Assembly: GCA_031272775.1 (NCBI GenBank)
Contig: JAISTB010000005.1
Coordinates: 62,001 to 126,000 of the forward strand
DNA: 64,000 bases
Source of the DNA: Fusobacteriaceae bacterium
GTDB lineage: Bacteria; Fusobacteriota; Fusobacteriia; Fusobacteriales; Fusobacteriaceae
Reading direction: 5' to 3'
Shown here: positions 1 to 64,000 of the stretch, one piece after another
Layout of the letters: every line of letters starts with the position of its first letter
Position numbering within the stretch: position 1 is the first letter of the stretch
Made by a program: the position numbers and the translations under genes
The notes under the pieces: generated by a model
What the model was told of the DNA's origin: nothing
Seen by the model: only the letters and a program-made list of their open reading frames with translations
Databases searched by the model: none

Positions 1-15
1 GTTTCAGGCAAGTAC

Positions 16-44
16 ATTATACTATTTTTTTGCGGTTTTTGAAA
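16..44 (-). promoter_or_regulatory. Possible promoter reading off the left edge
   Basis: A TATAAT box on the minus strand (16-21) has a TTCAAA-like -35 about 16 bases upstream. It would drive a gene lying left of the window, divergent from the helicase gene. Only the boxes are visible and the -35 is weak. Confidence 0.35.
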
Positions 45-80
45 GCGTTATTTAATTTTTCCGCCATATTTTTTTTATCT

Positions 81-109
81 TTGACCTTTTCGGAAAAATG
101 ATGTATCAT
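81..109 (+). promoter_or_regulatory. Promoter of the JAB-helicase gene
   Basis: TTGACC and TATCAT are separated by 17 bases. The predicted transcription start near 116 lies downstream of the earliest in-frame ATG (98), which supports translation starting at 188 instead. Confidence 0.6.
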
Positions 110-187
110 AGGATAGGGAAACCCGTCGACGGGAAATATTTTTGTTGTAAAAAAACCGCGGGGAGCGGAAAAAGGACCGGAAAGCAG

Positions 188-2650
188 ATGAAAGCTGAAG
201 AAAGAATTCACCCCGAAGCCTGTGAATTGATGAAAAACGCCATAGCCGAAGCGGGCGGCAACGAAGTGTTCTTCCGCGGGATCCCCGACGACCGGGGGAT
301 CGTCATGAAGGCCCAGGTGCTCGCCCGGGGCAATCGGGGATCCGTCCCCGCCATTTTGAAGATCATGCGGAAGGGCGAGGTCATCCTCCACAACCATCCC
401 TCGGGTTATCTCTACCCTTCGGACGCCGATACGGAAATCGCCTCGGTCTACGCCAACGCCATGGCCGGCGCCGCCTATATCATCAATAACGACGTCACGG
501 AGCTCTATGTGATCACGGAACTTCTGACCGACAAGAATGTCCCCATCGATATCGGACATTTTTTTGCGGAAGACGGGATTCTCCTCAGGACCTTCCCCGA
601 TTTTGAATACCGCAAAGAGCAGCTGGAAATGGCGCTTCACATCGAAGAGGGGCTGAACAGTGAGACGAAAATTATCGTCGAGGCGGGGACCGGCACCGGA
701 AAGACCCTCGCTTATCTGATCCCGGTCATCAAATGGGCCAAGCTCAACAAAAAACGGGCCGTCATCAGCACGAACACCATCAATCTCCAGGAACAGCTCC
801 TCAACAAGGACATTCCGATCGTCAAGAAGATCATCGGGGAGGACTTCAAATACCTCCTCGTCAAGGGCCGGGGCAATTATCTCTGCAACCGGAAATACAG
901 CAAGGCCGCCGTGGGGGAAAATATAGACGTCTCCGATTTCAGCCACGAGCAGAGCGTCCAGATCAAAGAGATCCTCAAATGGGGCGCTTCGACCCTGACC
1001 GGAGACCGTTCGGAGCTGGCCTTTGAGGTGGACGGGACGATCTGGGAGCATTTTTCCAGTGAAACCGACGTCTGCGCCGGGAACAAATGCCGCTTCCGGG
1101 ATGAATGTTTCTTTATGCGCTCGCGGAATGAAAAGCGGCAGGCCGACATTCTGATCACGAACCACCACATGTTTTTTTCCGATCTGGCGATCCGCAAGGA
1201 AACAGGCTTTCAGACGGATTTCGCGATCATTCCCGACTACGGGCTGGCGGTCTTTGACGAGGCCCACAACGTCGAAAAGGTAGCCCGGGATTATTTTTCC
1301 CTGGAAATTTCCAAATACGGCTTTACCAAAGTCATGAACTATATTTACGCCTTCGAGGGCAAGCGGAAAAAGCAGGGCATGCTGGAAAATCTCTATCACT
1401 ATCTGCGTACCTCGGCAACTGAAGATAAGGACGAGCTGCTCAAAGACCTCGACGACGTCAGGAAGGCCCACAGGACGCTTCTTACCGCCGGAAGGGAGTA
1501 TTTCAACTACATCATCGACAGCTTCTCCAAGGGTCAGGAAGGGACCTTCACGTTCCGGATCAAAAAAGAAGAGATCGGCATGAACCGTTTTCTCGAGCGG
1601 ATGGCCTTTTACCGAGAGGAATTTTCCAAAGAATATCTCGCCTACAGCAAAAAAGTCATGCGCCTCGTGACGCCCCTGGAGGACGATCCCGATCCCGAGG
1701 GGACGGTTTTGGACTTTGTCAAGTACCTGAAACGGCTCGACGCCTTTTTCAATACGCTCAAATTCGTCAACGCCTTCGAGGACGAAAACTATATCTACTG
1801 GATTGAGGTCAACAGCAAGAAAAGCAACGCGAAGCTTTTGGCCACGCCGCTCAAAATCGACCAGGAACTCAAACAGCACCTGTATCTCCATCTGCGGCAG
1901 ATTATCTTTACGTCTGCGACCATCGCCATCGGCAGGAGCTTCGCCTATTTCAAGGGCTCTCTGGGCCTAAGCGATGAGCAGACCATCGACAAGGCCATCG
2001 CGTCACCCTTTGACTATGACCGGCAAATGAAGGTCTATGTGCCCCACGACGTGCACGAGCCCAACAGCGCCGCCTTCGCCGGAGAAATTTCCGAATATCT
2101 GAAGGGTCTTCTGACAAAGTCCATGGGGAAGACCTTCGTGCTCTTTACGTCCTACAAGCTCTTGAACTATGTCTATTACATGATACGGGACGATCTGGAG
2201 ACGCTGGGGCTCGATCTTTTTATCCACGGCATGGCCCCCCGGACGAAGCTTCTCAACATGTTTCTCCAGAGCAAAAATCCCGTTCTTTTCGGCACGGACT
2301 CCTTCTGGGAAGGCGTCGACATCAAGGGGAGCCAGCTGAGTTCCGTGATCATCGTCAAACTCCCCTTTAAGGTCCCCAACGATCCCGTGACCGAGGCCAT
2401 TATCGAGCATATCGAGTCCCAGGGACGAAATTCCTTCCTCAATTACCAGGTTCCCGAGGCCGTGATCAAATTCAAGCAGGGGATCGGGCGCCTGATACGG
2501 AGCAAAAGCGACCGGGGGATCATTACGATCCTGGACAACCGCGTGATTCACAAGCGCTACGGGCATTACTTCCTTGAGTCCATTCCCACGAGGAATACGC
2601 TGGTGGCGTCCAAACTCGATATTTTAAATGATATCGGCGTTCTGTTCTGA
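188..2650 (+). CDS. DinG/XPD-family helicase with N-terminal RadC-like JAB domain
   Basis: Predicted 820-residue superfamily 2 DNA helicase. Residues about 1-130 resemble the JAB/MPN metalloprotease-like domain of RadC: the motif HNHPSG begins at H68 and SDAD follows at about 78-81. The rest is a DinG-type helicase, with Walker A AGTGTGKT near 166, DEAH near 357, and four cysteines between them (YLCN, then DVC, NKC, DEC) placed like the Fe-S cluster ligands of XPD/DinG. The C-terminal half carries the helicase motifs GTDSFWEGVD and QGIGRLIR. I chose ATG 188 because the promoter at 81-109 would start the mRNA after ATG 98 and because AAGGA precedes 188. DinG normally has an exonuclease domain or no extra domain at its N-terminus, so the JAB domain is unusual. 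The helicase call is secure; the role of the JAB domain is unknown. Confidence 0.88.
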   Translation: MKAEERIHPEACELMKNAIAEAGGNEVFFRGIPDDRGIVMKAQVLARGNRGSVPAILKIMRKGEVILHNHPSGYLYPSDADTEIASVYANAMAGAAYIINNDVTELYVITELLTDKNVPIDIGHFFAEDGILLRTFPDFEYRKEQLEMALHIEEGLNSETKIIVEAGTGTGKTLAYLIPVIKWAKLNKKRAVISTNTINLQEQLLNKDIPIVKKIIGEDFKYLLVKGRGNYLCNRKYSKAAVGENIDVSDFSHEQSVQIKEILKWGASTLTGDRSELAFEVDGTIWEHFSSETDVCAGNKCRFRDECFFMRSRNEKRQADILITNHHMFFSDLAIRKETGFQTDFAIIPDYGLAVFDEAHNVEKVARDYFSLEISKYGFTKVMNYIYAFEGKRKKQGMLENLYHYLRTSATEDKDELLKDLDDVRKAHRTLLTAGREYFNYIIDSFSKGQEGTFTFRIKKEEIGMNRFLERMAFYREEFSKEYLAYSKKVMRLVTPLEDDPDPEGTVLDFVKYLKRLDAFFNTLKFVNAFEDENYIYWIEVNSKKSNAKLLATPLKIDQELKQHLYLHLRQIIFTSATIAIGRSFAYFKGSLGLSDEQTIDKAIASPFDYDRQMKVYVPHDVHEPNSAAFAGEISEYLKGLLTKSMGKTFVLFTSYKLLNYVYYMIRDDLETLGLDLFIHGMAPRTKLLNMFLQSKNPVLFGTDSFWEGVDIKGSQLSSVIIVKLPFKVPNDPVTEAIIEHIESQGRNSFLNYQVPEAVIKFKQGIGRLIRSKSDRGIITILDNRVIHKRYGHYFLESIPTRNTLVASKLDILNDIGVLF

Positions 2651-2656
2651 AAGCGC

Positions 2657-2685
2657 TTGTATTATTCCGGAAAATGTGATATAAC
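2657..2685 (+). promoter_or_regulatory. Promoter of pgpH operon
   Basis: TTGTAT, 17-base spacer, TATAAC, located just after the helicase stop and 38 bases before the pgpH start. Confidence 0.55.
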
Positions 2686-2722
2686 CTTAAGATAAGCTGT
2701 CAACGCAAACAAGGGAGGCCCC

Positions 2723-4822
2723 ATGAAAACCATCAACCTGTTCGGGATCAGGATTTCCCTCGACATTAAAAAGAACATGAAAAACGACCTCAATCGCTAT
2801 TCCCCCGCGTCCACCATGCGGGAGAAGATCCTGTACCTGATTTTGATCATGGTTATTTTTGTACTGAGCTCGAAAATTTTCCTGATCTACCACAACAAAA
2901 GCTACAAAGTCGGGCAAATCGCCGAAACGGACATCTACGCGCAAAAAAACATCGTATTTCGCGACGACGAGGCCAAGGAAAAGATCATCGACGACATGAT
3001 CAAGGCTTCGGGCAGAGAGTATGTGTACTCGGGCGAGGCCAAGGGGCTGTATCTTTCTTATTTTCACGACTTTTTTACCGAGATCCGGGAAGTAAAGACG
3101 CGGGTTTTGCCCGAGGTCCATATGAAGGACTTCGAGAAAAAAATCGGGAAGAGCATCCCGGAAGATATTATCAAATCCCTTGTGGCCATGCCGGATAACG
3201 ATCTGGAAGCGCTGCAGAAATCCACGGAGGATTTCCTGACCCGGGTCTTTGACGAAGGGGTTTACCTCGATACGGTGGAAACCCGGATGAGCAAGGAGGC
3301 TATGGCGGAATTGGCCGCTTTTCCCGTGTTGCAACGCCGTCTCGTGGACTTGTTTCTCGTGGCCAACTACAAATACGACGCCGAAAAAACCAAGCGCAAA
3401 ATCTACGACAAAGTGTCCCAGATCCAGGACCAGTATCTTGAGATCAAGGCGGGGACGCTATTGGTCAAGACCGGGGAGATGTTGACCGAAAAAAAGATCC
3501 GTATCCTTGAGAGCGCCAATATTTATTCGCTCCGGAAGGGGATCTTTTATTTCGCCGGCAATATCCTCTATCTGGTCCTCGTGTCCGTTGTCTTTTACAT
3601 GCTGCTGTTCACACAATTCCGGGAGGAGATCCTCGACAAGGGCAAATACCGGAGTACATTTCTGATCCTGATCGTGGTCTTTCTGGCCGCGAGAATTTTC
3701 GGGGACAAATACCTCTACGGGCTGCCCATCGATACGGGGCTGTTTTTGCTGGTACTCATTACGAAAGAGCGCTTTTCCAAAGTCATGTTTCCCTTTATGC
3801 TGATCTACATGCTGCCCCTGGCCGAATACAATCTGCTGTATTTCTTTATTTACGCGGTGTCCTTTCCGCTGACCTGCTACATGATGCGGGACGTGACCAC
3901 AAGGGCCAGCATCATCTCGACCGGCGTCAAATCCGCCATGTTCCGCGTATTTTTGTTTTTTATCCTGACGCTGCTTTTGAAAATCGACAGCTCCTACCTG
4001 ATGCTCTTCGGGGCGGAGCTCCTGATCGCGGGACTCGTGTCGGGAACGCTGGCCGTCGCGCTTTTGCCCTACTTCGAGCGGACGTTCAATATCCTCACGG
4101 TCTTCAAGCTCCTGGAATTGGGCGATCTCTCCCATCCGCTCCTGAAAAAACTCTCGGTGGAAGCGCCGGGGACCTTCAGCCATTCCATGATGGTCGCAAC
4201 TCTTGCCGAAAAGGCGGCCATGGCCCTCAATCTGAACCACATCTTCGCCCGGGTGGCCTGCTATTACCACGACATCGGAAAGACGAAGCGTCCGAAATTT
4301 TTCACGGAAAACCGCGAAGGGGAATCCAATCCCCACGACGACATTTCACCCTTTATGAGTAAGCTCATCATCGCCAACCACACGAAAGACGGCGTGGAAA
4401 TGGGGCGGGAGGCCGGAATTCCACTGGAGATCCGCAACATCATGCTCGAGCATCACGGCACGACCCTGATCGCCTATTTTTACAACAAAGCCAAGACCAT
4501 CGACCCCAACGTCTCCGAAGAGGATTTCCGCTATCCGGGACCGAGGCCCCGCAGCCGGGAAGCGGGGATCATTTTGCTGGCCGACGCCATAGAGGCCGCG
4601 GTCCGCTCCCTTGACGACAAGACGCCCAAATCCATGGAAACCATGATCCGGGCGATTATCCGGACAAAAATAGAAGAGAATCAGCTTGAGGACACATTCC
4701 TCACGTTCAAGGACATTGAGGTCATCATCGCCTCCTTTATCAAATCCCTTGCGGGCATACACCATGAGCGCGTGAAATATCCCGGTCAGGAAGCGCCGAA
4801 AGCCCTGGAGCACAAAGCATGA
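2723..4822 (+). CDS. pgpH: 7TM-HD cyclic-di-AMP phosphodiesterase
   Basis: A 699-residue membrane protein of the PgpH (7TMR-HD) family, which hydrolyses c-di-AMP. One N-terminal membrane helix (about 35-55) is followed by a large extracytoplasmic domain to about residue 270 (7TMR-HDED type), then a seven-helix bundle (about 275-460), then a cytoplasmic HD domain. The HD pair is in YYHDIGK (H516, D517); FSHSMM upstream and LEHHGT downstream supply other metal ligands. GGAGG lies 5 bases before the ATG. The stop overlaps the ybeY start by 4 bases (ATGA), so the two are translationally coupled. The order pgpH-ybeY-dgkA is the one found in many Firmicutes. Confidence 0.93.
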   Translation: MKTINLFGIRISLDIKKNMKNDLNRYSPASTMREKILYLILIMVIFVLSSKIFLIYHNKSYKVGQIAETDIYAQKNIVFRDDEAKEKIIDDMIKASGREYVYSGEAKGLYLSYFHDFFTEIREVKTRVLPEVHMKDFEKKIGKSIPEDIIKSLVAMPDNDLEALQKSTEDFLTRVFDEGVYLDTVETRMSKEAMAELAAFPVLQRRLVDLFLVANYKYDAEKTKRKIYDKVSQIQDQYLEIKAGTLLVKTGEMLTEKKIRILESANIYSLRKGIFYFAGNILYLVLVSVVFYMLLFTQFREEILDKGKYRSTFLILIVVFLAARIFGDKYLYGLPIDTGLFLLVLITKERFSKVMFPFMLIYMLPLAEYNLLYFFIYAVSFPLTCYMMRDVTTRASIISTGVKSAMFRVFLFFILTLLLKIDSSYLMLFGAELLIAGLVSGTLAVALLPYFERTFNILTVFKLLELGDLSHPLLKKLSVEAPGTFSHSMMVATLAEKAAMALNLNHIFARVACYYHDIGKTKRPKFFTENREGESNPHDDISPFMSKLIIANHTKDGVEMGREAGIPLEIRNIMLEHHGTTLIAYFYNKAKTIDPNVSEEDFRYPGPRPRSREAGIILLADAIEAAVRSLDDKTPKSMETMIRAIIRTKIEENQLEDTFLTFKDIEVIIASFIKSLAGIHHERVKYPGQEAPKALEHKA

Positions 4823-5313
4823 GTAAATCCGTGATTGAAATAAATACCGATATTATCGATTTTGACATTCCGTCGAACGAAAAGGACATACGGGACTACG
4901 TGAGCCGCGTGCTGGCGAGGGAATACCCCTCTGAAAAGCCCGTCTACCTGTCACTTCTTTTGACAAGCGACGAGGCCATCCGCGTCATCAACCGGGAATA
5001 CCGGGACAAGGACGCCCCCACGGACGTCATTTCCTTCGCCTACCATGAGACAGGGGATTTCGACGTCGGCCCCTACGACACGCTGGGGGATATCGTGGTT
5101 TCCCTCGAGCGGGTGGCGGCTCAGGCCGCCGATTACGGGCACAGCGAAAAGCGCGAGCTCTATTATGTGATCACTCACGGAATTTTGCACCTTTTGGGCT
5201 ATGACCATATGACGGAAGACGACAAAAAGCGCATGCGGGAAAAGGAAGAGGAGCTGTTGGGCGCATTCGGCTATACCCGGGACGAACCCGTAGAAGGCAT
5301 GAAAAAAGCGTAA
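4819..5313 (+). CDS. ybeY: Endoribonuclease YbeY (rRNA maturation factor)
   Basis: A 164-residue zinc endoribonuclease that acts in 16S rRNA 3' processing and ribosome quality control. The diagnostic zinc triad is in HGILHLLGYDH (H120, H124, H130), and the conserved TDVISF stretch is present. The length is normal for the family. It overlaps pgpH by 4 bases at the start and abuts dgkA at the end (TAATG). Confidence 0.95.
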   Translation: MSKSVIEINTDIIDFDIPSNEKDIRDYVSRVLAREYPSEKPVYLSLLLTSDEAIRVINREYRDKDAPTDVISFAYHETGDFDVGPYDTLGDIVVSLERVAAQAADYGHSEKRELYYVITHGILHLLGYDHMTEDDKKRMREKEEELLGAFGYTRDEPVEGMKKA

Positions 5314-5324
5314 TGAGGAGAACC

Positions 5325-6041
5325 ATGGGGGACAAGAACTGGCGCAAGCATTCCTATATCGAGGGCATCAACACGGCAATCATGGGGATTATCGACGCGA
5401 TCCGAACGGAATATCACATGAAATTCCACTGTTTTTGCACGATACTCGTGATCGTGGTGTGCCTGTTTTTGAATTTGACCCGGACGGAGCTCTTTGCCCT
5501 CAGCGTCAGCATCGCCCTGGTGTGGGTGGCGGAGCTCTTCAATACGGCCGTGGAGACCGTCGTCGATCTCGTGACCGAAGAAATTGATCCCCTGGCCAAG
5601 CGGGCCAAGGACGTGGCTTCGGGGGCTGTTCTCGTGGCCGCGGTCAACGCGCTGCTCGTAGGATTTATGGTCTTCGGACGGACGCTGGAGTTTCAGGTCG
5701 CGAAGAATCTCTCACGGATCCGGAACTCGAGCCCCGCACTTTTTATGCTGATCATCGCGGTCCTCATGGCCCTGGTGATCGCGCTGAAGCTCATCTTCAA
5801 AAAAGGAACGCCTCTAAAAGGCGGGATTCCCAGCGGGCACAGCGCTCTGGCCGCTTCGCTTTTTACGATAATTTCCGTTGTGACGAAAAATACCAAGGTC
5901 GTGGTTTTGGCCTTTCTGATGTTGATCCTCATCATGCAGTCCCGGGTGGAAGGACGGATCCACACGCTTTTGGAAACAGTCCTGGGGGCCTTCCTCGGCT
6001 GGATTGTGACTTACGCGCTGCTACGCTTGTTTATCCGATAG
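5325..6041 (+). CDS. DgkA-type lipid kinase fused to PAP2 phosphatase
   Basis: A 238-residue membrane protein. Residues about 1-120 match DgkA (diacylglycerol/undecaprenol kinase): the VWVAELFNTAVETVVD segment with the catalytic Glu and EEIDPLAKRAKD are both present. Residues about 125-238 form a PAP2-like phosphatase, with PSGHSA and SRVEGRIH supplying the catalytic histidines; the last acidic position is Glu rather than Asp. The fusion could both phosphorylate and dephosphorylate undecaprenol-type lipid carriers. ATG 5325 is preferred over 5313 because GAGGAG lies just before it, although the 4-base spacing is short. It follows ybeY directly, as dgkA does in Firmicutes. Confidence 0.85.
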   Translation: MGDKNWRKHSYIEGINTAIMGIIDAIRTEYHMKFHCFCTILVIVVCLFLNLTRTELFALSVSIALVWVAELFNTAVETVVDLVTEEIDPLAKRAKDVASGAVLVAAVNALLVGFMVFGRTLEFQVAKNLSRIRNSSPALFMLIIAVLMALVIALKLIFKKGTPLKGGIPSGHSALAASLFTIISVVTKNTKVVVLAFLMLILIMQSRVEGRIHTLLETVLGAFLGWIVTYALLRLFIR

Positions 6042-6068
6042 AACAACGTTCCGGAAAAAGGAGACGAT

Positions 6069-6659
6069 ATGAAAATTCTGCTTTCAACAGTCCTTACCTT
6101 GCTTTTTGTGATGGATCCCTTCGGGAACATCCCGCTTTTTATCACGGCCCTCGAAAAAGTCCCCGATGTACGCAGGAAAAAGGTCCTGCTGCGGGAACTC
6201 CTGATCGCGCTCGGGATCATGATTTTTTTCATGTTCGCGGGGCACCGCTTTTTGGCCATCATCCAGATCAAGGACTCGTCGTTGCAAGTGGCGGGCGGCT
6301 TGATTCTGCTCTTGATCGCGATCAAGCTCGTCTTCGGGACCGATCAGCGCGTCAAAAGCGACGAAAAAGAAGAGGAGCCGTTGATCGTGCCCCTCGCCAT
6401 TCCGCTGGTGGCGGGTCCCGCCGCCCTCAGTATGATCGTCATCCTGGCGGCGCAGATCTCATGGCTGCTGCTTTTTACGGCTATTCTCACGGCTTCGGTT
6501 CTGAATTCGGCCGTGCTGCTCTGTTCGCTCCCGATCAGCGGTATTTTGGGAAAACGGGGTCTGATCGCCATTGAGCGCCTGAGCGGCATGCTGCTGACCG
6601 TCATGTCCGTCAACATGATCATGTCGGGAATCGCGACTTTTTTGACCGTCGGAAGGTAG
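6069..6659 (+). CDS. MarC family integral membrane protein
   Basis: A 196-residue protein with about six hydrophobic helices and the MarC/UPF0056 signatures DPFGNIPLF near the N-terminus and IPLVAGPAALS in the middle. The biochemical function of the family is not established; early links of E. coli MarC to antibiotic resistance were not upheld. AAAAAGGAG precedes the ATG. It lies 27 bases after the lipid kinase fusion and is probably co-transcribed with it. Confidence 0.88.
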   Translation: MKILLSTVLTLLFVMDPFGNIPLFITALEKVPDVRRKKVLLRELLIALGIMIFFMFAGHRFLAIIQIKDSSLQVAGGLILLLIAIKLVFGTDQRVKSDEKEEEPLIVPLAIPLVAGPAALSMIVILAAQISWLLLFTAILTASVLNSAVLLCSLPISGILGKRGLIAIERLSGMLLTVMSVNMIMSGIATFLTVGR

Positions 6660-6666
6660 ATGAACC

Positions 6667-7827
6667 ATGCAGAAAACAATTCCCCATTCCCGTAAAACGC
6701 CCCTCCGGCACGCCATTTTCCTCTTCGTCCCGATCCTTTTCGCAATGTTGGTCTCCGGCTCCGCGCAGTCCAAAGATCTGCCCCGGGGGGCGCGAAACGC
6801 CATAGCTCTGATGTTTGCGCCCAAAGAGGAAAAAGACGCCAGCGGCGTCATCCACAACACGATCCTGAGGCGGGAAAGGGAATGCGATCTGTCCCGGTTC
6901 CGGCTGTCGCAAGCCACTTTTTTCGCTCAATACGACCCCCTGAAACTCGTTGAAAATGCCCCGTCGCTGCAATATGTGAAAAGTTACCGCTGCGCTATCC
7001 GGGACGGGATTGTCCTCAAAGTCGCGTTTGAATACAAAACGGTCCCCGCCTCCTACAACGCGCAGTTGGCCCGGGCCGCCGAAAAAGCGGTAAAAACGAT
7101 TCTCAAGCAACTGCAATCCGACCACACCGAGGCGGAGCTTGTCTGCGCGATCAGCGACTACATTGCGTTAAACTGCCGTTACGCCTTTCTCAGGGACGGA
7201 AAAAGCCCCGATCTGGAAGCCGGCAACGCTTACGCGGCGCTGGTCGGCCGAAGGGCCGTCTGTGACGGATACGCTGGCGCTTTTTTATTGCTGGCAAAAA
7301 TTTTCGGCCTTGAAGTCCGGAAAGTGACCGGCGTGACGCAGCCCGGGAATGTGGACCACGCGTGGAATCTCGTAAAGGTCGACGGCAGCTGGTATCACGT
7401 CGACGTTGCCTGGAACGATCCGAGCCCCGACCGGGCGGGCTATGCCGGACACGCGTATTTGTTGCTCTCGGATAACGCCATGGGTAGCCGGCGCGGCGCG
7501 AAAGAAGTCCACGCCTCCTGGCGCAGGGACATCCCGAAAGCGAACAGCCGGAAATACGACAACGCCTTCTGGCGGTATGAACGCAGACCGATTTCCTTCG
7601 CAAAAACGCATTTTACCGCCTATGAGGAAAAAATCACCCGAATGTCCTTTGAAGACGTCATCAGGGACGCGGTCCAAAAAAAAGTCGAAGCAAATGTGGA
7701 ACGCTTCGGTTATCACAAAGATATCCTGACGGAAAAAATGCGCCTGCTTTATCCAAAGATCGGCTTCCGCTATGAAACTAACGACGAGGGCGTCGTGTTG
7801 AGCCTTGGCCGGTGGGAGGGAATTTGA
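6667..7827 (+). CDS. Secreted transglutaminase-like protein
   Basis: A 386-residue protein with a basic N-terminus, a hydrophobic segment (about 14-32) and a SAQSKD stretch typical of a signal peptidase I site, so it is probably periplasmic or exported. The transglutaminase-like core carries Cys199 in RAVCDGYAGAF, His231 in DHAWNLV and Asp246 in HVDVAWND, a complete catalytic triad. Bacterial members of this fold are often cysteine proteases or peptidoglycan/protein amide hydrolases rather than cross-linkers. The start is 7 bases after marC. The specific substrate cannot be read from sequence. Confidence 0.8.
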   Translation: MQKTIPHSRKTPLRHAIFLFVPILFAMLVSGSAQSKDLPRGARNAIALMFAPKEEKDASGVIHNTILRRERECDLSRFRLSQATFFAQYDPLKLVENAPSLQYVKSYRCAIRDGIVLKVAFEYKTVPASYNAQLARAAEKAVKTILKQLQSDHTEAELVCAISDYIALNCRYAFLRDGKSPDLEAGNAYAALVGRRAVCDGYAGAFLLLAKIFGLEVRKVTGVTQPGNVDHAWNLVKVDGSWYHVDVAWNDPSPDRAGYAGHAYLLLSDNAMGSRRGAKEVHASWRRDIPKANSRKYDNAFWRYERRPISFAKTHFTAYEEKITRMSFEDVIRDAVQKKVEANVERFGYHKDILTEKMRLLYPKIGFRYETNDEGVVLSLGRWEGI

Positions 7828-7861
7828 CGACGCCGGAAGCGCGGGCGCGCGGAACTTTTCC

Positions 7862-7890
7862 TTGACAAGGGGGAAATTTTATGATAATCT
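7862..7890 (+). promoter_or_regulatory. Promoter of the DUF4143 ATPase gene
   Basis: TTGACA at 7862-7867 is followed after 17 bases by TAATCT. The -10 box lies inside the left arm of the palindrome at 7881-7913. Confidence 0.5.
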
Positions 7891-7913
7891 AATATCAAAT
7901 GTTAGATTATCAT
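7881..7913. promoter_or_regulatory. Perfect 12-bp dyad over the -10 region (operator candidate)
   Basis: ATGATAATCTAA and its exact complement TTAGATTATCAT are separated by 9 bases. The dyad covers the -10 region and the presumed transcription start and ends 14 bases before the start codon. It could be a repressor site or a 5' hairpin. It lacks a T-run, so it is not a terminator. Confidence 0.6.
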
Positions 7914-7927
7914 AAAAAGGAGGCCCC

Positions 7928-9148
7928 ATGTACATCAAACGCCATATCGAAGAGGCTGTCCGGAAACGCAGCCGGGAAAAAGGGGCCGTTGTCCTGACCG
8001 GGCCCCGACAGGTCGGCAAAACAACCCTGATGGAAAATCTCGTTCCGGATTTGCCGAAAATCACCTTCGATTATCTGGATATCCGTCGATCCGCGCAAAA
8101 TGAGCCCGGCGCCTTTCTGGAACTGAACCCGCCGCCGGTTTTTATGGACGAAGTGCAATATGTCCCGGAATTATTCCCCTACATCAAAATTCATCTCGAC
8201 AAGAGCAAGCGGAAGGGGGCCTTTTTTCTGACGGGCTCCCAGAGTTTTGCGCTCATGAAAAATGTGACGGAAAGCCTCGCGGGACGGGCGGGTATTCTGG
8301 AACTCACGGGGCTTTCTCTCAGGGAAATGCGAAATGAAGCCTGGACGGCGCCATTTTTGCCGACGTCCGATTATTTGTCGGAACGAAAAAAACGCAAAAT
8401 TGATCTGCCGCTAAAATCCGTATGGGAGATCATCCACAGGGGAAGCCTCCCGGAATTGTTTCAAAATCCGGAAATCGACTGGCAGAATTATTATTCGGAC
8501 TACATCAAAACCTATATTGAACGGGATGTCCGAAAATTGACGCAAGTGGCCGATGAAATGCAGTTTCTGCAATTTATGAGCGTTTGCGCGGCCATGACCG
8601 GACAGCTTCTCAACTTGGCCTCTCTCGCCCGGGATGTCGGCGTCAGCGAGCCGACGGCCAAAAGATGGCTTTCGATCCTCAAGACCAACGGGATTGTCTA
8701 TTTGCTGAAGCCATATTCCAACAACGCGATCCTCAAAGCGGTAAAAACCCCGAAGCTGTACTTCCTGGATACAGGATTGGCGGCATATCTGACGCGCTGG
8801 CTGACTCCGGAAACTCTGTCTTCGGGCGCCATGAGAGGAAGCTTTTTTGAATCCTTCGTTGTGGCGGAAATTCTGAAGAGTTACTATAACGCCGGAAAAG
8901 AAGTGGATTTGTATTTTCTGCGGGACGGAAACCAGAAAGAAATTGATCTGCTCATATTCCGGGACAACACGCTCTTTCCGATGGAGATCAAGGCGACCGT
9001 CAATCCCTCGGCCGGCGATATCCGCCATTTTCAGATGCTCGCGGCAATTCCTGAGATAAAAACCGGAGCGGGCGGCGTTATTTGCCCGGCCGGCGAATTG
9101 CTGCCCTTGCAGGGGGAGCATAAAATTATTCCCCTGTGGGCTGTGTGA
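7928..9148 (+). CDS. AAA ATPase with C-terminal DUF4143 domain
   Basis: A 406-residue ATP-binding protein. Walker A GPRQVGKTT begins near residue 25 and Walker B-like VFMDEVQY near 74-82. A winged-helix-like region (LARDVGVSEPTAKRWL) sits near 235-250, followed by the DUF4143 region. Its C-terminus EIDLLI...MEIKA has the spacing of a PD-(D/E)XK nuclease-like core. Function is unknown; the family is multicopy in anaerobes and often annotated only as ATP-binding protein. A strong GGAGG precedes the ATG. A degraded relative lies at 16981-17706. Confidence 0.85.
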   Translation: MYIKRHIEEAVRKRSREKGAVVLTGPRQVGKTTLMENLVPDLPKITFDYLDIRRSAQNEPGAFLELNPPPVFMDEVQYVPELFPYIKIHLDKSKRKGAFFLTGSQSFALMKNVTESLAGRAGILELTGLSLREMRNEAWTAPFLPTSDYLSERKKRKIDLPLKSVWEIIHRGSLPELFQNPEIDWQNYYSDYIKTYIERDVRKLTQVADEMQFLQFMSVCAAMTGQLLNLASLARDVGVSEPTAKRWLSILKTNGIVYLLKPYSNNAILKAVKTPKLYFLDTGLAAYLTRWLTPETLSSGAMRGSFFESFVVAEILKSYYNAGKEVDLYFLRDGNQKEIDLLIFRDNTLFPMEIKATVNPSAGDIRHFQMLAAIPEIKTGAGGVICPAGELLPLQGEHKIIPLWAV

Positions 9149-9152
9149 AGAA

Positions 9153-9173
9153 GTTGATCAATCAACCTTTTTT
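9153..9173 (+). terminator. Weak terminator after the DUF4143 ATPase
   Basis: GTTGA/TCAAC forms a 5-bp stem with a 4-base loop, followed by CTTTTTT. The stem is short, so this is tentative. Confidence 0.35.
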
Positions 9174-9190
9174 GAAAAAGGAGACAAAAA

Positions 9191-10693
9191 ATGAGCTTGA
9201 CAAACTATGTGGCGGGGATAGACCTCGGAACATCCAGCGTCAAAGTCTTGATTATGAGTGAAAAAGGCGATCCCGTAGGGCTTGGACAGGCGGAATACGA
9301 CATCCATACCCCCAAGATGCTGTACGCCGAACAAGATACCGAAGCCTGGTGGGAAGCGACAAAAGCGGCCGCCGCGGAAGCGCTCAGGGAAGCGAAAGTC
9401 CCGCCCGAAGCCATTGCGGCCGTCGGATTTTCCGGTCAAATGCACGGGCTTGTGGCCTTGGACAAACACAAACGTCCGCTTGCGCCCGCCATCATCTGGA
9501 TGGACCAGCGCTCGGCCCGGGAAGCCGCCGATATTAAGACCCTCGCGGCGGAATTGATGGAGACGGAACTCTGCAACCAGCCCGCGGCGGGCATGTTGAT
9601 CGCAACGCTCCTCTGGCTGAAAAGAAATCAAGCGGAACTCTATGATAAAATCGCCTGTGTCATGCTGCCCAAGGACTATATCCGCTTCCGCCTGACAGGG
9701 CTTATCGGGGCGGAATATTCGGATGCCAGCGCGACGCTGGCCTTTTCGGTCAAAAATAATTGCTGGTGCCGGGACTTGATCCGGCGCGCGGGTCTCCGGG
9801 AGGATATCTGGCCGGATATCTATGAAAGCACGGATATCGCGGGGCCTGTCTGCAAAGAAGCGGCGGCGGAAACCGGCTTTTCGGAAAAGACCCTCGTCGT
9901 ATACGGAGCCGCCGATTCCGCGGCGCAACTGACCGGAAACGGCGTCGTGGATGAGGGCGTCGTCTCCTGCAATATCGGGACCGGCTCTCAGCTGGCAACC
10001 GTTGTGAAAACGCCTCTTTTCGACAAAGAGATGCGGGTCCAAACCTGGCGCTACGTCATCCCCGGACGCTGGTTCGTCCAGGGGGGGACCTTGAACGGCG
10101 GAAGCGCCCTCAACTGGCTCAAAAATAAAGCGCTGCAAACCGCGGCGTCCTATGCGGAACTGGACGCCCGGGCCGCGGAAATTCCCGCGGGATCCGAAGG
10201 ACTCATCATGATCCCCTTTCTGGCGGGAGAACGGACCCCCTTTCTGGACCCCTACGCCAAGGGCGTGTATTTCGGTCTCAGCATGAAACATGAGCAGGCT
10301 CATCTTGTCCGGGCCACCATGGAAGGAATCGTCTACAACCTCAAAGAATGCGCCAAAGTCTTTGACGAAATGCGGCTTTCCAACGCGAAGGTCATCTCCT
10401 CGGGCGGAGCGGCCAAAAGCGCGCTCTGGCGGCAAATTCAGGCGGATATCCTCGGGATGCCCGTCTATACCACAAAGACGAAGGAAGAGGCCTGTCAGGG
10501 AGCGGCTATCCTTGCGGCCGTGGGTTGCGGCATGTTTCAAGACGTCCGGGAAGCCTGCCGGGCCATTGTGCGGGTCAACGACAGGCCCACGGAGCCTGTC
10601 GCGGAAAACAGGAAAATCTACAGCGATCGGCAGGCGGTCTTCGCCGAATTGTACCGGCGGATCAAAGATCTTTATCCGAAGATCTTAACTTGA
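9191..10693 (+). CDS. xylB: Xylulokinase (FGGY carbohydrate kinase)
   Basis: A 500-residue FGGY-family kinase most like XylB, which phosphorylates D-xylulose to xylulose 5-phosphate. The N-terminal phosphate-binding motif GIDLGTSSVK (about 11-20), the substrate region FSGQMHGLV, and the C-terminal ATP-binding stretch SSGGAAKSALWRQIQADI are present. The length matches the family. GAAAAAGGAG precedes the ATG. It is followed after 31 bases by deoC and faces a sugar ABC transporter, which supports a pentose role; no xylose isomerase is in the window. Confidence 0.9.
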   Translation: MSLTNYVAGIDLGTSSVKVLIMSEKGDPVGLGQAEYDIHTPKMLYAEQDTEAWWEATKAAAAEALREAKVPPEAIAAVGFSGQMHGLVALDKHKRPLAPAIIWMDQRSAREAADIKTLAAELMETELCNQPAAGMLIATLLWLKRNQAELYDKIACVMLPKDYIRFRLTGLIGAEYSDASATLAFSVKNNCWCRDLIRRAGLREDIWPDIYESTDIAGPVCKEAAAETGFSEKTLVVYGAADSAAQLTGNGVVDEGVVSCNIGTGSQLATVVKTPLFDKEMRVQTWRYVIPGRWFVQGGTLNGGSALNWLKNKALQTAASYAELDARAAEIPAGSEGLIMIPFLAGERTPFLDPYAKGVYFGLSMKHEQAHLVRATMEGIVYNLKECAKVFDEMRLSNAKVISSGGAAKSALWRQIQADILGMPVYTTKTKEEACQGAAILAAVGCGMFQDVREACRAIVRVNDRPTEPVAENRKIYSDRQAVFAELYRRIKDLYPKILT

Positions 10694-10724
10694 TAGAAGT
10701 TGACAAAGGGTTTGAGGGGGAGAA

Positions 10725-11396
10725 ATGACAAAAAAAGAAATCGCCGCTTACATCGATCATACGAATCTGAAGCCGGAAGCGACGAAAAATGACATTTTGA
10801 CTTTATGTGAAGAGGCCAAAGAAAACCGCTTTGCCTCGGTCTGCATCCAACCGGTCCATGTGGCGCTGGCGAACGGCGCTCTTGCAGGCAGCGGCGTCAA
10901 AGTCTGCACGGTCGTCGGTTTTCCCCTGGGGGCCGGCAGCCCAAAAACGAAGGCTTTTGAGGCGGAACTGGCCGTAAGCGAAGGCGCCCGGGAAGTGGAT
11001 ATGGTCATCAACATCGGGCTGGTCAAAGAGGGCAATTACAAGGCCCTCGCAGAGGACGTACGGGCAGTCGTGCAAAGCGCCAGGAAAAAAGACGCCGGAA
11101 TCCTCGTGAAGGCGATCATTGAGACCTGCCTGCTGAGTGAAGCCGAGAAAACGAAAGTCTGCGAAACCCTGCTTACGACGGGCGCCGATTTCGTCAAAAC
11201 CTCCACGGGATTTTCCGCCGGAGGCGCGACGATAGCTGATGTGAAGCTCATCAAAGGAGTTGTCGGGGACAAAATGAAAATCAAGGCCTCCGGGGGAATC
11301 CGAACCGCCCAAGACGCTCTGGCCATGATCGCGGCCGGCGCGGACAGGCTCGGGTCCTCAAGCGGCGTCGCGATATTGAAGGATTTTGAGGGGTAA
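10725..11396 (+). CDS. deoC: Deoxyribose-phosphate aldolase
   Basis: A 223-residue class I aldolase that cleaves 2-deoxyribose 5-phosphate to glyceraldehyde 3-phosphate and acetaldehyde. The Schiff-base lysine is K158 in DFVKTSTGF and the proton-relay lysine is K187 in KIKASGGIRT. The N-terminal YIDHTNLKPEAT matches the family. GAGGGGGAG precedes the ATG. It probably shares a transcript with xylB. Its end converges on the sugar transporter genes with 8 bases between stops. Confidence 0.96.
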   Translation: MTKKEIAAYIDHTNLKPEATKNDILTLCEEAKENRFASVCIQPVHVALANGALAGSGVKVCTVVGFPLGAGSPKTKAFEAELAVSEGAREVDMVINIGLVKEGNYKALAEDVRAVVQSARKKDAGILVKAIIETCLLSEAEKTKVCETLLTTGADFVKTSTGFSAGGATIADVKLIKGVVGDKMKIKASGGIRTAQDALAMIAAGADRLGSSSGVAILKDFEG

Positions 11397-11404
11397 AGCC
11401 CCCC

Positions 11405-12628
11405 TCAGTTCTTACCGAACAGCCGCTTGAAGCTGAAGCCCCCTTCCGAGCCCGAGCGGGCCTTGGAATAGAGGTCAAAAGCCACGGCCCCCAGGAGCAC
11501 GAAACCCTTGATGGCCTGCTGCCAGTCTATGCTGACGCCCATGATGGACATGCCGTTATTGAGCACACCCATAAAAAGGCCGCCCACAATGGCCCCGATG
11601 ACGGTACCGATGCCGCCCGTCGTCGACGCGCCGCCGATGTAACAGGCCGCGATGGCGTCAAGCTCAAAGCTCTGGCCCGCCTTGGGCGTCGCCACATTGA
11701 GCCGGGCCGCGAAAACCATACCGGCCAGCGCCGAAATAATCCCCATATTCGTGTAGACCCAGAACATGACCCGTTCTGTTTTGACGCCCGAGAGCTTTGC
11801 GGCCTTCATATTGCCGCCGAGGGCGTAAATATGCCGCCCTTGCACGGTGCGGGACGTGATGAAATGGTAAAAGGCCACGAGTATTCCCAAGAGCACAAGG
11901 ATGTTGGGGAGCCCGCGGTATACCGCAAATACCAGCATAAAAGCCATGATGACAGCGGAAATGCACGTGATTTTGAGCGCCCAGATCCCCGGCGGGAGCA
12001 GATCAAAGTTGTATTCCTTCTGTTTTTTTCTTTTTTTGATTTCGCTCAAGATAAAAAGCCCGGTCAGTACAAGGCCGATCACGATGGTCAGCAGGTGAAA
12101 TTTCGTCTTTTCGCTGATCACGAGTCCCCCCAGCGGATCGGGGATGTAGCCCGAGGACAGCAGCTGAAACACCTTCGGAAAGGGGCCTTTGGACTGCCCC
12201 TTGAGGATAACCTGGGCAAGGCCGCGAAAAATCAGCATGCCCGCGAGGGTTACGATAAAGGCCGGCACCTTGATGTAGGCGATCCAGAATCCCTGCCAGG
12301 CCCCGATGGCCGCCCCTACGAGCAGCGCCAGGATCATGGCGAAAAAGGAGTTCATATGGCAATCGACCATCATGACGGCCGAAACCGCTCCCACAAAGGC
12401 CACGACGGAGCCTACCGAAAGATCGACGTTGCCGGTCAGGATGCACAGCAGCATGCCGATGGCCAGCACCAACACGTAACTGTTTTGCAGCACGAGGTTT
12501 GTGAGGTTCACCGGCCGGAACAGCACCCCTCCGGTCAGGTATCCAAAGAGGATCATGGCGGCCGCCAGGGCGATAACCATGCCGTACTGCCGCGAGTTCT
12601 TTTTCAAAAGCGCAAATAACGTGTTCAT
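11405..12628 (-). CDS. gguB: Multiple-sugar ABC transporter permease (GguB/MmsB type)
   Basis: A 407-residue inner-membrane permease of the ribose/xylose (BPD_transp_2) family with about ten hydrophobic helices. It carries the family stretches GNVDLSVGSVVAF near the N-terminus and GGASTTGGIGTVIGA near the C-terminus. A charged cytoplasmic insertion (KKRKKQKE) in the middle is typical of the GguB/MmsB/XylH subgroup. It is the last gene of the chvE-gguA-gguB operon and starts 24 bases after gguA behind GGGGGA. Confidence 0.88.
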   Translation of the reverse strand: MNTLFALLKKNSRQYGMVIALAAAMILFGYLTGGVLFRPVNLTNLVLQNSYVLVLAIGMLLCILTGNVDLSVGSVVAFVGAVSAVMMVDCHMNSFFAMILALLVGAAIGAWQGFWIAYIKVPAFIVTLAGMLIFRGLAQVILKGQSKGPFPKVFQLLSSGYIPDPLGGLVISEKTKFHLLTIVIGLVLTGLFILSEIKKRKKQKEYNFDLLPPGIWALKITCISAVIMAFMLVFAVYRGLPNILVLLGILVAFYHFITSRTVQGRHIYALGGNMKAAKLSGVKTERVMFWVYTNMGIISALAGMVFAARLNVATPKAGQSFELDAIAACYIGGASTTGGIGTVIGAIVGGLFMGVLNNGMSIMGVSIDWQQAIKGFVLLGAVAFDLYSKARSGSEGGFSFKRLFGKN

Positions 12629-12652
12629 ATTTTCCCCCTATCACATCCGATG

Positions 12653-14179
12653 TCAGTTGTTGAGGATATGCCGCATAATCTCTTCCTGGGTGGCGGTTTT
12701 GCCTTCCAGCTCGGCCGTGACGCGCCCTTCGCTCATGACGTAGATGCGGTCGCTCATGCCGATGATTTCCGGCATTTCGCTGGAAATGAATATGCAGGCC
12801 ATCCCCCTTGCGGCAAGATCATTGATGATCGTGTAGATTTCGTACTTGGCCCCGACGTCAATGCCCCGGGTGGGCTCGTCGAGGATGAGGATCTTGGGAT
12901 CGGTGAAGATCCACTTGGAAAGAACCACTTTTTGCTGGTTTCCGCCCGAAAGATTTCCGGCCAGCTGCAAAATCGACGGCGTTTTGGTATTCATGCGGGT
13001 TTTCAATTCCTCGGCGGCGCGGATTTCCTCATTTTCGTCGATGACGCCGGTTTTCGCGACTTTGTTCAATTTTGCCAGCGTCGTATTTTCCTTGATGTTC
13101 TCGATCATGATGAGGCCGTATTCCTTCCTGTCTTCGGTCACATAAGAAAGCCCGTGCTCGATGGCCTTGGGAATGCTGGAGAGGTTGACTTCCTCTCCGT
13201 TGATCCAGGTTTTTCCGCTGATGTTGGCGCCGTAATACTTGCCGAAGACGCTCGTGGCGAATTCCGTGCGGCCCGCCCCCATGAGGCCGGCGAGACCGAC
13301 GACCTCGCCGGCCCGCACGTTGATATTTATGTTGTCGAGCATTTTCCGCTCGGGATATTCGGGATGATAAACGGTCCAGTCCCGGACTTCAAAGACGACG
13401 TCCCCGATCTCGTTGTGGCGCTTGGGGAATCTGTCGGTGATTTCCCGGCCGACCATGCCCTTGATGATCCGGTCTTCGCTGATGGGATCCGCGCCGACCT
13501 CAAGGGTCTCGATGGTTTTGCCGTCCCGGAGGATCGTTATGCTGTCGGCCACTTTCGCCACTTCGTTCAGCTTGTGGGAAATGAGGACCGACGAAATGTT
13601 GTGTTGGGTTTTGAGTTCGACGAGCAGGTTCAGCAGATTGTCGCTGTCCTTTTCGTTGAGGGCCGAAGTGGGCTCGTCCAAGATCAAGAGCTTTACATCC
13701 TTGGCGAGGGCCTTGGCGATCTCCACGATCTGCTGCTTCCCGACGCCCAATTTGTTTACGGGCGTATTGGGGTTTTCGTCGAGTCCCAGTTTTTTCATAT
13801 AGACGAGCGCGTCTTCCCGGGTTTTGTCCCAGTTGATGATCGAGCGCTTCGCGCGCTCGTTGCCCAAAAATATATTTTCCGCGATCGTCAGATACGGAGA
13901 CAGGGCCAATTCCTGATGAATGATGACGATCCCGGCCCGTTCGCTGGCCTTGATATCCGAAAAGCGGCAGGGCTTTCCCTCAAAGCTGATCTCCCCCTCA
14001 TAGGTCCCGTGGGGATAGACCCCCGAGAGGATTTTGACCAGCGTGGATTTCCCCGCGCCGTTTTCCCCCACGAGGGCGTGGATTTCTTTTTTCCGGACGC
14101 TGAGCGTCACGTCGTCCAGCGCCTTTACCCCGGGGAAGGTCTTTGTGATATGCTTCATTTCCAGAAGGACATTTTCCAT
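12653..14179 (-). CDS. gguA: Multiple-sugar ABC transporter ATP-binding protein (GguA/MmsA type)
   Basis: A 508-residue tandem ABC ATPase. The first half has a full Walker A (GENGAGKST), an [12 protein letters not shown] signature and [11 protein letters not shown]. The second half has a modified Walker A (GLMGAGRTE), [15 protein letters not shown] and [13 protein letters not shown], the usual asymmetry of monosaccharide importers. The [10 protein letters not shown] segment before the second domain matches the GguA/MmsA branch. I chose the ATG at 14179 because GAGGTG lies 5 bases upstream; an upstream in-frame start would lack one. A stem-loop separates it from chvE. Confidence 0.9.
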
Positions 14180-14213
14180 GCGTTCACCTCGAGAAAAGAT
14201 CCGTAAGCGGCGC

Positions 14214-14255
14214 AAAGGAAGGGGAGACGGCTTGTTGCCGTCCCCTTCGACCTTT
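14214..14255 (-). promoter_or_regulatory. Stem-loop between chvE and gguA
   Basis: On the minus strand AAGGGGACGGC pairs with GCCGTCTCCCCTT around an AACAA loop, with outer AAAGG/CCTTT pairing. No T-run follows. Such hairpins after binding-protein genes usually protect the upstream mRNA and keep the binding protein more abundant than the permease. Confidence 0.55.
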
Positions 14256-14271
14256 GCCCCTGAAAGGATTT

Positions 14272-15354
14272 TTATTTGATGCCCAACTGATCTTTTGTAT
14301 AGTATCCGGTCTTTTCAACGAGTTCGCTGACGGCGTTATCCTTGAAAATCGCGGTGGACTGAAGCAACATGGACGGAACAACATAGGGTTTGCCGTCTTT
14401 TGTGCTGCCGTTCTCATAGTCCGTGGTATTGTTGACTTCGGGTTTCTTTCCTTCCATGATCGCTTTCAGCATCTCAACGGTGGCCGCGGCCAGTGAGCGG
14501 GTATCCTTGAATACCGTCGCGTACTGTTCGCCCGCGATGATGCTTTTGATGGAAGCGAGATCGGCGTCCTGTCCGCCAACGACGGGGAGAGGCTTTCCGG
14601 CGGAGCCGTAGCCGACGCCCTTGCAGGCCTGCAGGATGCCGAGACTGATGGGATCATAGGGCGAAAGGGCCCCGTCCAGCGTCTGGTTCGTGTAGAAGGC
14701 GGAAAGCAGGTTTTCCATTCTCGCCTGGGCGGCGGAACCGTCCCAGCGAAGGGTACCCACGACGTCCATGCCCTGCTGACCGGAGCCGATCTTCAGAACG
14801 CCCTTGTCAAAGTAGGGTTTCAGGTTGTCCATGGCGCCGTTGTAGAAGAAATAGGCGTTATTGTCATCGGGAGAGCCGCCGAACAGCTCGATAACCTTCG
14901 GCTTGTCTTTTGTGGCTTTGTCAAGCTCGAGCCCTTTGATCAGGATGTCGCCCATCTGCTGGCCCACTTTGTAGTTGTCAAAGGAAACGTAATAGTCCAC
15001 ATAGGGGCTGTTCCGGATCAGTCTGTCATAGGCGATAACCGGAATACCTGCTTCATGCGCCTTTTCCAGAACGTCCGTCAGTGAGGAACCGTCGATGGAC
15101 GCGACCACGAGGGCTTTCACGCCTTTTGTGATCATGTTCTCGATCTGGTTTACCTGATTTTCGATAATGTCGTCGCCGTACTGCAAGTCGGCCTGATACC
15201 CCAGAGCTTCCACGCCTTTCTTGACGCTTTCGCCGTCAGACAGCCAGCGTTGCGCGGAACGGGTCGGCATGGCGATTCCGACGGTACCTTTGCCCGCCGC
15301 CAGGGCCAGCGAGGCAAATACCAGAATCAGTGCTGCTGCGAAAAATTTTTTCAT
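14272..15354 (-). CDS. chvE: Periplasmic multiple-sugar-binding protein (ChvE type)
   Basis: A 360-residue type I periplasmic binding protein. A signal peptide of about 20 residues ends in ALAAG without a lipobox cysteine, so the protein is probably soluble in a periplasm. The mature start GTVGIAMPT, then [43 protein letters not shown] and [13 protein letters not shown] match ChvE, which binds several aldoses including xylose, glucose, galactose and arabinose. GGAGG precedes the ATG. It heads the transporter operon next to xylB-deoC, so pentose import is the simplest reading. Confidence 0.92.
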
Positions 15355-15491
15355 AAAGTCCTCCTTCTATAATTTTGTGTTCGTCTCATACAGGTAGATT
15401 GTTTCATTGCAGACCATGATGATCCAAATTATTACAAAATTTCCGGTGTTCTTTCAGTGAAAAAATCAAGCAAAAATTTTCATGCTATTAT

Positions 15492-15528
15492 ATTATACCC
15501 CATGTACGGATAAAAATCCATGGATTTT
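15492..15528 (-). promoter_or_regulatory. chvE promoter with palindrome over the -35
   Basis: On the minus strand TATAAT (15492-15497) has a TGGATT -35 position 17 bases upstream. The -35 lies inside a perfect 16-bp palindrome, AAAATCCATGGATTTT (15513-15528). A repressor or activator of the sugar operon could bind there. The leader from this promoter to the chvE start is about 130 bases and I see no known riboswitch in it. Confidence 0.5.
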
Positions 15529-15604
15529 CTTTCGCTTTTTGGGGGGAATTTTTTGTGTTTTTTGATGCGTCGGATTGTTTTTTGAGGAGGATCGGTCATT
15601 CCGC

Positions 15605-15682
15605 TATTTCATTTTTTGATAAATTTTGAAATAAGAGTAGAATTTTTGATTCTTATTTCATTTTTCTTGAAATTTTGAAATA
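15605..15682. promoter_or_regulatory. Two tandem dyads upstream of the Fic gene
   Basis: TATTTCA, 15 bases, TGAAATA occurs at 15605-15633 and again at 15654-15682, with identical arm and spacer lengths and a 49-base period. The second dyad spans the -35 box of the Fic promoter. The geometry suggests cooperative binding by a dimeric regulator, possibly the Fic protein's own C-terminal winged helix. Confidence 0.55.
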
Positions 15683-15695
15683 AAAATGCTAAAAT
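15667..15695 (+). promoter_or_regulatory. Promoter of the Fic gene
   Basis: TTGAAA, 17-base spacer, TAAAAT. The -35 falls between the arms of the second dyad, consistent with repression. Confidence 0.6.
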
Positions 15696-15726
15696 ACAAA
15701 TATTATTACAACAAGGAGGATCCTCA

Positions 15727-16875
15727 ATGCAGAACCGCGCCGGAAACTGGAAAAAAAATCTGACCGGGGAATTGTCTTTTCTCTCCTTTGTGCCCGCGCC
15801 ACTGCCTCCGGATCCGCCGATCGCATTGAGCGATGAGCTTTCGGGGCTTCTTTCGGACGCCAACAGGCAAATCGCGAAACTGGATGCCATGGCCGCCTTT
15901 ATCCCCGACGTCAACCTGTTTGTTTCCATGTATGTGAGAAAGGAAGCGCTGATGTCTTCCCAGATCGAAGGAACGCAAGCCACCCTTGAAGATATTCTCG
16001 ATCCGGCCGTCGAACAGAATACAAACCGGAATGTGGCCGATGTCATCAACTACGTCAAAGCCATAGAGTTTTCAACGCAACGCTTGCGGGAACTGCCCCT
16101 TTGCAATCGCTTGCTCAAAGAAACCCACGCGATCCTTATGGAAGGGGTCCGGGGACAGGAAAAAAATCCCGGAGAATTCCGCCGCTCGCAAAACTGGATC
16201 GGCGGACAAGGCAGCACTTTGAAAAACGCGCGCTATATCCCCCCCGCGCCGACGGATATGGAGACCGCCATGTCCGATCTGGAAAAATACATGAACGAAG
16301 ACAATCAACAGGATCTTTTGATTCAAGCGGCGTTAATCCATTATCAATTTGAGACCATCCACCCCTTTTTGGATGGCAACGGTCGAATCGGCCGCCTTTT
16401 GATTCTCCTTTTCCTCATGGAAAAAAAGCTCCTTGTGAAGCCCGCCCTGTATATTTCTTATTTCTTGAAAAAAAATCGGGTGGAGTATTACGACCGGATG
16501 ACGGAAGTCCGGATCAAAGGAAATTACGAGCAGTGGATTCGTTTTTTTCTCGACGCGCTGGTCCAATCCGCGTCGGACGCCTCGGAAACCATCATGAAGC
16601 TGCTTTCTTTGCACGAAAAAAACTCGGGCATGCTAAACGCCCGGGCGAGAACTTCAAAGCATGTGTTCACGCTCTTTTCCTACGTGGAATCCAATCCCAT
16701 TATCAATATCCAAAAAACGGCAAAAGCCTTGGGGCTTTCCTACGGAGGGGCGTCCGGCGCAGTAAAGCGGCTGACGGAAGCGGAGATTCTTGTCCGGATG
16801 AACGGGAATCGACGAAACCGGATTTTCGCTTATCAAGCGTATCTGGATATTCTGAAAGAGGGGACGGAGATGTAA
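15727..16875 (+). CDS. Fic family protein with C-terminal winged helix
   Basis: A 382-residue protein with an N-terminal Fic_N region, a Fic domain and a C-terminal winged helix-turn-helix (about 305-375). The catalytic motif HPFLDGNGRIGR starts at H212. The inhibitory helix motif S/T-x3-E-G is present as S77 to E81-G82 before the Fic core, as in class II, self-inhibited Fic enzymes. Such proteins usually transfer AMP or a related group to a hydroxyl side chain; the target is unknown. AAGGAGG precedes the ATG. The upstream region is A+T-rich with two tandem dyads, suggesting autoregulation and possibly an acquired gene. Confidence 0.9.
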   Translation: MQNRAGNWKKNLTGELSFLSFVPAPLPPDPPIALSDELSGLLSDANRQIAKLDAMAAFIPDVNLFVSMYVRKEALMSSQIEGTQATLEDILDPAVEQNTNRNVADVINYVKAIEFSTQRLRELPLCNRLLKETHAILMEGVRGQEKNPGEFRRSQNWIGGQGSTLKNARYIPPAPTDMETAMSDLEKYMNEDNQQDLLIQAALIHYQFETIHPFLDGNGRIGRLLILLFLMEKKLLVKPALYISYFLKKNRVEYYDRMTEVRIKGNYEQWIRFFLDALVQSASDASETIMKLLSLHEKNSGMLNARARTSKHVFTLFSYVESNPIINIQKTAKALGLSYGGASGAVKRLTEAEILVRMNGNRRNRIFAYQAYLDILKEGTEM

Positions 16876-16908
16876 AGGGGCATTCGTTCTAAAAAGTGTA
16901 AGCTGAGA

Positions 16909-16932
16909 ACATTTATTGGAACCAATAAATGT
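16909..16932. promoter_or_regulatory. Perfect 11-bp inverted repeat upstream of the broken ATPase
   Basis: ACATTTATTGG and CCAATAAATGT flank two bases. The dyad ends 7 bases before the -35 box of the next promoter. It may be an operator; it could also act as a weak transcription end for the Fic gene, but no T-run follows directly. Confidence 0.5.
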
Positions 16933-16939
16933 AATACGC

Positions 16940-16969
16940 TTGCATTTTTTTTCTTTTTTTGTGTATACT
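16940..16969 (+). promoter_or_regulatory. Promoter of the broken DUF4143 gene
   Basis: TTGCAT, 18-base T-rich spacer, TATACT. It lies directly before the first codons of the degraded ATPase and may still fire. Confidence 0.45.
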
Positions 16970-16980
16970 ATGGGCAAGAG

Positions 16981-17706
16981 GTGATTCGATTGGAGCGAAT
17001 ATTGACGCAGGATCTGCTTGCCTGGAAAAAAAGACTTTGATTTTGTCCGAATAGCGCAAAACGCCATCTATCAGAATTATATCGCGGACATGGCAAAATA
17101 TTCCACGCCTGCGGACGCCATCAAAACCATTGCCGTATATGACAGCATTCCCGTGCAGTTGGCCAAAGAGAATAAAAAATTCCCGTATCGCCTGATCAAA
17201 AGCGGCGTGCGGGCCAGCGCCTATGAATTTTCGATGGATTGGCTCAAAAAAGCGGGCGTTATCATTTCTTGCAACAAAATCACGGAAGGACAGGTTTCGC
17301 TGGATTATTACAAAGATCAATCCTCTTACAAGATTTATCTGTCCGATGTCGGTCTGCTGACCGGCAAAAGCAATCTGCCGGCATCTCTCATCCTTGCGGA
17401 CTCCTCCATCGGCAGCGGCGTCAAAGGGGCCTTAACCGAAAATTATGTGGCGCAGGAACTCGTGGCGGGCGGGCATATTCCCTTTTATTGAGAATCCTGC
17501 GGAAAAGCGGAGTTGGATTTTGTGATTCAACGCAAAGAAGAAATTCTCGCGATTGAATGTAAATCTGCCGAAAGCGTCAAGGCCAAAAGCTTGAACCTGT
17601 TTTTGAAAAAATACAACCTTCCCTGGGGAATCCGGATTTCCGCCAAGAACTTCGGTCTGGCGAATCAGAAAAATCGGTTCCCTTGTACGCGGTTTTCTGC
17701 ATTTAG
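16981..17706 (+). pseudogene. Degraded DUF4143-type AAA ATPase
   Basis: The remnant starts as a normal family N-terminus (VIRLERILTQDLLAWKKR from GTG 16981) and hits a stop at 17038-17040 beside a poly-A run. A shifted frame then continues with the C-terminal half (DMAKYSTPADAIKTIAVYDS onward), so the Walker A region is missing. A TGA at 17489-17491 sits where relatives have Trp (PFY-stop-ESCGKAELDFVIQ). A further frameshift after about 17670 is needed to reach the expected end KSVPLYAVFCI at 17706. These lesions (deletion, frameshifts, nonsense codon) mark it as dead. It is related in family to the intact ATPase at 7928. Confidence 0.85.
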
Positions 17707-17738
17707 AAAACTCCTCCCCGGGTATCCCGATTCTCCCC

Positions 17739-17768
17739 TTGCGCGCGCCCCCATTTGTCTGCTATAAT
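17739..17768 (+). promoter_or_regulatory. Promoter of the M20 amidohydrolase
   Basis: TTGCGC, 18-base spacer, TATAAT, 41 bases before the start codon. Confidence 0.5.
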
Positions 17769-17808
17769 GAATGAAGGCATCCCACATCGATGAAAAAAGG
17801 AGAAGCGT

Positions 17809-19035
17809 ATGACAAAAAAACAGGAAACCGGCGGATTGGCAAAGCTGCAAGGGCGGGCGGCAAAGCTCGCGGACGAATACCGGAAAGAATTTGAAGCGAT
17901 CAGCGATTATATTTTCAAGCATCCGGAACTGGGACTGGTGGAAGTAAAATCGGCGGCTTATCTGACGGGCAAGCTGCGGGAACACGGTTTCACGGTCAAG
18001 GAAGATTACTGCGGATTCCCTACGGCCTTCCGGGGGGATTTCGGAGACAAAAAAGGACCGGCAATCTGCTTTCTCCCCGAGTATGACGCCCTTCCCGGCT
18101 ACGGGAAAAACAAGGACAGGAACGGACACGCCTGCGGACACAACTGGATCGCGGCGGCTACTCTGGGCGCGGCCATTGTGCTCGCGAAAATGAAAGAAGA
18201 TTTTCCGGGGCGGATCGGCGTCATCGGAACCCCTGCCGAGGAAACGCTGGGCGCCAAGGTCAACATGGTCAATGACGGCGCTTTCAAGGATATCGACGTC
18301 GTGTTTCAGGTGCATCTGGGCGACAAGACCAATATCGCCACCCGGGCTCTGGCCATCGATTCGCTGAAATTCGAATTTTTCGGAAAGACGGCCCACGCCT
18401 CGGCCTTTCCCGAAGAGGGGATCAACGCCCTCGACGGCGTCAACCTCATGTACGCCGGGATCAACGCCCTGCGCCAGCATGTGACTTCCGACGTAAGGAT
18501 ACACGGCGTGATCCGAAACGGCGGCCTCGCCCCCAATATCGTCCCCGATTACGCGTCCTGCGAGTTTATGATCCGGGCGGAAAAAAGGGAATATCTCGAT
18601 ACCGTGACGAAGAAAATCATCAATTGCGCCAAGGGCGCCGCGCTCATGACAGGCTGCAAAATGAAATTCTCCCCCGTGGACAATCCCTTTGACAATCTCT
18701 TGAATATCCCGGCTTTGCAGGATCTCATGGCTGAAAATCTCACGGCCGCCGGCGTTACGGACATCTGTCGCGGCGTTCCGGGCGGGGCGGGTTCCTCGGA
18801 CATCGGAAACGTCAGCAAGGTCGTCCCCACCATGTATACGGAAATCGGCGTCAAAACCGAAGAAAACTGCTTTGTGCACAACGAAGCCTTTCTCAGGTAT
18901 GTCAATTCCGAACAATCGAATCATTTGTTGAATCAAGCGGTCAAAGCCATGGCAACAAGCGCGCTGGCGCTCTACACGAACACGGAACTGATGAAAACCG
19001 TCCGGCGGGAATTCAAGGAATTGAGCGGAAAATAA
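17809..19035 (+). CDS. M20-family amidohydrolase (AbgB/PM20D2-like)
   Basis: A 408-residue zinc amidohydrolase. Metal-binding motifs include EYDALPGYG with NGHACGHNW near 95-110 and the glutamate pair in GTPAEETLGAK. The lid-domain histidine lies in FFGKTAHASAFPEEGINALD. The branch resembles AbgB and eukaryotic PM20D2, which hydrolyses beta-alanyl-lysine and related peptides, but bacterial substrates vary. GGAGAAG precedes the ATG. The next gene is a transporter under lysine riboswitch control, making an acyl-lysine or lysine peptide a plausible, unproven substrate. Confidence 0.85.
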   Translation: MTKKQETGGLAKLQGRAAKLADEYRKEFEAISDYIFKHPELGLVEVKSAAYLTGKLREHGFTVKEDYCGFPTAFRGDFGDKKGPAICFLPEYDALPGYGKNKDRNGHACGHNWIAAATLGAAIVLAKMKEDFPGRIGVIGTPAEETLGAKVNMVNDGAFKDIDVVFQVHLGDKTNIATRALAIDSLKFEFFGKTAHASAFPEEGINALDGVNLMYAGINALRQHVTSDVRIHGVIRNGGLAPNIVPDYASCEFMIRAEKREYLDTVTKKIINCAKGAALMTGCKMKFSPVDNPFDNLLNIPALQDLMAENLTAAGVTDICRGVPGGAGSSDIGNVSKVVPTMYTEIGVKTEENCFVHNEAFLRYVNSEQSNHLLNQAVKAMATSALALYTNTELMKTVRREFKELSGK

Positions 19036-19040
19036 AGCCA

Positions 19041-19061
19041 AATTCATTAAAAAAATGAATT
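19041..19061 (+). terminator. A+T-rich hairpin after the amidohydrolase
   Basis: AATTCATT, five A, AATGAATT: a perfect 8-bp stem immediately after the stop codon, followed by ATTATTATC rather than a clean T-run. A weak terminator is likely. Confidence 0.4.
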
Positions 19062-19105
19062 ATTATCATATAATCTATATATTATCAATCCTTGACAAAA
19101 AGTTG

Positions 19106-19111
19106 TATAAT
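19106..19111 (+). promoter_or_regulatory. -10 box of the lysine riboswitch transcript
   Basis: TATAAT with a TTATCA-like -35 about 18 bases upstream. A consensus TTGACA (19092-19097) also lies nearby and could pair with GTATCA 17 bases later. Either start would include the complete aptamer. Confidence 0.5.
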
Positions 19112-19131
19112 ACGGTATCAATTTAACAAAA

Positions 19132-19265
19132 AGAATAGAGGCGCAAATGACAAGAGTAGGCGGATGACCGCCGAAAGGGGATTTTGCCGAAACGGAAGAA
19201 ATTTCGTTGGGAATACAAAGAACATTTGTATTACTGTCATCGGGGGACCGATGGAGAGCTATTCT
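19132..19265 (+). ncRNA. Lysine riboswitch (L-box) aptamer
   Basis: The RNA carries the ordered conserved blocks of the L-box: AGAGGCGC, AAGAGUA, GAAAGGGG, GCCGAA, GGGA, a GGAGAGCUAU 3' strand, and a closing P1 helix AGAAUAG/CUAUUCU (19132-19138 with 19259-19265). The helices P2 (GGCGG/CCGCC), P3 and P4 (AAUACAAA/UUUGUAUU) can all be drawn. It lies upstream of a YfcC-family transporter and is followed by an intrinsic terminator, so lysine should switch the transporter off. Confidence 0.93.
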
Positions 19266-19310
19266 GTGGAATATTGAAAACGAAGTTGCTCCGCAATTTG
19301 TTTTCCCATG

Positions 19311-19339
19311 ACACAGGTGTAGCCGCCTGTGTTTTTTTA
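19311..19339 (+). terminator. Riboswitch expression-platform terminator
   Basis: ACACAGG/CCTGTGT stem with an 8-base loop followed by seven T. It lies 46 bases after the aptamer and 54 bases before the transporter start, the place expected for lysine-induced premature termination. Confidence 0.85.
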
Positions 19340-19392
19340 TCCCGGCAACATACGAAGCAAATAATTTTATTTTCTCAATTGGAGGGCGTATC

Positions 19393-20796
19393 ATGGCAGA
19401 AAATATCGAACAGAACAAGAAGACTTTCAAAATGCCGCACACATTTGTCCTGCTGATCGGCTTGCTGATCATCGTGGCCATCCTGACCTGGATCATTCCG
19501 GCGGGAGAATTTACCAGAGAGCGCAATGAAGTACTCAAGCGCACGCTTGTGGTACCCGGGTCATTCAAGTATATCGACAGGACTCCCGTGGGACCCTGGG
19601 GCGTTGTGCTGTCTCTCGTCAAGGCCATGCAGGCCGTATCGGACATCATTTTCTTCATTTTCTTCGCTTACGGTTCCATCTATATGCTGATCAAGACCGG
19701 CGCTTTCTACGGCGGTCTCGGAAAACTCATGAAGGCCATGCACGGATCGGAAGCCGTGATTTTTCCGGTGTTCATGTTCTTATTCGGGATTTGCGGATCC
19801 ACATTCGGCATGTATGAGGAAACCTACGGACTGATTCCGGCCTTTATGGGAATCTCCGTGGCGCTGGGCTATGACGCCCTTGTGGGAGGCGCGGCCGTCA
19901 TATTGGGCACGGCAACGGGCTTTGCGGCGGCGACGCTGAACCCCTTCACGATCGGGGTCGCCGCAGGGATCGCGGAGTTGCCGCTCAAAAACGGGCTCCT
20001 GTTCCGGATCGTTTGCTTCATCGTGTTCGAAGGAACGGCAATCCTCTATTTGATGCGCTACGCGAAAAAAGTCCGGGAAAACCCCGATTCTTCCCTCGTC
20101 AAAGGCCTGGATTTCAAATTCTCGGCCGGCATGACCCGGGAGCAGATGGAAGAGCTGCCCTTTACGACCAAGCACAAGCTGACGATGCTGACCTTCCTCG
20201 CCTGTGTGGTTATGCTGATCGTCGGCGTAATCAAATGGGAGTGGTACATCAATGAGCTTTCGGCCCTCTTCATTATCACGATGATCGTGGCGGGACTCAT
20301 CAACGGCTTTTCCTTCAGCAAGATCGCCTCGACCTTTGTGGAATCCATATCGGACGTCGTGTTCGGCGGACTGGCCGTCGGAGTCGCCCGTTCGCTCACG
20401 ATTGTCATGACCGACGGTCATATCATCGATACGATCATCAATTCCGTGGCCAATCTGATCGCGTCCCTGCCCAAGGCCGTCTCCTCCATCGGGATGGTCA
20501 TCGTGCAAAATTTCATCAATTTCTTTATCCCCTCGGGCTCGGGACAGGCCGCGGCTTCCATGCCGATCATGGCCCCGCTGGCCGATACGATCGGGATCAG
20601 TCGGGAAGTGGCGGTTTTGGCCTTCCAGTTCGGCGACGGCTTCTCCAACATGTTCTGGCCCACCTGCTGCGGAACGCTCTGCGGGCTGATGAATCTGCCG
20701 ATCGACCGCTGGTACAAGTTTATCACGCCGCTCTTCGCGATCATGGTGGCCTATCAATTTATCTTTATTTCCGTCGCCAGTTTTATCTTCAAATAA
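19393..20796 (+). CDS. YfcC/DcuC-family transporter under lysine control
   Basis: A 467-residue membrane protein with about 12 helices belonging to the YfcC / C4-dicarboxylate anaerobic carrier-like group (PF03606). Recognisable stretches are TWIIPAGEFTRE near the N-terminus, GMYEETYGLIP, GTATGFAAATLNPFTIGVA, and the C-terminal IPSGSGQAAASMPIMAPLAD and CCGTLCGLM. Members transport dicarboxylates or basic amino acids (ArcD-like). The lysine riboswitch upstream argues for lysine or a lysine derivative, most likely import, since it would be shut off when lysine is plentiful. GGAGGG precedes the ATG. Confidence 0.88.
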   Translation: MAENIEQNKKTFKMPHTFVLLIGLLIIVAILTWIIPAGEFTRERNEVLKRTLVVPGSFKYIDRTPVGPWGVVLSLVKAMQAVSDIIFFIFFAYGSIYMLIKTGAFYGGLGKLMKAMHGSEAVIFPVFMFLFGICGSTFGMYEETYGLIPAFMGISVALGYDALVGGAAVILGTATGFAAATLNPFTIGVAAGIAELPLKNGLLFRIVCFIVFEGTAILYLMRYAKKVRENPDSSLVKGLDFKFSAGMTREQMEELPFTTKHKLTMLTFLACVVMLIVGVIKWEWYINELSALFIITMIVAGLINGFSFSKIASTFVESISDVVFGGLAVGVARSLTIVMTDGHIIDTIINSVANLIASLPKAVSSIGMVIVQNFINFFIPSGSGQAAASMPIMAPLADTIGISREVAVLAFQFGDGFSNMFWPTCCGTLCGLMNLPIDRWYKFITPLFAIMVAYQFIFISVASFIFK

Positions 20797-20845
20797 ATTT
20801 TCTTGAAGAGCAAACCCCGCGAGCTCAGAATAGCGCATAAATTCA

Positions 20846-20876
20846 GGCGTCCTTTGTGAAGAAGGACGCCTTTTTT
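20846..20876 (+). terminator. Terminator after the YfcC-family gene
   Basis: GGCGTCCTT/AAGGACGCC strong stem followed by TTTTTT. Confidence 0.88.
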
Positions 20877-20990
20877 CATTACGTCAAAAATTACAAGAAA
20901 GAGACGGATTGGATTTCACAGAGTCATGCTATGATAAGTCATACCAAATGTGTTGTTTTTTTCATAAAAGTTTTTTTCTTTTCTCATTTT

Positions 20991-21743
20991 TCATTTCATA
21001 CGGGCAGGGCGCAAGGGGATTGCGCCCTGTTTCAATATCCGGATGGTTTTTTCCAGGGTATACAGCGTCCCCTTCTCGAACCGAAGCTGTATCGGCCAAA
21101 TTTCGACGCCGGCGTCCATGGCCTCATAAAAGGCCGCGGCAAACGCAGGGTCTGTCTCGATTCGGGGCCGGAAGGCGAGCGAATCCCGCAGGACAAGAAA
21201 AAGAACGGCGGCCCTGGCGCCGCTTTTTTTCATGGCCATAAGCGTTTTCAGGTGCTTTGCGGCCCGCTCGCTGGGCGCGTCGGGAAACATGGCGACTTTA
21301 TCGACGGACAGCGAGACGCCCTTGACCTCCACCCAGATGTCTTGCAAGCGGCGTCCCGATTTGCGTTGGACAAGCCAGTCGAGGCGGCTTTCCCCGCAGC
21401 GGACCTCCGCCCGCAGATTTTCCGCCCGCCCGAAGGGAGACAGGGCCGGATCGCCGAGGATCCGCCCGGAAATCTCCCGGTGCAGGGAGGAATTGATCAG
21501 GATTTCCTCTCCGTCGTCGGACAGAGCCGAAATGACGTCGTATCCGGTTTTTCTGTGAACGCCCGGCCCGGCTTTTCTGACCGTCAGCCTGTTCCCCGGA
21601 AACAAAAGCTCCCCGAGCCTTCCCGAATCATGGAGATGACAGGGTTCGGCCGCGCCGTCAATTTCCGCCAGCACAACAAAGCGGTTGGGGCGGGAGAGAA
21701 AGCGGGCGGAAAGGCAGGGGGAGACGATCATTACGGGAGTCAT
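20991..21743 (-). CDS. sfsA: SfsA family protein
   Basis: A 250-residue protein with the SfsA signature: DSGRLGELL, WVEVKGVSL and FPDAPSERAAKHL. The family binds DNA and has a nuclease-like fold; in E. coli it was named for stimulating sugar fermentation, but its role is unclear. It starts 3 bases after der and is the last gene of a long minus-strand run. GAGG precedes the ATG. Confidence 0.93.
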   Translation of the reverse strand: MTPVMIVSPCLSARFLSRPNRFVVLAEIDGAAEPCHLHDSGRLGELLFPGNRLTVRKAGPGVHRKTGYDVISALSDDGEEILINSSLHREISGRILGDPALSPFGRAENLRAEVRCGESRLDWLVQRKSGRRLQDIWVEVKGVSLSVDKVAMFPDAPSERAAKHLKTLMAMKKSGARAAVLFLVLRDSLAFRPRIETDPAFAAAFYEAMDAGVEIWPIQLRFEKGTLYTLEKTIRILKQGAIPLRPARMK

Positions 21744-21746
21744 GGC

Positions 21747-23069
21747 TCAGTCCTCGGCGCTTTTTTTCTCGAAAGTCAGCAGGATGGGCGTTCCCTCAAA
21801 GCCGAAGGCCTCGCGGAATTTGTTTTCGAGATAGCGGACATAGGAAAAATGCACGAGTTCCGGATAGTTGCAGAACAGGACAAAATGCGGCGGCCCCGCC
21901 GAGACCTGCGTCGCGTAATTGATTTTGACGACGCGTCCTTTCCGGGTGGGCGGACTCGTCAGCATCATGGCGTCCTTGAGCACATTGTTCAGGATGCCCG
22001 TTGAGACGCGTTTTGTATATTCCACATAAATTTTATCCGCAATACCGAGGAGCCTTGTGGCTCGCTGTCCGGTCTTCGCCGAAATAAACTCCACCGGCGC
22101 GTAGGACAAAAAGGGCATTTCCGTATAAAGATAGTCCCGGTAATGCTTCATCGTATTGGTCTCTTTTTCGATAAGGTCCCACTTATTAACCACTAAAATA
22201 ATCGGTTTTCTTTCTTCGGCGGCGATGGCCGCGATTTTTTTGTCCTGATCGGCGAGGCCTTCTTTTCCGTCGAGCATCAAGAGGCAAATATCCGCCCTGC
22301 GGATGGTCTTGACGGCCCGCAGCACCGAATAATACTCGAGACTTTCCTCGATTCGTGATTTGCGTCTGATCCCCGCCGTATCGATGAGGATGTACTTTTT
22401 TCCTTCAAATTCGATCAGGGTATCGACGGCGTCCCGGGTGGTGCCGGCGATTTCGCTGACAATGCTCCTTTCCTCCCCCGAGAGTTTGTTGACGAGAGAG
22501 GATTTTCCCGTATTGGGGCGGCCGACGATGGCCAGTCTGAGGGCCCCTTCCGCCTCGTCGGGAAATTCAAGGACAGGCATGTTTTCCACGACCGCGTCCA
22601 GCATATCGCCGAGGTTGACCTTGTGCGCGGCGGAAACGGCCGTCATCTGTTCGAAACCGAGACCCCAGAAATCATGGACGCTGTCGGCCTGGGTTTCGTA
22701 ATTGTCGATCTTGTTGACGACGAGAAGCACCGGTTTTTGCTTGCGGCGCAGAACGTCGGCGATTTCCTCGTCAAGGGGATGGATCCCCGCGCGGCCGTCG
22801 ACGACAAAAAGGATGACGTCGGCCTCGTTCATGGCGACTTCGGCCTGCTCGAGGATCTTGGTCATCATAAAATCCTTGTTTCGGGGCTCGAGACCACCGG
22901 TATCCACAAGGACGAATTCTTTTCCGTTCCACTCCGTATCCCGGTACAGCCGGTCCCGGGTGACTCCGGGCGTATCGTCCACAATGGCGATCCGGTCTCC
23001 CACGAGATGGTTAAACAGCGTGGATTTTCCCACATTGGGTCTCCCCACAATGGCGACGACGGGCTTCAT
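21747..23069 (-). CDS. der: GTPase Der (EngA), ribosome assembly
   Basis: A 440-residue tandem GTPase needed for 50S subunit assembly. The first G domain starts at GRPNVGKST (about 8-16) with NKID as the base-recognition motif; the second starts at GRPNTGKSS (about 180) with NKWD. The C-terminal KH-like domain includes PPHFVLFCNYPELVHFSYVRYLEN. Normal length. It overlaps the DUF1385 stop by 4 bases. Confidence 0.97.
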   Translation of the reverse strand: MKPVVAIVGRPNVGKSTLFNHLVGDRIAIVDDTPGVTRDRLYRDTEWNGKEFVLVDTGGLEPRNKDFMMTKILEQAEVAMNEADVILFVVDGRAGIHPLDEEIADVLRRKQKPVLLVVNKIDNYETQADSVHDFWGLGFEQMTAVSAAHKVNLGDMLDAVVENMPVLEFPDEAEGALRLAIVGRPNTGKSSLVNKLSGEERSIVSEIAGTTRDAVDTLIEFEGKKYILIDTAGIRRKSRIEESLEYYSVLRAVKTIRRADICLLMLDGKEGLADQDKKIAAIAAEERKPIILVVNKWDLIEKETNTMKHYRDYLYTEMPFLSYAPVEFISAKTGQRATRLLGIADKIYVEYTKRVSTGILNNVLKDAMMLTSPPTRKGRVVKINYATQVSAGPPHFVLFCNYPELVHFSYVRYLENKFREAFGFEGTPILLTFEKKSAED

Positions 23070-23977
23070 GGCTTCACCTCGATTTCCCGGGCGTTGTCGA
23101 TCTGCTCGTCAAGGGAAGCCTTGATGGCCACAATGGCCACCTCCAACTGCGAGAGATCGGGCTCCCGGGTCGTGATCTTCTGCAGCAGAAGACCCGGCGA
23201 TACCAGGAGTCGCACCCATTTTTTATCCATATGGCGGCTGCTGTACCGCTGCAGTTCATAAGAAATTCCGGCGATCAGCGGCATCACGAGAATCCGCAGG
23301 CCGAAGCGCTGCAAGATCCGGGCCAACTGCCCCGCGGGGGGCGTCACGAAGAAATCCACCAGAGAAAAAACCACGATGGCGATAACCATGACGGTCAAAA
23401 GAAAACTCGTCCCGCAGCGCACATGGAGCTTCGTGTAGCGCTGGGCCGTCTCGGGCTTGAGTTCGGCGAAATTTTCATAGGCCGCGATGGATTTGTGCTC
23501 GGCGCCGTGATATTCGTAGACCCTGCGCACATCGGCGTAAAAGGTGATGACCCAGATATAAAAGACGAAGAGGGCCAGCCGGAACAGCGACTCAAACAAA
23601 TTGGCGTAAAGCCGATTATTTTTGAATAAAAACCCGCTCAATACCGAGGGGAGCCCGATAAAGATCAAAATCCCCAGGGCCAGGGATACGACGGTCGTCA
23701 GAACCGCCTGCTTTTTTGTTAATTCCTGCTCCCCCTCGTCCGCCTGGCTCGCCGAGAAAGTCAGTTCCCGGACGCCGGTCACAAGCGCCTCGAAGAGGGA
23801 AAAGGTCCCCCGGATAAACGGGATTTTCGAAATCCGGTTGACCCGGTCGGAGATCTTCGTCCGCTTGTAAACAATCTCTCCGCTGGGCTTCCTGACGGCG
23901 GTGGCGATCCAGTTGGGGCTTCTCATCATGACCCCTTCGATAACCGCCTGTCCGCCGATATTCATACGTTCTGTCAT
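23066..23977 (-). CDS. DUF1385 membrane protein
   Basis: A 303-residue protein with the DUF1385 hallmark NIGGQAVIEGVMMRSP at its N-terminus, two to four membrane helices (about 92-120, 130-150, 195-215) and the conserved EYHGAEHKSIAAYE. The family is widespread in Firmicutes and related phyla and its function is not established. TCTCCTGTC-type spacing upstream gives a good GGAG site. Coupled to der by an ATGA overlap. Confidence 0.92.
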   Translation of the reverse strand: MTERMNIGGQAVIEGVMMRSPNWIATAVRKPSGEIVYKRTKISDRVNRISKIPFIRGTFSLFEALVTGVRELTFSASQADEGEQELTKKQAVLTTVVSLALGILIFIGLPSVLSGFLFKNNRLYANLFESLFRLALFVFYIWVITFYADVRRVYEYHGAEHKSIAAYENFAELKPETAQRYTKLHVRCGTSFLLTVMVIAIVVFSLVDFFVTPPAGQLARILQRFGLRILVMPLIAGISYELQRYSSRHMDKKWVRLLVSPGLLLQKITTREPDLSQLEVAIVAIKASLDEQIDNAREIEVKP

Positions 23978-23989
23978 TTTTTCTCCTGT

Positions 23990-25519
23990 CTATCGCACAC
24001 ACTTCAAGATCACAAAGGTCAGGTCGTCTTCCTGCTCGGAATCCCCGCGAAAGGCCGTGACTTGTTCAAGGATTTTCTCCTTGAGCCGGGCCGGGCTATT
24101 GTCGTGGTTTTCGAGAATGATCCGCTTGACCCGGTCAATGCCGAAGAGTTCCCGCTCTTCGTTGGCGGCCTCCGTCAGACCGTCGGTATAGTAAAGCACG
24201 AGATCTCCGGTCTCCAGCCGCAATTCGCCTTTTTTATAGTCATAACGCTCCATAAACCCGATGGCGACCCCTTTTACGCAATGGGATTCGATCGTCCGGC
24301 TCGCGGCCCGGTAAACGAGAATCGGCGAGTGGCCGGCGTTTGAAAAATAGAGCGTTTTGGTATCCGCGTTGTATTTGCTGTGAAAAATGGTGATGAACAT
24401 TTCTTCCGAGATATCGGGATAGATAATCCGGTTGAGTTCATTCAAGTCTTCCCAGGGCTTCGTGTCGCCGACAATCGAAAGCGTCTTCAATACCGAGCGC
24501 CCGAGGGCCAAAAGAAGCGCCGCCGGCATTCCTTTTCCGCTGACGTCGGCGATCGTTACCGAAAAGGAATTGTCGCCGGTTTTCGTATAATCATAGTAGT
24601 CGCCGCCGATTTCCTTGGCCGGCTCAAAATAATTTGCGATCTCAAGGCCGCAGATTTCCGTTATATCCTTGGGAATGATCTGGCGCTGGATCCGGGCCGC
24701 CACTTCGAGCTCCTGGGACATGCGTTCCTTGACGAGCAGGTCCGCGTAGATCTGGGCGTTGTTGATGGCGATGGAAATCTGGATCACGAGAGCGGAAATC
24801 GTCTCCTCGTCGATGTCGTTGAGCTTGTTTTTATCTTCGATGACGTAAATGACGCCCAGTTCTTTGCCCTTCACGTTGAGCGGATACACCATGACAATCT
24901 CGTCTTTGTTGATCGCGAAGCTTTTCGAGAGTTCCTCGTAGATCTTTTTATAGTCGGAGCGCCGAAAATTCTTGAGTTCTTCCGGGGAAAAGCCGACTTC
25001 CCCCCTGAAACGGATGCCCCCCTTCGTTTTTTTATTGACCAGGGTCCCGTTTTCCCAGAGATACAGCGAGATCCGCCGCACGCCGGTCAACACAAAATAG
25101 GCGTCCACAATGATGTTGATGATTTTTTTCAGCTTCAACGCCGAAAGGGCCGAACGGGAAATGGAATTCAGATTCGAGAGGTTCTCAACCTTGCGTTCGA
25201 GGATATGGTTGCTGTATTCCAGCTGGCTGGACTTCACGACAAGGGAATTATAGGTCATCTCAAGCTCTTTCCGGTATTCTTTGAGTTCCGTGATCGAGTG
25301 ATCCAGCTCCAATTCCTGTTTTCGGATCTTGGCCAGGGTTGTCTCATATTCGGCCTTGATCTCGTCATCGGGAAAAATCTGAATTTCCTGCTTTTCCCGC
25401 AGGTTTTTCAAGATATTGATCATGACGAGGCTCGTCTCTTTTTTCCTGCGCTCAACCTGGACATAGGAGTAGATAATCAGCGCGAGGACGATAAAAGGCA
25501 GGATTAAATACAGTATCAT
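23990..25519 (-). CDS. Membrane-anchored GAF-SpoIIE (PP2C) phosphatase
   Basis: A 509-residue RsbU/SpoIIE-type serine phosphatase. One N-terminal membrane helix (about 1-22) is followed by a coiled coil (about 50-110), a GAF-like sensor (about 115-270) and the PP2C core with EIGGDYYDY and ADVSGKGMPAALLLAL, the metal-binding aspartates. It probably reverses phosphorylation of an anti-sigma antagonist in a partner-switching circuit; no such partner is visible here. The ATG overlaps the upstream stop (ATGA), favouring 25519 over an in-frame ATG 12 bases upstream. Confidence 0.88.
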   Translation of the reverse strand: MILYLILPFIVLALIIYSYVQVERRKKETSLVMINILKNLREKQEIQIFPDDEIKAEYETTLAKIRKQELELDHSITELKEYRKELEMTYNSLVVKSSQLEYSNHILERKVENLSNLNSISRSALSALKLKKIINIIVDAYFVLTGVRRISLYLWENGTLVNKKTKGGIRFRGEVGFSPEELKNFRRSDYKKIYEELSKSFAINKDEIVMVYPLNVKGKELGVIYVIEDKNKLNDIDEETISALVIQISIAINNAQIYADLLVKERMSQELEVAARIQRQIIPKDITEICGLEIANYFEPAKEIGGDYYDYTKTGDNSFSVTIADVSGKGMPAALLLALGRSVLKTLSIVGDTKPWEDLNELNRIIYPDISEEMFITIFHSKYNADTKTLYFSNAGHSPILVYRAASRTIESHCVKGVAIGFMERYDYKKGELRLETGDLVLYYTDGLTEAANEERELFGIDRVKRIILENHDNSPARLKEKILEQVTAFRGDSEQEDDLTFVILKCVR

Positions 25520-26526
25520 TCGATCACCCATTCCGGATCTTTTTCATTAAAGGGGGGGATTGCTCTCGGAGTGTCCTGTTTTCGAACAGTCACGCCGCGT
25601 TTTTCCGACGCCGACTCTTCCCTAAGCGTAAAGGCGCGGAGGTCTCTGGTTCGGATTCCTGATGTTTCTCCGTTTTTGATTTCTTTCAGCGTCTTGATGG
25701 CTTGGATTGCGGGGATAATTTTGTAATGCCTGAGCGTCGCGCTTTCCTTTTCCGCCGTCAGCGTGATTTTCCCTTCATAGAGTCTTTCGGGGTCCCCTTT
25801 GCGAAATATGAGGAGCGCCGCCTCCGATTCCTCCGCAATCCGGGCGTATGCTTTTTCCGCGATATAGAGCGGATATTTTTCCGCCGCGATGATTTCTTCC
25901 GCCGCCCCGTCCGCTTCGATCACGAGATCGGCCAGGATTTCGGGCAGCGTCTCTATGGCTTGTTTTCGGTTTTCAAGGATCTCCGTAAACAGCTCCCGCT
26001 TGTCAAATTCCGTATAATTCGCTTCGGGATCATATTCCTTCTCCCTTCCCGCGTAGCGCAGCCAGTAATAGTATTGTTTGTTGACGATGCCCTGCAACTC
26101 TCCGAATTCTTCGGGCCAGGCGACGGGAAAGGCCGCCGCGATCGCCTGTTTTTCCCCTTCGTCAAGCTCCGAGGCATAGCGGGCGTAGATCTCTTCCTCC
26201 GGGAAGGGTTCACCCCTTCTGATTTGCGCCAGATCCGTGAGGAAGGCTGCCGGCAGGATCAGGTTCAGGGATTTCTTCCCGAGCAGGAGCCTCGCCCCCA
26301 GGACGCCCAATTCCTTCAAAAAACGGTCTTTGGCGGCGATATCCCTCGGATATTCGGGCCGGTACAGGCGGTAGATTTCCGGGCTGTCCTTTTTCACGGC
26401 CTTCGGAAATTCCACATAGCGGATCCGGTCTTTCCGGCGCACGAAAACGGATCCCCGGCAAAGGGGCGTGAAAAAGATCCCCGTCAGCAGTAACGCCGTG
26501 ATCGCGCGTATTTTTTTTCCGCTCAT
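25516..26526 (-). CDS. Unrecognised exported protein
   Basis: A 336-residue protein I do not recognise. A lysine/arginine start and a hydrophobic segment (about 8-23) ending near TPLCRGS suggest a signal peptide, with a cysteine close to the cut site that could be a weak lipobox. The rest is hydrophilic and rich in Glu, Lys and Arg, mostly helical in appearance (for example TEILENRKQAIETLPEILAD). The last 40 residues are low in hydrophobics. It lies between uvrC and the SpoIIE phosphatase, overlapping the latter by 4 bases, so it may be a lipoprotein or periplasmic partner of that sensor. The ATG at 26526 has GGGGAAG upstream. Confidence 0.65.
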   Translation of the reverse strand: MSGKKIRAITALLLTGIFFTPLCRGSVFVRRKDRIRYVEFPKAVKKDSPEIYRLYRPEYPRDIAAKDRFLKELGVLGARLLLGKKSLNLILPAAFLTDLAQIRRGEPFPEEEIYARYASELDEGEKQAIAAAFPVAWPEEFGELQGIVNKQYYYWLRYAGREKEYDPEANYTEFDKRELFTEILENRKQAIETLPEILADLVIEADGAAEEIIAAEKYPLYIAEKAYARIAEESEAALLIFRKGDPERLYEGKITLTAEKESATLRHYKIIPAIQAIKTLKEIKNGETSGIRTRDLRAFTLREESASEKRGVTVRKQDTPRAIPPFNEKDPEWVIE

Positions 26527-26531
26527 GCCGC

Positions 26532-28334
26532 TCACTTCCCCGTTTGCGTTTCTCCGATGGTCTCGCGAATCCGGACCGCGATTTCTTCAGGTACCAATTG
26601 CTTCAGCGCTTCTATGGGCTGCTCCGCGATTTTCGCGACGGAACCGAATGTTTCAAGCAGAAGTTTCCGGCGCTTGGGCCCTATGCCGGGTATCCTGTCC
26701 AGGGCTGAAGAGATGACCCGTTTGCTCCGGAGTTTCCTGTGGTAGGTGATGCCGAAACGATGGGCCTCGTCCCGGACGCGCTGGAAAATCTTCAGCGCTT
26801 CCTGATCCTTCGGAAAGCAGTAGGGCTCGCTTTCCCCGTATTTGTAGATTTCCTCGTCCCGTTTCGCGAGACTCAGAAGCTCGGCGATCCCTTCTTTTCC
26901 CAGTTCCCTGAAGATTTCCCCCGCCGCGTTGATCTGCCCCAGACCGCCGTCGATGAGGACGACGTCGGGGAATTCCTGCGGCTCCAGCTTGCTGTAACGG
27001 CGCGTGATGACCTCGCGCATCATCATAAAGTCGTCGGGCGTATCCTTGCAGCGGATCTTGAATTTCCGGTAGTCTTTCTTGGACGCCCGTCCCTCAACGG
27101 AGACGCTCATGGAGGCCACGGCGTCCTTTCCCTGGATGTTGGAGATATCAAAACACTCGATCTTGCGCGGGTAGCGCTTCAGGCCCAATGTGTTGTAAAT
27201 CTTGTACAGGCCCTCCTCGATGACGCTCTTTCTCTTGTAATAACTCTCGATGTCCCGTTTGAGGTTTTCTTCCGCCATTTCGAGCAGTTCCATCCGGCGG
27301 GACTTGATTTTCGGAAAATGGAGCTCGATCTTCCGGCCGGCGTATTCGTCCAGAAGCGCGGAAAATTGTTCCGCCTGCGTTTCGATCTGCTGGGAAAAGA
27401 CAATGTTGCGCGGGATCGGATGCCTGTCATAAAAGGCCAGCAGCGCCACTTCGAAAATGTCCTCGTACAGTTTTTCCTTGAGGTCAATGGTCGAGGAGAG
27501 TTTGCCGATGATCTTGCCCTCGCGCACGTTGAGTACGCATAAAAACGCGGTTTCCCCTTCCACCCGAAACGTGAAGATGTCTTCGTCGAGGTCCTTTCCG
27601 TATTCGGTGATCTGGTTGCTGACGGCGTTTTCAAGCTCGGCGATCTGCTCGCGATACAGGATGGCCTTTTCAAATTCCATATTTTGCGAGGCCTCGTCCA
27701 TCTTTTTTTTGAGGCGCGAAATGACGTCGCGTCCCTGCCCTTTGAGGAGGTCCATGGCCGATTCGATCTCCGAGGCGTACTCCTCCCGGACCTCTTTGTA
27801 TACGCAGGGGCCGAGGCAGCTTTTCATAAAATATTTGAGACAGGGTCGTCCGTAGACTTTTTTCATGTCCTTGTTGCAGTCCCTGATTTTGAAGAGCCGG
27901 ATAATGGTGTTCTTGAGATGGGTCCCGCCCGAGGGATAGGGCCCGAAATAAAAGGCGTTTTTGCTGTCAAGGGTCTTTGTGGTCCGCAAGATCCGGATAT
28001 TGGGGAATTCTTCCCGGCTGATCCGGATATAGGGGTAGGTCTTTTCATCCTTCAGCAGAATATTATACTTGGGCATGTTTTTTTTGATCAGGTTGTTTTC
28101 GAGCAAAAAGGCGTCCACTTCATTTTTGCAGAGGATAAAGTCGATGTCTTCCACATGCCGCACCAATTCGCGGGTCTTCTCGTCGCCGTGCTCGTGGTTG
28201 AAATACGACAACACGCGATGTTTGAGATTTTTCGCTTTCCCGATATAAATGATCTTCTTTTCCCCTTTCATCAGGTAGACGCCGGGGCTGTCGGGGATAT
28301 CCTGTAATTTTTCCCGCAAACTGTCCTTTACCAA
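26532..28334 (-). CDS. uvrC: Excinuclease ABC subunit C
   Basis: A 600-residue UvrC, the dual-incision nuclease of nucleotide excision repair. The GIY-YIG domain is at the N-terminus (PGVYLMKGEKK, YIGKAKNLKHRV), a UVR motif for UvrB binding near 195-230, the RNase H-like nuclease domain near 370-520 (CFDISNIQGKDAVASM, DVVLIDGGLGQ) and helix-hairpin-helix repeats at the end (RIPGIGPKRRKLLLETFGS). The start is a TTG at 28334, inside the rapZ stop region, with AGGAGAGGGG before it; a longer upstream reading frame adds only non-conserved residues. It is translationally coupled to rapZ. Confidence 0.95.
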   Translation of the reverse strand: MVKDSLREKLQDIPDSPGVYLMKGEKKIIYIGKAKNLKHRVLSYFNHEHGDEKTRELVRHVEDIDFILCKNEVDAFLLENNLIKKNMPKYNILLKDEKTYPYIRISREEFPNIRILRTTKTLDSKNAFYFGPYPSGGTHLKNTIIRLFKIRDCNKDMKKVYGRPCLKYFMKSCLGPCVYKEVREEYASEIESAMDLLKGQGRDVISRLKKKMDEASQNMEFEKAILYREQIAELENAVSNQITEYGKDLDEDIFTFRVEGETAFLCVLNVREGKIIGKLSSTIDLKEKLYEDIFEVALLAFYDRHPIPRNIVFSQQIETQAEQFSALLDEYAGRKIELHFPKIKSRRMELLEMAEENLKRDIESYYKRKSVIEEGLYKIYNTLGLKRYPRKIECFDISNIQGKDAVASMSVSVEGRASKKDYRKFKIRCKDTPDDFMMMREVITRRYSKLEPQEFPDVVLIDGGLGQINAAGEIFRELGKEGIAELLSLAKRDEEIYKYGESEPYCFPKDQEALKIFQRVRDEAHRFGITYHRKLRSKRVISSALDRIPGIGPKRRKLLLETFGSVAKIAEQPIEALKQLVPEEIAVRIRETIGETQTGK

Positions 28335-29188
28335 TTTCCCCTCTCCTTCTCCCGATGACTCAGGTACAGGTTGAGATTCTCCTTTTTCAGCAATTCCCGG
28401 TACAACAGCCACGCGAGGGCTACGGAACGATGCTTGCCGCCGCTGCATCCCATGGCGATCGTCAGATGCTTTTTCCCTTCTTTGATGTAGTTGGGGATTA
28501 AAAATTCGAGTAAATCAATCAATTTTGTATAAAATGTCCGCGTCACTTCATGGCTCAGCAGGAAATCGAGGATTTCCTTATCCTCACCGTTTTTCGGCTT
28601 CAATTCCGCGTAATAATAGGGATTGGGCAGAAAGCGCACGTCAAACAGCAGGTCGACGTCTATGGGGACGCCGTATTTGAAACCGAAGGACGTCACATGG
28701 ATCGTGATATCATTGTGGGGGTCCTGGATCGCCAGGGCCCTTTTCAGGACATCGGGAAAATCCTTGGGGTTGATGTCGCTGGTATCGATAATATCCGAGG
28801 CCCTGTCCCGGATGACGGACATGATCTCCCGCTCTTTCCGGATGCTTTTGAGCAACGTATCCGCAATCAGAGGATGCCGCCTTCGCGTCAGGTTGTAGCG
28901 GTTGAGAATGGCCTCTTCCGACGCCTCCAAAAACAGCAGAAAATAGGGCGTCTTCTCGTAATCGAAGCGGTCGAGGATATCCGTCAGCTCCTCCGCTTTG
29001 CGCAAAGAGCGGATGTCTATTCCCAGCGCCACTTTTTCCCGGTTGGACTGCAAAAAATGCGGGACAATTTCGCAGGGCAGATTGTCTACGACATAAAAGC
29101 CCAGGTCTTCCAGCAAGTTGACCGCGGTGCTCTTTCCCGCGCCGGAAAGTCCCGTAATGATAATGAGCCGCTTTTGCCGCTGTTCCAT
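28328..29188 (-). CDS. rapZ: RNase adapter protein RapZ
   Basis: A 286-residue nucleotide-binding protein of the RapZ/YvcJ family. Walker A GLSGAGKSTA lies near residue 14, DNLPCEIVPHF and the C-terminal GCSGGKHRSVA are conserved. In enterobacteria RapZ controls glmS small RNAs; in Firmicutes YvcJ has other, less defined roles. The ATG at 29188 has GAGG 7 bases upstream and gives the normal family length. It overlaps uvrC by 7 bases. Confidence 0.95.
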   Translation of the reverse strand: MEQRQKRLIIITGLSGAGKSTAVNLLEDLGFYVVDNLPCEIVPHFLQSNREKVALGIDIRSLRKAEELTDILDRFDYEKTPYFLLFLEASEEAILNRYNLTRRRHPLIADTLLKSIRKEREIMSVIRDRASDIIDTSDINPKDFPDVLKRALAIQDPHNDITIHVTSFGFKYGVPIDVDLLFDVRFLPNPYYYAELKPKNGEDKEILDFLLSHEVTRTFYTKLIDLLEFLIPNYIKEGKKHLTIAMGCSGGKHRSVALAWLLYRELLKKENLNLYLSHREKERGNW

Positions 29189-29222
29189 AGGAGCGCCTCT
29201 TTCTTCGAGAATCGTAAGAGAA

Positions 29223-30935
29223 TCACATTTTTTCAAGGGTTTCAATGCCCAAAAGACCGAGTCCGGTTTTGAGCGTCAGGCTGACGGCCTTGCTCAGCTG
29301 ACCCCGGGAATACAGCACGCCGTCCTCCTGATTCAGGATCGGGCAGGCGTTGTAGAACGTGTTGAATTTTTTCCCCAACTCAAAGAGATAATCGGCGATG
29401 ATGTTGGGCCGGTAGGTTTCCGCGGCCTTGAGGACCGCCATGGGGAAAATGAGGATTTGCGCCGCGATGGCCCTCTCCTGGGGTTCCGTGATGACGATGT
29501 CCCTGCCGTCTCCCACAGGCTTTCCTTCGGCCTCGGCCCGACGCAGAATGGAGCGGATCCGGGCATAGGAATACTGCAAATAAGGGGCCGTGTTCCCCTC
29601 AAAGGAAAGAATCTTGTTCCACTCGAAATGGACGGGGCTCTGCCGGTTTTGGGAGAGATCGGCGTATTTGATGGCCCCCGTGCCTACGACTTCGGCGATC
29701 CGGTTTTTCTCTTCCCGGGTCAGATCGGGGTTTTTCGCGTCGACCGTCGCGAAGGCCCTGCGCTTTCCCTCGTCAAGGAGCTGTTCGAGGCGGATCACGT
29801 TCCCCGCCCGGGTCGAGAAGGCCTCATCGCCCATGGTCATGATCCCAAACCAGGCGTGGCTCTTTTCAAACTGCCAGCCCAGCATATCGGCGATCTTGAA
29901 AATCTGGCGGAAATGGTCCTGCTGCCGCTCGTCGGTCAGATAGATCAATTTATTCACATGATAATGGCTGTTTCTGAACTTGATCGTCGCGATATCCGAC
30001 GTCGAATACAGAAACGCGCCGTCTTTTTTCTGCACGATGCAGGGAAAGAGCTTGTCCTTTTCGTCAAAGAAGACCACGAGGGCGCCGCCGTCCTCGACGG
30101 CCAGCTTTTTATCGACGAGCTCCTTGATGACGTCTTTCATGAGGTCGTTGTAAAAGGACTCGCCGTAATAGGTGTCAAAAACGACGCCGAGCCTTTTGTA
30201 GAGTTTATCATATTCTTTGAGGGACTCGCTGATGAATTCCTTCCAGAGCGTATAATTTTCCGGGTCTCCGTCCTGGAGTTTTTTCAGCTCCGTCCGGGCC
30301 TGCTCTTCCAGGGCGGGGTCCTTCTCCGCCTCATCGGCGAAGCGCACATAGACCCGCTCAAGTTCCTCGATGGGATTTTCTTCATAGGCCCGCCGGTTGA
30401 GCCATTTGCGGTAGCCGATGATCAGTTTGCCGAACTGCGTGCCCCAGTCGCCGATATGGTTGTCGGCGATCACATGGTAGCCGAGGAAGCGCAGGATCCG
30501 GGTCACGGCGTCTCCGATAATCGTCGAGCGCAGATGGCCGATGTGCATTCGTTTGGCTATATTCGGGGACGAATAGTCGATAATCACGTCGCCCGCCGTA
30601 TCGAGAAAGGAAAAATCATAAGTTTCCGTCAGGGTCTGCCGGACGGCGCTGCCCAAAAAGGAATTTTTGAGGAAAATATTGATAAAACCGGGGCCCGCTA
30701 CTTCGAGGCGTTCGATAATTTCATTTTCCGGAAGGGCGTCCCTGATTTTTCCCGCGATATTCCGGGGATTGTCCCCGATGATTTTCGCGTTCATCATGGC
30801 AAAATTCGTCTGGAAATCCCCGAATTCTTCCTTGGTGGCGAGGGTGATTTCCGCCGGCCTCACGGGAAGCGCGCCGTAAAGGGTTGCGATGGTTTTTTCA
30901 ATGATTCCCGCGATGGCTTTATCCACAACAAGCAT
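29223..30935 (-). CDS. argS: Arginyl-tRNA synthetase
   Basis: A 570-residue class I synthetase. The Arg-tRNA synthetase N-terminal domain (about 1-90) is followed by the catalytic core with MHIGHLRST (HIGH at 131-134) and SSPNIAKRM just before it; the DALR anticodon-binding domain fills the last 120 residues (YARIRSILRR). AGGAGG lies 6 bases before the ATG at 30935; the longer upstream reading frame runs through a candidate 6S RNA and is not coding. No clear promoter separates argS from that RNA, so read-through may feed it. Confidence 0.97.
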   Translation of the reverse strand: MLVVDKAIAGIIEKTIATLYGALPVRPAEITLATKEEFGDFQTNFAMMNAKIIGDNPRNIAGKIRDALPENEIIERLEVAGPGFINIFLKNSFLGSAVRQTLTETYDFSFLDTAGDVIIDYSSPNIAKRMHIGHLRSTIIGDAVTRILRFLGYHVIADNHIGDWGTQFGKLIIGYRKWLNRRAYEENPIEELERVYVRFADEAEKDPALEEQARTELKKLQDGDPENYTLWKEFISESLKEYDKLYKRLGVVFDTYYGESFYNDLMKDVIKELVDKKLAVEDGGALVVFFDEKDKLFPCIVQKKDGAFLYSTSDIATIKFRNSHYHVNKLIYLTDERQQDHFRQIFKIADMLGWQFEKSHAWFGIMTMGDEAFSTRAGNVIRLEQLLDEGKRRAFATVDAKNPDLTREEKNRIAEVVGTGAIKYADLSQNRQSPVHFEWNKILSFEGNTAPYLQYSYARIRSILRRAEAEGKPVGDGRDIVITEPQERAIAAQILIFPMAVLKAAETYRPNIIADYLFELGKKFNTFYNACPILNQEDGVLYSRGQLSKAVSLTLKTGLGLLGIETLEKM

Positions 30936-30982
30936 AAATTCCTCCTGACATACTGCGTATTTGCTTTGTACAAGGCTTGAAC

Positions 30983-31010
30983 AAAAAAGTGGCGGTCCTC
31001 TGCCCGTCAC
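30983..31010 (-). terminator. Terminator after the candidate 6S RNA
   Basis: On the minus strand GTGACGG pairs with CCGCCAC (one mismatch) around an 8-base loop, followed by six T. It lies just after the RNA closing stem and before argS; partial read-through could supply argS. Confidence 0.65.
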
Positions 31011-31013
31011 ATC

Positions 31014-31218
31014 AGAAAAACTCCGGCCTACCGCCTTCGATACAGTTTTAGCCGCCAATAAATAAGGTGGTAACCAGATGAAAACAGCATACAGAGTCCG
31101 TAATCTATTGAGCTTCAATAATTCGTGACTTTGCTGAGCTACTGTAATCAGCGCCGATCCCGTGACGACATTAGGCCCAAAACCTCAGGAAACTAGCTTG
31201 CAGGCCAGAATTTTCTTT
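31014..31218 (-). ncRNA. ssrS: Candidate 6S RNA (RNA polymerase regulator)
   Basis: A transcript of about 205 bases between argS and aspS, with its own consensus promoter and terminator. A closing stem joins the ends: AGAAAAUUCUGGCCU at the 5' end with AGGCCGGAGUUUUUCU at the 3' end. Inside the 5' end is GCAAGCUAGUUUCCUGAGG and near the 3' end GGCUAAAACUG, which resemble the GCAAGC, CCCCUGAG and CCUUAAAACUG parts of E. coli 6S RNA. The interior forms an imperfect rod with an apical UAUUGA/UCAAUA hairpin. No good reading frame with a ribosome site fits. The identity rests on shape and short motifs, so it is probable rather than certain. Confidence 0.6.
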
Positions 31219-31224
31219 AGAGAC

Positions 31225-31253
31225 ATTATAACACGTTTTCCGTAAATTTGCAA
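31225..31253 (-). promoter_or_regulatory. Promoter of the candidate 6S RNA
   Basis: On the minus strand TTGCAA (31248-31253), 17-base spacer, TATAAT (31225-31230). Start predicted near 31218, matching the RNA closing stem. Confidence 0.75.
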
Positions 31254-31255
31254 GT

Positions 31256-33028
31256 TTAACTTTCTTCCCGTTTGAGATGAAGCTCTCCAAGCTGCCTGTC
31301 GTCCACGGGTCCGGGGGCTTCGGTCATCAGACATTGCCCCTTGTTTGTCTTGGGGAAGGGGATGACGTCCCGGATCGACTGCTCCTTGAGCAGGACCATG
31401 AGCCAGCGGTCGATGCCGAAGGCAAGCCCGCCGTGGGGCGGCGCGCCGTAATTGAAGGCGTCCAGGAAAAAGCCGAATTTTACTTTCATTTCCTCCTCGG
31501 TGAGGCCCAGCCGGTCAAAAACCTTCCGCTGGATCTCCGGGTTGAAGATCCGGATGGAACCGCCGCCGATCTCAAAGCCGTTCAGGACCATATCGTAGGT
31601 ATTTGTGCGGATATGCTCCGTTTCCCCCGCGAGAAAGGCGTCCATGTCCTCGTCCTTGATGGAGGTGAAGGGATGGTGTTCGGCCTTCCAGCGCCCCTCT
31701 TCCTCGTCGTAGCTGAACATCGGAAAATCCACGACCCAGAGGAATCTAAAGGCGTTCTGGTCAATGAGGCCGAGGTCGTTTCCGATCCGCAGCCGGATCG
31801 CGCCCAAAGCGCCGTAGACGACCTTCGCCCGGTCGGCGACCACGAGGATCACATCGCCCGGTTTGGCTTCCGTCCGGAGGACGATCTTTTGCAGCGTATC
31901 TTCGTCAAGGAATTTGGCGATCGGGGATTCTATGCCGTTGGGGCCCATTTTGAGCCAGGCGAGACCTTTTGCGCCGAAATAGGTCTTGGCCAGGTCTTCG
32001 TACTCGCCGAGGATTTTCCGCGTGAATTTTTCGTATGCGCCCGGGGCCGTGACGGCTTTGACGACGCCGCCCGACTGTGCGGCCAGGGAAAAGGCCTTGA
32101 ATCCGGAATCTTTAACGATATCCGTGAGGTCTTTTAACTCGACGCCGAAGCGCAAATCGGGCTTGTCGGACCCGAAGCGCTCCATGGCCTCCCGATATTG
32201 CATGCGCTGAAAGGGGTAATCGGCCGTTTCGCCGGTGATTTCCGCGAAGACTTTCTTCGCGAGGCCCTCGATCGTATCCATCACGAGATTCTGGTCCGCG
32301 AAGGACATCTCGATATCGAGCTGGGTGAATTCGGGCTGCCGGTCGGCCCGGAGATCCTCATCCCGGAAGCATTTGGCGATCTGATAATATTTTTCAATCC
32401 CGGCGATCATGAGAATCTGCTTGAAGAGCTGCGGCGACTGGGGCAGGGCAAAAAACTTCCCGGGATTGGTCCGGCTGGGGACGAGAAAGTCCCTTGCCCC
32501 TTCGGGCGTAGATTTTGTGAGGATCGGCGTATCCACATCGATAAATCCGGCCTCGTCCATATATCTGCGGATCGCCATCAGCATTTTGTGCCGCATCTTG
32601 AGATTGTTCAACATACGGGGCCGCCGGAGATCCAGATAGCGGTAGGTCAGACGGATATTTTCATTGAGCGTCGGATCCACGGTACTGACCTGGAAGGGGA
32701 GCGTATCGCATTCGTTCAGGATCGTCACGGCCTTGGCGGCGATTTCGATCTCTCCGGTCGGCAGGTTGGGATTTTTGCTCTGACGTTCCCGGACCCGGCC
32801 TTCGACCCGCAGGACAAATTCGGGCCGGAAGCGCTTCGCCAGTTTGACGAGGGCTTCGCCGGAATCTTCGGCGCTGACGACGATCTGGGTCTTGCCTTCC
32901 CGGTCCCGCAGATCCACAAAGGTCACGCCCTTGTGTTCCCGCAGCGTGTCGATCCAGCCCGAGAGGACGACGTCCCGTCCGGCGTCTCCGATCCGCAATT
33001 CCCCCAGATGATGCGTTCTGTACAACAT
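31256..33028 (-). CDS. aspS: Aspartyl-tRNA synthetase
   Basis: A 590-residue class IIb synthetase of bacterial length. It has the N-terminal OB-fold anticodon domain (about 1-110: [21 protein letters not shown]), motif 2 region ([20 protein letters not shown]), the bacterial GAD insertion (about 300-410) and motif 3 [14 protein letters not shown]. It follows hisS after 9 bases, with GGAGG before its ATG; hisS-aspS is a common pair. Confidence 0.97.
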
Positions 33029-33037
33029 GGTTCCTCC

Positions 33038-34291
33038 TTACGCTTTCAGCTCATGGAAAATCTTTTCCATGACATTGTTGAAGGGCAGTTCTTCCTGGGT
33101 CCGTTTTTCAAAATCCTTGAGAATCACCCGATTTTTATTGATTTCATCTTCGCCGAGGATCACGCAGAATTTGACGCCCAGGCGATCGGCTTTTTTCATA
33201 TGTGCCTTCATGCTTCTTTCCGTGTAGTCAATGGCGGTCTTGAATCCGCTGTTACGCAGGACCTGCGAAATTTTGACGGCCTCATCGCGGGCCTTTTCCC
33301 CGAGCCAGGCTACGTAAATCACGTATTTAGCGGGAAGGAAAGCGTCCAGGAGCATCATGATCCGCTCCACGCCGGCCGCAAAGCCCACGGCCGGAATGTC
33401 CTTGTCGCCCAGCTGTTTGAGCAGGTTGTCGTAGCGACCGCCGCCCAGTACCGCCCCTTGCGCCCCCAGTTTGTTCGTCACGATCTCGAAGACCATGCTG
33501 GAGTAATAGTCCAGTCCCCGTACGAGACGGGGGTCTTCGGTAAATTTGATGTTGAAGACCCCGAGGTATTTTTTGACGGCTTCGTAATGGGCCCTTTCCG
33601 CCTCATCGAGGGCGTCGATGATGTTGGGCGCGTCTTTGACGATATTTTTGCAGGCGTCGACTTTGCAGTCCAGGACCCGCAGGGGGTTGGTGTCCATGCG
33701 GTTGCGGCAGTCATCGCAAAGCGCTTCCCGGTGAGGTTCGAGCCAGGCCAGCAAATTGGCCCTGTAGCGTTCGCGGGTGGCCGTGCCGCCCACGGAGTTG
33801 ATCTTGACCTCAAGGTCGCTGATGCCCAGCGTCGAGAGCAGGAAATACCCGACTTCGATGACTTCGGCGTCGGCTACGGGCGAGGGATCGCCCAGGACCT
33901 CGATGCCGATCTGGTTGAATTCCCGCTGTCTGCCGGCCTGGGGCCGCTCGTAGCGGAACATGGATCCGTTGTAATAAAACTTGGAAATGTCCTCCTTGGC
34001 GTAAATGGCGTTTTCCAGATAGGATCTGACCACGGAGGCCGTATTTTCCGGTCTCAACGTAATGCTGCGATCCCCTTTGTCCAGGAACGTGTACATTTCT
34101 TTTTCCACAATGTCCGTCCCCTCGCCGACGCCGCGCCTGAACAGGTCCGTCTCCTCAAAAATCGGCGTTTTGATAAAGGTATATCCGTAATCGGAGAAAA
34201 TCCGCGCGGCGGTATCGCTGACCCAGATGTATTTTTCCGCGTCCTCCCCCCAGATGTCTTTTGTGCCTCTGACGGCCTTGATCAATTTCAT
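33038..34291 (-). CDS. hisS: Histidyl-tRNA synthetase
   Basis: A 417-residue class IIa synthetase. Motifs include AVRGTKDIWGEDA at the N-terminus, LRPENTASVVRSYLEN (motif 2 region), RYERPQAGRQREFNQIG and the histidine-specific RGLDYYSSMVFEI; the C-terminal anticodon domain contains KKADRLGVKFCVILGEDE. AGGAGG precedes the ATG. Promoter-like A+T-rich sequence lies in the gap to rarA. Confidence 0.97.
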   Translation of the reverse strand: MKLIKAVRGTKDIWGEDAEKYIWVSDTAARIFSDYGYTFIKTPIFEETDLFRRGVGEGTDIVEKEMYTFLDKGDRSITLRPENTASVVRSYLENAIYAKEDISKFYYNGSMFRYERPQAGRQREFNQIGIEVLGDPSPVADAEVIEVGYFLLSTLGISDLEVKINSVGGTATRERYRANLLAWLEPHREALCDDCRNRMDTNPLRVLDCKVDACKNIVKDAPNIIDALDEAERAHYEAVKKYLGVFNIKFTEDPRLVRGLDYYSSMVFEIVTNKLGAQGAVLGGGRYDNLLKQLGDKDIPAVGFAAGVERIMMLLDAFLPAKYVIYVAWLGEKARDEAVKISQVLRNSGFKTAIDYTERSMKAHMKKADRLGVKFCVILGEDEINKNRVILKDFEKRTQEELPFNNVMEKIFHELKA

Positions 34292-34388
34292 CCTATCCTC
34301 CTGAATGTTGCCTTATTCATATTCTATATATGTATGGTATATTTTAATGTATCTCTCATTATTTCTTAATTTCAGTTGAAATTTACGC

Positions 34389-35627
34389 TCAGGACTGCTT
34401 TTTGTTCCAGAGCTTCTCGATCTTTTCTTTGATCAGTTTTTCATTTTTATTGTCCCCGGGCGTATAGTACCGCTTTTTTTCCTGCATATAGCGCTGCTCG
34501 ATGAAATTTCCCGGGTAGTCGTGGGGGTAGAGATAGCCCACGCAGTTGTGCTGGATGTTGATCGGGACCTTGTCCATTTTTCCCGCCTCTATATCGGAAA
34601 AAACGTCGTTGATCGCGTTGACAACGGAGTTGCTCTTCGTGGAAATGGCGATGTAGATGACGGCCTGCGCGAGGATAATCCGGATCTCGGGCATACCGAT
34701 CCGCTCGCTGGCCGAAAGGGCCGCGTGGGCCACCAGCATGGCTTCGGGGTTGGCCATGCCCACGTCTTCGCTGGCGTGAATCATGATCCGGCGCGCCACA
34801 TAGCGCGGGTCCTCTCCGCCGTGCAACAAGCGGCCCATCCAATAGACCGCCGCGTCGGGGTCGCTGCCGCGCATGCTCTTGATCATGGCGGAAATCAGGT
34901 TGTATTTGTCGTCGGCCTTGTGAAAGGACGCCTGCCGCTCCCGGAACAATTCCAACACTTCGCGATCGCTGAGTCCCACACAGCTTTTCTGATAGAGCTC
35001 AAGATAGTTGATGGCGATTCTGGCGTCGCCCTGAGAAATGTCGAGGATACAGTCGAGGATCTCATCGGATACTTTGTCGGCAAGCTCGAGGTAACTGAGA
35101 CCCCGGGTCAGGATCGTCCGGATGTTTTCCCGCGAAAGGGGCTTGAACTCGAAGAGCATGACCCGCGACAGCAGGGCGTTGTTGAGGCTGTAGTAGGGAT
35201 TTTCCGTCGTGGCGCCGATCAGGGTCAGGATGCCGTTTTCGCTGTAGGAAAGCAGCGAATCCTGCTGGAGTTTGTTGAAGCGGTGGATCTCATCTAAAAA
35301 AAGAATTGTCCGGGTGTTGTAGAGCTCGATATTTTGCTTTGCCGTGTCCACGACCTTTTTCAGGTCCGCGAGAGAAGCCGTCGTCGCGTTCAACGTCTCA
35401 AAGTTGCATTTGAGCGTCTTGGAGATGATCTCACCGAGGGTGCTCTTACCCGATCCCGGCGGACCAAAAAAAACGGAATTCGTAATATTTCCGGTCTCAA
35501 TCAATTTCCGTAAAACCCCGTTTTTCCCGAGGATTTTCTCCTGCCCGATGAAGCCTTCAAGGGAATCCGGCCGGAGCAAAAGAGACAGGGGCTTCACATT
35601 TTCGTAGTTGCGCGTGAAAAGATTCAT
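34389..35627 (-). CDS. rarA: Replication-associated recombination ATPase RarA (MgsA)
   Basis: A 412-residue AAA+ ATPase of the RarA/MgsA/WRNIP1 family, which acts at stalled replication forks with SSB. N-terminal RPDSLEGFIGQEKIL is typical, Walker A GPPGSGKST lies near 49-57 and Walker B LFLDEIHRFNKLQQD near 105-120. The C-terminal tetramerisation region includes GEDPRYVARRIMIHASEDVG. The reading frame starts 52 bases downstream of secG, separated by a terminator. Confidence 0.95.
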   Translation of the reverse strand: MNLFTRNYENVKPLSLLLRPDSLEGFIGQEKILGKNGVLRKLIETGNITNSVFFGPPGSGKSTLGEIISKTLKCNFETLNATTASLADLKKVVDTAKQNIELYNTRTILFLDEIHRFNKLQQDSLLSYSENGILTLIGATTENPYYSLNNALLSRVMLFEFKPLSRENIRTILTRGLSYLELADKVSDEILDCILDISQGDARIAINYLELYQKSCVGLSDREVLELFRERQASFHKADDKYNLISAMIKSMRGSDPDAAVYWMGRLLHGGEDPRYVARRIMIHASEDVGMANPEAMLVAHAALSASERIGMPEIRIILAQAVIYIAISTKSNSVVNAINDVFSDIEAGKMDKVPINIQHNCVGYLYPHDYPGNFIEQRYMQEKKRYYTPGDNKNEKLIKEKIEKLWNKKQS

Positions 35628-35646
35628 AGGCCGACACCTTTACAGC

Positions 35647-35675
35647 AAAAAAAGCCTGGCGTTTATTCGACAGGC
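35647..35675 (-). terminator. Terminator between secG and rarA
   Basis: On the minus strand GCCTG/CAGGC closes a 12-base loop and is followed by seven T. It should end the secG transcript. Confidence 0.65.
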
Positions 35676-35679
35676 CTTG

Positions 35680-35913
35680 TTATCGCTTGACAAGATACAA
35701 CAATAACGCGCTTGCAATAAAGACCACTGCGACGATTTTCGTGATTTTGGCCAGAGGGCCGCCGTCTTTGGAAAGGCCGAACACGCTGTTTGTCGCGCCC
35801 ATTCCGATGCTGCCCGCCATGCCGTTGCTCCGGTCGGGCTGGATCAGGACGAGAATAATCAGGAACAGCGCCGCCACGAACAGAATCAGGGTAAAGATTG
35901 TGCTGAGTCGCAT
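35680..35913 (-). CDS. secG: Preprotein translocase subunit SecG
   Basis: A 77-residue protein with two membrane helices (about 3-22 and 54-74) separated by the SecG loop QPDRSNGMAGSIGMGATNS. It is the accessory subunit of SecYEG. The start at 35913 has GGAGGTGG 9 bases upstream; a longer reading frame upstream is preceded by the promoter and is not coding. Confidence 0.93.
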   Translation of the reverse strand: MRLSTIFTLILFVAALFLIILVLIQPDRSNGMAGSIGMGATNSVFGLSKDGGPLAKITKIVAVVFIASALLLYLVKR

Positions 35914-35930
35914 TTTTTGTTTCCACCTCC

Positions 35931-35981
35931 GTTTCACTGTTGAAACGCATAAATTATACCACAAATCCCTTTTTTTATCAA
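35931..35981 (-). promoter_or_regulatory. secG promoter with start-site dyad
   Basis: On the minus strand TTGATA (35976-35981), 17 bases, TATAAT (35953-35958). At the predicted start lies GTTTCA-acag-TGAAAC (35931-35946), a 6-bp dyad that may be an operator or a short 5' hairpin. Confidence 0.6.
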
Positions 35982-36022
35982 GCAATTCATCGGAAACGGG
36001 GGAATTTCCCAGAAATTTTCTC

Positions 36023-37120
36023 TTATTCCGCTACGCCCAAAAGCGGCGCGTCGTAGGCGAAAAGCGTGTTGTTGATCTCAAAAATATCATATTTTCGCAT
36101 GGAGATGTAATTTTTCACGACCACGTCGAGCAGGATACTCCCGGAAAAGGCAAAACCCGCCCGTTTCATGAGGTCATCGGCCTCGTCGGGCGTCAATTTC
36201 AGCGCCACGATCAAAGCCAGGACGGTTTTTTTGCTTGGCGTATAATTGGGATTTCGGATTTTGCTGAAGAGCTTGCGGTCGATATTGGCCCGTTTGTAGA
36301 CTTCCACGTCCGTCAGACCCTTTGCGGCGATCAATTGCATGAGGATCGTCGAAAAAGGTTTTTCCAGCTCGACGTTGACGGCGAGCGCGCCGTGGATCAT
36401 TGCGCCGATTTTTTTCATTACCGGAAATTTATTGTCTGCTAATGTTCCAGGATGCTTCCGGTAGCTCTCTGTTATGGTTTGGCTTTTTGTTTTTGCGGAA
36501 GCTCGCGAGATTTCCATTGGCCTTGGGTCTTCGTTCTCATGGAGCAGATCGAACCTTTCGGAGAATTCCAAATCAGCTTCCGCCGGCCCCGGGGCGTCAT
36601 AAAGAAGCCCCTCGATTTCTCCCCGCAGCGCCGCTGCTATGGGGGCCTGGATCGGCTCAAAGATCACGAGATAAACCAGCGGCTCCGCCTCGTTCGCCAG
36701 GAGATAATCCCGGATGCTCTCCGTCGCCACCCGCAGGGCTTCTTTTTTCGGATAGCCGAAGATCCCGCTGGAAATCAGCGGAAAGGCGATGCTCTGGCAG
36801 CCGTTTTCCACGGCAAGGGCGAGGCTTTTTTGATAGGACGAGCGGAGCAGCGCCTCTTCGCCGTGCATCCCGTCCCTGTACCGGGGGCCGGCCGTGTGAA
36901 TGACGTATTTTGCAGGCAGGGCAAAACCCGGCGTGATGACGGAAGCGCCCGTCTCAATGGGCGCCAGCTTGTCGCAGGCCGCCTGCAGCTCCCGACTTCC
37001 GGCGGCGCGAAATATGGCGCCGCAGACGCCGCCGCCCTGCAAGAGATGCTCGTTGGCCGCGTTCACAATGGCGTCGACCCGCATTTTTGTAATATCCTGA
37101 CGGACAATCGTTAAAGGCAT
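36023..37120 (-). CDS. Macro-domain protein with C-terminal HTH-like domain
   Basis: A 365-residue protein. Residues about 1-165 are a macro domain, which binds or hydrolyses ADP-ribose derivatives: DAIVNAANEHLLQGGGVCG and PLISSGIFGYPKKEA are the ligand-binding loops. A linker (about 185-235) leads to a C-terminal domain with an XRE-like helix-turn-helix appearance (KGLTDVEVYKRANIDRKLFS and PSKKTVLALIVALKL). Similar macro/HTH pairings exist in Firmicutes; targets are unknown. The ATG at 37120 follows GGAGGG. A REP-associated transposase lies just upstream. Confidence 0.85.
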   Translation of the reverse strand: MPLTIVRQDITKMRVDAIVNAANEHLLQGGGVCGAIFRAAGSRELQAACDKLAPIETGASVITPGFALPAKYVIHTAGPRYRDGMHGEEALLRSSYQKSLALAVENGCQSIAFPLISSGIFGYPKKEALRVATESIRDYLLANEAEPLVYLVIFEPIQAPIAAALRGEIEGLLYDAPGPAEADLEFSERFDLLHENEDPRPMEISRASAKTKSQTITESYRKHPGTLADNKFPVMKKIGAMIHGALAVNVELEKPFSTILMQLIAAKGLTDVEVYKRANIDRKLFSKIRNPNYTPSKKTVLALIVALKLTPDEADDLMKRAGFAFSGSILLDVVVKNYISMRKYDIFEINNTLFAYDAPLLGVAE

Positions 37121-37136
37121 GGTTTCCCTCCCGAAA

Positions 37137-37703
37137 TCATTCTTCCCGTAAGTCGTCTTTGTCCCAATTCGCGGGATTATTGATGATGTATTCCGCGATG
37201 TGAGCGTATTCGGCCTCATCGCGGATAATGCGTTCGTAATAATTGCGTTGCCATAATCGCTTGTTAAATGATGACCAATTCTCTTGTTTTACGCCGTCCG
37301 CATATCGTTTCGTCGTCAGTGTTTTGATACGGTGAACAATATCATTCAACGACAATCTCGTAGGGGCAACCCCCTGTGGTTGCCCCGCACATTCGGGCGA
37401 TTGCCTATTTTCAGGGCAGGCACGGGGGCCTGCCCCTACGATTTCTATGATCAGGTGGATATGGTTTTGCATTATCGTATATTTGCCTAGTCGGATGCCG
37501 TCATAATGGTTTGGCATTTCATCCAACACCGATTTTATCATCTTGCCTGCACCATTCAACGTCATCCCTTCATTCATAATCTCCCCAAACAGACATCTGC
37601 GGTCCTGCACGCAAATCGTCACGAAGTACGCCCCGTTCTGCGCATAATCATAGCTTTTTAATCTGACGCTTCTGCGATGGTGTATATCAGGATTGTATCT
37701 CAT
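37137..37703 (-). mobile_element. REP-associated tyrosine transposase (RAYT, Y1/IS200-like)
   Basis: A 188-residue single-strand transposase of the TnpA-REP type. It has the N-terminal RRSVRLKSYDYAQNGAYFVT, the metal-binding HUH motif in QNHIHLI, and the C-terminal WQRNYYERIIRDE and YIINNPANW that are typical of RAYTs. Such enzymes mobilise short palindromic REP sequences. Exactly 27 codons (37360-37440) between the HUH motif and the C-terminal helices are an 81-bp copy of the palindromic element also found at 37758-37838, read in frame as VGAGPRACPEN...QPQGVAPT. GGAGG precedes the ATG. Whether the enzyme stays active with the insert is unknown. Confidence 0.88.
37360..37440. repeat. REP-like palindromic element, copy 1 (inside the transposase gene)
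   Basis: 81 bp, identical to the copy at 37758. It holds two hairpins: GGGGCAACC/GGTTGCCCC and GGGCAGGC/GCCTGCCC, and its ends GTAGGGGCA and TGCCCCTAC are complementary. Its length is a multiple of three, so it keeps the transposase frame open. Confidence 0.92.
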
Positions 37704-37757
37704 CCCAACCTCCGCTGGTTTGGTTTATTGCATCAAAAAACAAAATTATTGGGATTT

Positions 37758-37838
37758 GTAGGGGCAACCCCCTGTGGTTGCCCCGCACATTCGGGCGATT
37801 GCCTATTTTCAGGGCAGGCACGGGGGCCTGCCCCTACG
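37758..37838. repeat. REP-like palindromic element, copy 2
   Basis: An exact 81-bp match, in the same orientation, to copy 1. It lies 54 bases before the transposase start codon, the usual place for RAYT-linked REP elements. The rest of the 327-base gap to the next gene holds only the glucosaminidase promoter and A+T-rich sequence. Confidence 0.92.
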
Positions 37839-37959
37839 GTTGGTTTTATCTCTATTGACAAAATTATCGCGGATTACTGTCTTCTTTACTATTATACACG
37901 ATCCGCTCTCGCTTTTCAATCAGAACTTCCCCTCATCTCCCCCGCCATTTTTATTTTTT

Positions 37960-37988
37960 TTGTAATTTTCCGAATTTTGTGCTATAAT
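37960..37988 (+). promoter_or_regulatory. Promoter of the glucosaminidase gene
   Basis: TTGTAA, 17-base spacer, TATAAT, 42 bases before the ATG. Confidence 0.6.
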
Positions 37989-38030
37989 ACTATTACCCCG
38001 TTTTTTCTTTGCGGGTTCAGAGGAGGCCAT

Positions 38031-38963
38031 ATGAAAAAGAGAGTCCTGTTATATACAGCTTTTCTGGTGTGCTCATTTTTCATTTTCTCTTCCCGGTACG
38101 ACACGTACCGCTTAAAGGCAGCCAATTACCAAAAATTTTACGCGAATATCAGAGCGCAATTGGACGAAAGAGAACGCCGGGAAGTCAAAGCGCAACCGGA
38201 GAAAATAAAAGAAGAAAAGAATCCCGCCGCGCCGGACTTTTTTGTATTTCACGCCGGAACATCGGTGAAAAAGCCCTCGGGGCCGAATCCCGTGCGTCTG
38301 GTCAGCACCCAGGACAAGTATTTCCGGACCATTGTCGTGAAAGCGGGCAAACCCAAATTCGTCGCCAAGGTCAAGGACCTGAAGCCCAGAGCGGGAAAAA
38401 GCAGAAAAGCGGTCTTTATCGATACGCTGGTGCCCATTATTGAAGATATCCACAAGGACATCAAGCTGACGCGCACCCGGGTCGAGAAAATCGCCAAAAA
38501 AGGCAGCCGGAGCAAGAGCGACGAAATTTTCCTCAAGGAGCTCTTCCTCTTGTATAAAGTCGAAGGAAACAGCATCGCCAAATTGCTGGACAAGCTCGTC
38601 ATCGTACCGACGTCCCTTGTGCTGGCCCAGGCGTCCCTCGAGAGCGGTTGGGGAACTTCCCAGATCGCCGTCGGCGCCAACAATCTCTTCGGAATGAAAT
38701 CCTTTTCCCGGGACGGGCGCGGCTACAAGATGGGAAAGAGCTACTACAAGCGCTATGATTCCATCAAGGATTCCGTCGAGGATTACATGCTGACTCTGGC
38801 CCGACACAGGGCCTACGGCAGTCTGCGCAACGCCATCATCAAGGGGGAAAATTCCACCGAGCTCGTGCGCCATCTGAACAACTATTCCGAGCTCAAGGCC
38901 GAATACGGCCGGAAGGTCGGGCAGGTCATCCGGGCAAACAATCTGTATTCCTACGACGCATAG
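38031..38963 (+). CDS. Secreted glucosaminidase (FlgJ/Bax-like)
   Basis: A 310-residue protein with an N-terminal hydrophobic segment (about 5-21) that is either a signal peptide or an anchor. A basic, low-complexity spacer (about 40-150) precedes a C-terminal glucosaminidase domain (PF01832): LVLAQASLESGWGTSQIAVGANNLFGMK carries the catalytic Glu, followed by YKRYDSIKDSVEDYML. It probably cleaves peptidoglycan glycan strands. The ATG at 38031 has AGGAGG upstream; the longer upstream frame crosses the promoter and the REP element. Confidence 0.88.
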   Translation: MKKRVLLYTAFLVCSFFIFSSRYDTYRLKAANYQKFYANIRAQLDERERREVKAQPEKIKEEKNPAAPDFFVFHAGTSVKKPSGPNPVRLVSTQDKYFRTIVVKAGKPKFVAKVKDLKPRAGKSRKAVFIDTLVPIIEDIHKDIKLTRTRVEKIAKKGSRSKSDEIFLKELFLLYKVEGNSIAKLLDKLVIVPTSLVLAQASLESGWGTSQIAVGANNLFGMKSFSRDGRGYKMGKSYYKRYDSIKDSVEDYMLTLARHRAYGSLRNAIIKGENSTELVRHLNNYSELKAEYGRKVGQVIRANNLYSYDA

Positions 38964-38983
38964 CGCGCAGATACATTTTTCTC

Positions 38984-39012
38984 TTGACGTTCACGGCCGA
39001 ATAGGTTATAAT
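38984..39012 (+). promoter_or_regulatory. Promoter of the small ferredoxin gene
   Basis: TTGACG, 17-base spacer, TATAAT; a near-consensus promoter. Confidence 0.75.
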
Positions 39013-39056
39013 ATATGAACGAACTTTAAAATATTTTAAAACGAGGGAGGTATACC

Positions 39057-39227
39057 ATGCACGTGATAGATAAGGATGCCTGCATCGCCTGCGGCGCCTG
39101 TGAAGGAACATGTCCCGTCGGCGCCATTGCGGCCACTGACGACGGCAAATACGGAATCAGCGACGCTTGCATTGACTGCGGCGCCTGTGCCGGCGGATGT
39201 CCCGTTTCGGCAATAAAAGCGCAATAA
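39057..39227 (+). CDS. 2[4Fe-4S] ferredoxin, 56 residues
   Basis: A short clostridial-type ferredoxin. Two CxxCxxCxxxCP clusters are present, CIACGACEGTCP and CIDCGACAGGCP, enough for two [4Fe-4S] centres. It acts as a low-potential electron carrier in anaerobes. ACGAGGGAGG precedes the ATG. It has its own strong promoter and terminator, so it is a single-gene unit, consistent with high expression. Confidence 0.95.
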   Translation: MHVIDKDACIACGACEGTCPVGAIAATDDGKYGISDACIDCGACAGGCPVSAIKAQ

Positions 39228-39239
39228 GGCAAAACAAGA

Positions 39240-39259
39240 GGAGCCGGTCGGCTCCTTTT
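39240..39259 (+). terminator. Terminator of the ferredoxin gene
   Basis: GGAGCC/GGCTCC stem with a 4-base loop followed by TTTT. Confidence 0.75.
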
Positions 39260-39276
39260 CACTTGGAGGAGTGATC

Positions 39277-39993
39277 ATGTGGCGGGATATGGGCTGGTAT
39301 CTCGAATCGGAAGAATTTCTAAGTCTGGGCGCGAGGGCTGTCTTTACGGGGAAGGCCTTCGGCGACGCCAAAAGTCCGGAAACGACGCGACTCCGGGAGC
39401 TGCCCGGAATCGGGGAGAAAGCGCTTTGCGCGGGACATCAGGTCCACGGGGAGCAAATCACGGTCGTGGACGAACCCGGACCGCTTTATCGCGAGGACAA
39501 TGACGGCTTCCTCACGAACCGGGACGACGTCGTCCTCTATACGAAATACGCCGACTGCCTGCCGGTTTTTTTGCTGGACCCCGCGACAGGCGCCATGGGC
39601 GTCGTCCATTCGGGATGGAAGGGCTCTTTTGCCGCCGTCGGTCTTTCGGCCCTGCGTCTCATGGAGCGGCGCTACGGAAGCAAAATATCCGATATCCGCA
39701 TCTTGTTCGGGATCGGGATAGCCGGTCGCAACTACGTGGTTTCCGGAGATTTCCGCGGGCTTTTTGCCGGAAAATTTCCGCCTGCCGTGACCGGAGAGGC
39801 CTTTTCTTTCCGGGAGGGAAAAATTTTCTTTGACAACCAGACGTTCAACCGCCTGCTCTTTCGGGAGGCTGGAGTCCCTTCCGCCCATATTTTCACGAAT
39901 TCCCTCTGCGTCTATGACGATCCCCGCTTTTTCTCCTATCGTCGGGAAAAAGAAAATCCCGGACGAAACGCCGGGATTATTTATCGCCTGTAG
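39277..39993 (+). CDS. pgeF: PgeF/YfiH family (laccase-domain) protein
   Basis: A 238-residue protein of the YfiH/PgeF family, reported as a peptidoglycan-editing factor and, in relatives, a purine nucleoside phosphorylase-like enzyme. The metal-site motifs CAGHQVHGEQI, KYADCLPVFLLD and GVVHSGWKGSF are all present. The ATG at 39277 has GGAGG 7 bases upstream and is preferred to a GTG two codons earlier. Its last 17 bases overlap the convergent yigZ gene. Confidence 0.9.
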   Translation: MWRDMGWYLESEEFLSLGARAVFTGKAFGDAKSPETTRLRELPGIGEKALCAGHQVHGEQITVVDEPGPLYREDNDGFLTNRDDVVLYTKYADCLPVFLLDPATGAMGVVHSGWKGSFAAVGLSALRLMERRYGSKISDIRILFGIGIAGRNYVVSGDFRGLFAGKFPPAVTGEAFSFREGKIFFDNQTFNRLLFREAGVPSAHIFTNSLCVYDDPRFFSYRREKENPGRNAGIIYRL

Positions 39994-40573
39994 GCTCCAG
40001 GGCCACGAGCAGGATATTTTTCATGTTTGCGAGCCGCTCCCGGATTTCAGCCGGGAGTTTTACTTTACAGCTGATTTTGTCGCCGTAGCCCCGTTCAATG
40101 ATCTCAACGCGCTCGTCTTTGAGGAGGGCTTCCGCTTCCCCGGCCCTGTCGTAGGGAAATTCTACAATATATGTCCATTTTTGAATAAATTCGACGGGTC
40201 CGGCGGCTTCTACCGCCAATTTCGCGCAGCGGGCGTAACTTCTGACCAATCCCCCCGCGCCCAGTTTGACGCCGCCGAAGTAGCGGGTCGCCACGACGAC
40301 CACATTTTCGACGCCCATATAACCCAGCACGTCGCCCATGGGTTTGCCGGCGGTTCCGGAAGGTTCGCCGTCATCGTCGACGCGGTAATATTCCTGCCCC
40401 CGCTCCGTGACCTTCCAGGCGCTGCAATGGTGCGTGGCGTCGGGATATCTGGTCCGGACGGCGGCGACGAAGGCCTCGGCTTCGGCCCTCGTGGAAACGG
40501 GACCGATGGATCCGATGAACTTCGATTTTTTCTCTTCAAAGGAGATTTCGGCTGCGTTTTTTACGCTTTTCAT
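39977..40573 (-). CDS. YigZ/IMPACT family protein
   Basis: A 198-residue protein of the UPF0029/YigZ family, related to yeast Yih1 and mammalian IMPACT. Conserved stretches are KKSKFIGSIGPV, DATHHCSAWKV, DDDGEPSGTAGKPM and TRYFGGVKLGAGGLVRSY. The molecular role in bacteria is uncertain. It is the last gene of the tmcAL-MFS-comEC-yigZ run and overlaps pgeF tail to tail. Confidence 0.92.
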   Translation of the reverse strand: MKSVKNAAEISFEEKKSKFIGSIGPVSTRAEAEAFVAAVRTRYPDATHHCSAWKVTERGQEYYRVDDDGEPSGTAGKPMGDVLGYMGVENVVVVATRYFGGVKLGAGGLVRSYARCAKLAVEAAGPVEFIQKWTYIVEFPYDRAGEAEALLKDERVEIIERGYGDKISCKVKLPAEIRERLANMKNILLVALEPTGDK

Positions 40574-40579
40574 AGGGCA

Positions 40580-41947
40580 TCATGTATCCTTTTGCGCTTT
40601 TCCGCGGATCACAAGACCCGTCCCGCGAAAGCGCATATTTTCATTCCGGTACTTGATCCAAAGGATCAGGGCGAAGCAGAGGCCGTAAAAGAGATACAAG
40701 AGCAGAGGCGAGGCCGGACTTTGGACCGGCAGGGTAAGCCAGGGCAATTTGCTCAAGGCCCCCAAAAGCCCCGTAAAGACTTTGAAGACAAGTTCCGCGG
40801 GCCACAGCAAAAGAAAGCCGAGACCGAAGTTTTGCAGCATGAGGCAGCCGAAGGCCAGAGAAATATAGAGACTCCCCAGGGGAAGCATGACGAGATTGCT
40901 GAAGAGCGCCAGAAACGGTAACGCGCCGAATTCCCAGACCATGACCGGCGTGAGAAACAGCTGGATCACAAGCGTCAGGAGAAAAAGGTCGATCCACCTG
41001 GACTTTTTCGGATAAACCCGCTCCTTGATCCGGGGAAAGACGCTGACAATGGCCACTACGGCCAGATAGGAGAGCTTGAGGGACGTCTCGCCGGCGCTCA
41101 GGGGATCCGCGAACATACTCCAAAGAAAGGATGCGCAGAGGGATTTTTCCGCGTCCACATTTTCGTAGAAGATCTTTCCGGCTATGGTCACGAGCACCAT
41201 GATATAGGCCCGGGAAAGAGAGGGCGAATTTTTCACGCCCGCGAAATAGAGCGTGATCGCCAGAAGGGCCAGAAGATAGCGCTTTCTGCGCATAAGCGGC
41301 AGTTTCCCGGCCCCGAAGAGGATAAAAGAAAACACGATCCCGATATGAAGCCCCGAAAGCGCCAGCAAATGCGAGGTTCCCGTGTAGGAAAACTTCTCCC
41401 GGGTCCCCCGGTCAAGGCGGCTCGTGTCGCCCAAGACCACGGCCATATAGAGATTCCGGAAATCAATGGGGGCCTTCTCCAAAAGCGCTTCCGCCCTGGC
41501 GGTAAAATAACGGGAAAGGGCGTTGGGCGGAATCTCTGTCGCCGAACTTTTCTCTATGGTGTATGTCCGGATTCCGTGAAAGTCTTCTATTTTCGTAATC
41601 GTTCCCTCAAGCGCGTATCGCCCGTCCCGCAAATATCCGACCTTGGCGTAGCTTTTGCGCCGGGGGGCTTTGCCGTCCAGCCGGACGATCCGCCCGCGCC
41701 CCTCAAGGAGTTCCAGGCCTATGCTTACGCGGTCGCCTGTCGCATATTCGCCGAAATTGACAAAGGTCAGGATCCGGAAAGCGAGGAGCAGTGGAAAAAT
41801 CACCGTCGCCGCTTTATTTTTCCCGGAAAAACACGCCCCGCAAAGGCCCGCCGCAAGGCAGACCGCTATCCCCGCCCGGGGGCCGCCGGCCTGAAAGGCG
41901 CATAGGGTAAAAAAGCACTCCAATGACAGCACATAAATCAGTTCCAT
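40580..41947 (-). CDS. comEC: ComEC/Rec2-type competence channel, short form
   Basis: A 455-residue membrane protein. A short N-terminal OB-like region (about 60-160) is followed by the competence domain with GTSHLLALSGLHIGIVFSF and about eight further helices. In transforming bacteria ComEC carries single-stranded DNA across the inner membrane. Long ComEC proteins also have a C-terminal metallo-beta-lactamase domain; this one ends in a basic tail without it. Whether the organism is competent cannot be judged from this window. Starts 22 bases after the MFS gene. Confidence 0.88.
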   Translation of the reverse strand: MELIYVLSLECFFTLCAFQAGGPRAGIAVCLAAGLCGACFSGKNKAATVIFPLLLAFRILTFVNFGEYATGDRVSIGLELLEGRGRIVRLDGKAPRRKSYAKVGYLRDGRYALEGTITKIEDFHGIRTYTIEKSSATEIPPNALSRYFTARAEALLEKAPIDFRNLYMAVVLGDTSRLDRGTREKFSYTGTSHLLALSGLHIGIVFSFILFGAGKLPLMRRKRYLLALLAITLYFAGVKNSPSLSRAYIMVLVTIAGKIFYENVDAEKSLCASFLWSMFADPLSAGETSLKLSYLAVVAIVSVFPRIKERVYPKKSRWIDLFLLTLVIQLFLTPVMVWEFGALPFLALFSNLVMLPLGSLYISLAFGCLMLQNFGLGFLLLWPAELVFKVFTGLLGALSKLPWLTLPVQSPASPLLLYLFYGLCFALILWIKYRNENMRFRGTGLVIRGKAQKDT

Positions 41948-41969
41948 CGTACGACCATCCTTTTATTTT

Positions 41970-43307
41970 TTAATCTCTATAAATATAGTAGAATATAAAC
42001 GAAACGGCGAATGACGCGGCTGAGACGAGCATTGTGAGATAAATGCCGCTTTTTTCGACCGTGTGGCCGACGCCGGTTATCGCTTCCCGCAGGCCAGCGC
42101 TGCCTCCGGAAACCAAGAGGATCGGCAGGATCAGGATCGAGAGCATAAAGGCCATTTTTAAAAAGAAACCCTGGATTCCGAAGCAGACCCCTTCGATGTG
42201 TTGCCCGCTCGTTTGGCTGATCTTTGAGCCGATTTCGCTCAACATGGCCGGCGGGAAGATGAAAGCCGCCCCCGCGATGGGGATGCCCATCAGGGCAAAG
42301 AGGACAAAACCGAAGGAGACCGGAAGAAATTTTCCCAGAAAGAACAGCATGGCGGTAAAGATGACCAAAAGCGTAAGACATGCCAGCATGACCCGCCGGT
42401 AGCCGTATTTGGCCGAGAGCTTGTTTGTCGGGTAGAAAAAGAGCGCCGACATGCCGAAAAGAATCGCCGACGCCAAGGTGATGGCGCCCTTGCCGTAGCC
42501 CATGATGTCCTCCACAATATAATTCATGGCGGCCCTGAGGTTGTTGAAACCCACGAAAAAGAACAGGAGCCCAAAGAGATACAGCACAAAAGCTCTGTTT
42601 CGGAAGGCGATTTTGAGCGTATCCCGAAAATTGGCCTCGTTGGTCCCTCCTGTGGAATACTTGTTTTCGGGAACGAGAAAGACCGTCACGAGCCCGCCCG
42701 CGAGGCAGAGTACGCAAAGGATCATGACCATGCCCCGGACGCCCCGGGTCACGTCCCCTTTGCCCAGAGTCTTGATCAGAACGCCGGGGAGGATCATGGC
42801 CACGGCCGTATAGACCAGCCGGAAAATGGACTGCCACGTCGAGAGGTTGAGCCTCGTTTCTTTGGTATTACCGATCTCCGGAATCAGCGCGTTATAAGGG
42901 GCCCCAACGATCGTATAAAACGTAAAAAACAGCGATCCCGTGATCGCGAGATAGATAAAGCTCGTGATTTCCCTGCCCACCGGCGGATAAAAAAAGGCCA
43001 GCGTCGTCAAAACCAGCGGGAGGATGCCAACGGCCACAAAGGGAATCCGCCGCCCCCAGCGGCTGTGAAAGCGGTCGGAGGCGTAGCCCACGACGGGGTC
43101 CGTGACCATATCGACGAAGCGGGAGATCACCAGGGCCAGCGAGATCAGGAGCGGGGCCATGACGGGCTTCAATCCCGAATTTTCCGGCGGCAGATAAAAA
43201 TACAGCAGCCATTGGGAAAAAATCTGGTCCACGATGGCGTAACTGACGCCGACGCCGTAGAAAATCTGTATGCTGCGCGGTAAAATTTTCGTTTCCGTTG
43301 CCTGCAT
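41970..43307 (-). CDS. GPH/SLC45-like MFS cation-sugar symporter
   Basis: A 445-residue, 12-helix transporter of the MFS_2 (glycoside-pentoside-hexuronide:cation) group. The first-helix region FYGVGVSYAIVDQIF, RFVDMVTDPVVGYASDR, the loop SRWGRRIPFVAVG and NALIPEI are the family marks. The substrate is unknown and no sugar enzyme is adjacent. The start is uncertain: in-frame starts at 43340, 43319 and 43307 exist, and 43307 has AAGGA 11 bases upstream. Confidence 0.85.
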   Translation of the reverse strand: MQATETKILPRSIQIFYGVGVSYAIVDQIFSQWLLYFYLPPENSGLKPVMAPLLISLALVISRFVDMVTDPVVGYASDRFHSRWGRRIPFVAVGILPLVLTTLAFFYPPVGREITSFIYLAITGSLFFTFYTIVGAPYNALIPEIGNTKETRLNLSTWQSIFRLVYTAVAMILPGVLIKTLGKGDVTRGVRGMVMILCVLCLAGGLVTVFLVPENKYSTGGTNEANFRDTLKIAFRNRAFVLYLFGLLFFFVGFNNLRAAMNYIVEDIMGYGKGAITLASAILFGMSALFFYPTNKLSAKYGYRRVMLACLTLLVIFTAMLFFLGKFLPVSFGFVLFALMGIPIAGAAFIFPPAMLSEIGSKISQTSGQHIEGVCFGIQGFFLKMAFMLSILILPILLVSGGSAGLREAITGVGHTVEKSGIYLTMLVSAASFAVSFIFYYIYRD

Positions 43308-43324
43308 GGAAAACACCATCCTTT

Positions 43325-44458
43325 TTATTGTTCTTTCCATATCATGTGATAGAATATTTCGGATTTTCTGGAAAAATTGATCAAATCAATCCGTGATCCG
43401 GAAAATTTCCTGGTGCAATTCTGCCATGTCGTGAGGATCTTTTCATTGCCGGTTTTTTTCAGCGCGTTGAGATAGCTCCGGCCCCGCTCGTTGTACCGCA
43501 ATACGCGGACATAAGGGATTTCCGTCCGGGCCGCGGCCGTTACGGCCTTGGTGAGACCCAAAAGCGCGTGAATCAAAATGCGCTGCGTTCGCGCGGCCGT
43601 GTAGCGCTTCGTTCGCACGGCTTCAAAAAAAGCGGGAAAAGCCTGGTGTTTTTTGGCCGCCGCCGCAAGCCGGTTTTCAAAGCCTTCCTCCATATCCTGG
43701 ATTTCCCCAAGGAGTCCGGGATCGGAGAGGATCCGGTAGCGGAGCAGCGGATAGCAGGCGTTGAGATCGACCAGAAGGCCCCGGTGGCCTGAGTTCATGA
43801 GGACGCGTGCCGTTTCTTCGGGGACGTAAGCGTTGTCATAGTCCCCTGCCGCGATCCTGGCCCGGATTTCCGAACTGCTTGTGATCCCGTCCCGTACATC
43901 GGCCGACGATTCCCGCCGCTCGATTCTTTTTACGGGAATGAGCGCCATGGGTTTCCCGTGGGCGCGGGCGGCGCGGATATACTCGACGCCCAAAATGTCG
44001 TTTGCCTCCAAGCTCGCCTCCGTTTCCAGAGCCAGCGCGTACGCCTTGGGAAAAGATAAACCTTCTTTGAGCCTTTGCCTGAGCTTTTCCCGGAAGCGAA
44101 CCGTTTCCGTCCGGGCCGCGACGCTTCCCAGAAGGGCCCGATCGTTGCATTCGGAGCCGAAGACGATCCGTCCGCAACCCAGTTCCCCGAGGATGCCTAC
44201 GGCCCCCCAGGCGAAGATTTCCGCCGTTTGCGTCGAATAAAAAGGCGGGAGTTCCGCGACGAGATCGACCCCCGCGGCTATGGCAAGGTCCGCCCGCTTT
44301 TCCTTGGGCAGCAGGGCCGGTTCCCCCCGCTGGACATAATCCCCGCTCATGACGGCTGCCATTACCGCGTCCGGGGCAAGCTCCCGGGCTTTTTGCAGAT
44401 GCAGGGCGTGCCCGTTGTGAAAGGGGTTGTATTCGACGATAAGGCCCGTGGCTTCCAT
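43325..44458 (-). CDS. tmcAL: tRNA(Met) cytidine acetate ligase TmcAL
   Basis: A 377-residue nucleotidyltransferase-fold protein that forms N4-acetylcytidine at the wobble position of elongator tRNA-Met using acetate and ATP. The N-terminal GLIVEYNPFHNGHALHL holds the HxGH-type nucleotide site. MSGDYVQRGEPALLPKEKRADLA and SSSEIRARIAAGDYD are also conserved. The ATG at 44458 follows GGGAGG. TmcAL is typical of Firmicutes and some neighbouring phyla. Confidence 0.92.
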   Translation of the reverse strand: MEATGLIVEYNPFHNGHALHLQKARELAPDAVMAAVMSGDYVQRGEPALLPKEKRADLAIAAGVDLVAELPPFYSTQTAEIFAWGAVGILGELGCGRIVFGSECNDRALLGSVAARTETVRFREKLRQRLKEGLSFPKAYALALETEASLEANDILGVEYIRAARAHGKPMALIPVKRIERRESSADVRDGITSSSEIRARIAAGDYDNAYVPEETARVLMNSGHRGLLVDLNACYPLLRYRILSDPGLLGEIQDMEEGFENRLAAAAKKHQAFPAFFEAVRTKRYTAARTQRILIHALLGLTKAVTAAARTEIPYVRVLRYNERGRSYLNALKKTGNEKILTTWQNCTRKFSGSRIDLINFSRKSEIFYHMIWKEQ

Positions 44459-44491
44459 GTTTCCTCCCGGAGGCGATTGCTTTACGGATTC

Positions 44492-44520
44492 ATTATAGCA
44501 TATTTTTCGTCTTTTGTAGA
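44492..44520 (-). promoter_or_regulatory. Promoter of tmcAL operon
   Basis: On the minus strand TCTACA, 17 bases, TATAAT. Confidence 0.5.
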
Positions 44521-44534
44521 CGAATTCTTTCAAA

Positions 44535-44566
44535 TAAAAAGCCGGTCTCTTTCGAAGAACCGGCTT
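44535..44566 (-). terminator. Terminator after tRNA-Glu
   Basis: AAGCCGGT/ACCGGCTT stem followed on the minus strand by TTTTTA, 14 bases after the tRNA end. Confidence 0.85.
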
Positions 44567-44579
44567 ATGTAAGCGGTAT

Positions 44580-44654
44580 TGGTAGCCCCAAGGGGAGTCA
44601 AACCCCTGTCTGCAGAGTGAGAATCTGCCGTCCTGATCGCTAGACTATGGGGCC
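44580..44654 (-). tRNA. tRNA-Glu (CTC)
   Basis: A 75-base cloverleaf with encoded CCA. The acceptor strands GGCCCCA and TGGGGCT pair (first pair G-U). The anticodon stem GCAGA/TCTGC holds the loop TTCTCAC with anticodon CTC, and the T loop is TTTGACT. Bacteria always need tRNA-Glu(TTC) as well, so another copy must lie elsewhere. Confidence 0.95.
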
Positions 44655-44682
44655 GGTTGAGAAAAAATTTCCAGCGAATACT

Positions 44683-44711
44683 ATTATACACGATTTTTGG
44701 GATTTTGTAAA
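44683..44711 (-). promoter_or_regulatory. Promoter of tRNA-Glu
   Basis: On the minus strand TTTACA, 17 bases, TATAAT, ending 29 bases before the tRNA. Confidence 0.7.
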
Positions 44712-44762
44712 ACCTTTTCTTTGAAAATTTTGCCGAATTTCGCTTTTTTTTTGCTTTTTTCC

Positions 44763-45941
44763 TTATTTCAGCGCGCCGTGGCTGATAAAGCCGTCGATCT
44801 CGGCGTCGGTGTAAGAAAATCCCCGCAGGACTTCCCGGGTCTCTCCCAGGGAGGCCGCTCTGCCCGCGTGGACATAGCTTGCCGGCGTTTCCGAAAACTT
44901 GAAGGGGCTTCCGATCTGCCGCACGGTTCCGCCGCCCTCGACGGGGACGTCAACGACCATTTGCCGCTCCCGGGCGAGCCTGCTTTCAAAGACTTCGTTG
45001 AGATCGAGGACGGGCTCGAAGCAGCAATCGGCGTCGGCCATGAGGGTCTTCCACTCGGCGAGGGTCTTCCCTTTGATGATCGCCCGGATTTCCGCCTTTA
45101 CCGCGGGATCCCCCTCGATATTGCTGTCCGCCCATTCGTCATGGCCCAGGCGCTTGCAGAATTCCCGCTTGAATTTTTCCTCGAGGCCGCCGAAGCTTAC
45201 GGTTTTGCCGTCTTTGGTGGCATAATTGTCATAGATGGTCCCGCCGTTCAAAAGCGCCGCGCCCGGCTTCGGGGCCTGCCCCGTCACGAGGCACGCCGCC
45301 CCTTCGATGGCGTTCAAGGCCATGACGCCGTCCGTCATGGAGATATCGATAAATTGCCCTTTTCCGGTTTCCATCCGATGGATCACGGCCGCCAGGATAC
45401 CGATTATCGCATTACAGGAGCCCCCCGCCAGATCGGCGATCTGGATTCCCGTCAACTGCGGCGCCATGTCTCCCGTTCCGGAATACCCGGAAACGCCGCC
45501 CAATGCCAGATAATTGATATCGTGCCCTGCCCTTTGCGACATGGAATTTCCATGCCCGTAGCCCGTTATGGAGCAATAGATCAGCCCCGGTTGTATGGCC
45601 GACAGGGTGTCGTAGTCCAACCCGAGACGTTTCATCACCCCCGGACGAAACTGCTCAATGAGGATATCGTAGTCCTGAATCAGGCGCTTGACGATCTCCA
45701 CGGCCTCGGGTTCCCTGAGGTTCAGAAGAATCGAGCGCTTGTTCCGGTTGAGCTGGGCCGTCACCGCCGAACACCCGTTTTCCGCGATCAGGGGCGGCTG
45801 CCGCTCCAGAATATCCTGTCTCGTCCCTGTGGTCACCCGCAACACCTCCGCCCCCAGGTCCCCCAAGTGCATGGTTGCCAGGGGTCCGGGCAAAAGCGTT
45901 GAAAAATCAAGGATTTTTAAATTTTGTAATGCTTTTCCCAT
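44763..45941 (-). CDS. CaiB/BaiF family III CoA-transferase
   Basis: A 392-residue enzyme of CoA-transferase family III. N-terminal ILDFSTLLPGPLATMHLGDLGAEV is typical. The catalytic Asp lies in QRAGHDINYLALGG, and GQFIDISMTDGVM is conserved. It could be a CoA-transferase or an alpha-methylacyl-CoA racemase, and the acid moved is unknown. The ATG at 45941 follows GGGAGG at 10 bases. It lies behind the rpsT terminator with no clear promoter of its own. Confidence 0.88.
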   Translation of the reverse strand: MGKALQNLKILDFSTLLPGPLATMHLGDLGAEVLRVTTGTRQDILERQPPLIAENGCSAVTAQLNRNKRSILLNLREPEAVEIVKRLIQDYDILIEQFRPGVMKRLGLDYDTLSAIQPGLIYCSITGYGHGNSMSQRAGHDINYLALGGVSGYSGTGDMAPQLTGIQIADLAGGSCNAIIGILAAVIHRMETGKGQFIDISMTDGVMALNAIEGAACLVTGQAPKPGAALLNGGTIYDNYATKDGKTVSFGGLEEKFKREFCKRLGHDEWADSNIEGDPAVKAEIRAIIKGKTLAEWKTLMADADCCFEPVLDLNEVFESRLARERQMVVDVPVEGGGTVRQIGSPFKFSETPASYVHAGRAASLGETREVLRGFSYTDAEIDGFISHGALK

Positions 45942-45972
45942 TTCATGATTACCTCCCTTTAAAATGCCCCCC

Positions 45973-46008
45973 AAAAAAAACAATAGACCCGTCTGCGCAA
46001 GTCTATTG
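45973..46008 (-). terminator. Terminator of rpsT
   Basis: CAATAGAC/GTCTATTG stem followed on the minus strand by eight T. Read-through would enter the CoA-transferase gene. Confidence 0.88.
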
Positions 46009-46091
46009 TCTCTAAAAAGTATTCTATCATTAAAGCGTGTGAGAGCAGGTATATGCCGGTTTATATTCCCGCCCGATACCGGTTTTGCGCT

Positions 46092-46367
46092 TTAATTTGT
46101 TTCTTTTCCGATTGCGTTGACTTTCGCCGCCAGTCTGGATTTTCTCCTGGACGCTGTATTTTTCTTGAGTATGCCTTTGCTGACCGCTTTGTCCAGCTCT
46201 TTGTAAGCGACGGACAGCGCTTTGTTGGACGCTTCGGTATCGTTTGTCTCAATGGCCGCCACTACTTTTTTCGCCATGGTTTTCACTCTCGTCTTCACTG
46301 ACTGGTTCCGCTCCCGGTGCTTTTCTGCGACGAGAATTCTCTTTTTCGCGGATTTGGAATGTGCCAA
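46092..46367 (-). CDS. rpsT: Ribosomal protein S20
   Basis: A 91-residue basic protein that binds 16S rRNA early in 30S assembly. AHSKSAKKRILVAEKHRERN at the N-terminus and SKGILKKNTASRRKSRLA near the end match S20. The start is TTG at 46367, 6 bases after AGGAGG. E. coli rpsT also starts with UUG, which is part of its autogenous control. The leader from the promoter is about 105 bases. Confidence 0.96.
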   Translation of the reverse strand: MAHSKSAKKRILVAEKHRERNQSVKTRVKTMAKKVVAAIETNDTEASNKALSVAYKELDKAVSKGILKKNTASRRKSRLAAKVNAIGKETN

Positions 46368-46480
46368 AATAAACCTCCTGATGATTCGCAATTTCTACAT
46401 AACGTCATAAAACAAACAAATCTCAATATTTGCCTGTTTTAAGTTACAAAGAAACACTTTTTGTACAATGGACCATTAGT

Positions 46481-46509
46481 ATTTTAGCATATTTTTCGGA
46501 AAATGTAAA
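46481..46509 (-). promoter_or_regulatory. Promoter of rpsT
   Basis: On the minus strand TTTACA, 17 bases, TAAAAT. Confidence 0.6.
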
Positions 46510-46533
46510 CTTTTTTTCGCGGTCAAGATCTTC

Positions 46534-47679
46534 TTAGCGGACAAATTCCTCGATCCGGTCAAAGGCCTCCTTCATGAGACCGAGGTCCAGGGTGCAGGCG
46601 ATCCTGACAAAACCGGGCGTTCCGAAGCCCGCGCCGTCGATGACGTTCACATTGTATTTCCGGAAGAGCTCGTCGGAAAATTCCGTTCCGGACATGCCGG
46701 TCCCCCTGACGTCGGGGAAGAGGTAAATGCCGCCTTGGCTCTTGAAGCATTTCAGCTTGGGCATTTTGGCGATTCTGTCGTAGCAGTAGTCTATCCTTTC
46801 GCGAAAAATGGGGACGTTCTTCGCCCGAATCCGCTCATAGTCCAGCATGGCGTGGTAGGCGGCCCTTTGGGAAGGCGCCGGCGCGCTGTAGACCATGGGT
46901 TCGTTGGCGTATTCCATGACTTCGACGAGCCTGTCCACGACGGAGATCACGTAGCCGACCCGCCAGCCGGTCATGGCGAAATTCTTGCTGTAGCTGCAGA
47001 CGGAGATGCAGCGGTCCTGCATACCCTCTATGGTAATGGCGGGGATAAAAGCCGTGTCGTAGGAATAATAGTCATAGACCTCGTCGGCGATAACCAGCAG
47101 ATCATATTTGACGGCCAGATCCCGGAGGATCTCGAGGCTCTGTCGGCTGTAGCAGACGCCCGAAGGATTGCCCGGCGTATTCATGACGATGGCCTTGGTC
47201 TTCGGCGTAACGGCAGCTTCGATATCTTCCCTGACGAGCTGGAAGTTGTTTTCGAATTTTGTCTGGACAACGACGGGCGTTCCGCCGTTTGCTTTGATTT
47301 GCAGCGCGTAGAGGGGAAAATAGGGCGCCAGCAGAATGACTTCGTCGCCGGGGTTCATGATGGCCAGCATGGTCAGGTACAGACCGTGGGAGGCGCTCGT
47401 CGTGACGAAGATGTCTTTGGGCTCAAATTCATAGTTCGTAAAACATTTTTTGTGGTAGTCGCTGATAAGTTTCCGCAGATCCATGAGCCCCTGCGGGTCC
47501 GTATAGTGCGTATAGCCCGCCTTGGCGTCGGCCATGGCCTTTTCGATGACAATCTCGTCTGTGGTGATGTCGAGATCCCCGATCCCGAGATTGATAAAGG
47601 GCAGTTTGCTTTCCGTTTTCCTGGCGCTCCCCATGGGCCTCGCCAGCACGGCAAATTTGTCTGATATGATCGATCGCAT
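46534..47679 (-). CDS. Class I/II aminotransferase (AspC-like)
   Basis: A 381-residue PLP-dependent fold type I aminotransferase. The PLP lysine is in SYSKNFAMTGWRVGY. NTPGNPSGVCYS, the ADEVYDYYSYD segment and the C-terminal GFVRIACTL arginine complete the site. Likely donors are aspartate or other amino acids with 2-oxoglutarate. It lies downstream of an amino-acid binding protein, with only a stem-loop between, so both are probably controlled by the leader attenuator at 48525-48673. Confidence 0.9.
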   Translation of the reverse strand: MRSIISDKFAVLARPMGSARKTESKLPFINLGIGDLDITTDEIVIEKAMADAKAGYTHYTDPQGLMDLRKLISDYHKKCFTNYEFEPKDIFVTTSASHGLYLTMLAIMNPGDEVILLAPYFPLYALQIKANGGTPVVVQTKFENNFQLVREDIEAAVTPKTKAIVMNTPGNPSGVCYSRQSLEILRDLAVKYDLLVIADEVYDYYSYDTAFIPAITIEGMQDRCISVCSYSKNFAMTGWRVGYVISVVDRLVEVMEYANEPMVYSAPAPSQRAAYHAMLDYERIRAKNVPIFRERIDYCYDRIAKMPKLKCFKSQGGIYLFPDVRGTGMSGTEFSDELFRKYNVNVIDGAGFGTPGFVRIACTLDLGLMKEAFDRIEEFVR

Positions 47680-47706
47680 GTGTTCCCTCCGTAAAACAAG
47701 GTAAGT

Positions 47707-47732
47707 GGTCGGGCGGAAGCGTCCGCCCGACC
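47707..47732 (-). promoter_or_regulatory. G+C-rich stem-loop between binding protein and aminotransferase
   Basis: GGTCGGGCGG/CCGCCCGACC, a perfect 10-bp stem with a 6-base loop. No T-run follows on the minus strand, so it probably protects the upstream binding-protein mRNA or gives partial termination. Confidence 0.65.
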
Positions 47733-47761
47733 TTTCTGTTATGATTTCCTTTTGTTCCGTT

Positions 47762-48487
47762 TCAGATCTTATATTTTTCCCGCAATTTCTTGACCGTCCC
47801 GTCGTCGATCAGGCTCTGCAGGGCCTTATTGATTTTCTCCAGGAGCTCCGGATTGCTTTTTACGACGGCAATGGCCTTGTCTTCCTGCTGCAATACGCCC
47901 ACATACAGCGTCTTGGTCTTGTTGTTTTCATAATATTCCTTGGCCACGGACTCGTCCATAACGATGGCGTCCACTTTTCCAGCGATCAGAGCCATCAGGG
48001 CGGCGGTGTTGCTGTCATAGGACATTACCTTGGAATCCTTGATCTTTTTGGCGGCCGCTTCTTTCGTGGTGCCGAGCTCCGCGCCGTAGGTCTTTCCTTC
48101 GAGATCCTTGGGATCCATGCTCTTGATGGGATTGATCGTGTTCGTCAGAATCGCCGCCGGCGAGGAAAGATAGGGGATCGAGAAGTTCACGTTTTTCGCT
48201 CTTTCTTCGGTAATGCTCATGCCGGCGATGGCGACGTCAATGGTTCCCGTCTGCATGGCGGGAATGATGCCCTTGAATTCCCTGTTGTCCCACTTGTACT
48301 TGAAGCCCGCCCGTTCGGCCACGAGCTCGATCAGGTCGGCGTCAAAACCGCTGATTTTATTGTTTTCGATGTATTCGAAGGGCGGATATTCCGCGTTGGT
48401 CCCCACGATGTACACCTTGTCGTCAGCCATGAGCGCGCCGCTAAAAACGACCAGCAACAGCATAAACAGTTTTACAATCTTCTTCAT
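47762..48487 (-). CDS. Periplasmic amino-acid-binding protein (family 3)
   Basis: A 241-residue family 3 solute-binding protein. A 21-residue signal peptide ends in GALMADD without a lipobox. GTNAEYPPFEYIEN, SGFDADLIELVAERAG, MQTGTIDVAIAGMSITEERA and the C-terminal LREKYKI match ArtJ/HisJ-type proteins. No ABC permease or ATPase is adjacent, so it must borrow components from elsewhere. The long leader holds an arginine-rich peptide and a terminator, suggesting arginine or another basic amino acid as ligand. Confidence 0.9.
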   Translation of the reverse strand: MKKIVKLFMLLLVVFSGALMADDKVYIVGTNAEYPPFEYIENNKISGFDADLIELVAERAGFKYKWDNREFKGIIPAMQTGTIDVAIAGMSITEERAKNVNFSIPYLSSPAAILTNTINPIKSMDPKDLEGKTYGAELGTTKEAAAKKIKDSKVMSYDSNTAALMALIAGKVDAIVMDESVAKEYYENNKTKTLYVGVLQQEDKAIAVVKSNPELLEKINKALQSLIDDGTVKKLREKYKI

Positions 48488-48517
48488 GATAACCTCCGTC
48501 TGTGATAGAATTTAAGA

Positions 48518-48552
48518 TAAAAAAACACCAATTCCTCTCATAGAATCAGTGT
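48518..48552 (-). terminator. Leader terminator (attenuator candidate) before the binding protein
   Basis: On the minus strand ACACTGATTC pairs fully with GAATTGGTGT (two G-U pairs), loop TATGAGAG, followed by seven T. It lies 59 bases after the leader-peptide stop and 31 bases before the binding-protein start. Its 5' arm can instead pair with CGGTGTC at 48601-48607. Confidence 0.8.
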
Positions 48553-48610
48553 CGGGTACACAAGATCAACGTCGTTTCCGGATGAAAAAAACGCAAAGAA
48601 GACACCGCAT

Positions 48611-48673
48611 CTAATCGAGGATCCTCAGATAAGCGGACCTGTTGTGAACTGCCTTCCTGCGCCTTGCCGTCAT
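48611..48673 (-). CDS. Arginine-rich leader peptide, 20 residues
   Basis: A short frame behind GGGAGG at 6 bases encodes MTARRRKAVHNRSAYLRILD. Five of twenty residues are Arg (codons 4-6, 12 and 17; four are AGG), with one Lys and one His. It lies between a consensus promoter and an intrinsic terminator. The RNA just after its stop (CGGUGUC) can pair with the 5' arm of the terminator, and codons 13-16 can pair with that same RNA (CCGCUUAUC with GAUGCGG). This is the three-way arrangement of transcription attenuation. A ribosome stalled at Arg12 would mask the first strand and favour antitermination. Confidence 0.65.
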   Translation of the reverse strand: MTARRRKAVHNRSAYLRILD

Positions 48674-48721
48674 GATGTTCCTCCCAAAATGGAAATTTTT
48701 TGTCATTTCCGAATAATAGGG

Positions 48722-48750
48722 ATTATAGCCGATCTTTATTTTTTTGTCAA
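48722..48750 (-). promoter_or_regulatory. Promoter of leader peptide-binding protein operon
   Basis: On the minus strand TTGACA, 17 bases, TATAAT: a full consensus promoter. Start predicted near 48715. Confidence 0.88.
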
Positions 48751-48852
48751 TACTTTTATAAAATTTTTCCCCGGGTTTTCCCCAAGTTGTATAAAATCCG
48801 GTGAAAAATGCTCAAAAACGAAACAGGTTTGAAAAAAAATTGCGGGAATAAT

Positions 48853-48891
48853 ACGGAAACAGTTGACAATTTTCCGTTTCTGTATTATAAT
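48853..48891 (+). promoter_or_regulatory. abgT promoter with flanking dyad
   Basis: TTGACA (48863-48868), 17 bases, TATAAT (48886-48891), full consensus. ACGGAAA (48853-48859) and TTTCCGT (48871-48877) flank the -35 box as a dyad, a likely operator. The remaining 5' leader to 49025 shows no structure I recognise. Confidence 0.8.
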
Positions 48892-49024
48892 GGCAAAATA
48901 GTTATTCTTTCATAATTCACATTGATAAACTTTTGTTACACGCGTACCAATTTTAAGGCAATTTTTTACATCTGCACAGGTTTACTTCAAAATTTTACAT
49001 CATGTAGTGAGGAGGGTTTATTTT

Positions 49025-50599
49025 ATGGCAGTAGAAGCAGTACAGAAAAAATCTGTTCTCGACAGATTTTTGAGCGCCGTGGAACGGGTGGGAAACAAAT
49101 TGCCCGATTCCAACTTGTTGTTTATTTTGCTGGCCCTGGCGGTCGCGGTAATTTCAGCGATCTGCGCGGCGGCCAATGTTTCCGCCATTCATCCGGCCAC
49201 AGGGGCCGAGATCAAGGCATGGAGCATTTTGACCAAAGAGGGCATCCGCTGGGCCATCAAGGCCACATTGGTGAATTTCACCGGATTCGCGCCTCTGGGC
49301 GTCGTAATGGTCGCTCTGGTCGGCACCGGCATTGCCGAAAAAAGCAACTTTTTGACGGTATTTATGAGTAAAATCCTTGGATCCGCGCCGCCGAAACTGG
49401 TGACGGCCGCGATCATATTCGTGTCCATCAACGGAAATATGGCCGGCGACTCGGCGTTCGTATTCATGCCGCCTCTGGCCGCCGTCGTGTTCCTGGGTCT
49501 CGGAAGATCTCCGATGCTCGGCATGTACATCGCCTTCGGATCCGTTGCGGCAGGATTCTGCGCGAATCTCTTCATCAACGGCCTTGATTTCCTCATTGCG
49601 CCGCTGACCGCCCAGGCCGCCAAGTTCATCGACCCGGCCTATGAGACCACAGCCGCCAACAACTGGTATTATCTGATCGTTTCCTGTATCCTTTTGACCA
49701 TCGTGGGGACCCTTGTGGCCGAGTACTTCCTGGCCCCCCGCTTTGAAGGCGTGGACATCAGCAAATACAATTTCGACAAATCCATGCTCAACTTGACGCC
49801 CCAGCAGCAGAAAGGACTCAAATGGGCGATTATTTCCCTTGTTCTCGCGATCCTTCTGATCGTTGTCCTCTGTATCGGCAAAGAAGCGCTTTTACGGGAT
49901 GAAAACGGCTCCCTGATTTCTCTGGGATCCACGCTGATGGCGGGGCTTCTGGTTGTGACGACGTTCCTCTTCTTTGTCCCCAGCGCCGTGTACGGCTTCG
50001 TATCGGGACAGTACAAGAGCCACAGGGATCTCTTCAACAGCATGACCGAGGCTTTCAAAGACATGGCCCCCTACGTAATGCTCTGTATCTTCTGCGGACA
50101 GTTTACCGCTTACTTCAACAAGAGCAACCTCGGCGCCATCCTGGCCATCAAGAGCGCGGAGCTGCTCCAGCCCGTAAAACAATATCCGATTCCGCTTTTG
50201 GTGGGTATCGTTATCATTTCCTGCATCGTCAACCTCTTTATCGGTTCCTCCTCGGCCAAATGGACCATCCTGGCCCCGGTATTCGTACCGATGATGATGA
50301 TCCTGGGCTACGACCCGTCTTTGACCCAGATCGCCTACAGAATGGGCGACTCCATCACGAATCCGCTGTCCGTGCTCTTCCCCTATTTCCCGATTCTCTT
50401 GGGAATCGCGCGGCGCTATGAGAAAGAAACCGGCGTCGGCAGCATTGTGGCCAACATGATCCCGATTTCCTTCTGTTTCGGCGTGACCTGGATCGTGCTG
50501 CTCATTATCTGGGTGGTCTTCAAACTGCCGCTGGGACCCGGCGGACAGTTGTTCCTGCCGAACTTCCAGGCTTTGCTTTCGGCGTTCCACTTTGCGTAA
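49025..50599 (+). CDS. abgT: AbgT-family p-aminobenzoyl-glutamate transporter
   Basis: A 524-residue membrane protein with about 12 helices. VGNKLPDSNLLFILLALAV at the N-terminus, TGFAPLGVVMVALVGTGIAE, INGNMAGDSAFVFMPPLAA, GSSSAKWTILAPVFVPM and RMGDSITNPLSVLFPYFPI are AbgT marks. E. coli AbgT imports p-aminobenzoyl-glutamate; other members export sulfonamides. Two M20D hydrolases follow, as in the abg system. The ATG at 49025 has GGAGGG 8 bases upstream; an in-frame ATG 18 bases upstream lacks a site. Confidence 0.93.
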   Translation: MAVEAVQKKSVLDRFLSAVERVGNKLPDSNLLFILLALAVAVISAICAAANVSAIHPATGAEIKAWSILTKEGIRWAIKATLVNFTGFAPLGVVMVALVGTGIAEKSNFLTVFMSKILGSAPPKLVTAAIIFVSINGNMAGDSAFVFMPPLAAVVFLGLGRSPMLGMYIAFGSVAAGFCANLFINGLDFLIAPLTAQAAKFIDPAYETTAANNWYYLIVSCILLTIVGTLVAEYFLAPRFEGVDISKYNFDKSMLNLTPQQQKGLKWAIISLVLAILLIVVLCIGKEALLRDENGSLISLGSTLMAGLLVVTTFLFFVPSAVYGFVSGQYKSHRDLFNSMTEAFKDMAPYVMLCIFCGQFTAYFNKSNLGAILAIKSAELLQPVKQYPIPLLVGIVIISCIVNLFIGSSSAKWTILAPVFVPMMMILGYDPSLTQIAYRMGDSITNPLSVLFPYFPILLGIARRYEKETGVGSIVANMIPISFCFGVTWIVLLIIWVVFKLPLGPGGQLFLPNFQALLSAFHFA

Positions 50600-50657
50600 G
50601 GTCTGCCGGACGCTTGCGCTGTCAAGTCGTGTAAGATTCAATTGAGCATAGCGCATC

Positions 50658-50699
50658 AATTGCCGGGGGATGTTCTTCGAGCCTTTCCCGGCAATTTTT
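50658..50699 (+). terminator. Terminator between abgT and the M20D pair
   Basis: AATTGCCGGG/CCCGGCAATT with a 19-base loop, followed by TTTTT overlapping the stem end. It lies only 24 bases before the next start codon. Confidence 0.75.
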
Positions 50700-50723
50700 G
50701 TGCATTTACCCCACAGGAGGACA

Positions 50724-51917
50724 ATGGACATCAAACAATTGGCGGAAAAATACGAAAACTGGATCATCGGGCGCAGGCGCTGGTATCACGCCCATCCCGA
50801 ACTGACCCGATACGAAGAAAAAACAACGGCGGCTCTGCTCGCTGATATGCGTGAAATGGGCATTACGGATATACAGCCCTTTAAGGAGGGCTGGCACGGC
50901 TTTATTGCCGCGATAAAGGGAAGGGGGCCCGGCGGGACTGTCATGCTCAGGGCCGATATCGACGCCCTTCCCGTAAAAGAAGAGACCGGATTGCCTTTTG
51001 CCTCTGAAAACGAGGGAAAAATGCACGCCTGCGGTCACGACGCCCATATGGCCATGCTTCTGGGCGCGGCAAAAATTCTCCGGGACATCCGGGATGAATT
51101 TCCGGGGACCGTGAAGCTTCTGTTTCAGCCCGCGGAGGAATGGGGACTGGGCGCGCCGGAAGTCATGCGGCAGGGAGGACTCGAGGGCGTAGACGCCCTC
51201 TATGGCGTTCATGTCTGGTCAAGTCTGCCGGCCCTCGCGTTCAATTTTGAATCCGGAGACCGGATGGCGGGCGCGGGTAAGGGAAGCATCGTCATCAAGG
51301 GGGCTGGCGCCCACGGATCCGCCCCCCATCTGGGCCACGACGCCATTGTGGCCGCAAGCGCCGTAGTCATGGGGATCCAGACGATTGTGAGCCGTATGCG
51401 GGATCCGCTGAAGCCGCTTGTGGTCGGCGTCGGTACCATAGAAGGCGGCGAGGGTTACAACATCATTCCCTCCCGCGTGGAAATGAGTCTCACGATTCGT
51501 TTTTACGACGAGACCCTCGGCAGAGCCGTCGGAGAAATGATCCGGGACGTGGCGGAAAGGACAGCCAAAGCCTACGGCTGCGAGGCGGAAGTCAGCTATC
51601 ATTTCGGCGTAAAGCCTCTTAAAAACAGCGCCGCCAATCTTGTCCGGATCGCGCAAGACGCGGTTACCAAACTGTACGGGGAAGAGAGTTTGCTTCCCAT
51701 GGAAAAGCTCACGAGCTCGGAAGATTTTGCCAACTACGGGGAAAAAGTTCCCTATGTCTTCGGTTTTGTGGGCGTACAGAGCCCCGATGTCCCGGGTTCG
51801 GAGCAAAACAACCACAACAAGTGTTTCACGGTGGACGAGCGAATCCTCTCGCGGGGGGCTGCGGTCGCGGCGCAGTTCGCGCGGGATTATCTCAAAGAAA
51901 GCGGGGTGGAAAAATGA
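50724..51917 (+). CDS. M20D amidohydrolase (AbgA/hippuricase-like), first of pair
   Basis: A 397-residue zinc hydrolase of the M20D family (N-acyl-amino-acid amidohydrolases). Metal ligands lie in MHACGHDAHMAML (about 98-110), FQPAEEWGLGAPE and near the C-terminus. RRRWYHAHPELTRYE and the lid histidine region GAGAHGSAPHLGHDAI are typical. With AbgT upstream and a paralogue downstream, a role in cleaving p-aminobenzoyl-glutamate or another N-acyl amino acid is plausible. AGGAGG lies only 3-4 bases before the ATG. An apparent terminator sits between abgT and this gene. Confidence 0.92.
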   Translation: MDIKQLAEKYENWIIGRRRWYHAHPELTRYEEKTTAALLADMREMGITDIQPFKEGWHGFIAAIKGRGPGGTVMLRADIDALPVKEETGLPFASENEGKMHACGHDAHMAMLLGAAKILRDIRDEFPGTVKLLFQPAEEWGLGAPEVMRQGGLEGVDALYGVHVWSSLPALAFNFESGDRMAGAGKGSIVIKGAGAHGSAPHLGHDAIVAASAVVMGIQTIVSRMRDPLKPLVVGVGTIEGGEGYNIIPSRVEMSLTIRFYDETLGRAVGEMIRDVAERTAKAYGCEAEVSYHFGVKPLKNSAANLVRIAQDAVTKLYGEESLLPMEKLTSSEDFANYGEKVPYVFGFVGVQSPDVPGSEQNNHNKCFTVDERILSRGAAVAAQFARDYLKESGVEK

Positions 51918-53101
51918 CGGATATCGGAAAACTCGCCGGAGTGGCGAAAGATTATATCATTGAGCGGAGACGCTGGTACCACAGTCATCCGGAGCTCTCC
52001 TTCAAGGAAGAAAAAACCACGGAGGCCATAATTTCTGATCTCAAGGCCCTCGGCATTACGGAAATCACGCCCATGACCGGCGGCTGGTACGGCTGCGTCG
52101 GCGTCATCGAAGGGAGAAAAGAGGGCCCCACGGTACTGCTGCGGGCGGATATCGACGCCCTTCCGGTCACGGAAGAAAGCGGGTTGCCCTACGCCTCACA
52201 AAATCCAGGCGTTATGCACGCCTGCGGGCATGATACGCATATCGCCATGCTCCTGGGCGCGGCCAAAATCCTGCAAAGCGTCCGGGCGGAACTCCCGGGC
52301 AGGGTAAAGCTCCTGTTTCAGCCGGCCGAAGAATTTGTCAGCGGCGCCAAGGAAGTCATCCGGCAGGGATTTTTGGACGACGTGAACGCCTGCTACGGCG
52401 TACACATCAACTCGGTCCTGCCCTCGGGGGCCTTTGATTTTTGTGAAGGGGAGCGCATGGCCGCCGGAGACGGTCTGAAGATTACCGTGGAAGGCATGAG
52501 CGCCCACGGGTCGGCCCCTCATCTGGGCCATGACGCCATCGTGGCGGCGGGCGCGATCATCGGCGGCGTTCAGGCCGTCGTCAGTCGCTTCAACAACCCG
52601 CTTTCCCCTCTTGTCGTCACACTGGGGACGATCCACGGCGGGCAGCGGGCCAACATTATCCCCCAAAAAGTCGTTATGGAAGGGACCGTCCGCTATTTCG
52701 ACCGGAATCTAATGACCAAGGTCATCGACGAAATCAAACAGGTGACGGAAAACATGGCCGCCGCCTACGGTTGCGCGGGATCTGTGGAGTACAGGCACGG
52801 CGTCGATCCCCTGAGCAATACGGACAAGCGTCTTGTGGAGCTTGCCCGAGGGGCCGTCACGAAACTTTTCGGGAAGGACAAGCTCATTGACCTTGAAAAA
52901 AATACCGGCGGGGAAGATTTTTCCTTTTATATGGACAAGGTCCCCGGCGTTTTCGGCAATGTGGGGGCAAGATCCGACGCGATTCCCGAGTCGGCCCTGA
53001 GCCTTCATCACGAAAAATTCTCGCCCGACGAGGAGGCCCTCGCCAAAGGCGCGGCGGTGGCGGCGCAATTTGCCGTGGATTACCTCGCGGCCGGAAAATA
53101 A
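51914..53101 (+). CDS. M20D amidohydrolase, second of pair
   Basis: A 395-residue paralogue of the preceding gene with the same blocks: RRRWYHSHPELSFKEEKTTE, MHACGHDTHIAMLLGAAKIL, FQPAEEFVSGAKEV and SAHGSAPHLGHDAIVAAGA. It overlaps the first copy by 4 bases (ATGA), so the two are translationally coupled and could form a heterodimer, as E. coli AbgA and AbgB do. The sequences differ enough that the duplication is not recent. The ATG at 51914 follows GGGGTGG. Confidence 0.92.
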   Translation: MTDIGKLAGVAKDYIIERRRWYHSHPELSFKEEKTTEAIISDLKALGITEITPMTGGWYGCVGVIEGRKEGPTVLLRADIDALPVTEESGLPYASQNPGVMHACGHDTHIAMLLGAAKILQSVRAELPGRVKLLFQPAEEFVSGAKEVIRQGFLDDVNACYGVHINSVLPSGAFDFCEGERMAAGDGLKITVEGMSAHGSAPHLGHDAIVAAGAIIGGVQAVVSRFNNPLSPLVVTLGTIHGGQRANIIPQKVVMEGTVRYFDRNLMTKVIDEIKQVTENMAAAYGCAGSVEYRHGVDPLSNTDKRLVELARGAVTKLFGKDKLIDLEKNTGGEDFSFYMDKVPGVFGNVGARSDAIPESALSLHHEKFSPDEEALAKGAAVAAQFAVDYLAAGK

Positions 53102-53127
53102 TCCGCAAAAATATTCTTTGCCGACTA

Positions 53128-53156
53128 TTGAATTCTCAGCCAAAGTGTTATAAAAT
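53128..53156 (+). promoter_or_regulatory. Promoter of glycerate kinase
   Basis: TTGAAT, 17-base spacer, TAAAAT (an overlapping TATAAA is also present). Confidence 0.5.
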
Positions 53157-53216
53157 TTTAGAAGAAAAGAAAAAGCAAGGGGGAGTATTATACTGAAAAA
53201 CACATGAGGAGGCTGT

Positions 53217-54359
53217 ATGAAATTTTTATTCGCGTCGGATTCATTCAAAGGAACGCTCTCGTCGGAAAAAATCATCGAACTCTTGAACATAGCGGCAAAA
53301 AAAGTCTTCCCCCAATGTGAGACGGCCGGGGTACTGATCGCCGACGGCGGCGAAGGGACTGTGGAAGCCGTCATCAAGAACACGAAGGGGAAAATGGTCT
53401 CCCTCGAGGTTCACGGACCCCTGATGGAACTCAGGAAGTCCTATTACGGGGAAATCAACGAAAAGGAAGCGATCATCGAAATGGCGGCGGCTTCAGGCCT
53501 TCCCATGGTTCCGCCCGAAAAGCGCAATCCGCTCCTGACGACAACCTGCGGGACGGGGGAATTGATCAAGACCGCCCTTGACAAGGGCTTCCGGGATATC
53601 GCCATCGCCATCGGCGGGAGCGCCACCAACGACGGCGGCATGGGGGCCATGAGGGCGCTTGGCGTCAGATTTCTGGACGCGGAGGGAAAGGAACTGGAAG
53701 GAACGGGACAGGATCTGGAAAAGGTCCGGGATATTGATCTGAGCGGGATTCATCCGGCCGTGGCGGAGACAAAATTCACGGTCATGTGCGACGTCAACAA
53801 TCCGCTGACCGGCGAAAGGGGGGCCACATTCACCTTCGGCAAACAGAAGGGCGGGACCCCGGAAATCTTGAAGCGGCTCGAAAGCGGCATGATCAACTAC
53901 GCCGGGGTTGTGCTCGCCAAGACCGGCGTCGACGTGGACAAAATTCCGGGCGCGGGCGCTGCGGGAGGCCTCGGGGCGGCCCTTTGCGTTTTTCTCAAGG
54001 CAACGCTCAAATCGGGGATCGAAACGGTCCTTGACCTCATTCATTTCGACGAACTGCTCAACGATACGGATCTCGTCATTACCGGAGAAGGGCGCATCGA
54101 CTGGCAGTCGGCCTTCGGCAAGGTTCCCAGCGGCATCGGCAAGCGCTGTCGGGCGAAAAACGTGCCGGTCGTAGCCGTCGTCGGCGGTATGGGCGACGGG
54201 GCGACGGATATTTACGAGCACGGCGTACATTCCATCGTGACGACGGTCAATACGCCCATGCCTCTCGAAGAGGCCCTGAACCGGGCCGAAGAGCTCTATC
54301 TCGACGCGGCGGAACGAACGTTCCGGGTGCTCAAGGCGGGCATGAACCTCAAAAAATAA
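53217..54359 (+). CDS. glxK: Glycerate kinase (GlxK/GarK type)
   Basis: A 380-residue enzyme of the bacterial glycerate 2-kinase family (PF02595). ASDSFKGTLSS at the N-terminus, IADGGEGTVEA, AIGGSATNDGGMGAMRALG, GAGAAGGLGAAL and VITGEGRIDWQSAFGKVP are the family blocks. It converts D-glycerate to 2-phosphoglycerate. GAGGAGG precedes the ATG. It stands alone between its own promoter and a bidirectional terminator. Confidence 0.95.
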   Translation: MKFLFASDSFKGTLSSEKIIELLNIAAKKVFPQCETAGVLIADGGEGTVEAVIKNTKGKMVSLEVHGPLMELRKSYYGEINEKEAIIEMAAASGLPMVPPEKRNPLLTTTCGTGELIKTALDKGFRDIAIAIGGSATNDGGMGAMRALGVRFLDAEGKELEGTGQDLEKVRDIDLSGIHPAVAETKFTVMCDVNNPLTGERGATFTFGKQKGGTPEILKRLESGMINYAGVVLAKTGVDVDKIPGAGAAGGLGAALCVFLKATLKSGIETVLDLIHFDELLNDTDLVITGEGRIDWQSAFGKVPSGIGKRCRAKNVPVVAVVGGMGDGATDIYEHGVHSIVTTVNTPMPLEEALNRAEELYLDAAERTFRVLKAGMNLKK

Positions 54360-54371
54360 GCAACGTGACTG

Positions 54372-54405
54372 AAAAAAAGCTGGCGATCACCGCCAGCCTT
54401 TTTTT
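54372..54405. terminator. Bidirectional terminator
   Basis: GCTGGCG/CGCCAGC stem with seven A on the left and seven T on the right, so it can end both glxK (+) and the convergent YARHG gene (-), whose stop codon lies in the loop. Confidence 0.9.
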
Positions 54406-55514
54406 CTTTCCACCGCTACGATACTGTCCACATTGTCGTTTTCAAGATCCGTCAGCAGGCGGTCCACATTGCCCGGCGCGGGCTTGTACCAGGCCTTTTT
54501 CCCGAAGTAGGTCTTGAGGTTTTCAGGGCCGAACTGCAAGCCGTAGCGGGCGTAGATTTCGTTTCTCAGCACATAGAGCTCCGCTCTCGAGCAGCTCTCG
54601 AGGTATTCCCTCGTGAAGCGCTCCTTGTCGCTGGGGAAGAGGTAATCCCCCGTCCAGCCATAGACGTCCTCCAACGTCGCCGGATCATAGAACCCGGCCG
54701 TCGCCTCTTGCCCGGCGGGTTTCGTGTCCGCTGCAGCCGTAATTTCTTCCACTTTCGCCTCTGTGGACGCAACGGCCGTTTCGACAGGCTTTTCTTCGCC
54801 CGCCGTCACCGCCACTGCGCCGTCTTTTTCCGCCGGCGCCGGGGAAGCGCTTTCTCCGGATGGGGTTTCAATTTTGACCGCTGCGGGTTCGGCGGATTTC
54901 ACGTCAGCCGCGGGCGCCGTCTCCCCGGAAGGCTTTGTGTCCACGATCGCCGCCGCCGCTTCGGCGGGCTTCGTATCCGCCGCGGCGACCTCGATTTTCT
55001 TTGTCATGATTTCCGTGTAACCTACGGAATACTGCTCGAGATCCGGGCGCAAGTTGTTGAATTTTCCGACGAGGCCTTGGAATTTTGTCTGGGCCACGGC
55101 CTTGGTCCCGATATCGGTGGATGAGGCCAGCTCCAGCACGTCCGTGATCTCCGCAAAGAGGTCGATACAGGCGTCAAGACCGTTTTTCAACTTTTCATGG
55201 GATTCGGCGAAATCCGCCGGGGGCTTGAGTTCGTCAAATTTTTGGTGATGGGCTTTCAAGATTTCCCCGATATCCTTGGAGACGCTGAGATTTCTGGCGA
55301 TGGCCGCGGGATCCTGATTTTTGATGTCGACGATGAGCTGCAGGGCCTTATTCAGGGAATTGGTCAGCGAGACGTCCATTTCCCGGATCGTCTCCCTGTA
55401 GGCTTCGAGCTGCTCCACGCCGGCGGTTTCTTTTTCCGTCGCCTGTGGCGTCATATTTTGTGCGTGCGCGAAAAAAGAAAAGAAAAGCAGGGTAAAACAG
55501 AAAAATTTTTTCAT
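54387..55514 (-). CDS. Exported YARHG-domain protein with Ala/Pro/Lys-rich linker
   Basis: A 375-residue protein with an 18-residue signal peptide (ends FAHAQ). Residues about 30-165 form a helical domain. A low-complexity linker (about 170-280) repeats short units such as ADTKPAE, DTKPSGE, ADVKSAE and ADTKPAG. The C-terminus (about 290-375) is a YARHG domain: ELYVLRNEIYARYGLQF carries the name motif, followed by YFGKKAWYKP. YARHG domains are extracellular and of unknown function, common in anaerobe and spirochaete surface proteins. GGAGG precedes the ATG. Confidence 0.85.
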   Translation of the reverse strand: MKKFFCFTLLFFSFFAHAQNMTPQATEKETAGVEQLEAYRETIREMDVSLTNSLNKALQLIVDIKNQDPAAIARNLSVSKDIGEILKAHHQKFDELKPPADFAESHEKLKNGLDACIDLFAEITDVLELASSTDIGTKAVAQTKFQGLVGKFNNLRPDLEQYSVGYTEIMTKKIEVAAADTKPAEAAAAIVDTKPSGETAPAADVKSAEPAAVKIETPSGESASPAPAEKDGAVAVTAGEEKPVETAVASTEAKVEEITAAADTKPAGQEATAGFYDPATLEDVYGWTGDYLFPSDKERFTREYLESCSRAELYVLRNEIYARYGLQFGPENLKTYFGKKAWYKPAPGNVDRLLTDLENDNVDSIVAVERKKGWR

Positions 55515-55605
55515 GATGCCTCCGTGTGTCCGGTCCGATGCGATATAACCGGTATTTGGGATTTGTCACACATTCTGCGCTGAATTGTTTCTGGTTATAG
55601 TCCAT

Positions 55606-55634
55606 ATTATACCAAAAAATCCGGATTCTGTAAA
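55606..55634 (-). promoter_or_regulatory. Promoter of the YARHG gene
   Basis: On the minus strand TTTACA, 17 bases, TATAAT. Confidence 0.65.
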
Positions 55635-55743
55635 GTTCGGAAACAATTTTCTTTGGCTTTTCTTTCTTTAATTTTTAAGGCCTAGACGGTCCGTTCGTTT
55701 TTGGGTGACATTGTAAAATTCCCCCGCTTTCTGATTCTTTCCC

Positions 55744-55773
55744 TTGACCGCCATTGAAAAATCGTGATATAAT
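55744..55773 (+). promoter_or_regulatory. Promoter of the CobS-like gene
   Basis: TTGACC, 18-base spacer, TATAAT, about 50 bases before the start codon. Confidence 0.6.
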
Positions 55774-55823
55774 AGTATAGATCCACGAGATTTATTTTAC
55801 GCCGGTCGCAGGGAGGGATCGCA

Positions 55824-56630
55824 ATGAACGGAATCATCCAGCTTTTCAAATTTATGACCCGCTTCCCCCTTTTCGGATCGACGCCGGAAAATGAGGGCGA
55901 GCTGGGCAAAAGCATGAAATTTTTCCCGCTGGTCGGCTTTGCCATCGGCGTCGTGTTATACATCTTTTTATGGATCCTGGCAAAACTTTTGCCGGGGGGT
56001 CATATTTTCGTGATCACGACGATTATCGCCGCAATCGGGGTGATGATCACCGGAGATATGCACCTGCGCGGGCTTGCCGCCACCTATGACAGCATATTCA
56101 AATACCGGAGCAGGCAGAAGATGCTGGACATGATGAAAGACGACGTGTCCATCGGGACAAACGGCGCTATGGCCCTGGGCATAGCCCTTTTGCTGAAAAT
56201 CTTCCTGCTGGGGGCCATGCTGCCCAAATATCCGTCCCTGATCATGCTCGTTCCCGTGGCCGGAAGGCTCAACTGCGTCGTCAACTGCACGTATATCGGC
56301 GCGGCGAAAAATACGGGCAAGGCGAAACTTTTCGCGGACAATACCAAGGTCGCCGACCTCATGGCCGCCGTCCTGATCACCGTGGGCGTCGTTGCCGTAT
56401 CGATGATCTTTGTGCCGTCCTTTGCCAACTACAGGCTCATCTTGTTTTTCCTGACCCTGTTCGCTTTCGCGGCCACGGTCATCGCCGGCTACCTGTTCGG
56501 CTACTGGATGAAAAAACGAATCGGCGGAATCACCGGCCATACGCTGGGCGCCGTCGTCGAGCAGAGCGAGGTGCTGTTTCTGCTCATAATCTATATGGTC
56601 CTCGCGGGGACATTCACCGGGTACTTGTAA
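55824..56630 (+). CDS. cobS: CobS-like adenosylcobinamide-GDP ribazoletransferase
   Basis: A 268-residue membrane protein resembling CobS, which joins adenosylcobinamide-GDP and alpha-ribazole in the last steps of cobalamin assembly. FKFMTRFPLFG at the N-terminus, TGDMHLRGLAATYDSIF (metal/substrate site), MLDMMKDDVSIGTNGAMAL, VAGRLNCVV and GGITGHTLGAVVEQSE match the family, with some divergence. No other cobalamin gene is in the window. The ATG follows GGGAGG. Confidence 0.82.
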   Translation: MNGIIQLFKFMTRFPLFGSTPENEGELGKSMKFFPLVGFAIGVVLYIFLWILAKLLPGGHIFVITTIIAAIGVMITGDMHLRGLAATYDSIFKYRSRQKMLDMMKDDVSIGTNGAMALGIALLLKIFLLGAMLPKYPSLIMLVPVAGRLNCVVNCTYIGAAKNTGKAKLFADNTKVADLMAAVLITVGVVAVSMIFVPSFANYRLILFFLTLFAFAATVIAGYLFGYWMKKRIGGITGHTLGAVVEQSEVLFLLIIYMVLAGTFTGYL

Positions 56631-56674
56631 AAACCGGGAGTACGGAATCATTTTCCACGATCCGGAAGTGAAAA

Positions 56675-57364
56675 ATGGAGGGAAACAAAGGAAATGACGG
56701 TCATCGGCGCCGGATCCGGGAAAAATACCGGAAAGGCGGCTATGGGAGCTTTCTCGATTATGAGATCGTGGAGCTGCTCCTGACTTATTGCATCGGCAGA
56801 AAAGACGTGAAGCCCATCGCAAGGGCGCTCACGACGAAATACAAGCATATCGAGGACATCTTGCGGGCGGACGCGGCCGAGCTTTTGAAAATCGACGGCG
56901 TCGGGGAGAATACCGCCCTGTTTTTACGTTTGATCGGGGATATCGCGACCCGCCTCTACGGAGAACGACTTGCGGACGTGGATCTCGTCACGCTCAAAAA
57001 CAAAAACGACTTGCTGGCTTTTTTGCGAGGCAATCTGGCCTTTTTCTCCGTCGAGAATTTTATGGTCATCTACCTCGACGTGAAAAACCGCATCTTGAAG
57101 CATGAGATCCTCTTTTCGGGGACCATCGACAAAAGCGCGGTCTACCCCAGGGAGATCATCCGGGAAGTCCTGAACCTTGAGGCAAAATCCGTGATTTTCG
57201 CCCACAACCACCCCTCGGGCGACGTGGAGCCTTCGACGAAGGATAAGGAATTCACGACCCACATGCACCGCGGTCTCAGGGAATTCGACATCGCGCTGCT
57301 GGATCACATCATTATTTCACGGGATTCCTATTTCAGCTTTCTGGAATACGGGACTCTCCGTTAA
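56675..57364 (+). CDS. radC: RadC family JAB protein
   Basis: A 229-residue RadC. GHRRRIREKYRKGG and DYEIVELLLTYCIGRKDVKP at the N-terminus, a helix-hairpin-helix (LLKIDGVGENTALFLRL), and the JAMM metal motif HNHPSGDVEPSTKD with upstream FSGTIDKSAVYPREI. Despite the name, a repair role is doubtful. It is the first gene of a plus-strand run through to the NUDIX gene. The window also holds a RadC-like JAB domain fused to a helicase at 188. Confidence 0.95.
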   Translation: MEGNKGNDGHRRRIREKYRKGGYGSFLDYEIVELLLTYCIGRKDVKPIARALTTKYKHIEDILRADAAELLKIDGVGENTALFLRLIGDIATRLYGERLADVDLVTLKNKNDLLAFLRGNLAFFSVENFMVIYLDVKNRILKHEILFSGTIDKSAVYPREIIREVLNLEAKSVIFAHNHPSGDVEPSTKDKEFTTHMHRGLREFDIALLDHIIISRDSYFSFLEYGTLR

Positions 57365-57379
57365 GGCAAAAAAGGAGGA

Positions 57380-58408
57380 TTGAAAATCACATTGGAAGAG
57401 AGAAAACACGCGCCGTCCTACCACGGGCGAAATCCGGAACGGCAGGGGCCGAGGGCTGTGGAACGGCGTAAAACAGATAAAAACAGCGTTTTCAATATCG
57501 TCGGCGTCATCTTTGAGGTCACGCGGAAACGATATTATTTTGAAGTGGTCGATAACGGCGACTACAAGAAGGGGGACTATGTCATCGTGGACACGGTCCG
57601 GGGGCAGGAAATCGGCCTCCTCTATACGGACGTCATGCCCATGTCTGAGCAGCAACTGGTGCTTCCGCTGAAGCCTGTCCTCAAAAAAGCCAACCCCAAG
57701 GAAATGAAAAAATACGCCCAGCTGCGGGACGAGGCCAAGTCGGCCTTTCTCATTTGCAAGGAAAAGATCGCGGAACACCGCCTGCTGATGAAGCTCGTGG
57801 AATCCGAATACACCTTTGACAAGACGAAGCTGATTTTTTATTTTACCGCCGACGGCAGGATCGATTTCCGGGATCTCGTCAAGGATCTCGCCAATATCTT
57901 CAAGCTGCGGATAGAACTCCGGCAAATCGGCGTCCGGGACGAAGCGCGAATTCTGGGATCCATCGGACTTTGCGGCAAAGAGCTCTGCTGCCGCACCTGC
58001 ATCAACAAGCTCGACTCCGTCTCGATCAAAATGGTCCGGGATCAGGGGATCGTCATCAATCCCGCGAAGATTTCCGGCATCTGCGGCAGGCTCCTCTGCT
58101 GCATGAATTATGAGTATGACCAGTACGAAGAAGCCCTCCGGGATTATCCGGCCGTGAACCAGAGCGTCATGACGGAACAGGGCAAAGGTAAGGTCATTTC
58201 CATCAGTCCCCTGAGCGGCTATCTCTTTGTGGACGTGGAAGGAAACGGCGTCATGAAGTTCGACCTCGACCAGGTGACCTTCAACCGCCGGGAAGCGAGC
58301 AAGCTGAAAACATCGGGCCCTGACGGGAAAAAGAACGGCAGGGAACCGGAGAAGGATTTGGACAAAGAATTGGAGAAAGTCCTCGAACCCGGCGCGGTTG
58401 AGGAATAG
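57380..58408 (+). CDS. PSP1-domain protein (YaaT/RicT-like)
   Basis: A protein of about 340 residues with the PSP1 C-terminal domain, as in B. subtilis YaaT (RicT), which joins RicA and RicF in an RNA-maturation complex with Fe-S clusters. The cysteine sets GLCGKELCCRTC and GICGRLLCCMNYEYDQYEE are characteristic. A charged tail (about 305-342) follows. The start is unclear: no ATG lies before the conserved region. TTG 57380 touches the ribosome site GGAGG, TTG 57392 is 13 bases away, and an in-frame ATC at 57386 sits at the best distance. Confidence 0.9.
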   Translation: MKITLEERKHAPSYHGRNPERQGPRAVERRKTDKNSVFNIVGVIFEVTRKRYYFEVVDNGDYKKGDYVIVDTVRGQEIGLLYTDVMPMSEQQLVLPLKPVLKKANPKEMKKYAQLRDEAKSAFLICKEKIAEHRLLMKLVESEYTFDKTKLIFYFTADGRIDFRDLVKDLANIFKLRIELRQIGVRDEARILGSIGLCGKELCCRTCINKLDSVSIKMVRDQGIVINPAKISGICGRLLCCMNYEYDQYEEALRDYPAVNQSVMTEQGKGKVISISPLSGYLFVDVEGNGVMKFDLDQVTFNRREASKLKTSGPDGKKNGREPEKDLDKELEKVLEPGAVEE

Positions 58409-58416
58409 AGGAGAAA

Positions 58417-59097
58417 ATGACGGAAGAATCGTTTATCCGGGGGCCTTATGGCTTTACCTCCGATACCCTGGCCCTCGTCCGCTTCTTTATCCGCTGCCGG
58501 CGGGAGAAGCGGGAAGCCGACGGGAAAAAACAACCCGCGATTTTGGATATCGGCACGGGAAACGGGATTATCCCGGTCCTTCTGGCAAGCGAAGGGGGAT
58601 ACCGGAACCTGACCGCCGTGGAGATCCAGGAAGGCGCCGCGGCATTGGCGCGGCAAAATTTCGAGGATGCGGGCATCGCTTCCGACGTGACCCTGATCCA
58701 TGGAGACGTGCGGGAATTGAAGGCCGGAAACCGTTTTGACGTTGTGATCTCAAACCCGCCCTATATGGCGGTTGACGGGCGAAAAACCAATTTGCTCGAA
58801 GAAAAGGCCCGATCCCGGCACGAACTCTCCCTGACGCTGGAAGACCTCGTGGCCTCGGCCAAAAGGCTGCTGAAGCCCGTGGGAAAGCTCTATCTCGTGT
58901 ACAAGACGACGCGCTTTCCCGAGCTCTTGCAAACCCTCGCGGCCTGCCATTTCGCGCCCGGCCGGACCCGATTCGTGTACGGCGCGCCCGGGAGGCCTTC
59001 CCACGCGGTCCTGATTGAGGCCGGAAAAGGGAAAGGCGGTCCCTTTACCCTTGAGGAACCTTTGTATCTCAATTCACAAACGGAGGAGGAAGCATGA
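58417..59097 (+). CDS. tRNA1(Val) adenine-N6 methyltransferase (TrmN6-like)
   Basis: A 226-residue SAM-dependent methyltransferase. The SAM-binding ILDIGTGNGIIPVLLA, acidic TAVEIQEGAAALARQNF and the N6-adenine catalytic motif ISNPPYM are present. It matches the YfiC/TrmN6 family that methylates A37 of tRNA-Val. GAGGAG precedes the ATG. It follows the PSP1 gene after 8 bases and overlaps the alcohol dehydrogenase by 4. Confidence 0.9.
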   Translation: MTEESFIRGPYGFTSDTLALVRFFIRCRREKREADGKKQPAILDIGTGNGIIPVLLASEGGYRNLTAVEIQEGAAALARQNFEDAGIASDVTLIHGDVRELKAGNRFDVVISNPPYMAVDGRKTNLLEEKARSRHELSLTLEDLVASAKRLLKPVGKLYLVYKTTRFPELLQTLAACHFAPGRTRFVYGAPGRPSHAVLIEAGKGKGGPFTLEEPLYLNSQTEEEA

Positions 59098-60254
59098 ACG
59101 CGTTCACATTCTACAACCCGACCCGGATCTTTTTCGGAGAAGGGGCCATTTCGAAACTGGAAAAACAACTGAAGGAATACGGGAAAACCGTTCTTTTGAC
59201 TTACGGCGGCGGCAGCATCAAGAAAAACGGCGTCTACGACGCCATCATGGCCGTGTTCGCCAAAACCGGCAAGACCGTTGTGGAAGTTTCGGACATCATG
59301 CCGAACCCCCGGACCGAAAAAGTCTACGAGGGGATCAAGGCCTGCAAGGAACATCATGTGGACTTCATCCTGGCGGCCGGCGGCGGTTCCGTCATCGACT
59401 GCACAAAGATGATCGCGGCGGGGGCAAAGACCGACGAAGATTTCTGGGACGCCTTTTTCGTGAAAAAACTCAAATGTCAGGAAGCGCTCCCTTTCGGCGC
59501 GGTACTGACGCTGGCGGGAACGGGTTCCGAGATGGACTGCGGCGGCGTCATCACCCAGTGGGACACCCAGACGAAGATTTCCTATTTCAGTCCGCTGCTG
59601 TTCCCGAAATTCTCCATACTGGACCCCACCTATACATATTCGCTGCCGAAAAATCAAATGATCAACGGCGCCATGGACACGCTTTCCCACGCCTTTGAGC
59701 AATATTTTTCCCGACCCGACGAGAGCAATCTCTCCGACGATCTCGCCGAAGCCGTCATGAAAAACGTCATCGAAAATTTGAATACGGCCATCGCCGATCC
59801 CACGGACTATGTGGCCCGCTCAAACCTCATGTGGTGCGCCACCATGGGCCTCAACGATCTGATCGGTCTCGGCAAGGAGCAGGACTGGATCACGCACAAG
59901 ATCGAACACGCCCTGTCGGCCTTCTACGATGTGCCCCACGGCGCGGGACTCGCGGTCGTCCACCCCAATTACATGCTCTATACCTACAAAAATGGCGTAA
60001 GCAAATACGCCCGCTTTGCCCGGAACATCTGGCATGTGGACCCGACGGGCAAGACGGAGGAGCAGACGGCGCTGGAAGGGATCCTGCGTACGAAGGACTA
60101 CCTGAAATCCATCGGCGCGCCGTCCACCCTGGGCGAACTTGGTGTGCCTGAAAGCAGTATTGAAGCCATCGCGGAGAAGACCATCCTCTACAAGACAAGC
60201 TATTCGGACCTCAAGGCGGAGGACGTCAAAGCCATCCTCCGGTTGTGTCTGTAG
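59094..60254 (+). CDS. Iron-containing alcohol dehydrogenase (BdhA/YqhD-like)
   Basis: A 386-residue group III alcohol dehydrogenase. NPTRIFFGEGAI at the N-terminus, the nucleotide loop AAGGGSVIDCTKMIAAG and the Fe ligands (Asp and His in GAMDTLSHAFEQYF, His in HKIEHALSAFYDVPHGAGLAVVHP) match NADPH-dependent butanol/aldehyde dehydrogenases such as BdhA and YqhD. The physiological aldehyde is unknown. The start overlaps the methyltransferase stop (ATGA) after GGAGGAGG. Confidence 0.93.
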   Translation: MNAFTFYNPTRIFFGEGAISKLEKQLKEYGKTVLLTYGGGSIKKNGVYDAIMAVFAKTGKTVVEVSDIMPNPRTEKVYEGIKACKEHHVDFILAAGGGSVIDCTKMIAAGAKTDEDFWDAFFVKKLKCQEALPFGAVLTLAGTGSEMDCGGVITQWDTQTKISYFSPLLFPKFSILDPTYTYSLPKNQMINGAMDTLSHAFEQYFSRPDESNLSDDLAEAVMKNVIENLNTAIADPTDYVARSNLMWCATMGLNDLIGLGKEQDWITHKIEHALSAFYDVPHGAGLAVVHPNYMLYTYKNGVSKYARFARNIWHVDPTGKTEEQTALEGILRTKDYLKSIGAPSTLGELGVPESSIEAIAEKTILYKTSYSDLKAEDVKAILRLCL

Positions 60255-60270
60255 GAAAAGGGGGAGTATC

Positions 60271-60423
60271 GTGAAAAAGAATCTCAAATACATCCTTTTG
60301 GCCGTGGTGGTTCTGGGCGTGCTGATCACTTTTACGGCCCTTGTGAAACAGGCGGGCATCGTCCCCATCGGGGCGGGCCTCGGGCTCATTATCCTCGGGA
60401 TCGCCGCGCTCTTTACGCTGTGA
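60271..60423 (+). CDS. Small membrane protein, 50 residues
   Basis: A GTG at 60271 behind GGGGGAG opens a 50-residue frame, MKKNLKYILLAVVVLGVLIT..., with two hydrophobic segments (about 7-24 and 29-48) and a basic N-terminus. It lies 16 bases after the alcohol dehydrogenase in the same run. I do not recognise a family. The good ribosome site, composition and position support it as real. Confidence 0.65.
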   Translation: MKKNLKYILLAVVVLGVLITFTALVKQAGIVPIGAGLGLIILGIAALFTL

Positions 60424-60473
60424 ACGCTTCAACAGGATCAAAATAGATTTTACCAATTTTACACGGGGGGAAC

Positions 60474-60983
60474 ATGAAAACATACGCAATCACGGAAAAG
60501 GGGATTTTACGGGAGGCTCAACGCAAAGACGCGGCCCTTGTGCTGGAATTCATCCGGGGGCTCGCCGAATACGAGCATTTGCTGGATATGGTGGAAGCGA
60601 GCGAAGAGGGCTTGGCCCGCTATCTCTTTGACGAGAAGAAAGTCGAGATCCTGATCTGCGAGTACGAAGGAAAAGCCGTGGGGTTCGCGCTTTACTTCCA
60701 CAATTTTTCGACTTTCCTCGGAAAACCGGGCCTCTATATCGAAGACCTCTTCATCTTGCCGGAATACCGCGGAAAGGGTCTCGGCAAAGGGATGTTGACG
60801 ACGATCGCGCAAATCGCCGTCGAGAGAAACTACGGACGCGTCGAGTGGGCCTGCCTCGACTGGAACGAACCCTCGATCCGCTTTTACAAGAGCCAGGGCG
60901 CCGTCCCCATGGACGAATGGACGATCTTCCGGCTGACCGGGGAAAACCTCGCGAAACTGGGCGCGCCCGGAGAGAAAAAATAA
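60474..60983 (+). CDS. GNAT acetyltransferase (SAT2/thialysine type)
   Basis: A 169-residue GNAT N-acetyltransferase. YIEDLFILPEYRGKGLGKGML holds the acetyl-CoA loop (RGKGLGKG), and WACLDWNEPSIRFYKSQGA and PMDEWTIFRLTGE are strongly like eukaryotic SSAT2 and its bacterial relatives, which acetylate thialysine or polyamines. GGGGGGAA precedes the ATG. It abuts the CPBP gene (TAA-ATG). Confidence 0.88.
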   Translation: MKTYAITEKGILREAQRKDAALVLEFIRGLAEYEHLLDMVEASEEGLARYLFDEKKVEILICEYEGKAVGFALYFHNFSTFLGKPGLYIEDLFILPEYRGKGLGKGMLTTIAQIAVERNYGRVEWACLDWNEPSIRFYKSQGAVPMDEWTIFRLTGENLAKLGAPGEKK

Positions 60984-61277
60984 ATGCTGAAAGACGCGCC
61001 GGCTTTTTATCGAATGTGCGTGTTTCCGGCGCTGTGGGAGGAAATTGTGTTCCGGGGAACGCTGCTTTTGCCTTTTTCCCGAAAATATCCCCGGATATCG
61101 GTATTGGCGACTTCCGTCCTCTTCGCCCTCATTCACGGGGGCCTGTACCCCAAGGTTTACGCGTTTTGCTCGGGCCTCATCCTGGGGGCTGTGGTCATCA
61201 AGACCGGAAAATTATGGCTTACGATCCTGCTCCATTTGATGAATAACGCCCTCGTTTTTTTCTTTATCCTGAAATAA
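60984..61277 (+). CDS. Minimal CPBP-type intramembrane protease
   Basis: A 97-residue protein containing all three CPBP (ABI/Rce1-like) motifs: EEIVFRG near 19-25, FALIH near 47-51 and HLMNN near 83-87, set in three or four hydrophobic helices. Family members are usually about 200-300 residues, so this is close to the bare catalytic core. It starts on the base after the GNAT stop. There is no clean ribosome site of its own beyond GGAGAG at 60970, so coupling is likely. Confidence 0.8.
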   Translation: MLKDAPAFYRMCVFPALWEEIVFRGTLLLPFSRKYPRISVLATSVLFALIHGGLYPKVYAFCSGLILGAVVIKTGKLWLTILLHLMNNALVFFFILK

Positions 61278-61301
61278 TCGGTTTTTTCCGGGAGGTAGCG
61301 C

Positions 61302-61919
61302 ATGGATCCCCTGTGGCTCACCTGGGCCAAAAAACTCCAGTCCGTCGCCCAATCGGGGCTGGCTTATTCGGACAATCCCTACGACCGGGATCGCTACGAG
61401 CAGATCCGGGAGATTTGCGTCGACATCCTCTCCCGCTATACGGAAGCCGGCGAGGAAAAAATCCGGACGCTCTTCGCCTCCGAAGACGGCTACCAGACCC
61501 CCAAGGTCGACGTCAGAGCCGCCATTTTCAAGGGAAACGAGATCCTTCTGATCCGGGAAAAAATCGACGGCAAATGGGCCATGCCCGGCGGCTGGGCCGA
61601 CGTCGATCTCTCGATCCGCGACAACATTGCCAAGGAAGCCCGGGAAGAGGCGGGCTGCGAGATCAAAATCCGCCGCATGGTGGCCGTCCTTGACCGGCAG
61701 CGCCACGTGCGGGACGCCTTCCCCTTTTCCGTCTACAAGATCATTGTGGAGTGCGACTACGTGGGCCAGCATTTTGAAAAAAACACCGAGACCTCGGCAT
61801 ACGGCTTTTTTACGCTGGACAATCTGCCGACGCTCTCTGAAGGCCGGACGAACCGCAAGCAGTTGGAGCTTTGCTTTGCCGTAAGAAAAGAAGCCGCCCA
61901 CGAAGTGATCTTCGACTGA
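61302..61919 (+). CDS. NUDIX hydrolase with NUDIX_N domain
   Basis: A 205-residue enzyme. Residues about 1-60 form the helical NUDIX_N (PF12535) region, and the NUDIX box follows as GGWADVDLSI then AKEAREEAG. The first Glu of the classical box is Leu, as is common in this subgroup. Relatives hydrolyse ADP-ribose or CDP-choline-type substrates. GGGAGG precedes the ATG. Last gene of the radC run, ending at a terminator. Confidence 0.9.
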   Translation: MDPLWLTWAKKLQSVAQSGLAYSDNPYDRDRYEQIREICVDILSRYTEAGEEKIRTLFASEDGYQTPKVDVRAAIFKGNEILLIREKIDGKWAMPGGWADVDLSIRDNIAKEAREEAGCEIKIRRMVAVLDRQRHVRDAFPFSVYKIIVECDYVGQHFEKNTETSAYGFFTLDNLPTLSEGRTNRKQLELCFAVRKEAAHEVIFD

Positions 61920-61950
61920 GCGGCCTTGAATCTGTCCTATATGTGATAAA

Positions 61951-61974
61951 AGACGCGTTGCGGCGCGTCTTTTT
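61951..61974. terminator. Terminator between NUDIX and MATE genes
   Basis: AGACGCG/CGCGTCT stem with a 6-base loop, followed by TTTT; an A-run on the left may let it work on both strands. It overlaps the MATE stop codon. Confidence 0.7.
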
Positions 61975-63346
61975 AACTTTCCTCCTTCGCTTTCTCCTTC
62001 AAGACCGTCCGCAGAGCCCAGATCCCCATGGGGACCGAAAGCAGGAACGTACAGACGTCGGCTACCGGAATGCAGAGCTGGATGCCGAGGACGCCCAGGG
62101 CGGGGACGAGCGTATAAAGCAGCGGGATCAGGAAAAAGCCCTGCCGGGCGAAGGCCAGAATGCTGGCGGGAATGGCTTTTCCTATGGTCTGGAGCATCAT
62201 GTTGTTTAAAATAATCCAGGCAAAGAGCGGGTAGGTCAGACTCTGGAAGCGCAAAGCCAGCGCCCCCACCCGGATTACCTCGGCGTCGTCTTTCCGGAAG
62301 AGGGCGATAATCTTCGGAGAGAAGATAAAGGCCGCCGCGCCCAAGAAAACCAGGAAGATGACCGCGGTCCTCAGGCAGACCCAAAAGGCCTTCTTTACCC
62401 GGTCATAGCGTCCGGCGCCGTAATTGAAGCCGCAGACGGGCTGAAACCCCTGTCCGAGGCCCAAAAGGGCCGAATTGGACATCAGGAAAATCCGGTTGAC
62501 GATGGCCACCGCCGCGATAACCGCGTCTCCGTAAGCGCCCGCCGCGTGATTCAAAAGGATCGTCGCGATGCTCTGGAGGCCCTGCCGGAGGAGCGAGGGA
62601 AAGCCGCCCCGGATCATTTCCCGGTAGACCCAGAACGAAGGAGAGAAAGCCTTTACGCGGATCCGCACATTTCCCGGGGCCGAATTGCAACCGACCACGA
62701 AGAGCAGAAGACAGCTGAGCGTCTGGCTGATCATGGTCGCGAGAGCCGCGCCTTTGACGCCCATGCCGAACGTGAAAATAAAAAGCGGATCGAGACCGAT
62801 ATTGAGGATTGCCCCGGAGACCATGCCGATCATCCCGAAAAAGGCACTCCCCTGAAAGCGGAGCAGATTGTTCAGCATCAGAGACGAGACCATGAAGGGC
62901 GCGCCCAAAAGGATATAGCGCAGATAATCCTTGGCGTAGGGGAGGATGGTCTCCGTGGCGCCCAGGGTCCTGGCCAGAGGCGTGAGGAAGATCGAGCCCG
63001 CCGCGAGAATGCAACAGCCGATGAAAAAGGCCGTGATAAAACCCGTAGCCGCCATTTTTTCGGCGTCTTCCATCTTGCGGGCGCCCAGCGCCCGGGAAAT
63101 ATAATTGCCGGAGCCGTGGCCCGTAAAAAAGCCCACGGCCTGGATGATATTCATCAGGGAAAAGGTGATGCCCACGCCGCCGGTGGCGCTTGTCCCCAGA
63201 GCGCTTACAAAATACGTGTCCGCCATGTTGTACAGGGCCGACACGAGCATGATGACCATGGTCGGAATGGCCATTTTGACGAGCAGTCTCCCGACCGGAG
63301 CCGTCGTCATCAGGAGAAATTTCTCGTCCTGGGCTTTGTCTTTCAT
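61973..63346 (-). CDS. MATE family multidrug exporter
   Basis: A 457-residue, 12-helix transporter of the MATE family (MepA/DinF side), exporting drugs or cationic metabolites against Na+ or H+. AIPTMVIMLVSALYNMADTYFVS at the N-terminus and the repeat-half signature GLGQGFQPVCGFNYGAGRYDRV are diagnostic. The start at 63346 has AAGGAG about 10 bases upstream. A weak TGGACA...TAAACT promoter with 17-base spacing lies before it. Confidence 0.92.
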   Translation of the reverse strand: MKDKAQDEKFLLMTTAPVGRLLVKMAIPTMVIMLVSALYNMADTYFVSALGTSATGGVGITFSLMNIIQAVGFFTGHGSGNYISRALGARKMEDAEKMAATGFITAFFIGCCILAAGSIFLTPLARTLGATETILPYAKDYLRYILLGAPFMVSSLMLNNLLRFQGSAFFGMIGMVSGAILNIGLDPLFIFTFGMGVKGAALATMISQTLSCLLLFVVGCNSAPGNVRIRVKAFSPSFWVYREMIRGGFPSLLRQGLQSIATILLNHAAGAYGDAVIAAVAIVNRIFLMSNSALLGLGQGFQPVCGFNYGAGRYDRVKKAFWVCLRTAVIFLVFLGAAAFIFSPKIIALFRKDDAEVIRVGALALRFQSLTYPLFAWIILNNMMLQTIGKAIPASILAFARQGFFLIPLLYTLVPALGVLGIQLCIPVADVCTFLLSVPMGIWALRTVLKEKAKEES

Positions 63347-63523
63347 AAAAAATCCGCTCCTTCGCGTGGTGTATCGCGCAATCGGCGCTTTGCCGCGATG
63401 CAATTTCATGTCATTCTGATTTCAGTTTAGCACGTTTTTGCCCTCATGTCCACCGAAATTTGCTTGTTACCGGAAGTTTTTGCTTTCCCGATGATTTTTA
63501 CGCACAATTTATCCATTTTTTAC

Positions 63524-63551
63524 TTGCCAAATCGTCATAATATGTTATAAT
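63524..63551 (+). promoter_or_regulatory. Promoter of the PF09820 ATPase gene
   Basis: TTGCCA, 16-base spacer, TATAAT. Confidence 0.55.
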
Positions 63552-63580
63552 GAATTATTAAGGTACAGAAGGAGAGTGAA

Positions 63581-64000
63581 ATGAAAAAGTTACCTATCGG
63601 CATTGACGACTTTGTTAAGCTTGTCGAAGACGGCTATTATTATGTCGATAAGACAATGTTGATCGCCGACTTGCTGGAGCACGGCGGCGAAGTGGTGGTG
63701 CTGGAAAGGCCGAGGCGCTTCGGGAAGACGCTGACCCTGCAGATGTTGTTCCACTTTTTCGATATTTCACGGGCGGAAACCAGCAGACCGATTTTTGAAA
63801 AGCTGGCCATCGGCAACACCCAATACATGTCCGAATTGGGCAAATACCCGGCGGTTTTCATGTCTTACAAAGACATCCAAGCGCGGAACATGCAGCAATT
63901 CCGGACGAATTTTCACAAGAGCATACGCTATTACCTCAGCGAATGTTCTTTTCTGCTGGACAGACTCGGCCCGGGGGACACCGAGGTGTTCCACGATTTG
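63581..64000 (+). CDS. AAA-ATPase-like (PF09820) protein, 5' part only
   Basis: The first 140 residues of an AAA_like/DUF1703 ATPase, cut by the window end. LPIGIDDFVKLVEDGYYYVDKT followed by the nucleotide loop ERPRRFGKTLTLQML is the family's standard start. The missing C-terminal part normally holds a PD-(D/E)XK nuclease-like domain. Function is unknown; the family is multicopy in Fusobacteria and Bacteroidetes. GAAGGAGAG precedes the ATG. Confidence 0.88.
   Translation, partial: MKKLPIGIDDFVKLVEDGYYYVDKTMLIADLLEHGGEVVVLERPRRFGKTLTLQMLFHFFDISRAETSRPIFEKLAIGNTQYMSELGKYPAVFMSYKDIQARNMQQFRTNFHKSIRYYLSECSFLLDRLGPGDTEVFHDL

Follow-up and report, generated by a model that had tools for sequence, protein, structure and literature searches.

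A compact lysine riboswitch precedes a YfcC/DcuC-family carrier gene beside an M20D hydrolase gene in a Fusobacteriaceae bacterium

Results

In the 64,000-nt stretch of Fusobacteriaceae DNA analysed here (the window), a genuine lysine-sensing RNA precedes a carrier gene, and both the RNA and its wiring to that gene are secure. We put a probability of about 0.75 on the reading that the RNA is an OFF-type lysine riboswitch governing a YfcC-type carrier of basic amino acids, which would import lysine or a lysine conjugate. A preliminary description had placed an L-box at 19132-19265 and proposed a search of the leader with RF00168. That covariance model matched positions 19128-19269 (+ strand) over its full length (1-182) at 98.7 bits (E = 5.5e-25; gathering score, 30 bits), i.e., within a few bases of the coordinates first given. 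The alignment retained the junction core (AGAGG.GC, AGUA/GAAAGG, GCCGAA, UGG, CUGUCA, and UGGAG.GCUA), and the aptamer comprises P1, P2a with loop E, a short P2b, a short P3, P4 with a five-base loop, and P5. The source genome (2.09 Mb, 41 contigs) contains exactly two L-boxes, this one and another before lysC; a lysA-like gene is also present and scores just below the curated cut-off. The earlier account of the locus had recognized the aptamer, terminator, and carrier, and had overlooked both the M20D hydrolase and how reduced the aptamer is.

Two TATAAT hexamers (19069-19074 and 19106-19111, + strand) mark a putative promoter region by consensus match only, the search having returned 7 such sites vs. 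3.2 expected in shuffled sequence. Unconstrained folding of the leader gave an antiterminator (19257-19324, + strand; MFE, -76.0 kcal/mol) in which GCUAUUCUGUGG, made up of the 3' strand of P1 and the next bases, pairs with the stretch around CCAUGACACAGG, which shares bases with the terminator's 5' arm. The pair probability of CUGUG:CACAG within this structure was 0.97-1.0. When P1 was enforced, the terminator formed instead (-71.7 kcal/mol), and the two folds are mutually exclusive. The intrinsic terminator (19310-19337, + strand), GACACAGGUG-UAGC-CGCCUGUGUU followed by a U-tract, has a 10-bp stem at 19310-19333 and a U-tract that runs to about 19337, essentially where it had first been drawn (19311-19339). 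In a sister species whose YfcC protein is 96% identical (L003), the aptamer is kept and the terminator stem is conserved at the same position. Comparison of that aptamer with 19128-19269 showed six two-sided compensatory changes, in P1 (1), P3 (2), and P4 (3), and no broken pairs among the helices counted.

Since the P1/terminator fold excludes the antiterminator, the layout is that of an OFF switch acting by termination. When lysine is scarce, the antiterminator would fold, polymerase would read through, and the carrier would be made. Bound lysine would hold P1 closed and keep its 3' strand out of the antiterminator; the hairpin at 19310-19333 could then form and transcription would end ~55 nt short of the start codon. 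The leader is thus best read as a termination switch that shuts down import of lysine, or of a conjugate that yields it. We infer lysine binding, the direction of transport, the substrate, and also the direction of regulation, the last because folding energies ignore lysine and co-transcriptional kinetics.

The gene behind the terminator (19393-20796, + strand) starts with ATG just downstream of a GGAGG ribosome-binding site and encodes a 467-aa secondary carrier. As had been proposed, the product belongs to the YfcC/DcuC family: it matched PF03606 (DcuC) over residues 14-461 with E = 3.8e-84 and 283.3 bits (gathering score, 23.1). We do not apply the strict YfcC equivalog label, since the score against NF008611 (286.5 bits) fell below the 500-bit cut-off. 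The nearest carrier (96% identity) belongs to a Fusobacteriaceae MAG. A terminator-like site follows the gene (20845-20876, + strand) and suggests that the riboswitch transcript holds a single gene. A fold predicted from a 40-row alignment (pLDDT 82.6, pTM 0.80) grouped the carrier within the IT superfamily, with AbgT-type YdaH and MtrF, INDY/NaDC, ArsB, membrane parts of TRAP systems, and a model of MleN; a fold predicted from the single sequence was useless (pLDDT 40.7). Against 9a59_A, the deposited model of the MleN-MetQ complex, the carrier model gave Z = 26.1 and 3.8 A over 399 residues, and we take this MleN to be a member of the NhaC family. The only credible solved structures reached by sequence profiles from the carrier were those of AbgT proteins (4r1i, 1.8e-8; 4r0c, 1.3e-6). 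The predicted IT fold, being shared so widely, says nothing about the substrate.

The preliminary description had also proposed a survey of other YfcC genes for L-boxes. Scoring as a pair any L-box on the same strand and at most 400 nt upstream of a YfcC-family gene, we found 10 loci in 98 Fusobacteriota genomes (G000, G051, G026, G027, G028, G029, G019, G016, G025, and contig C3 of G030), where 0.032 would be expected by chance. Related species are not independent, and the number of lineages therefore weighs more than the number of pairs. On two YfcC trees, the L-box label required four and five changes, and the starred branches force at least three and at least four of these, which indicates that the pairing is found repeatedly, in distinct lineages of the carrier; losses may account for some of the changes. 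In the G025/G030 lineage, an L-box-controlled protein from G030 reaches 746 bits against the curated YfcC model (cut-off, 500), and three Clostridia loci (G404, G528, and G504) show the same pairing. The link is not universal, since the nearest carriers outside the group (L004-L014, 46-56% identical, in other Clostridia and Spirochaetes) have no L-box; nor does the orthologue in G030 (62%). Among the 11 G098-family genomes, no L-box stood beside a YfcC gene.

Other L-boxes and leaders seen in the survey are recorded here as separate observations. The strongest L-box of the Fusobacteriota set (L016, G036:C18:17744-17923; 128.7 bits) lies ahead of a gene of amidohydrolase/D-aminoacylase type (best model NF006560, with a score under the cut-off), which is not a known lysine gene. 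Another (L121, G030:C39:5394-5564) lies ~370 nt upstream of a gene resembling gamma-glutamyl-GABA hydrolase (below cut-off); given that distance, this unusual target could be a misassignment. A third (L117, G446:C20:7748-7924) precedes a KCE gene of lysine fermentation (NF052387, above cut-off), a known type of target. In one Clostridia genome, a YfcC-family gene is preceded by a match to Rfam SECIS_4 (L133, G532:C1; 58.6 bits).

Upstream of the aptamer, separated from it by 92 nt, lies a gene (17809-19035, + strand) for a 408-aa M20D hydrolase. The protein carries the M20 motifs GHACGHN, PAEET, VHLGD, and VHNEAF, and among proteins of solved structure it is closest to HmrA (1.5e-72) and the Xaa-Arg dipeptidase (2.3e-57), which we take to be PM20D2; the next best match was 7.8e-15. 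Motifs and closest relatives together place it in the subfamily of HmrA and PM20D2. Besides its Xaa-Arg substrates, PM20D2 cleaves beta-alanyl-lysine. Since the gene lies upstream of the riboswitch transcript, it is outside the control of the riboswitch. Farther upstream, at 15727-16875 and 17018-17767, inspection by eye showed what is probably a Fic-type protein, together with parts of a DUF4143-like ATPase ORF that is apparently split between two frames.

M20 genes adjoin many YfcC-family genes. Hydrolases beside L-box-controlled carriers formed one clade (support, 84/89) that includes one member without an L-box, and support rose to 99/99 once two more such members were included. The clade spans loci of Fusobacteriaceae and Clostridia, while the carriers of those hydrolases do not form one group: the M20D protein of the Clostridia loci is 54% identical to that encoded at 17809-19035, the carriers only 33%. 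The hydrolase is thus a steadier partner than the carrier, which favours lysine-containing conjugates as the substrate. Gene order varies, being M20D, L-box, YfcC in the organism's own genus and in g5, and L-box, YfcC, M20D in G016, G404, and G528. The hydrolase is not always needed, since in the G025/G030 lineage no M20 gene lies beside the L-box-linked YfcC gene. Alongside the aptamer and the mutually exclusive folds, the recurrent link among L-box, YfcC carrier, and this hydrolase subfamily stands established at the level of sequence and comparison.

Discussion

Lysine or a lysine derivative had been proposed as the ligand of the carrier. Comparative evidence supports both lysine control and such a cargo; the arrangement itself is not new, since a review of riboswitches in C. 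difficile from 2024 describes an L-box before CD3100-3099, i.e., a yfcC gene annotated "basic amino acid antiporter" and an M20D amidohydrolase gene (PMC11477304). The present locus therefore adds one more example to an arrangement already on record. As in C. difficile, the L-box directly precedes a YfcC-family carrier gene and an M20D gene adjoins; however, the C. difficile hydrolase lies downstream, within the riboswitch operon, whereas here it lies upstream of the riboswitch. Two of the Clostridia loci (G404 and G528) share the C. difficile layout. Clostridia-type carriers belong to another YfcC lineage, and the aptamer described here differs in being compact.

A 2017 survey of L-box-controlled transporters lists LysP, GabP, LysW, YvsH, and LysXY, and PF03606 is absent from its COG table (PMC5584792). 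The genes lysW (NhaC family), lysP/gabP, yvsH, and lysXY resemble the present case in that a single transporter gene follows an L-box, but they belong to other sequence families. The pairing of a carrier with an M20D hydrolase also recalls AbgT with AbgA/AbgB, in which uptake of p-aminobenzoyl-glutamate is coupled to its hydrolysis, although AbgT is only remotely related to our carrier. The substrate of the Abg system is an acidic folate fragment, and we know of no riboswitch that controls it. Overall, we consider the association of riboswitch and carrier to be low in novelty, whereas the compact aptamer and the link to the hydrolase are modestly new.

Like the canonical aptamers of B. subtilis lysC and T. 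maritima, the RNA at 19128-19269 has a five-helix junction, loop E in P2, an L4 loop, and the core consensus; it differs from them in its periphery. P2b (GGCGG-AUGA-CCGCC, 14 nt) and P3 (AACGGAA-GAAA-UUUCGUU, 15 nt) are closed short hairpins. No L2-L3 kissing pairs were found between them, the best P2b/P3 complement being 4 nt, and P2 offers no room for a K-turn. A kissing loop and K-turn are usual peripheral features of L-boxes, and the Rfam threshold requires neither. By comparison, L2 and L3 of the genome's other L-box, the one before lysC, match perfectly over 10 bp (CCGGATCAGG/CCTGATCCGG, 10/10). The RF00168-matched length is 142 nt here and 143 nt in the sister species, vs. 164-186 nt for most other Fusobacteriota L-boxes among the matches listed, and the gap sits in P2b/L2 and P3/L3. 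In the L-boxes studied, the L2-L3 kissing loop is reported, on the basis of earlier mutational work, to be indispensable both for function and for termination to be efficient (PMC3764141). Since that contact is absent here, the aptamer may respond weakly.

Such trimming to short stems, with loss of the L2-L3 contact, is what one would see if the aptamer were decaying and regulation had been lost. We regard decay as very improbable: every core motif is retained, two species share the compact form and differ by compensatory changes in their P1, P3, and P4 helices, and the terminator is conserved. Moreover, compact L-boxes occur in other genomes, where, by sequence inspection of the targets, they precede an NhaC-like gene (G050, Fusobacteriaceae) and lysC-, lysA-, and dapA-like genes (Clostridia). 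The form is therefore found repeatedly and is not confined to transporter genes, and an initial notion that compact L-boxes are transporter-specific was dropped. The example in G050, a different Fusobacteriaceae genus, spans 153 nt with no notable L2-L3 complementarity and precedes a probable LysW carrier (L123/L088, G050:C21). An exact-pattern search for compact L-boxes in 341 Clostridia genomes returned six matches, and the number was similar when the pattern was run backward as a control. Four of the six were full-length, RF00168-positive L-boxes with GAAAGG repeated inside L2, and two (L085 and L087) had no RF00168 match. Because compact forms whose motifs had changed escaped the exact pattern, we claim no frequency for compact L-boxes. 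We found no published description of the compact form in the part of the literature covered, and we do not claim the first.

As to function, we infer with good reason that the substrate would be lysine or a lysine derivative, but lysine might instead be only the signal, with the carrier exchanging other basic amino acids (arginine/ornithine, as ArcD does) or exporting lysine. The preliminary description had called the substrates of the carrier family mostly unassigned or dicarboxylates. NCBIfam already names the family "putative basic amino acid antiporter", which speaks for exchange, and the C. difficile review likewise terms YfcC a putative antiporter of uncharacterised function (PMC11477304). 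The switch, however, is predicted to be OFF with lysine, so import is favoured over export. The hydrolase that recurs as its partner belongs to the Xaa-Arg dipeptidase family and, by eye, no arc genes adjoin the L-box-linked loci listed; exchange or export thus appears unlikely. A different account would make the carrier incidental and the locus a stray piece of the lysine pathway, with the M20D protein acting as a biosynthetic N-acetyl-diaminopimelate deacetylase. Such deacetylases are M20-family enzymes, and the protein does match broad M20 models. Yet the E-values of HmrA and PM20D2, its nearest solved relatives, are over 40 orders of magnitude better than those of YxeP-type enzymes, DapE/ArgE models give no more than 1e-12, far under cut-off, and the riboswitch stands before the carrier gene rather than the hydrolase gene. 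We think this account improbable.

Lysine-controlled import thus remains the preferred reading, the cargo being lysine itself, a lysine-containing dipeptide, or an N-acyl-lysine. The adjacent M20D enzyme would free lysine from either conjugate after import. More tentatively, L-box, YfcC carrier, and M20D subfamily may form a lysine-salvage module in which Xaa-Lys dipeptides or N-acyl-lysines are imported and lysine is released inside the cell by the hydrolase. The constant partner in such a module would be the hydrolase and not the carrier, and so the hydrolase would mark the substrate; in the source genus, the riboswitch would work without an L2-L3 kissing loop. The presence of a compact and a full-length aptamer in one genome offers a natural test of whether lysine sensing needs the kissing loop and K-turn. 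For a widespread and uncharacterised carrier family, the locus provides a testable substrate, and the adjacent hydrolase suggests itself for the first assay.

Follow-up and report, generated by a model that had tools for sequence, protein, structure and literature searches.

RAYTs (REP-associated transposases) and their REPs are among the most widespread repeat systems of bacteria. For the E. coli RAYT, recognition of single-stranded REP DNA and cutting at GTAG are established (cited in PMC3733652). A predominant trait of TnpA-REP subclass 2.4 (RAYT group 4 in Bertels et al. 2017), unique to that subclass, is the insertion of REPs in frame within the gene, generally between the HuH and Y motifs (Quentin et al. 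2018, PMC6006769). These insertions were suggested to have little impact on activity (PMC6006769), and our literature search, with incomplete journal coverage, found no later treatment of in-gene REPs. The subclass is further characterized by an 8-aa insertion at the end of alphaB, a variable insertion between beta3 and alphaC, and flanking GTAG REPs with a canonical long or double foot. The locus described here shares with subclass 2.4 the motifs NH[IFV]H, WQ and YIxNNP, a length of ~190 aa, and GTAG REPs that both flank the gene and sit in frame inside it, between the HuH and Y motifs. Compared with the published description, it differs in that the upstream copy matches the inner one at every one of the 80 bp, the spacer among them, and in that the repeat is unamplified in the host. 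Since in-gene REPs are already published for this subclass, the locus is a clean new example of a known habit; the measurements of DNA-level conservation, occupancy and flank matching are new here.

Other known systems resemble the locus in part. Intragenic GTAG REPs in other genes were described earlier (PMC3733652) and, like the Rickettsia palindromic elements cited there, are in-frame palindromic repeats in coding genes, but they target unrelated host genes, whereas here the target is the transposase itself. Pseudomonas REPINs (PMC3116915) likewise consist of two inverted REPs beside a RAYT, yet they form high-copy populations, in contrast to the two full copies of our element. The IS200/IS605 TnpA proteins (IS608, ISDra2) have the HUH/Tyr fold in common with our protein; the gene studied here, however, scores below the NCBIfam IS200 cut-off, is present in single copy and is flanked by GTAG REPs.

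The locus lies within a 64,000-nucleotide stretch of DNA (the window) and comprises the following features:

37137..37703, minus strand: RAYT / TnpA-REP gene, 188 aa, with NHIH (HUH), WQRN and YIINNP (catalytic Tyr) motifs
37360..37440, minus strand: inner REPIN copy, in frame within the RAYT gene, 80-bp GTAG...CTAC plus one base, encoding VGAGPRACPENRQSPECAGQPQGVAPT in the predicted loop from HUH strand to helix
37414..37439, minus strand: REP hairpin GTAGGGGCAGGCCCCCGTGCCTGCCC of the inner copy, on the gene sense strand
37360..37386, plus strand: REP hairpin GTAGGGGCAACCCCCTGTGGTTGCCCC of the inner copy, on the gene antisense strand
37758..37838, minus strand: outer REPIN copy, identical to the inner one, 54 bp upstream of the RAYT start codon
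37812..37837, minus strand: REP hairpin of the outer copy, GTAGGGGCAGGC type
37758..37784, plus strand: REP hairpin of the outer copy, GTAGGGGCAACC type

A repeat search of the window matched 37360-37452 to 37758-37850 at 95%, with 81 bases (GTAGGGGC...GCCCCTACG) at 100% and in the same orientation. The initial annotation, made from the sequence alone, had described two identical 81-bp elements in the same orientation; identity and orientation were borne out, while the element proper, GTAG...CTAC, measures 80 bp and base 81 is a flanking G common to both copies. An exact match of 80 bp argues against a chance repeat. In both copies the element consists of two different GTAG hairpins inverted to each other (a REPIN) with complementary ends, as had been proposed, and the folding of its strand gave z = -4.46, with 0/200 shuffles equally stable. 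The placement of one copy 54 bases before the start codon and one inside the gene was also correct, and no flanking GTAG REP was found downstream of the gene within the window. Read in the gene frame, the inner copy runs GTA GGG GCA ... CCT ACG, 27 codons free of stops, so that the frame stays open as claimed. The spacing from HUH to W is ~67 residues here versus 44 in the insert-free clade member L045, a net gain of only ~23 residues; the 27 codons are therefore the length of the copy, not necessarily that of the indel. An ORF at window positions 36023-37120 on the minus strand begins 16 bp past the RAYT stop and, by eye, encodes a macro domain followed by an apparent helix-turn-helix region.

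The 188-aa protein matched Pfam Y1_Tnp. Its score against NCBIfam REP_Tyr_transpos NF047646 was 57.9 bits, under the curated cut-off of 80, which the insert-free relative L045 also failed to reach (76.1); against the IS200/IS605 model NF033573 it scored 27.4 bits (cut-off 55). The HUH, WQRN and YIINNP motifs are all intact, with hardly any variation across an alignment of 50 rows: NHIH occupies residues 80-83, with H81 and H83 invariant in the 50 sequences, and W151 Q152 and YIINNP (172-177) are present. A phmmer search of the PDB with the protein returned no match, whereas a Foldseek comparison of its AlphaFold2 model (mean pLDDT 86.8) matched IS200/IS605 transposases as well as 4ER8, a structure of the E. 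coli RAYT in complex with a REP hairpin. The model places the inner copy in a low-confidence, unstructured surface loop (~residues 89-118, block pLDDT 55-58) between the HUH strand (81-88) and the next helix (119-141). The predicted fold match to 4ER8 and the cognate REP hairpins alongside support the identification as a REP-associated transposase, and with the frame open the protein would carry its own palindromic element, as first annotated. It probably belongs to TnpA-REP subclass 2.4, as it displays the features tested: NH[IFV]H, WQ, YIxNNP, an in-frame REP, an insertion between beta3 and alphaC, and flanking GTAG REPs.

To place the inner copy in context, 80 RAYT loci spanning many phyla were collected by core-motif patterns, and their ORFs were taken and searched for GTAG-tagged hairpins. 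Hairpin density was 2.79/kb in RAYT ORFs, 2.08/kb within 300 bp of them and 0.25/kb farther out; control permutations of the tag that do not overlap the REP palindrome gave 0.07-0.14/kb in ORFs. Among the 80 genes that could be divided into zones, some of them relatives belonging to the window's own family, at least one GTAG hairpin lay between HUH and WQ in 61, and between RSIRL and HUH in 7. The figure of 61/80 is a lower bound because the detector misses decayed REPs: L037, L039, L055, L060 and L067 were scored as REP-less yet have GTAGGGGC octamers in the loop. Search rank did not bias loop REP presence (30/39 vs 25/33). Where no REP lies between RSIRL and HUH, the spacing is exactly 61 aa in 66/73 genes; the 7 genes with a REP in that interval have spacings of 67-104 aa. 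The loop is the most occupied stretch of all: it holds a REP in 76% of genes, whereas the 36-bp bins directly downstream of the stop and upstream of the start do so in 28% and 17%, respectively; 27 loci have an inner REP and none within 300 bp of the gene. Three genes of a single genome (L014, L017, L008) carry in-frame REPs at two sites, before and after the HUH strand, in opposite orientations.

The commonest in-loop form was a plus-then-minus pair, i.e., a REPIN (35/61). Sense REPs were read in frame 0 (n = 42) or frame 1 (n = 17) and never in the frame in which TAG is a stop. The position and orientation of the REP inside the loop vary among relatives, and a search for a target-site motif at the insertion point found the 4 nt preceding GTAG to be diverse. 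Intact RAYTs without any inner REP also exist, among them L045, L070 and L077. At L091:2001-2642, the C-terminal tail of the RAYT is a tandem GTAGGGGCGATTCGCATT array (CRGDSH repeated), that is, REP-derived coding repeats.

In-gene REPs match those of their own flanks. The mean best identity was 0.93, compared to 0.73 for mismatched loci, and identical in-gene and flank REPs occurred at 16/36 loci but in only 6/1260 mismatched pairings (0/20000 permutations). REP similarity also tracks core-protein distance (Mantel rho -0.35, 0/2000 permutations), cross-phylum pairs included, and close cross-phylum RAYT pairs showed a REP identity of 0.93. Over 49 such close cross-phylum locus pairs, identity was 0.86 at REP third codon positions, 0.87 at REP positions 1+2 and 0.50 at core third positions of shared residues, with unrelated REPs giving a baseline of ~0.73. 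Part of the 0.86 is trivial, since the GTAGGGGC and GCCC ends are fixed; the absence of a codon-position pattern in the REP is the telling part of this comparison. Elsewhere in the gene third positions approach saturation, but in the REP they have changed no more than the other two; this shows that it is the DNA sequence of the inner repeat, and not the peptide it encodes, that is conserved. The stems vary in a compensatory way (changes on both sides in 31 cells vs 9 in shuffles, a difference to be read with caution as the detector selects for pairing). Counted without the pairing-selecting detector, octamers that start a hairpin numbered 96/106 in the loop versus 80/100 in the flanks (p = 0.047). 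The RAYTs of a cyanobacterium, a Nitrospirota and a Chloroflexota MAG (L083, L091, L094) have cores ~60% identical, yet their loops hold one and the same 28-bp palindrome, GTAGGGGCGGTTCGCGAACCGCCCCTAC.

On the core tree of the 80 genes, in-loop REP presence changes at least 17 times. Members of the window's clade (support 97) differ in the orientation of a REP pair that they share (L006, L028 and L031 versus L029 and L030), and the insertions are therefore likely to have been separate. Among the 61 loci with in-loop REPs, only the window locus has its whole element, including the spacer, identical to a flanking copy (80/80); the next best exact match is 37 nt, and elsewhere, short single-palindrome elements aside, only the hairpins match the flank and the spacer does not. 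This full identity points to a recent copy or conversion, and the earlier suggestion of a recent event or gene conversion is thus likely. In a close relative, L012 (G045:C264), the RAYT ORF stops just past the inner REP (GHMQCAPTKT, then a stop), with another REP next to it; this gene looks as if it was broken by rearrangement at its own repeats.

A search of the window's genome (a draft of 2.09 Mb in 41 contigs) found one RAYT of this type, two full copies of the element and one half copy joined to a different REP. The element is thus not a dispersed, multi-copy REP/REPIN in its host. Further GTAGGGGC hairpin families are present there. The near-absence of further copies of the element comes close to an outcome that the initial annotation had named as speaking against it. 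The other adverse outcome it had named, a loop varying without any match to a repeat, was not seen: in relatives this loop holds REPs cognate to the respective RAYT, and it is the repeats that cause the loop variation. For that reason, the reading of the insert as an inner REP survives the near-absence of host copies. In the phylum, a profile built from insert-free relatives found such RAYTs in 6/98 genomes, patchily distributed, and 7/9 of the genes carry an inner REP. REP families such as GTAGGGGCGAATGAATATTCGCCC occur in the window genome (G000 C8:26100, C16:65277) and in the genus (G050) without an obvious matching RAYT of the window type.

The explanation we favor, and consider likely, is that a RAYT of TnpA-REP subclass 2.4 (RAYT group 4) carries its cognate REPIN in frame as a tolerated insertion, refreshed by new insertion or conversion. 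The enzyme would cut and join single-stranded REP DNA at GTAG, and copies would land preferentially within and beside the transposase gene; those that are stop-free and in frame in the loop from HUH strand to helix would be tolerated and others purged. Turnover rather than selection may then keep the inner copy fresh, through new insertion or conversion with neighboring REPs, and inner copies refreshed in this way would follow the specificity of the enzyme, not protein constraint. The lack of spread through the host genome suggests that the event in the window was recent, and it may date from the RAYT's arrival by horizontal transfer or later. Weighing against this explanation are the scarcity of other host copies, the NF047646 score below cut-off, and a loop occupancy that, relative to the flanks, exceeds what simple tolerance of nearby insertions predicts.

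Occupancy and integrity of the loop copies may leave room for selection on the element itself. Here the inner REP would be a selected cis-acting element, either because RAYT-bound DNA or folded mRNA limits the gene's own expression or because a linked substrate travels with its enzyme. Such selection would account for the excess of loop REPs over the nearest outside 36-bp bins, for inner hairpins at least as intact as flanking ones, for the loci with a REP in the gene only, and for DNA-level conservation with compensated stems, subject to the detector's preference for pairing. It fits less well with the several intact RAYTs that lack an inner REP and with the varying in-loop position and orientation, and turnover by repeated insertion would account for the DNA-level conservation too; we regard the selected-element reading as rather unlikely. 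Retention of the 27 residues for their protein sequence, for example as an extension for REP recognition, is very improbable. The insert invariably keeps the frame and occupies one and the same loop, but relatives read the same REP in other frames and orientations, conservation is similar at all three codon positions, the loop is predicted to be unstructured, and intact relatives do without it; given the varied frames and orientations and the missing codon-position pattern, protein-level selection on the insert was rejected. That the assembler duplicated a single copy is scarcely credible: the genome is a draft in many contigs, but each copy has unique, differing flanks on both sides, the inner copy leaves the frame open, and independent genomes show this arrangement as well.

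A gene with its own substrate inside it preserves the match between enzyme and repeat in one molecule, with enzyme and cognate hairpin together, and thus bears on how a RAYT stays matched to its repeat. Were the inner REP a selected element, a built-in copy of the substrate would tie RAYT specificity to the repeat, which could serve self-regulation or allow the two to move together between phyla. The conservation of the repeat as DNA across phyla makes the choice between selected element and passenger testable by synonymous recoding.

What the first reader, a model, noticed from the sequence alone, without database searches (positions are those of the whole stretch)
48488..48760. Arginine-rich leader peptide and three-strand attenuator before an orphan binding protein
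A consensus promoter, a 20-codon frame with a good ribosome site and five Arg codons (codons 4-6, 12, 17), and a 10-bp terminator lie in order upstream of a family 3 binding protein. RNA just after the leader stop (48601-48607) can pair with the terminator's 5' arm (48547-48553), and leader codons 13-16 can pair with that same RNA. A ribosome stalled at Arg12 would favour antitermination. Ribosome-mediated attenuation is classical for amino-acid biosynthesis but uncommon for a solute-binding protein and aminotransferase operon.
Basis: partly seen in the sequence, partly recalled or inferred. Interest (0 to 1): 0.75.

Follow-up and report, generated by a model that had tools for sequence, protein, structure and literature searches.

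The report
Arginine-sensing leader switch in Fusobacteriaceae
A short arginine-rich leader peptide and an RNA terminator sit in front of an amino-acid-binding protein gene and very probably switch it on when arginine runs short; the same kind of leader precedes arginine uptake and synthesis genes across the bacterial family Fusobacteriaceae, whose genomes lack the usual arginine repressor.

Summary
On the minus strand a perfect promoter, a 20-codon leader (MTARRRKAVHNRSAYLRILD), an antiterminator and an intrinsic terminator precede a family 3 solute-binding protein gene, the only such arrangement found in the window. Two same-genus genomes keep it, with compensatory changes in the antiterminator. 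It is not isolated. Across Fusobacteriaceae (one genome matches a Cetobacterium somerae record), 49 leaders before binding-protein or transporter operons all carry an early Arg codon in the rare form AGG and an intrinsic terminator. Those operons continue with argininosuccinate synthase (ArgG), dimethylargininase, a racemase, dehydrogenase plus aminotransferase, or a complete ABC transporter. The window's own genome has a second one before binding protein-ArgG. Modelling a ribosome held at the early Arg codons raises antiterminator pairing by 0.24 on average, against 0.00 (sd 0.03) in shuffled controls; the effect fades about four codons further on. ArgR is absent from all 61 family genomes. 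Best reading: a family-wide arginine regulon run by classical ribosome-mediated transcription attenuation. The mechanism class is known; the arginine specificity and this phylum appear unreported in the papers I could search. No experiment was possible, so sensing of charged tRNA-Arg is inferred.

The parts
48722..48750 (-). sigma-70 type promoter TTGACA-17-TATAAT of the leader transcript
   Evidence: 12 of 12 consensus match
48679..48685 (-). Shine-Dalgarno GGGAGGA of the leader peptide
   Evidence: sequence
48611..48673 (-). leader peptide ORF MTARRRKAVHNRSAYLRILD, stop TAG; Arg codons 4 (48664-48662), 5, 6 (48658-48656), 12 (48640-48638), 17 (48625-48623)
   Evidence: same-genus leaders MRARRKNLHNMTDSFRILL and MFTRRIRNLTQYKRIFLRIHL
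48650..48665 (-). strand 1: Arg codons, pairs with 48604-48588
   Evidence: minimum-energy fold; equivalent pairing in G001 and G002
48625..48636 (-). strand 1b: codons 13-17, pairs with 48614-48605
   Evidence: fold
48588..48619 (-). strand 2: end of leader, stop codon and post-stop RNA; the 5' side of the antiterminator is 48619-48601 (CUCG, UAGA, CGGUGUC)
   Evidence: fold with ribosome at Arg6; compensatory changes in three genomes
48537..48553 (-). strand 3: 5' arm and loop of the terminator, 3' side of the antiterminator (GACACUG, UCUA, UGAG)
48524..48553 (-). intrinsic terminator GACACTGATTCT-ATGAGA-GGAATTGGTGTT followed by TTTTTAT
47762..48487 (-). family 3 solute-binding protein (241 aa), orphan (no ABC permease or ATPase beside it)
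   Evidence: PF00497 137 bits; best NCBIfam match TIGR01096 Lys/Arg/Orn binding, 166 bits but below its 256 cut-off; nearest solved chains AncQR 4zv1 and an amino-acid-binding protein 6svf
46534..47679 (-). class I/II aminotransferase, presumed second gene of the operon
   Evidence: PF00155 211 bits; same gene order in G001 and G002

Best explanation
This is a classical ribosome-mediated transcription attenuator that responds to arginine supply. RNA polymerase starts near 48715 and a ribosome follows on the leader ORF. When charged tRNA-Arg is plentiful the ribosome runs past codon 14 to the stop codon, the Arg-codon strand re-pairs with the post-stop strand, and the terminator forms before the binding-protein gene. 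When arginine is short the ribosome waits at Arg4-6 or Arg12 and covers strand 1 (and 1b). The stop/post-stop strand is then free to pair with the terminator's 5' arm, and polymerase reads through into the binding protein and aminotransferase genes. The same device, with different leader sequences, runs an arginine regulon in Fusobacteriaceae (binding proteins, ArgG, dimethylargininase, complete ABC transporters), a family in which I found no ArgR repressor. Shown here: the anatomy, its conservation, compensatory changes, codon bias, linkage to arginine genes, and the effect of ribosome position in folding calculations. Inferred: translation of the leader, stalling on lack of charged tRNA-Arg, the direction of the response, and the ligand of the binding protein.
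For: Leader, terminator and promoter conserved in the genus and across the family. Sets not chosen by Arg content: 10 of 10 binding-protein-linked and 17 of 17 ArgG/dimethylargininase-linked leaders have an AGG in codons 2-12; Arg enrichment there p = 1e-12 and 5e-20; AGG is 72-75% of leader Arg codons against 6.7% in nearby genes. ArgG follows the binding protein (NF001770 592-596 bits, cut-off 334), and the window's own genome has such a leader, MKGSGFARQRKTVAYKRP, before binding protein-ArgG. Ribosome at the early Arg raises antiterminator pairing by 0.243 on average over 28 leaders versus -0.002, sd 0.029, maximum 0.052 in shuffles; the rise holds to 2 codons past the Arg, is about 0.11 or less from 4 codons on and 0.056 at the stop codon. 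For the window: terminator probability 0.95 without ribosome, 0.01 or less with the A site at codons 7-14, 0.95 at codons 15-20. Antiterminator: 32 of 33 cells pair across three genomes with three two-sided changes. A mechanical scan without an Arg criterion found the arrangement before 15 of 104 genes, 13 of them the arginine-type transport genes. ArgR over cut-off in 0 of 61 family genomes, against 8 of 14 controls.
Against: No expression data. Some of the 28 leaders show no rise at the early Arg (G013, G029, G034c, G079e: about zero or negative) or one as large late (G021e, G069f). In most AT-rich relatives the finished terminator still wins at equilibrium, so the model needs kinetic folding. 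With only three sequences the antiterminator covariation does not beat column shuffles (81 of 500), though it far exceeds slid pairings, 97% against 33-55%. AGG bias could partly reflect pairing with UCCU rather than rarity. Several ArgG clusters in other genera (G004, G017, G038, G036, G024, G031, G026, G008) have no such leader.
Confidence: 0.84

Rival explanations
1. The leader peptide is a nascent-chain arrest peptide: free arginine (or another small molecule, or a drug, as in RLR-type resistance leaders) stalls the ribosome through the peptide sequence, so the response could be induction by high rather than low ligand.
For: Within a class the peptide is well conserved beyond Arg (LRNRKY in the ArgG class, LRNxxxLN in the binding-protein class). 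Some leaders contain R-x-L-R or RRLR; an RLR-bearing leader in Bacillales precedes hflX (PMC8632094).
Against: Between classes only Arg codons are shared (ARRRK, LRNLRN, LRNRKY, RRILRT, RKRNSQRFQSNRR). Much of the within-class conservation falls in strands 1 and 2 of the RNA. The downstream genes take up or make arginine, which fits induction on starvation.
Confidence: 0.08
2. The leader is an ordinary transcribed 5' region with a constitutive or differently regulated terminator (protein- or RNA-ligand-controlled, such as a T-box or riboswitch), and the small ORF is incidental.
For: A T-box or riboswitch also couples a terminator with an antiterminator.
Against: No Rfam family matches in the window leader or in 20 leader loci. 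The ORF, its SD and Arg codons are kept in every leader while most other sequence changes. The antiterminator gain depends on ribosome position.
Confidence: 0.05
3. The early AGG codons are there only as one arm of the leader hairpin, and the codon sensed is another one in the leaders (Leu, Asn or Lys).
For: AGG pairs with UCCU in strand 2 in many members; Leu is also common in codons 2-12.
Against: In the window's genus the Arg residue is kept with CGC, CGU or AGG. Leu is about 9% of residues generally and TTA, a common codon, is mostly used (sequences). The operons are arginine operons.
Confidence: 0.03

Closest known systems
Classical amino-acid operon attenuators (E. coli/Salmonella his, trp, leu, thr, ilv; general knowledge)
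   Same: Leader peptide rich in the regulated amino acid, mutually exclusive 1:2, 2:3 and 3:4 pairings, intrinsic terminator before the structural genes.
   Different: Arginine codons (rare AGG); controls orphan binding proteins, ArgG, dimethylargininase and whole ABC transporters; Fusobacteriaceae; in the window's genus strand 2 lies over and after the leader stop, in other genera inside the leader.
Salmonella speF leader orf34 (PMC6386406)
   Same: Two consecutive Arg codons in a leader ORF sense arginine; pausing without arginine favours the productive RNA structure.
   Different: Controls ornithine decarboxylase through Rho-dependent termination, RBS exposure and RNase G decay; here an intrinsic terminator and arginine acquisition genes, and unrelated peptides.
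uORFC-6-1 motif (PMC8632094)
   Same: Upstream ORF with an Arg-Leu-Arg motif inside a conserved RNA structure.
   Different: Bacillales, before hflX, thought to be antibiotic-responsive; not arginine genes.
ArgR/AhrC arginine repressor regulons
   Same: Control of arginine uptake and biosynthesis by arginine supply.
   Different: A DNA-binding protein; none over cut-off in 61 family genomes.
T-box antiterminators for arginine genes in Firmicutes (general knowledge)
   Same: Antitermination when tRNA-Arg is uncharged.
   Different: Binds tRNA directly, no leader peptide; no T-box match in these leaders.

Membership tests
Ribosome-mediated transcription attenuator | short translated-looking ORF with SD between promoter and first gene | tested here: met
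Ribosome-mediated transcription attenuator | control codons for one amino acid enriched and conserved | tested here: met
   Arg
Ribosome-mediated transcription attenuator | intrinsic terminator before the first structural gene | tested here: met
Ribosome-mediated transcription attenuator | antiterminator that uses the terminator's 5' arm, exclusive with it | tested here: met
Ribosome-mediated transcription attenuator | stall at control codons favours antiterminator, completion favours terminator | tested here: met
   in silico only
Ribosome-mediated transcription attenuator | regulated genes belong to the metabolism of that amino acid | tested here: met
   ArgG, dimethylargininase-like, Lys/Arg-type binding proteins
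Ribosome-mediated transcription attenuator | read-through rises when the amino acid is limiting | not testable with these tools
   needs a reporter or term-seq
T-box leader | T-box specifier and antiterminator domains | tested here: not met
   no Rfam match at gathering score
speF/orf34-type leader | Rho-dependent termination with orf34-like peptide before ornithine decarboxylase | tested here: not met
   intrinsic terminators, different peptides and genes
Nascent-chain arrest leader | conserved arrest peptide independent of RNA constraints | tested here: inconclusive
   conserved within classes, not between them
ArgR regulon | ArgR repressor encoded in the genome | tested here: not met
   0 of 61 genomes over cut-off

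The most novel reading that the evidence does not exclude
Fusobacteriaceae, lacking ArgR, run arginine homeostasis by a family-wide set of arginine-specific leader-peptide attenuators: each orphan binding protein, ArgG operon, dimethylargininase operon and whole ABC transporter carries its own separately tuned copy. It would be the first described transcription attenuator regulon based on arginine codons with intrinsic terminators, and the first ribosome-mediated attenuation described for the phylum.
Probability: 0.7. Interest if true: 0.7.

Novelty: new member of a known kind. Interest (0 to 1): 0.62.

Why it matters
It gives a concrete, testable answer to how Fusobacteriaceae regulate arginine acquisition without ArgR. 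It extends ribosome-mediated attenuation to arginine and to another phylum. It also predicts which of the many look-alike binding proteins serve arginine, because the leader marks them. The leaders are not annotated in the public Cetobacterium record checked. Ornithine cross-feeding from arginine metabolism shapes oral biofilms that contain Fusobacterium nucleatum (abstract of PMC4571851), so such a switch may matter for how these bacteria respond to neighbours.

Tried and rejected
Fold stability of the leader alone: not unusual (z = -0.28). Rfam: no match. The first pattern search for AGG pairs found real new members but also many chance hits inside genes, so statistics were redone on sets not chosen by AGG. 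A second pattern with mismatches across the order added two clear leaders (G066; G010 before a permease) and chance hits, none convincing outside the family. The genome-contig search found only distant relatives. A first alignment of the same-genus leader used the wrong strand and was replaced. My automatic gene caller first missed the window's own case because a longer antisense ORF overlaps the gene; corrected. First terminator calls for G001, G009, G000e, G021e, G029e and G018f were wrong and were redone. Literature searches for a prior report found none; the library is open-access only, so this is not proof of absence.

Full report
Where it is. The elements are all on the minus strand. A promoter matching the sigma-70 consensus at 12 of 12 positions (48750-48722) is followed by a Shine-Dalgarno GGGAGGA and a 20-codon ORF (48673-48611) reading MTARRRKAVHNRSAYLRILD, then a terminator hairpin (48553-48524) with a run of T, then the SD and start (48487) of a 241-residue family 3 solute-binding protein. 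An aminotransferase gene follows on the same strand (46534-47679). There is no ABC permease or ATPase beside it, so the binding protein is an orphan. The arrangement SD-sORF-terminator-gene occurs once among 42 gene starts examined in the window, and it is this one.

RNA anatomy. Without a ribosome, codons 3-8 (48665-48650, the Arg4-6 cluster) pair with 48604-48588, just after the stop codon, and codons 13-17 (48636-48625) pair with 48614-48605. The alternative antiterminator is UAGA-UG-CGGUGUC (48613-48601), extended by CUCG (48619-48616). It pairs with GACACUG-AU-UCUA (48553-48541) extended by UGAG, which is the terminator's 5' arm and loop. These states exclude each other.

Ribosome position. 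I blocked a ribosome-sized stretch at each codon and computed pairing. For the window, terminator probability is 0.95 with no ribosome; 0.76, 0.71 and 0.39 with the A site at Arg4, Arg5 and Arg6; 0.01 or less from Lys7 to Ala14 (Arg12 included); and 0.95 again from Tyr15 to Asp20. Stalling at Arg6 or Arg12 would thus give read-through, and completing the leader would give termination.

Same genus. Two same-genus genomes have the leaders MRARRKNLHNMTDSFRILL and MFTRRIRNLTQYKRIFLRIHL before the orthologous binding protein and aminotransferase. The antiterminator pairs in 32 of 33 cells across the three, with two-sided changes at three pairs (C-G to U-A twice, U-A to C-G once). Slid pairings reach only 33-55%. 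With three sequences this does not beat column shuffles (81 of 500), so it supports but does not prove. The strand-1 helix is likewise re-made in each genome.

Across the family. Orthologues and paralogues of the binding protein in 61 family genomes are preceded by leaders such as MLFKNLRSMPQLNIFNIFLYKRIL, MLRHLRRSNLQLNNYFCSKKSVFLKSF and MLRNLRNTKQLNKFVILRDSRLNCFIL, each with promoter, SD and terminator. A pattern search added operons in which the binding protein is followed by a gene that proved to be argininosuccinate synthase (NF001770 592-596 bits against a cut-off of 334), and permease-ATPase-binding protein operons. Another binding protein is followed by a dimethylargininase-like gene (361 bits, below the strict 450 cut-off).

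An independent route. I then searched for ArgG and for the dimethylargininase in the order and looked upstream of their operons without any Arg criterion. Nearly every binding protein-ArgG operon in genera g4, g6, g8, g11 and g13, four dimethylargininase operons, and the window's own genome (G000 contig 17, MKGSGFARQRKTVAYKRP) carry an SD-led leader with early Arg codons and a terminator. Leaders were seen in genera g1, g2, g4, g6, g8, g9, g11, g12 and g13. They were not seen at ArgG clusters of G004, G017, G038, G036, G024, G031, G026 and G008, where arginine genes are arranged differently.

Which amino acid. In sets not chosen by Arg content, 10 of 10 and 17 of 17 leaders have an AGG in codons 2-12. 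Arg enrichment there has p = 1e-12 and 5e-20 against 2.9% background, and AGG makes up 72-75% of leader Arg codons against 6.7% in neighbouring genes. A rare cognate codon is what a sensitive attenuator would use (inference). The classes share Arg and little else, which favours sensing of charged tRNA over a nascent-chain arrest.

Does the logic hold family-wide? For 28 non-redundant leaders, blocking the last early Arg codon raises pairing of the terminator's 5' arm with upstream RNA by 0.243 on average. Dinucleotide shuffles of the intervening RNA give -0.002 (sd 0.029, maximum of 40 sets 0.052). The gain stays about 0.24 to 1-2 codons past that Arg, is about 0.11 or less from 4 codons on, and is 0.056 at the stop codon; early Arg beats the last third of the leader in 23 of 28. 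Exceptions are G013, G029, G034c and G079e (no gain) and G021e, G069f (late gain as large). In several ArgG-class leaders the terminator's 5' arm pairs with leader codons 22-25.

Specificity. A mechanical scan of 104 genes in the relatives' neighbourhoods, with no Arg criterion, found this arrangement before 15 genes, of which 13 are the arginine-type binding-protein or permease genes; the other two carry very short ORFs without AGG.

Host and repressor. The leader is not annotated there. The arginine repressor ArgR (PF01316) is over cut-off in none of the 61 family genomes, but is over it in 8 of 14 control genomes.

Binding protein. It is nearest to Lys/Arg/Orn, Gln and Arg binding proteins, but below every curated cut-off. 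In the alignment to chain 6svf (by my recollection the Thermotoga arginine-binding protein) the acidic residue of its SADF stretch is matched by the E of TNAE. Arginine as ligand is inferred, not shown.

Verdict. A real, conserved, arginine-type ribosome-mediated attenuator, one copy of a family-wide regulon. The mechanism is of a known kind; I found no report of it for arginine or for this phylum in the open-access papers searched. The closest described case is the Salmonella speF leader, whose Arg codons act through Rho, RBS exposure and RNA decay (PMC6386406). No response to arginine has been measured here.

Noticed in passing
19128-19269 (+): Lysine riboswitch aptamer (98.7 bits): in this genome a lysine-type gene is under a riboswitch while arginine genes are under leader peptides.
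   Followed up: no
48863-48891 (+) and 49007-53101 (+): A second perfect TTGACA-17-TATAAT promoter, divergent from the leader, precedes an AbgT-family transporter gene and two M20-type peptidase/amidohydrolase-like genes.
   Followed up: partly
47707-47732: An 11-bp GC-rich hairpin lies between the binding protein and aminotransferase genes, with a similar one in G001; without a T run in the direction of transcription it may protect the upstream mRNA.
   Followed up: no
48691-48710 (-): A small hairpin (GGAAAU with AUUUCC) lies in the leader RNA just upstream of the Shine-Dalgarno site.
   Followed up: no
L080, L082, L083, L084, L085, L086 (downstream of the binding protein): Conserved operon of binding protein, glycerol-dehydrogenase-like ADH and aminotransferase under the Arg leader; the window's genus keeps only the aminotransferase. 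The pathway is unclear, perhaps arginine transamination followed by reduction.
   Followed up: partly
L087, L088, L089, L173: A second binding protein under an Arg leader is followed by an alanine-racemase-like gene, on a plasmid in Cetobacterium somerae; a racemase acting on arginine or ornithine would be worth testing.
   Followed up: partly
L162, L163, L164, L170: Binding-protein genes in tandem with amidohydrolase, ArgH and (in some) ArgF/ArgG genes, without Arg leaders but with a strong terminator hairpin between genes.
   Followed up: no
window: The window is 53.7% G+C while same-genus genome G002 is visibly AT-rich at this locus, an unusual spread within one genus.
   Followed up: no
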